From positions 440 to 28,630 of the IMG/VR virus record IMGVR_UViG_3300030328_003021: a stretch of 28,191 bases of DNA. One strand, written 5' to 3'. A program made the position numbers and the translations under genes. Of the stretch, positions 1 through 28,191 are shown in pieces. The notes below the pieces were generated by a model, which was given only the letters and a program-made list of their open reading frames with translations, had not been told where the DNA came from and made no database searches. The first letter of the stretch is position 1. Each line of letters opens with the position of its first letter. The stretch comes from a virus.

Positions 1-593
1 GACAAGGATCTAAAGGAGCATTACACGGCTTAACCAGGTTTAGTATGGAGGACGCTCCTGCGAATAGCTTCTTTTTAGAATACTTATCAAGACCACCTAC
101 GGCTGAAATATTTTTTGAAGACGTTTTAATGGCATTAGTGTTTTATGGAATGCCAATATTAGCGGAAAATAACAAACCTCGATTATTGTATTATTTAAGA
201 CGTAGAGGTTATAGAGGATTCAGTATGAATCGACCAGATAAAGTTTGGAATAAATTATCTGTAGCAGAAAAAGAAGTTGGAGGAATTCCTAACTCCAGTG
301 AAGATATAAAACAAGCTCATGCCGCAGCGATTGAGATGTATATTCAAGATCATGTAGGTATGAAACAAGATGGAACGTTTGGAGATTTATATTTCAATGA
401 ATTATTAAATGATTGGAGTAAATTTGATATAAATAAAAGAACAAAGTTTGACGCATCAATAAGCTCTGGTTTAGCTATTATGGCAAATAATAGACATTTA
501 TACGCTCCAAACATAAAGGTTGAAAAACCTAAACTAAATATAAGTATTTCCAAGTATAATAATACTGGAACTAATTCACAAATAATAAAATAA
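1..593 (+). CDS. terL: Terminase large subunit, C-terminal part (5' end outside window)
   Basis: This is the 3' end of a gene entering from the left edge. The frame is open from base 3 and reads through the ATG at 45, so that ATG is internal, not the start. The visible protein fits the RNase H-like nuclease end of a packaging motor, which cuts concatemeric DNA at the portal. It has an acidic FFED segment (residues 24-27 counted from the ATG), then a hydrophobic strand leading into AENNKP and a basic helix ending RRRGYRGF. This order (strand, Glu-Asn, helix, basic Gly-Tyr turn) is typical of terminase nuclease domains. The Lys/Asn-rich last 30 residues look unstructured. The stop lies 4 bases before the portal start, and terminase followed by portal is the usual phage order. 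The ATPase half is not visible, so the call rests on this domain and its context. Confidence 0.72.
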   Translation, partial: QGSKGALHGLTRFSMEDAPANSFFLEYLSRPPTAEIFFEDVLMALVFYGMPILAENNKPRLLYYLRRRGYRGFSMNRPDKVWNKLSVAEKEVGGIPNSSEDIKQAHAAAIEMYIQDHVGMKQDGTFGDLYFNELLNDWSKFDINKRTKFDASISSGLAIMANNRHLYAPNIKVEKPKLNISISKYNNTGTNSQIIK

Positions 594-597
594 ATAT

Positions 598-3018
598 ATG
601 GCAGAGTCTGGCATAAAAAGTTATTTCCCAAGTCAAACAGTAAGTGATTTAGAGAAAATAAGTCACGAGTACGGTTTGAAAGTAGCTAAAGCTATAGAAA
701 CAGAATGGTTTAACAACGATAGAAGTCTTAACAGGTACAGGAGTAACTATAATAATTTTCATAATTTAAGATTGTACGCAAGAGGTGAGCAATCTATCCA
801 AAAGTATAAGGATGAGTTATCAATAAATGGTGATTTGTCCTATCTTAATTTAGATTGGAAACCAGTTCCGATTATATCTAAATTTGTCGATATAGTAGTA
901 AATGGTATAGCTGAAAGAACTTACGATATAAAAGCTTTTTCTCAAGATCCTTATGGTATTGAAAAAAGAACTGAATACATGGAATCTATACTTAACGATA
1001 TGGAGTATAAAGAGTTTGATGATTTTGTAGCAGAAAATTTTGGTGTAAATACTAGGGAAAGTGATCAAGATAAATTACCAGAAACAACAGAAGAACTACA
1101 ATTACACATGCAGTTAACTTATAAGCAAGCTATTGAACTTGCTGAAGAACAAGCTTTAAATGTGTTATTTGAGGGTAATAAATATGAATTAACTAAAAAA
1201 CGTTTTTATTACGATTTAACTGTTTTAGGTATAGGTGCTGTAAAAACTTCTTTTAATACTTCTGAAGGTGTTGTTATAGATTATGTTGATCCAGCAAACT
1301 TAGTTTATTCTTACACTGACTCTCCTTATTTTGATGATATATATTACGTAGGTGAAGTTAAATCTATTCCGGTAAATGAATTAGCAAAACAATTTCCTCA
1401 TTTAACAGAAAGCGATCTTGAGGATATTATGAAAAATAAGTCTAACACTAGATCTAATTACAACAATAGATACTCTACGAATAAAGAAGACAATAACACT
1501 ATTCAAGTTTTATATTTTAACTATAAAACTTATATGAACGAAGTTTATAAATTAAAAGAAACTGGTACTGGTGCTGATAAAATTATACCTAAAGACGATA
1601 CTTTTAATCCTCCAAAAGATAAAGAAGGTGGATATAGTAGGATGTTAAGGTCTGTAGAGTGCCTTTATGATGGCGCGATGATTTTAGGCACTGACAAATT
1701 GCTTAAATGGGAAATGGCTAAAAATATGATGCGTCCTAAAAGTGATTTTACTAAAGTTAAAATGAACTATGCTATTGTAGCTCCTAGAATGTATAATGGA
1801 AGAATAGATTCTTTAGTAAAACGTATAACAGGTTTTGCAGACATGATTCAATTAACTCATTTAAAGTTACAACAAGTGATGTCTAAAATGGTTCCAGATG
1901 GTGTTTATTTAGATGCTGATGGTCTTGCTGAAATAGATTTAGGAAATGGAACTAATTACAATCCACAAGAAGCTTTAAACATGTTCTTCCAAACTGGATC
2001 TGTTATAGGTAGAAGTTTTACTTCTGATGGTGATTTAAATCCTGGTAAAGTACCTATCCAAGAAATAACATCGGGATCTGGTGGTAATAAAATGCAAGCT
2101 CTTATAGCTAATTATAACTATTACTTACAGATGATAAGAGATGTGACCGGATTGAACGAAGCTAGAGACGGTAGTACACCAGATAAAAATGCTTTAGTTG
2201 GTGTTCAAAAATTAGCAGCAGCAAATTCTAACACGGCAACAAGACATATATTACAATCTGGTTTATATTTAACTGCGGAAATAGCAGAATGCTTATCACT
2301 TAGAATATCTGATATTATAGAGTACTCACCAACAAAAGATGCTTTTATCCAAGCTATAGGAGCTCATAATGTAGCTACATTAGAAGAGTTAGAAGATTTA
2401 TACCTTTATGATTTTGGAATATTTATAGAATTAACTCCAGACGAAGAAGAAAAAGCAATGCTTGAAAATAATATTCAAATGGCATTGCAACAGCAAAATA
2501 TAGAATTAGAAGATGCTATTGATCTTAGAGAAATTAAAAATATAAAACTTGCTAATCAATTATTGAAAATACGTAGAAAGAAAAAGCAAGATAAAGATAG
2601 ACAATTGCAATTAGAAAATATCCAAGCACAAGCAAGCTCTAATACACAAGCTGCTCAAGCAGCAGCTCAAACAGAAGTTCAAAAAAATCAAGCTTTAGCA
2701 CAAACTGAAACTCAACTACAGCAAATGAAAGCTCAACTTGAATCACAGAAGATGCAACAAGAAGTTATGCACAAAAAAGAACTAATGGAATTAGAGTTTC
2801 AATATAACATGCAACTAAAAGGAATTGAAGTAGAAGGTATGAAAGAAAGAGAAAAACAAAAAGAAGATCGTAAAGATGAAAGAACAAAAATTCAAGCGTC
2901 TCAACAAAGTGAGATGATTGAGCAGAGAAAAACAGGTAAACCACCTAAAAACTTTGAGTCCGCAGGTAATGATATACTAGGTGGCGGATTTGATTTAGGT
3001 AGTTTTGAGCCTAAGTAA
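598..3018 (+). CDS. Portal protein
   Basis: This 806-residue protein is probably the dodecameric portal, the DNA channel at the packaging vertex and the seat for connector and tail. Evidence is the position directly after terminase and before scaffold and capsid genes, the size expected for podovirus portals, and an N-terminal half typical of large Bacteroidota-phage portals: helical, followed by an LDWKPVPIISKFVDIVVNG segment at about residues 85-105. The middle is mixed alpha/beta. From about residue 655 to 780 the protein becomes a long Gln/Lys/Glu-rich helix with strong coiled-coil character, consistent with a long crown or barrel. The last 25 residues are Gly-rich and hold FESAGND (786-792), nearly repeated in the N-terminus of the scaffold protein. 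The start sits in an AT-only context with no Shine-Dalgarno sequence, as elsewhere in the window. Confidence 0.85.
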   Translation: MAESGIKSYFPSQTVSDLEKISHEYGLKVAKAIETEWFNNDRSLNRYRSNYNNFHNLRLYARGEQSIQKYKDELSINGDLSYLNLDWKPVPIISKFVDIVVNGIAERTYDIKAFSQDPYGIEKRTEYMESILNDMEYKEFDDFVAENFGVNTRESDQDKLPETTEELQLHMQLTYKQAIELAEEQALNVLFEGNKYELTKKRFYYDLTVLGIGAVKTSFNTSEGVVIDYVDPANLVYSYTDSPYFDDIYYVGEVKSIPVNELAKQFPHLTESDLEDIMKNKSNTRSNYNNRYSTNKEDNNTIQVLYFNYKTYMNEVYKLKETGTGADKIIPKDDTFNPPKDKEGGYSRMLRSVECLYDGAMILGTDKLLKWEMAKNMMRPKSDFTKVKMNYAIVAPRMYNGRIDSLVKRITGFADMIQLTHLKLQQVMSKMVPDGVYLDADGLAEIDLGNGTNYNPQEALNMFFQTGSVIGRSFTSDGDLNPGKVPIQEITSGSGGNKMQALIANYNYYLQMIRDVTGLNEARDGSTPDKNALVGVQKLAAANSNTATRHILQSGLYLTAEIAECLSLRISDIIEYSPTKDAFIQAIGAHNVATLEELEDLYLYDFGIFIELTPDEEEKAMLENNIQMALQQQNIELEDAIDLREIKNIKLANQLLKIRRKKKQDKDRQLQLENIQAQASSNTQAAQAAAQTEVQKNQALAQTETQLQQMKAQLESQKMQQEVMHKKELMELEFQYNMQLKGIEVEGMKEREKQKEDRKDERTKIQASQQSEMIEQRKTGKPPKNFESAGNDILGGGFDLGSFEPK

Positions 3019-3019
3019 A

Positions 3020-3048
3020 TTTTTTATTAATTATTATTATATTATATT
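3020..3048 (+). promoter_or_regulatory. AT-only leader before the scaffold gene (copy A)
   Basis: The bases between the portal stop and the scaffold ATG are exclusively A and T. The leader starts TTTTTTATTAATT and ends ATATTATATTATG including the start codon. A near copy stands before the gene at 5814, with the same 13-base ends and one base difference in length. It may be a phage promoter, a low-structure ribosome-loading leader suited to Bacteroidota, or both. No hairpin is evident. Confidence 0.45.
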
Positions 3049-4248
3049 ATGGAAGAAAATGTAGAAAACGTAGTTGAGGAAACTACACAAGATCAAACTG
3101 AGGAAACTCCTCAAATTGATGAAAGTAAATTTGAAAGCGCTGGAGATGATAGCGTAATAAAAGTAGATTTAAGTAATCCACCTAAAGAAAAAGAAGAAGA
3201 TGTACAACCAGTCGATAATACAGAAACCGAGGGAGTTCAAGAAGAGGTTGTTGAAGAAACGACTGATAAAGAAGAGGTTGTTGAACAGTCTACAGAAGAA
3301 AATGATGAAACACCTGTTTTAGAAGAAATAACAGATGAAGAGGAAGAAGTTGAAGAGACAGCTGAAGAACTAGAAGAACAAGTTGCCGATGCTATAGTAG
3401 AATCTCAAGAAACAGGAAAACCATTACCAGAGAATATCCAAAAGTTAATGGGCTTTATGGAAGAAACTGGTGGAGATTTAAGTGACTACGTTAGACTTAA
3501 CCAAGATTATTCAAAGTTAGATGATCAAGCTTTATTGTACGAATATTATAAGCAAACAAAACCTCACTTAAACACAGAAGAAATTAACTTCCTTATGGAA
3601 GACACGTTCTCTTACGACGAAGACGTTGATGAAGAAAGAGATATACGTAGAAAAAAATTAGCGTTAAAAGAGCAAGTTGCCAGCGCTAAAGCCCACTTGG
3701 ACGGGCAAAAGTCCAAATACTATGAAGAAATCAAAGCTGGTTCAAAGCTTACGAGTGAGCAACAGAAAGCAGTTGATTTTTTTAATAGATACAACGAGGA
3801 GTCAGAAGCAAATCAAAAGACAGTTAAAAGAAACTCTGATATTTTTACACAAAAAACAAATGAAGTTTTTAACGACAAGTTCAAAGGTTTTGAATATAAC
3901 GTCGGTGATAAAAAATACAGGTTTAACGTAAACAATGCTGATGAGGTTAAAAATACTCAGAGCGATATAAGCAATTTTACCAAAAAGTTTTTGGATAAAA
4001 ATTCTGCTTTAACAGACGCGAAGGGTTATCACAAATCTCTATATACAGCAATGAATGCGGATGCTGTTGCAAAACACTTTTATGAACAAGGTAAAGCAGA
4101 TGCTATGAAAGATAGTGTAGCTAAAGCCAAAAATGTGAATATGAATCCAAGACAAAGTCATGGGAAAATTGAAGCAAGTGGCATGAAGTTTAAAGTGTTA
4201 GGTGATAATTCTTCTGATTTTAAGTTTAAAATTAAAAACAAAAAGTAA
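3049..4248 (+). CDS. Scaffolding (capsid assembly) protein
   Basis: This 399-residue protein lies between portal and major capsid genes, the standard place for the scaffold that guides procapsid assembly and leaves before or during packaging. Residues 1-120 are extremely acidic and low complexity (long Glu/Val/Thr runs). They include a 15-base direct DNA repeat, GAAGAGGTTGTTGAA, at 3241-3255 and 3271-3285. Residues 120-260 look helical, and the C-terminus is basic (KFKIKNKK), the end that in many scaffolds contacts the capsid protein. FESAGDD at residues 28-34 resembles FESAGND near the portal C-terminus. No protease signature is seen here, and no separate prohead protease lies between portal and capsid genes, so the scaffold may exit uncut as in T7 or P22. 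The call rests on position and composition. Confidence 0.68.
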   Translation: MEENVENVVEETTQDQTEETPQIDESKFESAGDDSVIKVDLSNPPKEKEEDVQPVDNTETEGVQEEVVEETTDKEEVVEQSTEENDETPVLEEITDEEEEVEETAEELEEQVADAIVESQETGKPLPENIQKLMGFMEETGGDLSDYVRLNQDYSKLDDQALLYEYYKQTKPHLNTEEINFLMEDTFSYDEDVDEERDIRRKKLALKEQVASAKAHLDGQKSKYYEEIKAGSKLTSEQQKAVDFFNRYNEESEANQKTVKRNSDIFTQKTNEVFNDKFKGFEYNVGDKKYRFNVNNADEVKNTQSDISNFTKKFLDKNSALTDAKGYHKSLYTAMNADAVAKHFYEQGKADAMKDSVAKAKNVNMNPRQSHGKIEASGMKFKVLGDNSSDFKFKIKNKK

Positions 4249-4274
4249 ATTAACAATTTAAAATTTAAAAAATT

Positions 4275-5723
4275 ATGGCAATTACAAGTGCGAGTGGTAT
4301 AGATGCTGCTCCAAGAAAACAAACGTTGGCATCCAACTATGTAGACTTTACGTCTTCAGCTACAGAAGGATGGGCTCAACAATATTTACCAGACCTTATG
4401 GAGAAGGAAGCTGAGGTTTATGGTAAAAGAACAATCGCAGGATTTTTAGCTCAAGTAGGAGCTGAAGAGGCTTCTACATCTGACCGAGTAATTTGGTCTG
4501 AACAAGGTAGATTACATCTAGCTTATACATGTACATATCAAGATTCTAATAATACTTATGCTGTAGTAAACGACATGGATGGAAACAGTGTTACTACTAA
4601 TCATGGTCTTAGAGTTGGCGATATAGTTATTATGTCTAATGCTTCAGCTACAGCTAAAGGTTACATTTCAGCTGTTAACGAAGACGGTGATAACGCTGCT
4701 GAATTTACAGTTTTAGCTTATGCTGATGATCACATGACTTCTGCTGACGCTTTAAACTCTACATCAACTACTGCTGGAGCTCATAGAGTTTTAGTTATTG
4801 GTTCTGAATTTGAAAAAGGATCTGACGCAAGAACAGCTGCGAATGCTCCACAGTTTAAATCTCACTCTAATAAGCATTTAATCATGAGAGATTACTATGA
4901 AGTATCTGGATCTGACGCTTCTGCAATTGGTTGGGTTGAAGTAAGTGGTGAAGAAGGACAGAATGGTTACTTATGGTATTTAAAAGCTGAAGGTGATACT
5001 AGAGCTAGATTTACTGATTACTTAGAAATGACTATGTTAGAAGCTGAGACTGCACACGCTGACGCTGGTGCAATTGGTGGTACTGATGGTGGTGCTCTTC
5101 AAGATGGTACGCAAGGATTATTCCAAGCTATTACATCTAGAGGTCATTCAACTACTGGTATTACTGGTGTTAATGCTGCTACTGATTTAGCTGAATTTGA
5201 TGCTATCTTAGCTGTATTTGACGAGAATGGCGCTATTGAAGAAAACATGATGTTTGTAGATCGTTCTACTAGCTTAGCTATGGATGACATGTTAGCTTCT
5301 ATGAATTCTTATGGAGCTGGTGGTACTTCTTACGGAGTATTTGACAACTCAGAAGACATGGCGTTAAACTTAGGTTTCTCTGGTTTCAGACGTGGATCTT
5401 ACGATTTTTACAAATCTGATTTCAAATACTTAAATGACAAAGGTACGAGAGGTGGTTTAAATGATACTGTTAATGCAATTAGAGGTGTTGTTGTTCCAGC
5501 TGGTGTATCTTCTGTATACGACGAGCAATTAGGAAAGAATATGAAACGTCCTTTCTTACACGTTAGATATAGAGCTTCTGAAACAGAAAATAGAAAGTTA
5601 AAAACTTGGGTTACTGGTTCTGTTGGAGCTTTAACTTCAGGTGTTGACTCGATGCAAGTACACTATTTATCTGAAAGATGTTTAGTTACACAAGGTGCTA
5701 ACAACTTCATGTTAATGAACTAA
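4275..5723 (+). CDS. Major capsid protein
   Basis: This 482-residue protein is the likely shell subunit, presumably HK97-fold as in all tailed phages. It follows the scaffold gene directly, has the expected length for large podovirus capsid proteins, is rich in Ala, Gly, Thr and acidic residues, has no signal peptide, and ends in a beta-rich segment. Its own terminator follows, fitting a need for high expression. Residues about 108-155 look like an inserted beta module: HGLRVGDIV, then VNEDGDNAAEFTV at 134-146. That second motif closely matches LNPDGDNVKEFSV in both repeats of the 619-residue tail protein, which suggests a mobile surface domain placed on the capsid. The start is the first ATG of the frame behind an A/T leader. 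Confidence 0.85.
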   Translation: MAITSASGIDAAPRKQTLASNYVDFTSSATEGWAQQYLPDLMEKEAEVYGKRTIAGFLAQVGAEEASTSDRVIWSEQGRLHLAYTCTYQDSNNTYAVVNDMDGNSVTTNHGLRVGDIVIMSNASATAKGYISAVNEDGDNAAEFTVLAYADDHMTSADALNSTSTTAGAHRVLVIGSEFEKGSDARTAANAPQFKSHSNKHLIMRDYYEVSGSDASAIGWVEVSGEEGQNGYLWYLKAEGDTRARFTDYLEMTMLEAETAHADAGAIGGTDGGALQDGTQGLFQAITSRGHSTTGITGVNAATDLAEFDAILAVFDENGAIEENMMFVDRSTSLAMDDMLASMNSYGAGGTSYGVFDNSEDMALNLGFSGFRRGSYDFYKSDFKYLNDKGTRGGLNDTVNAIRGVVVPAGVSSVYDEQLGKNMKRPFLHVRYRASETENRKLKTWVTGSVGALTSGVDSMQVHYLSERCLVTQGANNFMLMN

Positions 5724-5736
5724 GCACAATTATTTT

Positions 5737-5785
5737 AAAAAGGGGGACGGCATACAAGCAAACGTTCTCCGTCCCTCTTTTTATT
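5737..5785 (+). terminator. Rho-independent terminator after the major capsid gene
   Basis: AAAAAGGGGGACGG (5737-5750) pairs with CCGTCCCTCTTTTT (5769-5782): 14 pairs including one G-U, an 18-base loop, and a T tract running into TTATTTTTT. It begins 14 bases after the capsid stop. This is the strongest intrinsic terminator in the window. It could end the portal-scaffold-capsid transcript or, if leaky, lower expression of the downstream genes relative to the capsid. Confidence 0.85.
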
Positions 5786-5813
5786 TTTTATTAATTTTAT
5801 TATATATTATATT
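5784..5813 (+). promoter_or_regulatory. AT-only leader after the capsid terminator (copy B)
   Basis: This pure A/T stretch lies between the capsid terminator and the ATG at 5814. It begins TTTTTTATTAATT and ends ATATTATATTATG, matching the leader at 3020-3048 at both ends. A fresh promoter right after a strong terminator would make sense, which raises the chance that this shared sequence carries promoter function. Codon-independent conservation between two unrelated genes is the only evidence. Confidence 0.45.
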
Positions 5814-6683
5814 ATGGCAAAGAAAACAAAAAAAGTGGTAGAACCACAAGTAGAAGAAAAGTTTGAAGAAACTTTTGAAGAAGTGGTGGTAGAAACACCA
5901 CCGGTTGTAGAACAACCAAAACCAAAAAAAGTTGAGACAAAATCAACAAATCCAGAAGACAATTGGGAGATTAAAGATAGAATGTATTATTTAACTGGTA
6001 ATAAATCACCACTAACTTATTTAATGAGAGGTAGTAATATTTATTATTTTGACGAAGAAAAAGGTTACGAAAGAGAATTAAAATATACTTCTAACCAAAG
6101 AACTTGTTTTGTTGACGAAATGAAAGGTGAGCAAAGATTAGAGCATATTATATTTAGAACTGGATCTTTAATGGTTCCAAAAAATAAAACTGTTTTACAA
6201 AAGCTTTTATCTTTATACCACCCTCATAAGGACAAATTATACAAAGAACATCAACCTAAGGTTATAGCTGAAAACGAAATTGACATATTAGAAATGGAAA
6301 TTGATGCTTTAAATGCAGCAAAAAATCTAGATATTGATATGGCTGAAGCGGTTATGCGTGTAGAAATTGGTTCTAAAGTAACAGAGATGAGTTCTAAGGA
6401 GCTTAGAAGAGATTTGTTATTATACGCTAAGAGAAATCCAGAATTATTCTTAGAATTAGTTAGTGATGAAAATGTTGTTCTTAGAAACTTTGGTATTAGA
6501 GCAACTGAAATGGGGATAATTAAATTATCTTCTGATCAAAGAACTTTTTTATGGGGATCTAACGATAGAAAACTAATGAACGTTCCTTTTGATGAACACC
6601 CTTATTCAGCTTTAGCCGCTTGGTTTAAAACTGATGAAGGAATGGAGATATACTCCAATATAGAAAAACGATTCAATTCGTAA
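5814..6683 (+). CDS. Conserved virion-associated protein of unknown function
   Basis: This 289-residue protein has two parts. Residues 1-48 are a Lys/Glu/Val/Pro-rich, probably disordered tail. Residues 49-289 are compact: a beta-rich part starting NWEIKDRMYYLTGNKSPLTY, an acidic helical stretch around 150-185 (EIDILEMEIDALNAAKNLDI), and a C-terminal part with SSDQRTFLWGSNDRKLM and PFDEHPYSALAAWFKT. I recall similar sequences in marine phage structural regions, but no function can be named. Its place just after the capsid gene suggests a head-completion, decoration or assembly role. There are no membrane segments and no recognisable catalytic motif. Confidence 0.6.
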   Translation: MAKKTKKVVEPQVEEKFEETFEEVVVETPPVVEQPKPKKVETKSTNPEDNWEIKDRMYYLTGNKSPLTYLMRGSNIYYFDEEKGYERELKYTSNQRTCFVDEMKGEQRLEHIIFRTGSLMVPKNKTVLQKLLSLYHPHKDKLYKEHQPKVIAENEIDILEMEIDALNAAKNLDIDMAEAVMRVEIGSKVTEMSSKELRRDLLLYAKRNPELFLELVSDENVVLRNFGIRATEMGIIKLSSDQRTFLWGSNDRKLMNVPFDEHPYSALAAWFKTDEGMEIYSNIEKRFNS

Positions 6684-6689
6684 TCAATC

Positions 6690-6729
6690 TGTAGTAGCGA
6701 TCGCCCTACGGGGCGATTGTTATACTACA
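6690..6729 (+). terminator. UACG-capped hairpin without a T tract
   Basis: The outer stem TGTAGTA (6690-6696) pairs with TACTACA (6723-6729). After a small asymmetric internal loop, GATCGCCC (6699-6706) pairs with GGGCGATT (6711-6718), closing a TACG loop. C(UACG)G is the very stable UNCG tetraloop. The sequence begins 7 bases after the preceding stop and is GC-rich in a very AT-rich region, so selection is likely. An A run, not a T run, follows, so it is not a standard intrinsic terminator. It could instead be an RNA-stability or processing element, and being only 12 bases upstream of the next ATG it could affect that start. Confidence 0.55.
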
Positions 6730-6741
6730 TAAAAAAAAATT

Positions 6742-6900
6742 ATGAAATCTAAAGGATTAGGCGATTCAATAGAAAAAATAACAAAAGCAACTGGGATAAA
6801 AAAGGTGGTTGATAAGGTTAGTGAAACTACCGGGAAAGATTGTGGTTGTAAAAAAAGGAAAAAAGCGTTAAACAAGCTTTTTCCATATAATAATAAATAA
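6742..6900 (+). CDS. 52-residue basic CGC-motif protein, unknown function
   Basis: This short ORF lies in the otherwise unexplained gap between 6683 and 6902. It starts with ATG behind an A9 run and ends with TAA one base before the next ATG. The protein has an N-terminal amphipathic part (GLGDSIEKITKATGIKKVVDKV), then DCGCKKRKKALNKLFPY near the C-terminus. The Cys-Gly-Cys pair followed by a basic helix and Leu-Phe-Pro-Tyr looks constrained rather than random, and I recall similar small proteins in marine phage virion regions. CGC could bind a metal or form a disulfide, but two cysteines alone do not make a zinc finger. Exact fit between its neighbours, the local start context and the composition support a real gene. 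Confidence 0.72.
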   Translation: MKSKGLGDSIEKITKATGIKKVVDKVSETTGKDCGCKKRKKALNKLFPYNNK

Positions 6901-6901
6901 T

Positions 6902-7585
6902 ATGGTAAATATAGATACGGTATATCAAAAAGTTTTAGCATTAGCTAATAAAGAACAAAGAGGTTATATAACTCCTCAAGAGTTTAATTTATTTGCTAAT
7001 CAAGCACAGAAAGAAATAATAGATCAATATTTTTACGATATAAATCAATTTGGTAGATTACACGGTAACGATACTGAATATTCTGATATGCTAGAATTAT
7101 TAGATGAAAAATTAAGTGTTCTTAAAAGTAGTAGAACTGAAGCTGTTACTCAAGGCGTTATTCGAGTAACACCTGATGTTTATAGAATTGGATCTATAAT
7201 TGATGGTAATATAGAGATAGAACCAATAAATTACAACGAATATAAGTTAAGAAATTTATCTCCGCTTACGCAACCAACACTAAAAAGACCTGTGTATGTA
7301 AAAACAGGTGGTACAATAAACATATATCCCGACACTATTACAAGTGTATTTTTATCATACATTAAAACCCCGGCAAACCCTTCATGGGGATATATTATTG
7401 CAAATGAAAAACCACTTTACAACTCTGATCCCAATGTGTCACAAGATTTTGAATTACACCCGTCAGAAGAAAGCGAACTGGTATATAGAATATTGGCTTT
7501 AGCTGGTATTGCTATAGAAAAACCGCAATTAACCCAAGTAGCTGTGGGATTAGAAGGGGCAAAACAACAACAAGAAAAAATATAA
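6902..7585 (+). CDS. Head-tail connector (ring/adaptor) protein candidate
   Basis: This 227-residue protein starts with a helical bundle (VYQKVLALANKEQRGYITPQ, then FNLFANQAQKEIIDQYFYDI). The middle is beta-rich (residues 85-160), and a helical C-terminus ends in EGAKQQQEKI. Helix-beta-helix with this size is usual for podovirus adaptor or tail tubular A-like proteins that bind below the portal. The next gene has a similar plan (N-terminal helices, beta core, C-terminal helix with RRERFAAIRTAKLR), so the two may form stacked rings. It overlaps nothing; the preceding small gene stops one base upstream. A family cannot be fixed by eye. Confidence 0.55.
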   Translation: MVNIDTVYQKVLALANKEQRGYITPQEFNLFANQAQKEIIDQYFYDINQFGRLHGNDTEYSDMLELLDEKLSVLKSSRTEAVTQGVIRVTPDVYRIGSIIDGNIEIEPINYNEYKLRNLSPLTQPTLKRPVYVKTGGTINIYPDTITSVFLSYIKTPANPSWGYIIANEKPLYNSDPNVSQDFELHPSEESELVYRILALAGIAIEKPQLTQVAVGLEGAKQQQEKI

Positions 7586-7589
7586 ATAA

Positions 7590-8927
7590 ATGGGATTATT
7601 AGATAATACTACGCAAAGTGAATACTATCAAGGTAATGATTATGGCAATTATCAATTCGTTTCTTTAGATGATATTATAACTCAATTTCAAATTGGTTAT
7701 GTTGGTGAAGATAAAATAATATCTAAAATAAAAAGAACTGATATTGCTTTTCATGCTCAAAGAGCAATGCAAGAATTAAGTTTTGATACTTTTAAATCAT
7801 TCAAAGCACAAGAAATAACAGTGCCAGCAACACTACAAATGACACTTCCGCAAGATTATGTTAATTATACTAAAATATCTTGGGTAGATACAGCTGGTAT
7901 AAAACATCCATTATATCCTACTAATAGAACTTCAAATCCTACAAATCCATTACAAAATTCTGATGGAGATTTTGAAATAACTGCAATTGGAACTTTAGTT
8001 GATAGTTCTAGTTCGATTGAATTAGACGCAGAGTATAAAAATATAAAAGTTGGTATGATAGTTAGTGGTCCATATATACCGATAACTCCATCTAAAACTT
8101 ACGTAGCATCTACATCTAATTCTAGTAATATAACTACTGTAACGTTAGAAGATGTTAATGGGAGCGCGGTGCTTCCAACTCAAAGTAACTCAGGAACAAC
8201 TTTATCATTTAAAAATAAAGATGGTTCTTTAATTTTAGAAAAACAATCTTCTCATGTAGTAGAGAATTTATCTTGGAATGTTAGTGATTATAAAATAACA
8301 GGAACCGCTTCTGAATTAACTAATATAAAAGTTGGTATGTTAGTGTCTCATGATAATTTTCCAGAAGGAACAATGGTAACAAACGTTTATACAACTACTA
8401 TAGTTACATCTGCATTACCAGATACAGCTGTAGCTTCTGGTGGTGAAGTTACTTTTATATCTCCAAATTCAGAATCTGATACTTGGTCGAATTACAAATC
8501 AACAACACCATCCGAAAATAATAATGATGATTACGAAGATGATGTTTACTGGCCTTTAGATGGTGAAAGATACGGTCTTGATCCTCAACACGCTCAAGTT
8601 AACGGATCTTTTTATATAGATCAACAATCAGGGAAAATACATTTTAGCTCTAATATATCTGGTAAAACAGTTGTTTTAGACTATATAAGTGATGGTTTAG
8701 GTACAGATGACGAGATGCAAGTTCATAAATTTGCAGAAGAAGCAATGTATAAATCTATAGCCTATTCTATAATGTCAACAAGAGCAAACGTACCACCTTC
8801 GCAAGTCAATAGACTTAGAAGAGAAAGATTTGCTGCTATAAGAACAGCAAAGTTAAGATTATCAAATATTAAATTAGAAGAATTAACTCAAGTATTAAGA
8901 GGTAAATCAAAACAAATAAAACACTAG
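7590..8927 (+). CDS. Second head-tail connector/tail adaptor with inserted beta modules
   Basis: This 445-residue protein has an N-terminal helical part (DDIITQFQIGYVGEDKIISK, then FHAQRAMQELSFDT), a strand with LPQDYVNYTKISWVD, and a helical C-terminus (HKFAEEAMYKSIAYSIM, then RRERFAAIRTAKLRLSNIKL). These are features of gp4/gp11-type adaptor proteins. Between about residues 130 and 310 a beta-rich insert holds two related units: NIKVGMIVSG at 151-160 and NIKVGMLVS at 245-253, each followed by Thr/Val-rich strands and a glycine-led closing strand. The same KVG[MD]xV unit occurs in the 619-residue protein and the capsid protein. The insert may face outward on the tail collar. The start lies 4 bases after the preceding stop. 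Confidence 0.6.
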   Translation: MGLLDNTTQSEYYQGNDYGNYQFVSLDDIITQFQIGYVGEDKIISKIKRTDIAFHAQRAMQELSFDTFKSFKAQEITVPATLQMTLPQDYVNYTKISWVDTAGIKHPLYPTNRTSNPTNPLQNSDGDFEITAIGTLVDSSSSIELDAEYKNIKVGMIVSGPYIPITPSKTYVASTSNSSNITTVTLEDVNGSAVLPTQSNSGTTLSFKNKDGSLILEKQSSHVVENLSWNVSDYKITGTASELTNIKVGMLVSHDNFPEGTMVTNVYTTTIVTSALPDTAVASGGEVTFISPNSESDTWSNYKSTTPSENNNDDYEDDVYWPLDGERYGLDPQHAQVNGSFYIDQQSGKIHFSSNISGKTVVLDYISDGLGTDDEMQVHKFAEEAMYKSIAYSIMSTRANVPPSQVNRLRRERFAAIRTAKLRLSNIKLEELTQVLRGKSKQIKH

Positions 8928-8930
8928 TAT

Positions 8931-11900
8931 ATGCCAGAAATCAAGCATACTTTTACCAGTGGTAAAATGAACAAGGATTTCGACGAAAGACTTGTTGCGA
9001 ACGGAGAGTATAGAGACGCTATGAACATACAGGTGTCTACTTCAGAAGGTTCTGACGTAGGTACTGTTCAAAATATATTGGGTAATAAAAAAGTTGATGG
9101 GCAAGGAGAGATATTTCCTGACGCAGCAGTTGGTCCTCAAGCGTCTGGAAACTTAATACCTGAAAACCCAACTTGTGTTGGTGCTGTTGTAGATGAAAGT
9201 AACGATACTTTATATTGGTTTTTAGCTAGTGATAATAAAGACGTTATATTACAATTAAAAAACCAAGCTAGTTCCTCTGCTAATAAAAAATTAATAACAA
9301 CTGTTCTTGTAGATGTAAATAAAAACACATTAAAGTTTGATCCTAACAAAATCATAACTGGTATTAATATTATCGATGGTATGTTAATTTGGACTGATAA
9401 TATTAACGAACCTAAAAAAATAAATATTCAAAGATGTATAGACGGTACAAATAGCGTTGCTGTTCAAACTAGACTAATCAACGAATCTCAAAATATTGAT
9501 TTAAGTTCAAACATCGAAATAGAAGAGAAGCATATAACTGTTATTAAAAAATCTCCTTCAATATCCCCTAAACTAGAATTACAATCAGAAAGATTTAATA
9601 CTCAAGGTAAAGTGTATACAGCTGTGATGAAAATTACAGGACCATTTGCTGGTACTAGTAATAATTCGTCGTTTTATAGTAGCACTACCACTCCTACAAG
9701 ATATGATTTTTCTAGTATAAGTTTAGGTCAAGAGTTGTTTGTAGAATTAGAAACTGATGTAAATGGAAACTCTAGTTTTCGTTTAGATTGGGAAGTCGGT
9801 GATATTATACTTATAAAAGAATTTATAGGGAACAATGCGCCTGCTACACCAATGACAAACTATAGAATAAAGGCAAAAATAACTAGTTTTAACTCAACTG
9901 ATAATAGAGTTAAATTTGAAATTTTAGCTATCAATGGAACACCACCATCAGTTGCTCAAGGTCAAACAGAGTTAAAATATGCTATAGATAAACAAGATGA
10001 TGAAGAAAATTTATATGAATTTAAATTTCCAAGATTTGCTACTAGATACAAATACGAAGATGGTGAATATTCTGCATTCTCTCCTTTCACTCAAGTAGCA
10101 TTTTTACCTGGCGCTTTTGATTATCATCCTAAAAAAGGTTATAATTTAGCCATGACCAATAGACTTAAAAAAGTTATTGTTAAAAGCTACGCATTAAGAC
10201 AACACACTCCATCTGATGTTGTTTCTATAGATATATTATACAAAGAAGAAGGTTCTAATAATGTTTACGTTGTAGATAGTATAAAATCAGCGGATTGGGG
10301 AAATGATTATGTTATTGAATCCGAAACAATAAGTAGAGTTTTACCAGAGAATCAACTTTTAAGACCATGGGATAATGTTCCAAGAACTGCTTTAGCTCAA
10401 GACATCGTTGGTAATAGAGTTGTTTATGGTAACTATACTCAAGGATATGATTTGTTAAATATAGATAATTTAGACTATAATCTTGATGCTAATTTTTCTT
10501 TTGTAAATAATGACGTAAGTTCTGCTTATAACAAATCTATAAAATCATTAAGAGAATATCAATTAGGTGTAGTTTTTGTTGATAAATACGGTAGAGAAAC
10601 ATCTGTTATATCAAAATCAAAAAACACAAAAAAGCTAAACAAAATATTTAGTGACAAAGCAAATGCTATAAATGTTGCTTTTAATGACACTAGGTACATG
10701 AAAGATATGAAGTACTTTAAGTTTTATATAAAAGAAACTTCTAGCGAGTACTATAATTTAGCTATGGATCGTTTTTGGGACGCTGACGATGGTCACGTGT
10801 GGGTTTCTTTCCCATCTTCTGATAGAAACAAATTAACTATTGACGATTTTTTAATTCTTAAAAAAGGTGTAGAATCTAATACTCTTGTTGAAGATCCTGC
10901 TAGATATAAAGTATTAGCTATAGAAAACGAAGCCCCTGATTTTATAAAAACTAAAAAGACATTAATCGAAGAAAAAACACATATTTTTGCTTCTAGTAAT
11001 ATTTTTGGAAACACTTTAACTAGTGCCCCTATTTCTGGTCGTGATTATTTTGATATGATTTACGAAGAGTTTGCGGATAGTAGTGGTGCTGATTTAGATA
11101 AAATTACCGATGGTGATCTTTACGTTGAGTTTGGTCAAGTAGGACAAGGTTTTAGAAGTGAAAGATATAGAATAGCTGAGATTCGTGGTAATTTCAGAAC
11201 CACTACAACGCCTTCAACTCGTATTTATAGTATAAAATTAGATACAGCGTTAGGGGAAGATGTTGATTTTATAGAAAACGGTGGTAGTATTATTGATGAT
11301 GCTATAGTTAATATATATAAATATAAAGTTGAAAACTCACCTCAATTTGATGGTAGATTTTTTGTTAAATTACTAAAAGACGATATATTTACTAGTAATA
11401 TAACTAATAATGTTGGAAGAGATTCAGATTATAGAGTAATTGCTTCTCAAAAGTTATATTATATGAATGGCGCAACGCATAATACTACTCATCAAAGAAG
11501 TCGAACTGGACTTGGTGATCAGAGCAGTAGCGCTGTTTATGGAGCCACTGGTCCTTTTACCAACGATTTTGGTAAATTTGCACCATTTTTTAGAGATTAC
11601 ACTGCGGGTAATAGCACTTCAACAAACAGTGTCGCAAGTAGATATGCTTTTGGTAATGATAAAAATGATTCTAATGGAAATTGGAGAAAAGAATTTGATT
11701 TAATAAATAGCACGTCTTACAGTAGTTTCAATACTATTACAGATTTAAAGAAAGCAGATAAAACAGCTATAGATGAAAAAGTTTGGTTTATAGATGGTGG
11801 TAATTTCAAAGCTAGTACAAACGGTAACGATTTAGATTGGACAAATATTAACACAACACCTGGAACGAACGTTGGTATACTTGAAAGTACTACGCCTGGT

Positions 11901-14669
11901 TCTACGTCTAGTTTAAATTTAGCTCTTGGCGGTATATTTGACGAATTTGTTTGTGGATTTCCTACTTTTACTAAAATTAATGAGTACTTTAACATAGGAA
12001 AAAATAACGGTAATTCAAATTATCAAGATAATAACACAATAACTTTCGTTGAACAAATTAATCCTGCTAGAAAATTTTGGTTTAAAGAAGACCCTAATAA
12101 AAATATATACACAATACAGCCTACAATTCCTGAGCAACAACTTTTAAGATACTCTCATGGTAATTACCCGTCACCTTTAGCAAACATCGCTCCATTACAA
12201 GTAGTTGATAATGACGCTCAGTTATCACCAAACTTCACAAAAAATTGGAATTTAAGAATACAAAATGAAAGTGGTGATGGTACTATAGCTTGGAATCCTG
12301 TTGGCGCATTAGGACCTATAACTGGTGGTGTTGATATTACACTTACTGGTGAAAATGGTGGTTTAATTAACAATGGTCAAAATACTTTCAACGCTAGAAT
12401 AAAACTAAGTACACTAACAGCTATAGATCTAACAACAGGTGTTAACTATACTATTCAAGAGGACGAACCTTTAATATTAACGAGTTATGTAGATGCTAGT
12501 GGAACTGAAACCTTAAATGGTACTGGTACAACTCAACCTTTATTAGTAGATAAAATTACACAAGTAGGTGGGGATTATATTATTGATTTAGTAGGTTACG
12601 AAAGTATATTAACTAATGGTCATAAGATTTTTACTGATCTACCCGTGAGTGGTAGCATGACGTTTAGACAACCCACAATGAATGGTTATAGTCAATTTTC
12701 TGCAAATAGAATAAACATGCATTCACAAGCAGCATCGTTAACAAATCCTCAATTAGGGGCTGTAGGTTATACTATAGAATTTATCGATTCAATAGAACTT
12801 GAAGGTGAATTACCAGATAACCCAGCTGTTTGGGAAACGGAACCAAAAGATTTAGTAGATTTAGACGTTTATTACGAAGCTAGTAGTTTAAACCCAATAA
12901 ATTTAACTGATGATGTTTTAGAATTGGCCATACCTATAGGTGCAAATGTAACAGGTACTGTGGGTACTGGTGCAACTTCTACACCTGGTTCGCTTCCAGT
13001 TGGAACAACTGTTGCAAATATAACCTCTTCAGGTTCGTTAACATTAAACGCGACTTCATCATCTTGGGCTGTTGATATTACAACTGATGATAAAATTAAA
13101 ATAGAAAAACCAGATGGTTCTTATATAAACTGCAAAGTAATAAAAACGCCTATAGCCTCAGCTCCAAGTACAATTGTTATAAGTCCTGAGCTATATGGTC
13201 CAAATACAACTTATGATTTAAATTGGCATAATTGTTATTCTTTTGGTAATGGTGTAGAGTCTAATAGAATTAGAGATAATTTTAATTTACCTTATATATT
13301 AAATGGTGTTAAAGTTTCTACAACACTAGAAGAAGGAGACTATAAAGAAGAACATAGAAAATATGGTTTAATATATTCTGGTTTATATAACAATGTTAGT
13401 GGTATAAATAATTTAAATCAATTTATTGCAGCAGAAAAAATAACCAAAGATATAAACCCAATATATGGTAGTATACAAAAACTCCACACAAGAGATACAG
13501 ATTTAGTAACTTTATGTGAAGACAAAGTGTTAAAAATATTAGCTAGAAAAGATGCTATTTATAATGCTGATGGTAACCCACAGTTAACAGCTACAGAAAA
13601 TGTTTTAGGACAATCTATTCCTTTTTCTGGTGAATATGGTATTTCTAAAAATCCAGAATCATTTGCTTCAGAAAATTATCGAGTATACTTTACTGATAAA
13701 GTAAGGGGAGCGGTAATGAGGTTGTCAATGGATGGTTTAACACCAATATCCGATCATGGTATGAAAGATTGGTTTAGAGATAATTTAAAACTTGGTAATA
13801 AAAAATTATTAGGTAGTTATGATGATAGTAAAAATAATTATAACTTAACTATAGTAGGAGATATTTTAGATAATAAAATATCAACAACAGTTTCTTTTAG
13901 TGAACATGTTAGAGGATGGGTTAGTTTCAAATCATTTATTCCTCAACACGCTATTAGTATGGCTAATGAATATTATACTATTTGCGATGAGGATTGGATT
14001 GATAAAGATTCAAATACTTTTTACGGTAATTATACCAACTCAACTATAGATGTTTTATTAAATGATATGCCTAGCAATATAAAATCGTATCATACTTTAG
14101 AATATGAAGGTACTCAGTCTAAAACGAGTATTGATGGAGCTTTTAGTGGCCTTGGTTGGTATGTTAGCACGATAGAAACGGATAAAGAAAAAGGTAGTTT
14201 AAAAGAGTTTATAGAAAAAGAAGGTAAATGGTTTAATTATATAAAAGGAATCAACGAGTCGATAAACGCAAATACAGATTTTGCCATATCTAGCATACAG
14301 GGTATTGGTATTTTAGGAAAGGTAAGTGGTGGTGACACTTTGGTTTTTACTAGCTACATAAACATGTCTTTGCAAGTAGGTGATGTTATATATTTCCAAA
14401 CACCAAATACATCTGGTAATTTTACAACAATAGACACTGATACTATACAAGAGTTTGGTACAGTTTCTGAAATAACAGATTACACTGTGACAGTTAGCGC
14501 GGTTGTAAACACCCCAAGTCAAGGAGATTATATATTGTTTGCTAAAGATAGACTTGTAAACACATCTAGCTTAAGAGGTTATTTTGCATCTGCAAAATTT
14601 GAAAACGATTCTAAAGAATACGCGGAACTTTTCGCGGTTAGTTCTGAAATAACAGAAAGTAGTAAATAA
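8931..14669 (+). CDS. Very large tail protein (tail hub/nozzle, stabilisation type)
   Basis: This 1912-residue protein is one of the two largest in the window. Its N-terminus (HTFTSGKMNKDFDERL, then NGEYRDAMNIQVS and SEGSDVGTVQNILGN, residues 4-51) is a signature I associate with phage tail stabilisation or nozzle proteins that begin a beta-propeller-like fold. The body is beta-rich with no membrane segment. A later conserved-looking block at about 1584-1620 contains YFTDKVRGAVMRLSMDG and HGMKDWFRD. Around 1340-1385 a Thr/Ser/Gly-rich unit with PVGTTVANIT and SLTLNATSSSW resembles the beta module found in neighbouring proteins. The C-terminal 110 residues form another small beta domain ending LFAVSSEITESSK. 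Size and place after the connectors suggest the T7 gp12/P22 gp10 or crAss-like muzzle role. It may also carry receptor-contact domains, since no separate fibre is obvious. Confidence 0.6.
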   Translation: MPEIKHTFTSGKMNKDFDERLVANGEYRDAMNIQVSTSEGSDVGTVQNILGNKKVDGQGEIFPDAAVGPQASGNLIPENPTCVGAVVDESNDTLYWFLASDNKDVILQLKNQASSSANKKLITTVLVDVNKNTLKFDPNKIITGINIIDGMLIWTDNINEPKKINIQRCIDGTNSVAVQTRLINESQNIDLSSNIEIEEKHITVIKKSPSISPKLELQSERFNTQGKVYTAVMKITGPFAGTSNNSSFYSSTTTPTRYDFSSISLGQELFVELETDVNGNSSFRLDWEVGDIILIKEFIGNNAPATPMTNYRIKAKITSFNSTDNRVKFEILAINGTPPSVAQGQTELKYAIDKQDDEENLYEFKFPRFATRYKYEDGEYSAFSPFTQVAFLPGAFDYHPKKGYNLAMTNRLKKVIVKSYALRQHTPSDVVSIDILYKEEGSNNVYVVDSIKSADWGNDYVIESETISRVLPENQLLRPWDNVPRTALAQDIVGNRVVYGNYTQGYDLLNIDNLDYNLDANFSFVNNDVSSAYNKSIKSLREYQLGVVFVDKYGRETSVISKSKNTKKLNKIFSDKANAINVAFNDTRYMKDMKYFKFYIKETSSEYYNLAMDRFWDADDGHVWVSFPSSDRNKLTIDDFLILKKGVESNTLVEDPARYKVLAIENEAPDFIKTKKTLIEEKTHIFASSNIFGNTLTSAPISGRDYFDMIYEEFADSSGADLDKITDGDLYVEFGQVGQGFRSERYRIAEIRGNFRTTTTPSTRIYSIKLDTALGEDVDFIENGGSIIDDAIVNIYKYKVENSPQFDGRFFVKLLKDDIFTSNITNNVGRDSDYRVIASQKLYYMNGATHNTTHQRSRTGLGDQSSSAVYGATGPFTNDFGKFAPFFRDYTAGNSTSTNSVASRYAFGNDKNDSNGNWRKEFDLINSTSYSSFNTITDLKKADKTAIDEKVWFIDGGNFKASTNGNDLDWTNINTTPGTNVGILESTTPGSTSSLNLALGGIFDEFVCGFPTFTKINEYFNIGKNNGNSNYQDNNTITFVEQINPARKFWFKEDPNKNIYTIQPTIPEQQLLRYSHGNYPSPLANIAPLQVVDNDAQLSPNFTKNWNLRIQNESGDGTIAWNPVGALGPITGGVDITLTGENGGLINNGQNTFNARIKLSTLTAIDLTTGVNYTIQEDEPLILTSYVDASGTETLNGTGTTQPLLVDKITQVGGDYIIDLVGYESILTNGHKIFTDLPVSGSMTFRQPTMNGYSQFSANRINMHSQAASLTNPQLGAVGYTIEFIDSIELEGELPDNPAVWETEPKDLVDLDVYYEASSLNPINLTDDVLELAIPIGANVTGTVGTGATSTPGSLPVGTTVANITSSGSLTLNATSSSWAVDITTDDKIKIEKPDGSYINCKVIKTPIASAPSTIVISPELYGPNTTYDLNWHNCYSFGNGVESNRIRDNFNLPYILNGVKVSTTLEEGDYKEEHRKYGLIYSGLYNNVSGINNLNQFIAAEKITKDINPIYGSIQKLHTRDTDLVTLCEDKVLKILARKDAIYNADGNPQLTATENVLGQSIPFSGEYGISKNPESFASENYRVYFTDKVRGAVMRLSMDGLTPISDHGMKDWFRDNLKLGNKKLLGSYDDSKNNYNLTIVGDILDNKISTTVSFSEHVRGWVSFKSFIPQHAISMANEYYTICDEDWIDKDSNTFYGNYTNSTIDVLLNDMPSNIKSYHTLEYEGTQSKTSIDGAFSGLGWYVSTIETDKEKGSLKEFIEKEGKWFNYIKGINESINANTDFAISSIQGIGILGKVSGGDTLVFTSYINMSLQVGDVIYFQTPNTSGNFTTIDTDTIQEFGTVSEITDYTVTVSAVVNTPSQGDYILFAKDRLVNTSSLRGYFASAKFENDSKEYAELFAVSSEITESSK

Positions 14670-14675
14670 AATAAT

Positions 14676-16535
14676 ATGGCAAAAGTAATTAAAGATTTAA
14701 TTATAGATTTAGGTAGCATAGCTTATGCTGGAGAACAAAGATCTTTCTCTGTAACAGGGGATGATGGTGCAATATTTTCTTTAGAAGTAAAAAATGAAGA
14801 TGGTTATTATTATAATTTTGACACACAATTATTTGCATCAACTCCTAAGAAATTAAAAAATAAAAAAATAACTGGTGGTATTTTTGAAAGTAGTATAAAA
14901 TTCCCAACAGTAACAGATGATGATCAATACGATATATATCTTCATGCAGAATCTATACATGACACTACTCACGTGGATTATTCAGAAGTTAGGTTTGGAG
15001 ACGGAAGTATTGATATAAATTCATCTAAAGGTTCAAACTCTAATTTACTACAAAAAGTATTATATCAATATGCTGACACAGTAGTTACTCTTAGTGCTAC
15101 TGCTCCTGCAGTACTTCGTGGCACGACAGATTTTACAGGTACAACTGTTACAACCGATACTATCACTGTTGGAAGAGGAAAAAGTATTGGTAAAACAGCT
15201 TTTTCAGTTAGTGTGTTAGCAGCGACAACAAAAGCTTTTCAAATAAACAGGCAACCTGTGGAAGATGATTTAGTAGCTTTTACAACAGCAGTTTTTGGAG
15301 ATCCAGTACAGATATATAGAGAAAACATTTGGGCTGGAACAGCGAGAAACACAGATACTGTAGATGGAGATTTTTCTGGTGGAACTACTAAAATAGTTAT
15401 GGATAGTAACGTTGCCACTAAAATGAAAGTGGGTGATAGGGTTACAGGTACAGGTATATCTAGTTCTGCTGTTGTTACTGTATTGGCTTTAAACCCAGAT
15501 GGTGACAATGTGAAAGAGTTTTCTGTTTCAGAGGCAGTTGAAATTAACGATGGAGTTACATTAACATTTACCGCGCCTCATTATTATAGGTGGAATGTTG
15601 CTGCAGCTAGTAGTCTACATAAGTTAGCAGAGGGAATGATATATGTTGATTCTGATTGGCCTGATGTTGATAGAATATCAATATCATCTTACGAAGATAA
15701 AACAACATATACAACAGAGACTCATAACGAGGATGGTACGATTACAGAAGTTGAAAATGAAACCGTGCATGTGAGTTTACCAGGAATCGACCCATTAGGT
15801 TATAAACCAACAATTACAAACGGAGTTGTTACGAAACAGTTAGGTAACATAACTTTTAGTGATCAAGTTATAAACGATGTAGACGATACAAATAATAAGT
15901 ATTTTTACGGTTATGGTCCGAGTATGATAAAAGTTATTAATAATTGTACTGTTAAATTAAGTGATTTAAAAGTAACATTAACAAAACCAATTACATATAC
16001 AACTAGCACTGTCAGTGATAGTACGACTATAGCTGTTGCGGATAGAGAAGGTACAATAGCAAACGTTTCTACTGTTAGTGGTATAGGTATAGGAATAAGT
16101 CATACTGATACTGTAGATGGAAATTTTGCGATAGCAACTAAAATAGTAATGGATAATAATGTTGCTGGTCACATGAGAGTAGGTGATATAGTTACTGGTC
16201 TTGGAATTCCTAAATCTTCTACTGTAACAGTAGTAGCTTTAAATCCAGACGGAGATAATGTGAAGGAATTCTCTGTTTCAGAAGCAGTGACAATAGCTAC
16301 TGGAACCACTTTAACTTTTAAACCACAATCCTCACCAGTTGTTACAAGCTCTACAGCGGATGGCGCTGGTAATTGGACGGTTGACGTAGCACAAACACTA
16401 GAAAGCGGTGCAGTATTAACAGTTGATAACACTAGTAGAGTAGCAACGATAACTGGTAATATTGAATTGATAAACGTAGAAGATGCAAGTTTTGCTTTGT
16501 ATTTTGATATAGAAAAGTTCTTAACAGCATCGTAA
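14676..16535 (+). CDS. Beta-rich virion (tail appendage) protein with duplicated module
   Basis: This 619-residue, almost all-beta protein has no signal peptide or membrane segment. Residues 1-125 form a distinct N-terminal part (KVIKDLIIDLGSIAYAGEQR, then YDIYLHAESIHD), probably the virion attachment domain. Two copies of one module follow at about 227-299 and 478-549, each with KVGD/RVGD, VTGxGI, a Val/Thr strand, LNPDGDNVKEFSVSEAV and a closing TLTF strand. Between them is a segment with HYYRWNVAAASS and a His-containing turn. Its place between the giant tail protein and the internal proteins, plus modular beta repeats, suggests a tail appendage or decoration protein. Receptor binding is possible but not shown. 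No enzymatic motif was found. Confidence 0.55.
   Translation: MAKVIKDLIIDLGSIAYAGEQRSFSVTGDDGAIFSLEVKNEDGYYYNFDTQLFASTPKKLKNKKITGGIFESSIKFPTVTDDDQYDIYLHAESIHDTTHVDYSEVRFGDGSIDINSSKGSNSNLLQKVLYQYADTVVTLSATAPAVLRGTTDFTGTTVTTDTITVGRGKSIGKTAFSVSVLAATTKAFQINRQPVEDDLVAFTTAVFGDPVQIYRENIWAGTARNTDTVDGDFSGGTTKIVMDSNVATKMKVGDRVTGTGISSSAVVTVLALNPDGDNVKEFSVSEAVEINDGVTLTFTAPHYYRWNVAAASSLHKLAEGMIYVDSDWPDVDRISISSYEDKTTYTTETHNEDGTITEVENETVHVSLPGIDPLGYKPTITNGVVTKQLGNITFSDQVINDVDDTNNKYFYGYGPSMIKVINNCTVKLSDLKVTLTKPITYTTSTVSDSTTIAVADREGTIANVSTVSGIGIGISHTDTVDGNFAIATKIVMDNNVAGHMRVGDIVTGLGIPKSSTVTVVALNPDGDNVKEFSVSEAVTIATGTTLTFKPQSSPVVTSSTADGAGNWTVDVAQTLESGAVLTVDNTSRVATITGNIELINVEDASFALYFDIEKFLTAS
15354..15570 (+). 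repeat. Intragenic module copy 1
   Basis: First copy of an approximately 216-base duplicated coding module. It encodes DTVDGDF, an IVMDSNVATKMKVGD stretch, VTGTGIS, then LNPDGDNVKEFSVSEAV (residues 272-288) and TLTF. The second copy starts at 16107, residue 478. Third-position changes between copies are plentiful while the protein is well kept, so this is an old duplication under selection, not a recent copying event. Confidence 0.85.
16107..16320 (+). repeat. Intragenic module copy 2
   Basis: Second copy of the module at 15354-15570. It shares DTVDG, the KIVMD.NVA..M.VGD.VTG.GI series and an identical LNPDGDNVKEFSVSEAV (residues 522-538). The intervening 536 bases are unrelated to the module. 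Confidence 0.85.
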
Positions 16536-16585
16536 AGTAAAAAAACAGTAAAAACTGTAATTATATAAACAAATAAAATAAAAAT

Positions 16586-17326
16586 ATGGCAATAGGATTT
16601 ATAGCACCTTTAATATCAGCAGGAGTTGGTTTGTTTCAAGCTTCAAAAGCTAGAGAAGACGCTCAAGATCGAGCTGATGCAGCTTTAAAAATACAACAAG
16701 ATCAACAAGATATATTGGAAAAACAAAAAGAAGAATATAGAGCACTTACTTTTGAAAACCCATACTTAAATATAGAAAATGCTTTTGAAGATCTTACAGT
16801 AAACCAACAACAAGCTCAATTTGAAGCTGAACAAGGAGCACAACAACGTGCTAGCTTGTTAGAGTCTTTTAGAGGAGCTGCTGGTGCTAGTGGTATAGCT
16901 GGTTTAGCACAAGCATTAGCTAATCAAGGTGTTCTGCAAACAAGAAGAGCAGCCGCTTCTATTGGTTTACAAGAAGCTCAAAACCAAAAATTAAAAGCTG
17001 CTGAAGAAGCTAAATTACTTCGATTAGAAAGGGAAGGTGATGTTATGGTACAACAAGCAGAAACGTCTAGACAAGCGACTTTATTAGGTATGCAACAAGG
17101 TCAGACAGCAGCAGCAAACGCAGCAGCGCAAAGAGCTTTATATGGGCAGGAGCAAGCTGGTTTAGCAGCACAGCAAATGGAAATGTCTGCGGTTAGCAAT
17201 TTAGCTAGTATGGATTTTAGTGGTTTAAATTTTAGCGGCTTAAAAAACGCTTGGTACAATATATCTGGTGGCGCTAACAGTATGGGTGGAGGAACAATTA
17301 AAAATACAGGATATACTTATCCTTAA
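16586..17326 (+). CDS. Internal virion (ejection/cargo) protein candidate
   Basis: This 246-residue protein begins with a hydrophobic segment (AIGFIAPLISAGVGLFQ, residues 2-18) and continues as a long Gln/Ala/Glu-rich helical region (about 19-200). A Gly/Ser/Asn-rich C-terminal tail follows, with DFSGLNFSGLKNAWYN. A hydrophobic N-terminus plus an Ala/Gln helix resembles the small internal proteins of podoviruses (T7 gp14 type) that form the outer-membrane part of the injection channel. Gly-Ala-rich GAAGASGIAGLAQALANQG near residue 112 could be a membrane-active hinge. It precedes two larger probable cargo proteins, as expected for an ejection-protein cluster. Sequence identity with a named family cannot be claimed. 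Confidence 0.6.
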   Translation: MAIGFIAPLISAGVGLFQASKAREDAQDRADAALKIQQDQQDILEKQKEEYRALTFENPYLNIENAFEDLTVNQQQAQFEAEQGAQQRASLLESFRGAAGASGIAGLAQALANQGVLQTRRAAASIGLQEAQNQKLKAAEEAKLLRLEREGDVMVQQAETSRQATLLGMQQGQTAAANAAAQRALYGQEQAGLAAQQMEMSAVSNLASMDFSGLNFSGLKNAWYNISGGANSMGGGTIKNTGYTYP

Positions 17327-17343
17327 AATAACAAACAAATAAT

Positions 17344-19086
17344 ATGGCAAGAAGTTTATTAGGAAAAGCAGACCCAACATTAGTACAAGGATCATTTAGA
17401 GAAGCTGCGGCTAACATACCTTTAAATCGTGGTCCTATATATGCAACACAAGCAGAAAATGTTAAAATGTTTCAAGATACAATTCAAAAAGCATATAACA
17501 TGCAGTTTGCTGATTACATAAATACTAATGATGAGTTAAAAACTGCTTCTAAAGAAATAATGAGTAGTATACAAAGTGGTACATATACTGATGATGAGAG
17601 TGTTTCACTATATACTAATGCTATTAGTGATTTAAAATCAAGATTAAAACAAATTCCAAAAGGTAAAAAAGGAGATTTAGATAGAGCAAAAGTAAGAGGA
17701 GAATTAAGTAGAATGAAAAACTCTGCTACAAACGCTGAAGAAGTTTTATCTAAAATATACACAATGATAAACAACGATCAGCACAACGTTGCTGGAACAG
17801 GGGAAATGTTACCTTTATTTAACGCAATAGCTCAAGGAAATGCTAAAAGAGAAGTTGTTAATGGAGAATTAGTTTATTCTATACCTACACAAGATGGTGA
17901 GGTAAAATTAAACCATAATCAACTTGCGGAAAAATTAGTGTTAAAAGATCACAAAGCAGATGCTAACTTCCTTAAACTAACAAAAAGTTATGTTGACGAA
18001 GGTAAAGTACAGGGTAATGTTTTTAACCCTCAAGATGCAGCTGGTTTGTATGAAAAATTAATTACATCAAAAAATAGCTATGCCCATTTAATAAACGAAT
18101 CACACGGTATGAAACACTCGTTTGCAGAAGCTTTTAACGGTAAAGATGATGATATCGCAGGACAGACTTATGTCACGTTAAATACTATATTAGAAGATTA
18201 TGGTGTAGATATTGATAACGACGGAAACCCAGATCAAATAACAGAAGATAACGCGTCTAAATTTATTGATGCTTTAACAAATATACATAGTAAAAATTTT
18301 AACTTTACCGCTGCTAAAAAAATAGCTAGTATGTATTACGCAGAAAATTTAGCTCGTCCTGAGTATGAAAGAGGTCAAGGTATTTTAAACGCTGCTACAG
18401 CTAGTAAAAATAAAAACAAGAAAGATACTGGTACTGGTTTAAGAAATAATGGTTGGGGAGCTGAATGGGTACAAACACAAGGAGATGGTGACGGGGGCCA
18501 ACGAGTGGGTTGGAACACTGTAGATGCTAATAGAAAATCGCTTTTATCTTTTGAAGATTTTGGTGGTGTTCATTATGAATACAAATACGAAGACATAGGT
18601 GGCGGGAAAACGCAATGGAAAGCGTACGACAGTGGAGAGTTTGTCAAGGATTTAACTATGAAACAAATAGCTAAAATAGAGGGATTATTAAAACCAGCAG
18701 ACAAAGATTGGTCAATATTTAATGAAAAAAGAGTAAGAGAATCGGAAGAAAATAAAGAAGCCAACACACCATCGGTCCCTATGGGCTTTACTTTAGCGTC
18801 ATTACAGTCTGACAATACTTCAAGTGTAAAAAATAATTTGCAAAATACGTTTGATGCTGATTTTCAAGAAAATTTTGAGGTAAAAGATGTTACTGAGTTA
18901 GTTTATTCTCCTCGAGTTAAAAGCAAGATAGCTAAAAAAGTAAAAAACAAAATAAGGATAATTAGTAAAGATGGTGTGTTTAACAAAGTTTATGATATAG
19001 GCCCAAACGCAACTCAAGAAATGGCGGCTCAAATTAATATAGACTTCCAAGATTACTTAAAACCAGATCCATTAGATAATAGATAA
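17344..19086 (+). CDS. Probable internal virion protein, unknown function
   Basis: This 580-residue, mainly helical, hydrophilic protein has no signal peptide or membrane helix. Its N-terminus (LLGKADPTLVQGSFREAAANIP) has a phage-structural look. The first 300 residues are helix-rich with many Lys/Asp. Residues 289-297 read DIDNDGNPD, a DxDxDGxxD pattern typical of Ca-binding loops such as dockerin, EF-hand or thrombospondin type 3. Around 340-420 lies a flexible Lys/Gly/Asn-rich linker, followed by a small beta-rich part (VHYEYKYEDIGGGKTQWKAY). Set between the 246- and 2252-residue proteins and only 11 bases upstream of the latter, it likely belongs to the same cargo or ejection set. No enzyme signature was recognised. 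Confidence 0.55.
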   Translation: MARSLLGKADPTLVQGSFREAAANIPLNRGPIYATQAENVKMFQDTIQKAYNMQFADYINTNDELKTASKEIMSSIQSGTYTDDESVSLYTNAISDLKSRLKQIPKGKKGDLDRAKVRGELSRMKNSATNAEEVLSKIYTMINNDQHNVAGTGEMLPLFNAIAQGNAKREVVNGELVYSIPTQDGEVKLNHNQLAEKLVLKDHKADANFLKLTKSYVDEGKVQGNVFNPQDAAGLYEKLITSKNSYAHLINESHGMKHSFAEAFNGKDDDIAGQTYVTLNTILEDYGVDIDNDGNPDQITEDNASKFIDALTNIHSKNFNFTAAKKIASMYYAENLARPEYERGQGILNAATASKNKNKKDTGTGLRNNGWGAEWVQTQGDGDGGQRVGWNTVDANRKSLLSFEDFGGVHYEYKYEDIGGGKTQWKAYDSGEFVKDLTMKQIAKIEGLLKPADKDWSIFNEKRVRESEENKEANTPSVPMGFTLASLQSDNTSSVKNNLQNTFDADFQENFEVKDVTELVYSPRVKSKIAKKVKNKIRIISKDGVFNKVYDIGPNATQEMAAQINIDFQDYLKPDPLDNR

Positions 19087-19097
19087 AATAATAAAAT

Positions 19098-22000
19098 ATG
19101 TTTGAATACAAAGGAGTAGAATACTCAAGAGAACAACTTGTTGACGCTGCCAATAGATACAATAATGGAGATTTTGAGGGATATTTAGAAGATATGAAAA
19201 ACAAAGGTCTTGTGGAAAAGCAAGCCGGCTCGACGGGAGACCCGACGATGAGCCAAAGAAGTATGGGGTCAGATTTGGAAACTGGTTTTTCGGAGCCAGT
19301 AAGTTGGTTTGATCAAACATGGTTTGGTAGAGGTATAAAAGCAGCTAGCACGACTGGTGAAGCCACAAATTTAATGTCTGAAAACTTTTCTAATATAAGT
19401 AGCGAAAGTATACAAGATTTTATTAAAGCTAAAGAACAGGAAGCTAGTACATATGTTGAATCTGAACGTATGAAAAAGTTTCAAAAAAAATACAAAGAAG
19501 AAGGTAGCACGTGGTCTGCTTTTTTTAGAGGTGTAAGAGAACAACCTGGTTTATTACCAGAACTATTTGTACAGTCATTAGGTACTCAAGTTGGTACATT
19601 AATAGATTCACCTGGCGCTTCAATTGCTGCAGCTGGAACTGGAGCTGCTAGTGGAGCTGCTGTTGGAGCAATACCTGGTGCTGTTGCTGGATTTATGGGT
19701 GGTTTAGCTACTTCAATGGAAGCTGCTCTAACTTTTGGCGAGTTAATAGAAACTCGATTAAAAGAAAAAAATCAAGAATTTACTGATGAAAACATAAGAG
19801 CTTTATTAGAATCAGAAGGTAGAGAGATAAGAAACAAAGCTTTAGGTAGAGGTTTAGCTATTGGTACTATAGAAGGTTTGTCTGGTGGTTTAGCTGGTAA
19901 AGCAGCTGTAGCTACTAAAGGTGTAGTAAAAGGGGCTAGAAAAGGTGTTGTTGGAGCTGGTGCTGCTGGTGTTGGTGTTGAGGCTGTTGGTGGTGCGGCT
20001 GGTGAAATAGCTGGTAGAGCTGTAGCTGGTCAAGAAATGGATGCTGCTGAAATTGGCTTTGAAGCTATAACAGGTACTGTAACTGCGCCTGTAAATGTTT
20101 CTGCAGCTTTATTAACAGCAAAACAACCTACATATAGATTAAACGGTGAAAGTGTTACGTACGAGCAAATGAAAGATTTTGTTGATACAGCTGATGATAT
20201 GGATGTTGCTAAAGCTGATATTAAAATGGAAAATGATTTTACTGGTATTGGTAAAAAAGCACAAGCAAAACAAGAGGCTGCTATAGAAGGTATAAAGTTA
20301 TCTGGTGATGAAGCTACAATAGCTGAAGTTGCTGACGCTAGAGCTGAGATAAAATTTCAAGATAATATGGAGTTTGCTAAAAAACATAGTAAACTTTATG
20401 GTTTAAAATTTACTGAATTAACTCAAGAAGAAATACAAGAAAGATTTAAAGATACTAAAAATTCTGAGTTATCAGAATCGTTAGGTGGTGTTATTGGTGA
20501 CGAAATAATAATAAACAAAGATTTAGCAAAGACTAAAGTTTTTGGTGACAACGTAGGTAATCACGAGCTGTTACATGGTATAATTAAAGCTAGCAAAGCC
20601 AATATAACACAAGATACTATAAATGATTTTTTAAATATTATAGGTAAAGAAAATGAAGCTATAATTCAAAAAAGAATTGATGATAATTACGATGCTGATT
20701 ACATGTCTAAAAATTTAGATGAATACTTTACTATATTTTCAGATGCTATAGCCAATGGTGATGTTAAATTTAACGATAGCATGTTTACTAAAATACAAGA
20801 TGTTATCAGAAGAATGTTCGCTAGTATTGGTATTGCAAATGTAGATTTTGAAAACGCAAGAGGTGCTTATAATTTTTTAAAAGACTATAATAAAAGTATA
20901 CACAAAGGAACTTTAAGCAAGGGTCTTAAAAAAGCAACAACAGGAACAGCTGTATTTGAAGATGCTGTTTTTTCTAAAGCGCCAGAAACATTAATTAAAA
21001 CAATAAAAAGAGGTAAAAATGCTAAAAAAGTTAAAGCTGCTGAAGACGCTTTAGTGCCACAATACCAAGCTTTAGCTTTAGAAGCTTTAGGTTATACAGA
21101 GAAAAAAGGTGATATACGTAGGGAAAACGTTGTGTCTGCTATTAATGAATACTATGAAGCTATTGTAAGAAATTACGATCCTAAAAAAGGTGCATTTTCA
21201 ACTCACGTTTATAATAATATAGCTCCTAAAAATGATACTATATTTGAAAAAGCTAAAACATTAGCTATACGTGAGGGCGTTAAACTTGACGCACCAGAAG
21301 TAAAAGAATTAGCTGGCGACGTGGGTGTAACTACAAACCTTGAAGATACATTTGTACAAAAAATAAATATACTTAAAGATTTTGCAATAACAGATAATAT
21401 TGCTAGTAAAATAAAAGCATTAATTAAAGTAGCGGAAGGCGACACGTTTAAACAGGTAATATCTAAGTACGCTGGTAAAGTTGGTGAACTTGTATTTGGT
21501 ATTCCTGCTAAAAAAATTATGGATAGTAAGGCTAATTTAATACCTACAACAAAATATAAAGAAGGTATGCCTATCCCAGCTGAAGCACAAAATATACAAC
21601 GATTTTTTCAAGCTGGAGAAAACATGAGTAAGTTTATAAAGTCATTACCACTTTATAATGTAGCTGATAAAACTGCTGACATAGATAAAATAGGTGAAAA
21701 CATAGAAACGCCTAGAAATGTTTTTGGTGTGGCTATTGGTTTAAAGGGCTTACCATTAGATTATTTTTACGAAAACTATACTGATCCAAAAGCATTTAGT
21801 AAAGATCCTAAAATTTATGAACAAAGAATAACGTCCAAAAGCGGTAGAAGTAGAGGCGTATCAACACAAACACAAGTTAAAAGATTAAAAGCAGAGTTTA
21901 GAAATCCCACAACTGAAACTATTGAAAAAGCTAAAAGAGATATAGGTATAACACCTAGAAACGAATCAAATATATACAATAGAGATATTGGTCAATTACA

Positions 22001-25000
22001 AAAAGGTTTCGCTAAAGTATATTCTATAAACGCATCGTTGTCAGGCGCTCAAAGATTTTTAGCTGATAAACTTAAAAAAGCACCAGCAGAAAAGAAACCA
22101 GCTATTAAAAAACAAATAGCAAGTGTTACAGCGGCGCAAGGTAAAGCTGCTTTTAGTAAAAGTATTGAAAACGTAGAGCAAATTATATCTATAAATGACA
22201 TTTTTCAATTAGAAACAAAAGGTATAGATGGCGTTTTAAAGTTTTTTAAAATTAATAAAAGTTATAATATAAAAACAGAAGAAGGCAGAAAAAAATTTTT
22301 AAAAGCAATAGAAACAAAATTACTCCCACTATTACCAAAAGAGTTTTGGATGAGTCAATCCGGTATTGATGTATTTACTGGTAGTAATGCTAATTACGGT
22401 TTGAGTATGTCTGAAACATATAAAGGCTCTGGTGTTTACAAAAATCCTACTGAAGCTAAAGCTTACAATAAATTTAGAAAAGATGTTAGAGCTCTTATAA
22501 AAAACCACAAAAACTTTGGTAAACCAATTAATAATGCTAATTGGAATATTGACAAAATATACACAACTGTTTTTGGTAATAAAAATACTTATAAAACAAA
22601 GCTTAAAGATACTAAAAGAATTAAAAAATGGAATAAAGATATAGCTTTAATTCATAAAGAAATGTGGAGTCGTTTTAATGAGGCAATTAAAAACGATGAA
22701 ACGGGTGAGTTAGCTGGAATTATAGGTACTTATTTAAAACTTACGGCTAACGATAAAAAGTCTTGGCATAGATTAGGCGCTCAAATAGCTGGTTACTCTA
22801 AAGAAATAAGTAAAAGAAAAAAAGGAGAAGCTAATATAGAGTTTGAACATGCTATGCCAGCTACAGCGGCTTATCTTTATTTAATGGATAGCATATTAAG
22901 AGATGGTGTTGATTTTAACACAGCTTATGATCTTGTTATTGATAATTACAAGCTAATAGTTTTAGATAAAGCTATGGACGATAAACTAACCAGTGCTAAA
23001 ACGGCAAAAGGTTATAGCTTACAAAAACGCATGCCAGACGATTGGAGTCTTATAGAAAACAAATGGTGGGAAAGGTACTTTAACAATATTGTAAACAATG
23101 TTGATGGTGGTATTGATCCAAGCTCTATAATAAATTTGGATGGCAAGACGTTTGCGGAAACTTTTAATATTAAAAAACCTATAACAAAACCAAACCTTAA
23201 TAAAACTAAAACACTTAATAAGGCTGGTAAGTTTTCTAGATCTAGCCAAAACGAACCTAAAGGTATTACCGTTTTAGATTTTGACGATACTTTAGCTACA
23301 ACTAAATCATTAGTTAAATTTACTACGCCAGAAGGCGAAACTGGTACTTTAAACGCTGAAGAATACGCTAGCACATATGAAGATTTACAAGATAAAGGTT
23401 ATACATTTGATTTTTCTGATTTTAATAAAGTTGTAAAAGGTAAGTTAGCGCCTTTATTTAATAAAGCAATAAAATTACAAGGTAAGTTTGGTCCTGAAAA
23501 TATGTTTGTTTTAACAGCTAGACCACCAGCTGCTCAAAAAGCTATATTTGATTTTTTAAAAGCTAATGGTTTAAACATACCTATTAAAAATATAACTGGC
23601 CTTGGTAATTCTACAGCGGAAGCTAAAGCGTTGTGGATAGCGGATAAAGTTGGTGAAGGTTTTAATGACTTTTATTTTGCTGATGATGCTTTACAAAATG
23701 TACAAGCTGTTAAAAACATGTTAGATCAGTTCGATGTTAAGTCTAAAGTTCAACAAGCTAAAGTTAAGTTTAGTAAATCAATGAACGAAAACTTTAACGA
23801 TATATTAGAAGAGGTAACTGGTATTGACACTAAAAAACGTTTTTCAGATATTAAAGCTAGAAAGCGTGGTGCTAGTAAAGGTAAGTTTAGATTTTTCATA
23901 CCACCGTCACACGAAGATTTTGTAGGATTATTATATAACTTCATGGGTAAAGGTAGAAGAGGTGATCAACATAGAAACTTTTTTGAACAAGCTTTAGTTA
24001 GACCATTGAATAGAGCATATAGAGAAATAGATACAGCTAAACAAGCTATAGCAAACGACTATAAAGAGCTAAACAAACAATTTGGAGATGTTAAAAAGAA
24101 ACTTACAAAGAAAACTCCAGATGGTGATTTTACATTTGAAGATGCTATAAGAGTTTATTTGTGGAATAAACATGGTTACGATATACCTGGTTTATCACCA
24201 ACTGATCAAACTAACTTATCAGAACTAGTAATGTCTGATCCTCAACTACAAGCGTATGCAGAAACTTTAAATGTAATATCTAAACAAGATACTTACGTAG
24301 ATCCAGGTAAAGGCTGGGAAGGTGGTAATATAAAAACTGATTTAATAGATGCTACTGGTAGAGTTGGTAGAGCTGAGTACTTTGCAGAGTTTAACGAAAA
24401 CGTTGATATATTATTTTCAGAAGAAAATTTAAATAAAATTGAAGCTGGTTACGGTAAAGATTTTAGAAGCGCATTAGAAGATATGCTTCACAGGATTAAA
24501 ACTGGAGTTAATAGACCAAAAGGACAAAGTGGCACTATAAATAAATTTATGAATTATTTAAATGGTTCTGTTGGTACGGTCATGTTCTTTAACGTTAGAT
24601 CTGCTATATTACAGCAAATGTCTATTGTAAACTATATAAACTTTGCAGATAATAATATGTTTGCTGCTGCTAAAGCTTTTGCTAATCAAAAACAATACTG
24701 GAAAGATTTTGCATTTATATTTAACTCAGACATGTTAAAACAAAGGCGTGGTGGTATTGGTACAGATATTAACGGTGCTGATCTTGCTCAAGCTGTAGCT
24801 GGTTCTAAAAACCCAACTAAAATAGTTATAAGTAAACTTTTAAAATTAGGTTTTTTACCTACTCAAATTGGTGATAATATTGCAATTGCTACTGGTGGCG
24901 CTACGTTTTATAGAAATAGAATAAACAAATATATTAAAGATGGTTTAAGTCAAAAAGAAGCAGAGGCAAAAGCTTTTACTGATTTTCAAGATTTAACGCA

Positions 25001-25856
25001 GTCAACACAGCAGTCTTCAAGACCTGATATGAGTTCACAACAACAAGCTAGTTGGATAGGTAAATTAGTTTTGAACTTTCAAAACATTACGTCACAGTAT
25101 AATAGAATAATTAAAAAAGCTGCATCAGATATATATAACAGAAGAATTACACCGCCTTACACCACTCAAGCACAAAGTGATTTAGGTAATTTATCTAAAA
25201 TACTATACTATGGTGGTATACAAAACGTTATATTCTATGGTTTACAAACAGCTTTATTTGCGGTAATGTTTGATGATGATAAAGATGAAGATCAAATATT
25301 AAAGAAAAGAGAAAGAGTTATAAACGGCAGTATTGACTCGATATTAAGAGGTTCTGGTATATATGGTGCTGTTATTTCTACGTTAAAAAATACTCTTATT
25401 AAATTTAAAGAGCAAAGAGAAAAAGGTTATAACAAAGATGAAAGTGCTGTACTAATGGAGTTGTTAAACTTTTCACCTGTTGTTGGTATTAAAGCTAGAC
25501 AAATAGTTAACGCTGAAAAAACTATTAATTATAATGAAAACGTTATGAGTGAAATGCGAACGTTTGAGGCTGATAATCCACAATGGTCAGCTGTTACTAA
25601 TTATACTCAGGCTTTAACTAATTTTCCAGCAAATAGATTGTATCAAAAAAGTATAAACATGCGTAATGCGCTAGATAAAGATTATACTAATTTCCAAAGA
25701 GTAATGTTTTTTAGTGGTTATACAACTTGGAGTTTAGGTTTAGGTGATAACGAAAGAATTATTGAAGCAAAAGAAAAAGCTAAAATAAACAAAAAGAATA
25801 AAAAGAAATCAACAAGAACAAGAACAAAAACTAGAACTAGAACAAGAACACGATAA
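19098..25856 (+). CDS. Giant multidomain (polyvalent-type) ejected virion protein
   Basis: This 2252-residue protein probably travels in the virion and enters the host with the DNA. In order: a short conserved-looking head (1-40); two Gly/Ala-rich, membrane-like segments (about 175-215 and 275-315); a zincin-like domain with HELLH at 489-493 and possible third ligand E542; a stretch resembling sigma-70 region 2 (about 645-705, NYDPKKGAFSTHVYNNI at 692-708); an unassigned domain with FEHAMPATAAYLYLMD near 1249-1264; a HAD domain with DFDDT (1394-1398), TARP (1473-1476) and ADD (1528-1530); a long helical region (about 1585-2220) of the sort found at the end of phage polyvalent proteins; and a Lys-rich, Thr-Arg repeat tail. 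FSKA, FSKS, FSRS and FSKS at 625, 1019, 1379 and 1558 lie near domain borders. No RNA polymerase or lysozyme motif was found. Domain calls are by motif only. Confidence 0.75.
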   Translation: MFEYKGVEYSREQLVDAANRYNNGDFEGYLEDMKNKGLVEKQAGSTGDPTMSQRSMGSDLETGFSEPVSWFDQTWFGRGIKAASTTGEATNLMSENFSNISSESIQDFIKAKEQEASTYVESERMKKFQKKYKEEGSTWSAFFRGVREQPGLLPELFVQSLGTQVGTLIDSPGASIAAAGTGAASGAAVGAIPGAVAGFMGGLATSMEAALTFGELIETRLKEKNQEFTDENIRALLESEGREIRNKALGRGLAIGTIEGLSGGLAGKAAVATKGVVKGARKGVVGAGAAGVGVEAVGGAAGEIAGRAVAGQEMDAAEIGFEAITGTVTAPVNVSAALLTAKQPTYRLNGESVTYEQMKDFVDTADDMDVAKADIKMENDFTGIGKKAQAKQEAAIEGIKLSGDEATIAEVADARAEIKFQDNMEFAKKHSKLYGLKFTELTQEEIQERFKDTKNSELSESLGGVIGDEIIINKDLAKTKVFGDNVGNHELLHGIIKASKANITQDTINDFLNIIGKENEAIIQKRIDDNYDADYMSKNLDEYFTIFSDAIANGDVKFNDSMFTKIQDVIRRMFASIGIANVDFENARGAYNFLKDYNKSIHKGTLSKGLKKATTGTAVFEDAVFSKAPETLIKTIKRGKNAKKVKAAEDALVPQYQALALEALGYTEKKGDIRRENVVSAINEYYEAIVRNYDPKKGAFSTHVYNNIAPKNDTIFEKAKTLAIREGVKLDAPEVKELAGDVGVTTNLEDTFVQKINILKDFAITDNIASKIKALIKVAEGDTFKQVISKYAGKVGELVFGIPAKKIMDSKANLIPTTKYKEGMPIPAEAQNIQRFFQAGENMSKFIKSLPLYNVADKTADIDKIGENIETPRNVFGVAIGLKGLPLDYFYENYTDPKAFSKDPKIYEQRITSKSGRSRGVSTQTQVKRLKAEFRNPTTETIEKAKRDIGITPRNESNIYNRDIGQLQKGFAKVYSINASLSGAQRFLADKLKKAPAEKKPAIKKQIASVTAAQGKAAFSKSIENVEQIISINDIFQLETKGIDGVLKFFKINKSYNIKTEEGRKKFLKAIETKLLPLLPKEFWMSQSGIDVFTGSNANYGLSMSETYKGSGVYKNPTEAKAYNKFRKDVRALIKNHKNFGKPINNANWNIDKIYTTVFGNKNTYKTKLKDTKRIKKWNKDIALIHKEMWSRFNEAIKNDETGELAGIIGTYLKLTANDKKSWHRLGAQIAGYSKEISKRKKGEANIEFEHAMPATAAYLYLMDSILRDGVDFNTAYDLVIDNYKLIVLDKAMDDKLTSAKTAKGYSLQKRMPDDWSLIENKWWERYFNNIVNNVDGGIDPSSIINLDGKTFAETFNIKKPITKPNLNKTKTLNKAGKFSRSSQNEPKGITVLDFDDTLATTKSLVKFTTPEGETGTLNAEEYASTYEDLQDKGYTFDFSDFNKVVKGKLAPLFNKAIKLQGKFGPENMFVLTARPPAAQKAIFDFLKANGLNIPIKNITGLGNSTAEAKALWIADKVGEGFNDFYFADDALQNVQAVKNMLDQFDVKSKVQQAKVKFSKSMNENFNDILEEVTGIDTKKRFSDIKARKRGASKGKFRFFIPPSHEDFVGLLYNFMGKGRRGDQHRNFFEQALVRPLNRAYREIDTAKQAIANDYKELNKQFGDVKKKLTKKTPDGDFTFEDAIRVYLWNKHGYDIPGLSPTDQTNLSELVMSDPQLQAYAETLNVISKQDTYVDPGKGWEGGNIKTDLIDATGRVGRAEYFAEFNENVDILFSEENLNKIEAGYGKDFRSALEDMLHRIKTGVNRPKGQSGTINKFMNYLNGSVGTVMFFNVRSAILQQMSIVNYINFADNNMFAAAKAFANQKQYWKDFAFIFNSDMLKQRRGGIGTDINGADLAQAVAGSKNPTKIVISKLLKLGFLPTQIGDNIAIATGGATFYRNRINKYIKDGLSQKEAEAKAFTDFQDLTQSTQQSSRPDMSSQQQASWIGKLVLNFQNITSQYNRIIKKAASDIYNRRITPPYTTQAQSDLGNLSKILYYGGIQNVIFYGLQTALFAVMFDDDKDEDQILKKRERVINGSIDSILRGSGIYGAVISTLKNTLIKFKEQREKGYNKDESAVLMELLNFSPVVGIKARQIVNAEKTINYNENVMSEMRTFEADNPQWSAVTNYTQALTNFPANRLYQKSINMRNALDKDYTNFQRVMFFSGYTTWSLGLGDNERIIEAKEKAKINKKNKKKSTRTRTKTRTRTRTR
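25812..25853 (+). repeat. Six-base coding repeat encoding a Thr-Arg/Lys tail
   Basis: Seven consecutive ACN + AGA/AAA/CGA units encode (TR)2-TK-(TR)4, residues 2239-2252 of the giant protein, and run to its stop codon. A Lys-rich stretch precedes it. Codon variation (ACA/ACT, AGA/AAA/CGA) shows it is not a fresh slippage product. Confidence 0.85.
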
Positions 25857-26848
25857 TGAAAAAACTAATTATAATATTTTTAACTACGTTAATAGCTTGT
25901 GCTGCTCCTAAAGATTGTTGTTCGCAAGTAAAGCTAAAAAAATACTTTAAGTTTGCAACGTTTTATGCTGCTGCTAGTGGAGGAACCTCTATATCAGATG
26001 TAGATGTTTTCTCTGTAACAAATGGTCTACAAACCTCTACAGTTAAAACTCCATTTGATTATAATCTAGCGTTTGGTATAAGAAAGATTGCTAGGTTTGG
26101 TAATGTAGGTAAAGTAAAAGGTTTAGAGTTTTTATTTGAAGCTGATTATACTAGACAAGAAGGTGTTAAATATTTAGATCAACATCATTTTATTAGATAT
26201 GTAGCTAAGAACTATATTTTAAAAGGAGAGTATTTACAAGATGGTTTTGCAGATATTAAATATTTCGAGACATCGGAAAGATATAGATATAGTATAGGTA
26301 AATTATCTCTTAACGTAGGACTAGCACAAAGATTATCTGAACCTTATGGTTACGATCCATTAGAAGAATGGATATTAGACAATGGTGATATACATTATAC
26401 TTATCTAGCTTTACAAGAAGGATATAATGTCGATGTTTATAATTCTATCTACACAGATCCAGGTGGAAATGTAGTTGCTACAAGTCCTGAAGTTTGGGAG
26501 GAAGTTGTTATACCTCAAGTTTTAGCAGACTATACTGAAAAGAAAAGAGATCAATTAGATAGCAAGATGCAACAATCATTAGTATTAGGTTTAGACTACT
26601 ATTACTATAAGAAAAGTTTTTGGTTACATTCTTGGGCAAATTTAATGCCTTGGCATTATGATGACGGTGGAACATTCTCTTACCATAATTATAATGATGG
26701 AAATCAATGGTATGATTATTCTGGTGGATTAATCTTTGGATATAAAATAAACAAGCATTTAGGAACGTTTGTTGAAGGTAAATATAATAAGTATTGGAAT
26801 AGAGAGTGGTATGATTTTAAGTGTGGTATAAACTATGTAATCTTTTAA
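25856..26848 (+). CDS. Exported, putative outer-membrane protein
   Basis: This 330-residue protein starts in the A of the preceding TAA (TAATG), so translation is probably coupled to the giant gene. Residues 1-24 form a Sec signal. LIAC at 12-15 fits a lipobox, but cleavage near CCSQ (21-24) by signal peptidase I is also possible. The mature part is rich in aromatic residues and alternating strands, notably LGLDYYYYKKSFWLHSWANL, a GGLIFGYKINKHLGTFVEGK stretch and a C-terminal phenylalanine. These are marks of an outer-membrane beta-barrel. It could alter the host surface, for example in superinfection exclusion, or help lysis. No family was recognised, and barrel plus lipobox is an odd combination. 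Confidence 0.55.
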   Translation: MKKLIIIFLTTLIACAAPKDCCSQVKLKKYFKFATFYAAASGGTSISDVDVFSVTNGLQTSTVKTPFDYNLAFGIRKIARFGNVGKVKGLEFLFEADYTRQEGVKYLDQHHFIRYVAKNYILKGEYLQDGFADIKYFETSERYRYSIGKLSLNVGLAQRLSEPYGYDPLEEWILDNGDIHYTYLALQEGYNVDVYNSIYTDPGGNVVATSPEVWEEVVIPQVLADYTEKKRDQLDSKMQQSLVLGLDYYYYKKSFWLHSWANLMPWHYDDGGTFSYHNYNDGNQWYDYSGGLIFGYKINKHLGTFVEGKYNKYWNREWYDFKCGINYVIF

Positions 26849-26866
26849 AGTATAACAAAATATAAA

Positions 26867-27151
26867 ATGGCAAAAGAATTAAATGAAGATACTGGTTTTA
26901 CTATCAGTGTAAAAACTCTAATAGCGATAGGATTTGCTATGGCTACTATAATAAGTATGTGGTTTATGTTGCAGGCTGATATAGCTGAGGCAAAAGAACT
27001 ACCTATTGCACCTCCACCAGATGTGACTAGAATGGAGTTTGATATGAAAGACCAGAATATTAGGCTGACAATACAAAACACAGCTGACGATGTTCAAGAG
27101 TTGAAAGAAGATATGAAACGTATTGAAGAAAAAATAGATAGATTAAATTAA
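26867..27151 (+). CDS. Membrane-anchored coiled-coil protein (holin- or spanin-like candidate)
   Basis: This 94-residue protein has one transmembrane helix at about residues 17-35 (TLIAIGFAMATIISMWFML) after a short polar N-terminus, a Pro-rich hinge (ELPIAPPPD), and an acidic/basic heptad-like helix from about 55 to 94. That topology suits an inner-membrane anchor with a periplasmic coiled coil, as in inner-membrane spanins, and some small phage holins look similar. It sits between two exported proteins, which fits an envelope role. No endolysin is visible nearby, so a lysis function is only a possibility. Confidence 0.6.
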   Translation: MAKELNEDTGFTISVKTLIAIGFAMATIISMWFMLQADIAEAKELPIAPPPDVTRMEFDMKDQNIRLTIQNTADDVQELKEDMKRIEEKIDRLN

Positions 27152-27157
27152 AGTAAA

Positions 27158-27484
27158 ATGAAAAATATATTCATACTATTTCTAATCTTACTTTCCAATA
27201 ATGTTTTTGGACAGTTAGTTGTTACAGAGTTTAATGCCGATTGGAATAGTGCAAATAAGGTAGAATGGTTAGACAAATTAAGTGACTGTGATATCGCTAA
27301 AGTAGATATAGTTAAAGAACCTACTCTCCAAAAAGATCATAAAGTAGTAATAGTACCTACTATTATTATATTTAAAGATGGAGATGAGGTTGCTAGATTT
27401 CAAGCTGATATATCATTTAAAATGTTAGCTACAAGGGAGGAAGTTCAAAATAGTGTTGATGAATTGTTAATGAGTGATTTTTAA
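27158..27484 (+). CDS. Secreted thioredoxin-fold protein lacking the CxxC
   Basis: This 108-residue protein has a signal peptide (1-19) ending VFGQ, typical of flavobacterial exported proteins. The rest follows the thioredoxin plan: strand and aromatic lead TEFNADW (23-29), a helix, a short strand, then VPTIIIFKDGDEVARF at 66-81 with Pro67 in the place of the conserved cis-proline. Where thioredoxin has WCGPCK this protein has WNSANK (29-34), so both redox cysteines are gone; the only mature cysteine is C44. It cannot act as a dithiol oxidoreductase, and a binding or chaperone-like role in the periplasm is inferred. It starts 6 bases after the previous stop. The next large secreted protein keeps WCGPC. 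Confidence 0.7.
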   Translation: MKNIFILFLILLSNNVFGQLVVTEFNADWNSANKVEWLDKLSDCDIAKVDIVKEPTLQKDHKVVIVPTIIIFKDGDEVARFQADISFKMLATREEVQNSVDELLMSDF

Positions 27485-27501
27485 TATAAAAAATTTTTAA
27501 T

Positions 27502-27579
27502 ATGAAAGAAAAAATATGTTTGCTTATACAGAAATTAACTTTTGGTAAAATCTGCTTAGGCCTTTGCAAAAAGAAATAA
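27502..27579 (+). CDS. 25-residue cationic cysteine-containing micropeptide
   Basis: ATG at 27502 opens a 25-codon frame ending in TAA at 27577-27579, whose last A is the first base of the nuclease ATG. The peptide MKEKICLLIQKLTFGKICLG then LCKKK is cationic and amphipathic, with three cysteines in KIC-type contexts (KIC at 5-6, KIC at 17-18, LC at 21-22). The AT-only leader and TAATG coupling match real genes here. It could be a true small protein, possibly membrane-active, or a leader that couples nuclease translation. Short length limits certainty. Confidence 0.5.
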   Translation: MKEKICLLIQKLTFGKICLGLCKKK

Positions 27580-27947
27580 TGTACACTTACAAAATAAAGT
27601 TAGATAGAGTTGTTGATGGTGATACCATTGATGCTTATATTGATTTGGGATTTGATGTCTCAGTTAAAAAAAGAATAAGATTTATGGGGATTAATACTCC
27701 AGAATCTAGAACAAGAGATTTAGAAGAAAAAGCTAGAGGTTTAGCTGCTAAAGACAGGGTTAAACAGTTATTAGAAGGAACAGATACGATACAATTAGTT
27801 TCTCATGGTGTTGGAAAATATGGAAGATGTTTAGGTGAGTTAAGTATAGATATTGTAGATGGAAAACAAGGCTTAACTATGCAGAGCGTAAACGAGCTTT
27901 TAATTAAAGAAGGACATGCTGTTGAATATCACGGCGGAAAAAGATAA
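27579..27947 (+). CDS. Thermonuclease (staphylococcal nuclease family)
   Basis: This 122-residue protein is a compact SNase-like nuclease acting on DNA and/or RNA with calcium. I take ATG 27579 as start, because the longer frame opens with TTG at 27564 inside the micro-ORF and the ATG shows TAATG coupling. Motifs visible: VVDGDTIDA (D13, D15, T16), RFMGINTPES (R34, N39, T40, E42) and KYGRCLGEL (R83). These match D19, D21, T22, R35, D40, T41, E43 and R87 of staphylococcal nuclease, except that the calcium-ligand Asp40 is Asn39 here, a change I believe also occurs in other family members. It has no signal peptide, so it should act in the cytoplasm, unlike its neighbours. A role in host DNA breakdown or nucleotide scavenging is inferred. 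Confidence 0.88.
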   Translation: MYTYKIKLDRVVDGDTIDAYIDLGFDVSVKKRIRFMGINTPESRTRDLEEKARGLAAKDRVKQLLEGTDTIQLVSHGVGKYGRCLGELSIDIVDGKQGLTMQSVNELLIKEGHAVEYHGGKR

Positions 27948-27949
27948 TT

Positions 27950-28191
27950 ATGAAAAAAATATTATTAATATTATTCTTGTGTTTGTCTACAGTGTCAAAA
28001 GGACAATTAGCAGATGGTTCTATTGCTCCTGATTGGACACTTACAGATGTAAATGGTACAGCTCACAATCTATATAATTATTTAGATGGGAGTTATACTG
28101 TTTTTCTTGATTTCTCAGCAGTATGGTGTGGTCCGTGTTGGGGATATCATACTAGCGGTGCACTAGAAGATTTATATATGAATCATGGTCC
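27950..28191 (+). CDS. Secreted redoxin/TlpA-like thioredoxin (3' end outside window)
   Basis: The first 80 residues are visible and the frame is open at the right edge. Residues 1-19 are a signal peptide ending KGQ, the same flavobacterial style as the protein at 27158. The mature part reads IAPDWTLTDVNGT (25-37), the usual AhpC/TSA-redoxin opening, then TVFLDFSAVWCGPCWGYH (50-67) with an intact C60-G-P-C63. The trailing SGALEDLYMNHG resembles redoxin domains at the front of flavobacterial secreted proteins, which often carry a C-terminal sorting domain; that end cannot be seen here. It starts 2 bases after the nuclease stop. It is probably a periplasmic or cell-surface thiol oxidoreductase acquired from a host. 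Confidence 0.8.
   Translation, partial: MKKILLILFLCLSTVSKGQLADGSIAPDWTLTDVNGTAHNLYNYLDGSYTVFLDFSAVWCGPCWGYHTSGALEDLYMNHG

Follow-up and report, generated by a model that had tools for sequence, protein, structure and literature searches.

Small β modules of one family have quite probably been inserted and swapped in the connector, tail and muzzle-like proteins of the marine phage analysed here and its relatives, with the similar-looking stretch of the capsid protein belonging instead to a barrel of the capsid's own. Two forms of the module are distinguished below, module A in a 619-aa tail-region protein and module B in the connector, in the muzzle-like protein and, among relatives, in a ring protein.

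The window, i.e. the whole stretch of DNA that was analysed, is 28,191 nt long and makes up nearly the whole of a 28,630-base viral record. It corresponds to the block of structural genes in a marine phage related to the Cellulophaga and Flavobacterium podoviruses (Callevirus, Elemovirus), and its neck and muzzle genes are of the crassvirus type. The genes run in the order portal, scaffold-like, capsid, 289 aa, 227 aa, 445 aa and 1912 aa, parallel to that of phi38:1 and its relatives, and cultured Flavobacterium, Cellulophaga and Maribacter phages have similar capsid, portal and connector proteins. The major capsid protein (482 aa; 4275–5723, + strand) matches PHROG 13704, a virion structural protein, with E 9e-97, and structural proteins of cultured Flavobacterium and Maribacter phages are 38–46% identical to it. 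The 227-aa ring protein (6902–7585, +), which carries no module in the window, was named from its hhalign alignment to crAss001 gp34 of rings 4/5 (probability 75, E 2.5e-5; top among 20 proteins). The 445-aa protein (7590–8927, +) matches PHROG 13977 (E 5e-48) and lies directly upstream of the muzzle-like gene; it gave no match to the crAss001 ring and muzzle proteins, and its designation as connector follows gene order only. In the muzzle-like protein of 1912 aa (8931–14669, +) the Pfam domain crAss_MUZ_C, the crassvirus muzzle C-terminal domain, was found above cutoff at residues 1693–1772 (E 1.8e-7), and the protein also aligns to the crAss001 muzzle gp44 (hhalign probability 82). Since most relatives encode its final 110 residues (14337–14666) as a stand-alone gene of about 120 aa, the muzzle-like protein seems to be fused to its downstream neighbour in the window. 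The tail-region protein (619 aa; 14676–16535, +) has relatives at 14 IMG/VR loci and carries two A modules; its AlphaFold2 model has a mean pLDDT of 81, and Foldseek matched mainly the N-terminal domain, to alpha-2-macroglobulin-type domains. Further downstream, a 2252-aa ORF (19098–25856) contains a DFDDTLA motif, judged by eye to be of the HAD type.

The initial annotation pointed to recurring strings in four of these proteins, and all of them were found where it placed them. The capsid protein has VGDIV at residue 114 and VNEDGDNAAEFTV at residues 134–146, the 619-aa protein has VGDRV at 252 and VGDIV at 502 with LNPDGDNVKEFSV after each, the 445-aa protein has VGMIV at 154 and VGMLV at 248, and PVGTTVANIT starts at residue 1356 of the 1912-aa protein. 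In an all-against-all BLASTP of a tiny set of 16 window proteins, run without composition correction, the capsid protein was matched by each of the two copies in the 619-aa protein, with E 2e-4 and 5e-4, and a match between the 445-aa and 619-aa proteins had E 0.002. These matches, like those of the B profile given below, exceed chance, but the segments fall into two groups.

Module A comprises 71 residues (DTVDG...KVVMDNNVA..MAVGDRITG...VTVVALNPDGDNVKEFSMSEAVAIADGVTLTF) and is present at residues 228–300 (15357–15575, +) and 479–549 (16110–16322, +) of the 619-aa protein. Copy 2 is not a recent duplicate, since only 137 of 201 bases are identical to copy 1. At the 41 loci where module A was detected every copy belonged to an orthologue of the 619-aa protein, the site inside the protein differing, as found by a scan with two peptide patterns only, which other contexts could escape. 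The model of copy 1 matches residues 102–178 of the tail tube of phage Mystique (PDB 9n71, chain A) with Z 9.6 and an rmsd of 1.9 Å over 71 residues at 20% identity, although Mystique is of another phage type and host and sequence profiles alone give no clear connection. Searches of Pfam and PHROGs with module A returned chance-level matches only, the A or the B alignment gave no clear match among PDB sequences, and cultured phages searched with module A and with the connector insert gave none, for which the low-complexity filter is possibly responsible. In several relatives of the 619-aa protein (L160, 3714–3868; L174, 10540–10694; L009; L010) half-modules are repeated, the VGD or the DGDN half recurring about 35–40 residues away.

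Module B was defined by a profile of 94 diverse phage examples. It occurs twice in the connector, at residues 130–210 (7977–8219, +; i-E 5e-10) and 235–288 (8292–8453, +; i-E 1e-8), and as a partial copy covering half the profile at residues 1356–1386 of the muzzle-like protein (12996–13088, +; i-E 1.6e-4). In two relatives (L085 and L088) a B module is found inside the ring protein (i-E 6e-12) and the connector site is empty. The signature GMxVxGxxIPxGTxV was present in at least 120 stretches in a scan of IMG/VR, in ORFs from 210 to 3788 aa, and going by this signature module B is very common among phages. It resembles the solved phage decoration protein 8eci (chain 1), which shares its signature (E 0.0024, the query being a consensus drawn up in this analysis); 8eci is a free-standing decoration protein, whereas module B is here an insert of the connector.

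When the A and B profiles were aligned to each other, the hhalign score was 23.5 against a mean of 7.5 and a maximum of 11.2 for 60 shuffles, with a nominal probability of 55. By these profile comparisons modules A and B and the partial copy in the 1912-aa protein belong to one family. The proposal of at least five copies of one module over four virion genes does not hold as it stands: the segments of the 619-aa, 445-aa and (in part) 1912-aa proteins go together, and the capsid stretch stands apart from them. Small β domains that are inserted into or appended to virion proteins and variably present are likewise known from the promiscuous Ig-like and other accessory domains, for which weak carbohydrate binding has been proposed (Fraser et al. 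2006, as cited in PMC8718954). The A/B family differs from the Ig-like domains in being shorter (about 70 aa) and in its signature GM/GD-V-G...IP-GT, and no Ig-like Pfam match was found in the modules, an absence that counts as weak evidence.

The capsid segment was analysed in its structural context. In the AlphaFold2 model of the capsid protein the sole confident part is a six-stranded barrel at residues of about 81–178 (4515–4808, +), with pLDDT values of roughly 70–83 against a mean of 39 for the whole model. The crAss001 capsid has a barrel, the I-domain, inserted in its E-loop at residues 79–180 (PMC10172136), and because the two positions coincide we read the barrel of the window as an I-domain of the crassvirus type. 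This assignment of an approximately 100-residue barrel at the same place in the capsid is likely, the E-loop placement being deduced from residue numbering, although a sequence comparison of the whole capsid protein with crAss001 gp32 gave no match. A Foldseek search with the capsid model returned nothing under E 0.1, and the structural matches to six-stranded barrels include the phage VP1 capsid 9in6 at residues 61–157, with a Z of 7.0 that is under the clear level of the tool.

The initial annotation proposed that head, connector and tail are all decorated by one homologous surface module that can be transferred; the common ligand that it suggested, such as a host glycan, is purely conjectural. 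The best matches of an A-module HMM beyond the 619-aa family, among about 1000 ORFs, were capsids bearing the DGDN turn (E 8e-5 to 1e-3), and the models of the capsid barrel and of the A module in the 619-aa protein both have six strands in similar order. The score of capsid against A was 18.0 compared with a shuffled maximum of 16.5, and 25.0 compared with 16.5 when close relatives only were used. However, the signal of the A-module HMM drops to E of about 0.3–1.5 on capsids with an altered turn, and the alignment is local, spanning 15–31 columns; with the diverse capsid profile it is reduced to 15 columns with a probability of 3.5. The likeness is confined to the VGDxV strand and the length-variable DGDNxxEF turn, the latter being part of the hairpin VNEDGDNAAEFTV (4674–4712, +), which is 4–5 residues shorter in many capsid relatives. 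Capsid and B did not match when the B profile was used, and their hhalign score of 9.5 was reached in 12 of 60 shuffles. Finally, the barrel is not an optional insert: the VGDIV...EFTV stretch was aligned in 85 of 85 capsids, including the window and cultured phages without the DGDN turn.

A module shared by head, connector and tail is thus unlikely, and the reading of the capsid as another copy is weakened by the profile tests, i.e. the turn-dependent match to A, the 15-column alignment and the B score within the shuffles. On present evidence the segment belongs to the capsid protein's own barrel as an integral element kept throughout the family, and since it is found in every aligned capsid, at the place of the crassvirus I-domain, we do not regard it as transferable. 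Transferability holds for the connector, the ring protein of relatives, the muzzle-like protein and the tail protein, and a common module for connector and tail, but the head has to be taken out of both statements. Given the above-shuffle scores and the similar strand order, module A and the capsid barrel may have a very old common origin.

Separate small β modules that are inserted and swapped can be followed at the connector site. Cultured relatives align to the 445-aa connector at both ends only, the middle being absent. Among 45 connectors including that of the window, 16 had an empty site, 13 carried one or two B modules, 10 a jelly-roll-like insert and 6 another insert, the jelly-roll-like and other classes being assigned by a simple sequence rule. 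Neither of these two classes gave a clear Pfam or PDB match, and a jelly-roll identity of the alternative inserts was not adopted. The insert class differs in 31 of 44 pairs with 90–99.5% identical capsids (the pairs are non-independent and the count has no tree behind it), and the capsids of one such discordant pair are 99.0% identical.

Could the inserts simply have been inherited vertically and at times lost, without exchange between phages? The two-copy insert of the window recurs in L016, which has the nearest capsid, and would fit such a history. The site, however, holds four kinds of content scattered over the range of capsid similarity, as seen without a tree, and capsids that are 95% identical go with B or with jelly-roll-like inserts, while the capsid of L084 is 78% identical and yet its B insert is 65% identical. 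We therefore find purely vertical inheritance quite improbable; as far as the sequences tell, the connector and tail modules are truly exchangeable modules of an already known kind.

The DGDN hairpin itself was compared between the two gene families. A 12-residue motif, searched as a degenerate DNA pattern in 2.9 million viral contigs, was found in 45 stretches, 44 of them in capsid or 619-aa homologues of the window's phage group. The exception, L171, has the hairpin DPDGDNANEFTV after a VGDIV strand (11772–11806), in a protein that matches the 619-aa protein weakly (E 2.6e-6) and by eye looks like another capsid type. The hairpin in the capsid and 619-aa families may have arisen by convergence towards a turn that is favourable, or stem from an old relationship. 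That DGDNxxEF acts as a micro-module, favoured by selection in capsid barrel and tail modules alike because of a common interface (a metal site, for instance, or a partner protein of both), is improbable. Copying of the hairpin between the capsid and 619-aa genes by local recombination would agree with the narrow distribution of the motif but is very unlikely, since codon agreement at identical residues is no higher between the two genes than codon usage predicts (0.549 versus 0.530, compared with 0.660 versus 0.543 within capsids), which makes recent copying or gene conversion improbable, and since the same hairpin is written in other codons in L171, another protein.

Collectively, the data are consistent with small β-rich modules of one widespread phage family being inserted at tolerant sites of virion proteins, and the comparison of related phages shows that such modules are gained, lost and exchanged. 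Exchange would most likely proceed by recombination in the conserved sequence flanking the connector site. By precedent, it is most likely that neck and tail display the modules on their outside, where these would modulate weak binding to the cell surface or strengthen the assembly. A caution follows for annotation, as short signatures like VGDxV alone do not equate a capsid barrel with a decoration module. In this abundant group of marine phages the connector contains a hypervariable swap site, at which phages that are nearly identical differ in a domain that is probably exposed, and its inserts would provide a natural series for asking what the decorations of the neck do.

Follow-up and report, generated by a model that had tools for sequence, protein, structure and literature searches.

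The question raised by this locus is what a phage protein of 2252 residues, in which several biochemically unrelated domains (a zincin, a sigma-like domain, an EHxxP domain, a HAD domain, and a helical module) share one chain, does during infection. The window, meaning the whole stretch of DNA that was analyzed (28,191 nucleotides), comes from an IMG/VR fragment of 28,630 bases. A preliminary description of the window, drawn from its letters alone, had singled out this virion-region gene as encoding an injected multi-enzyme protein of the polyvalent type in a Bacteroidota podovirus-like phage, with the neutralization of host defenses as one possible task. The open reading frame proved real, and it closes a block of virion genes in a portal-terminase phage, with a 580-residue open reading frame upstream and a 330-residue open reading frame directly downstream. 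Coordinates of the gene and its parts are collected in Table 1.

The portal protein and its neighbors matched podoviruses of Flavobacteriia, including ctfjg026 (54%, host unknown), Maribacter phage Panino (49%), Flavobacterium phage elemo (43%), Cellulophaga phage phi38:1, and others, which agrees with the podovirus-like identity first suggested and supports a marine Bacteroidota, Flavobacteriia-type podovirus as the source. Matches in MAGs labeled Maricaulis, Aliivibrio, Woesearchaeota, and Ilumatobacteraceae were attributed to viral contigs that had been binned with these genomes and were not taken as proof of hosts. Searches with the whole giant protein gave no matches by tblastn against named phages and nothing informative in Pfam and PHROGs, except for phrog_32588 at the N terminus.

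Several other genes were recorded at the downstream end of the window. The 330-residue protein (window positions 25856 to 26848) begins at the giant gene's stop codon, has a signal-peptide-like start, was found in 41 of the fetched loci, and matched no family. Two small proteins (27158 to 27484 and 27950 to 28189) also have signal-peptide-like starts, and the latter carries a thioredoxin-like WCGPC motif and runs past the window end. A thermonuclease-like endonuclease is encoded at 27564 to 27947 (phrog_452, E = 3e-38).

Table 1. Position of the giant gene and of the regions recognized in its product
Feature	Residues	Window position	Strand	Remarks
Giant polyvalent-type gene	2252 aa	19098..25856	+	ATG start; 2252 codons without a stop
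N-terminal region	93-444	19374..20429	+	Common to phrog_32588 and the 3859-aa giant of podovirus ctfjg026
Zincin-like metallopeptidase domain	419-635	20352..21002	+	HExxH motif, aa 489-493; E542 as third ligand
Sigma-70 region-2-like domain	~628-748	20979..21341	+	Motif YDPKKGAFSTHVYNNI, then KLDAP
Variable middle segment	749-1210	21342..22727	+	Common to only about 11-15 relatives; no known fold
EHxxP domain	1211-1343	22728..23126	+	E1250, H1251, P1254; AF2 beta hairpin and helices; function unknown
HAD phosphatase domain	1385-1562	23250..23783	+	Catalytic motifs all intact
Helical C-terminal module	1563-2215	23784..25742	+	AF2 pLDDT 78.8; polyvalent-type scaffold by fold
LPD38-aligning stretch	1935-2064	24900..25289	+	hhalign versus LPD38 core
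Strongly basic C-terminal tail		25761..25853	+	Sequence KKNKKKSTRTRTKTRTRTRTR

A giant gene follows the same virion block in most related podoviruses, with products of 3694 residues in elemo, 1691 in phi38:1, 1829 in Panino, 3859 in ctfjg026, and 1990 in phi13:2. In Cellulophaga phage phi40:1, the protein encoded in this slot (gp101) is annotated as a structural protein from experimental MS/MS proteomics. Direct virion evidence is limited to that annotation, which can be extended to the window's protein only by position and partial homology. The gp101 proteins of phi38:1 and phi40:1 (99.9% identical) share with this family the slot, a resemblance to several relatives at the N terminus (E as low as 7e-17), and an LPD38-like C terminus, but they differ in length and have no detectable HExxH zincin, EHxxP, or HAD motifs. 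Because phi38:1 gp101 lacks these motifs, the virion status of phi40:1 gp101 would transfer by position, N-terminal similarity, and the C terminus, and not by full homology. Giants of other cultured phages share different parts. Flavobacterium phage elemo gp20 (L088), annotated as "structural protein" and with DUF3293, has the same slot, the HExxH zincin, and a similar N-terminal region, but HAD, EHxxP, and the family's helical module were not detected in it. Maribacter phage Panino gp69 has the same slot, an LPD38-bearing C terminus, and N-terminal similarity to relatives such as L043, but no HExxH, HAD motif I, or EHxxP.

The window's protein belongs to a large family. A scan of IMG/VR returned 157 related places, 80 of which were kept, and five domain HMMs were run on 76 near-full-length members of 1808 to 4311 residues, the window's own protein included. 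The same order of domains (zincin, sigma-70 region-2-like, variable segment, EHxxP, HAD, helical C terminus) was found in 75/76. HAD was detected in 75/76, the helical module in 74/76, the zincin in 69/76 (undetected in seven), the sigma-like domain in 66/76, and EHxxP in 54/76; two placements look wrong (the sigma-like domain of L072 and EHxxP of L025), and the sigma-like count is looser than the others because its HMM was grown by iteration. The C-terminal ~840 residues were kept in all relatives at 41 to 87% identity, and the N terminus and the stretch between about residues 620 and 1370 were variable. The label "multi-enzyme" fits two likely enzymes, the zincin and the HAD domain, but not the sigma-like module, which is not an enzyme, or EHxxP, which remains unknown. 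Two relatives, L063 (12856/12886) and L052 (9741/9749), have the giant gene divided between two open reading frames at or just before HAD, through either a real gene split or a sequencing error.

No part of the protein is better conserved than its C-terminal scaffold. The AF2 model of this scaffold is helical, and BFVD matches of the model were to many giant phage proteins (E = 1e-8 to 3e-4), including entries named "PolyVal ADP-ribosyltransferase" and "Large polyvalent protein associated domain," so that the proposed helical, polyvalent-type C terminus was upheld by fold. Alignment by hhalign to the LPD38 (PF18857) core scored 31.7 to 34.2 (P = 0.0017 to 0.009, probability ≤16%), and block-shuffled controls reached at most 25.9. 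The Pfam model of LPD38 did not reach threshold, and no curated Pfam polyvalent domain (LPD, ART-PolyVal, PBECR, etc.) was found in the window protein, in the pre-C-terminal parts of 62 members, or in ten C termini. An HMM of the C terminus gave no match among cultured-phage giants, so the C-terminal link to those proteins rests on fold and on profile-profile comparison. A profile of LPD38 proteins did find the Panino giant (5e-18) and phi38:1 gp101 (8e-5), and polyvalent C termini therefore do occur in this gene slot.

The giant protein resembles the phage polyvalent proteins surveyed by Iyer et al. 2017 (PMC5512222) in being a large multidomain chain from a portal-terminase phage, with a central zincin-type peptidase and a C terminus that is helical by fold, and differs from them in having no LPD family at Pfam threshold. 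Its disparate domains and a C-terminal fold shared with polyvalent-named proteins make assignment to the polyvalent class well supported, while ejection, processing, and polymerase binding are inferred.

The N-terminal part contains a Gly/Ala-rich segment (about residues 171 to 335, 39% Gly plus Ala, with many small-xxx-small pairs). This segment had been called membrane-like; the composition is as claimed, but only one short stretch (residues 186 to 205) reaches membrane-like hydropathy, and "glycine-zipper-like" is for that reason a safer term than "transmembrane." In the zincin that follows, all 37 rows of an alignment keep H489, E490, H493, and E542, and HExxH is present in 73/76 near-full-length members and missing from three. 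The AF2 model (pLDDT 82.6) places a helix and three strands before the HExxH helix and the E-bearing helix after it, an arrangement described for polyvalent MPTases by Iyer et al. 2017 (PMC5512222). With HExxH on a helix, the third-ligand Glu on the next conserved helix, and a three-stranded sheet, the modeled domain meets the criteria for a zincin, as first proposed from its motif; proteolysis is inferred. The same zincin was recognized in the giants of elemo (E = 4e-11) and ctfjg026 (E = 6e-5). Searches of the PDB with the zincin profile returned chance-level matches only, including IrrE and a small neutral protease at HExxH.

The main new element is the domain downstream of the zincin, where the stretch QYQALALEALGY...ENVVSAINEYYEAIVRNYDPKKGAFSTHVYNNIAPK...KLDAP is similar to region 2 of sigma factors. 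When a profile built from 14 relatives was searched against 177,635 PDB sequences, a sigma factor was the sole match (8x6g_H, E = 2.7e-4), and sigma factors were the top two matches of a wider 30-relative profile (E = 0.028 and 0.51). Compared with Bacteroidota ECF sigma factors by hhalign, the domain scored 28.6 (shuffled maximum, 19.1), in register at region 2.2-2.4, and the wide profile scored 25.6 (shuffled maximum, 14.4); with primary (RpoD-type) sigma factors alone, the comparison did not reach significance. Matches to PHROG 234 (late sigma factor; L047, E = 4.5e-6) and PHROG 1025 (sigma factor; L011 and L028, about 0.04) fell at the predicted place. Pfam Sigma70_r2 did not match the 2252-residue window protein; it did match the upstream half of the split relative L052 (3.9e-4, below the curated cutoff at 16.5 versus 24 bits), where the family HMM marks the same domain. 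Foldseek added only weak support, as sigma factors or sigma-bearing chains made up 7/36 weak matches of the AF2 model, individually insignificant. These lines of evidence are not fully independent because all come from one family, though the libraries and the members differ. Judged by sequence, residues ~628 to 748 qualify as a homologue of sigma-70 region 2, in line with the earlier sigma-like call, and binding to polymerase is inferred from that homology.

Among single roles for the sigma-like domain, contact with the host polymerase as infection begins seems the most likely, with binding inferred and the choice between recruitment and inhibition undecided. No region 4 was recognized within the giants of ten long relatives, where Sigma70_r4 matched only separate short open reading frames, and 8/10 of these relatives encode a stand-alone sigma factor of 250 to 263 residues, which makes sigma-driven use of the host polymerase fit these phages. 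Separate sigma factors with region 2 and/or region 4 were seen, for example, in G006, G158, G159, and G161-G165, with two in G159. The undetected region 4, and a separate phage sigma factor that could recruit later, would suit an inhibitor that mimics region 2, occupies the polymerase clamp, and shuts down host transcription with no promoter recruitment. There are no direct data on such an inhibitor, and the similarity spans the 2.2-2.4-like part and then an S/KLDAP-type linker as in sigma factors, which argues against it; we regard it as unlikely without setting it aside. The reading we put forward tentatively, as a possibility short of even chances, is that an injected sigma region-2 module, fused into the polyvalent protein, captures the host polymerase before phage genes are read, that a separate sigma factor acts later, and that the polyvalent protein also delivers a phosphatase or a phosphatase-kinase unit.

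Beyond the variable middle lies a domain flagged at the outset as an unassigned EHxxPA domain, and it stays unassigned. Across relatives its E, H, and P are nearly invariant and a downstream D and RY are often kept, but a PDB profile search was empty, Foldseek was silent, and no known family was identified. An HNH nuclease, suggested by the beta hairpin plus helix and by an EHxxP as in DUF1524, was unsupported by the PDB profile and Foldseek, and the two HNH examples were compared by eye only.

The HAD phosphatase call was borne out. Seven catalytic residues (D1394, D1396, T1398, T1473, K1510, D1529, and D1530) are invariant in a 64-row alignment, which omits eight members with motif I displaced or missing in the first alignment. 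A HAD profile found nothing in the PDB, and the identification came from motifs and from a Foldseek search of the C-terminal model, whose PDB neighbors were phosphoserine phosphatase, Ceg4, and Eya2 (probability, 0.8 to 1.0; E = 0.04 to 0.7). With DxDxT, T, K, and DD motifs and the fold in place, the criteria for a HAD phosphatase are met, and activity is inferred. The preliminary description would have been refuted by slice predictions yielding only tail-structural folds; the predicted folds include the HAD phosphatase and the zincin-like domain, besides a C-terminal fold matching polyvalent-named proteins.

In four relatives (L050, L056, L061, and L072) HAD motif I is separated from the rest of HAD by a P-loop domain. 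This nested kinase-like domain, at residues 2024 to 2310 in L050 and 1966 to 2250 in L056, comes after motif I and before the cap. In the scanned set, three members matched AAA_33/zeta toxin (Pfam) and PHROG 505 polynucleotide kinase, and the HAD-kinase unit of L056 gave weak matches to bacterial Pnkp and T4 PNK in their kinase domains. It is unusual for a HAD phosphatase to enclose a polynucleotide-kinase-like domain; in T4 PNK the two lie side by side. These matches, together with the invariant HAD residues, raise the possibility of counter-defense by end repair, in which HAD would remove 3' phosphates and the nested kinase of relatives would phosphorylate 5' ends, undoing tRNA or DNA cuts by defense nucleases, with the sigma-like domain secondary. 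However, the kinase occurs in only a few members, and the HAD fold matches are to phosphoserine phosphatase, Ceg4, and Eya2 and not to PNKP phosphatase, with no PDB relative for the HAD profile. End repair as the main task is accordingly hard to favor and is, in our judgment, improbable. Alongside defense, and with at least equal weight, the sigma and kinase findings point to transcription takeover and nucleic-acid end repair.

The position of the gene at the end of the virion block, an N-terminal region common to giant virion proteins, and the high conservation of the C-terminal scaffold could also be accommodated by a mainly structural ejection or inner-core protein, resembling T7 gp16 or the terminal regions of N4 vRNAP, with enzyme-like domains serving assembly or delivery and the sigma fold serving as a scaffold without polymerase contact. 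Such a protein would not be expected to hold its zincin and HAD catalytic residues invariant, to accept a P-loop kinase inserted into HAD in some members, to show sigma similarity that is sequence specific and in register, or to vary from 1808 to 4311 residues around a variable middle. A purely structural role is for these reasons considered rather unlikely.

The N4 virion RNA polymerase is a giant virion protein whose delivery sets off early transcription. It supplies a complete T7-like polymerase, whereas the giant protein here has a sigma-like domain only. Pfam RNA_pol had no match in the long relatives, but controls were silent too, and the absence of a T7-like polymerase is not proven. 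According to the survey of polyvalent proteins (PMC5512222), the N4 virion RNA polymerase bears an MPTase domain. The terms sigma, haloacid, phosphatase, and polynucleotide kinase do not occur in the main text of that survey. In the open-licence literature, injected polymerases were found, and an injected sigma domain was not.

The model judged probable on balance is that the protein is of polyvalent type, packaged in the virion and ejected, that it carries a phosphatase and an RNA-polymerase-binding sigma-like module into the host, and that its zincin matures it, with the reservation that no virion proteomics exists for this phage or for other members with the full domain order. The domains, the order and conservation in which they occur, and the gene slot were observed directly, and the steps of action are inferences from them. 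Packaging is inferred from the slot and from phi40:1, and ejection from the class of protein; both would probably involve the helical, distantly LPD38-like C terminus and the N-terminal Gly/Ala region. Once inside, the polyprotein is probably cleaved by its zincin into functional fragments, a step inferred from the presence of the zincin itself. The sigma-like piece may then contact the host RNA polymerase core, as its homology implies in the absence of binding data, and this contact would lead either to recruitment to phage promoters before phage gene expression or to exclusion of the host sigma factor. HAD, sometimes with a nested kinase, would probably act on phosphorylated nucleic-acid ends or nucleotides, to judge from the nested kinase and the intact residues.

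The polyvalent class was already known, and what the present case adds is a widespread virion-type family with a sigma-like module among its core domains, a feature that neither the survey's main text nor the literature searched was found to describe. The family is also a natural experiment, with a constant scaffold and a variable middle. If the proposed reading is true, an injected sigma domain would give virions one more means of starting transcription, in addition to injected polymerases and injected polymerase modifiers. If the sigma-like module binds the host polymerase, the onset of transcription in Bacteroidota podoviruses could be tested directly with cultured Cellulophaga and Flavobacterium systems.
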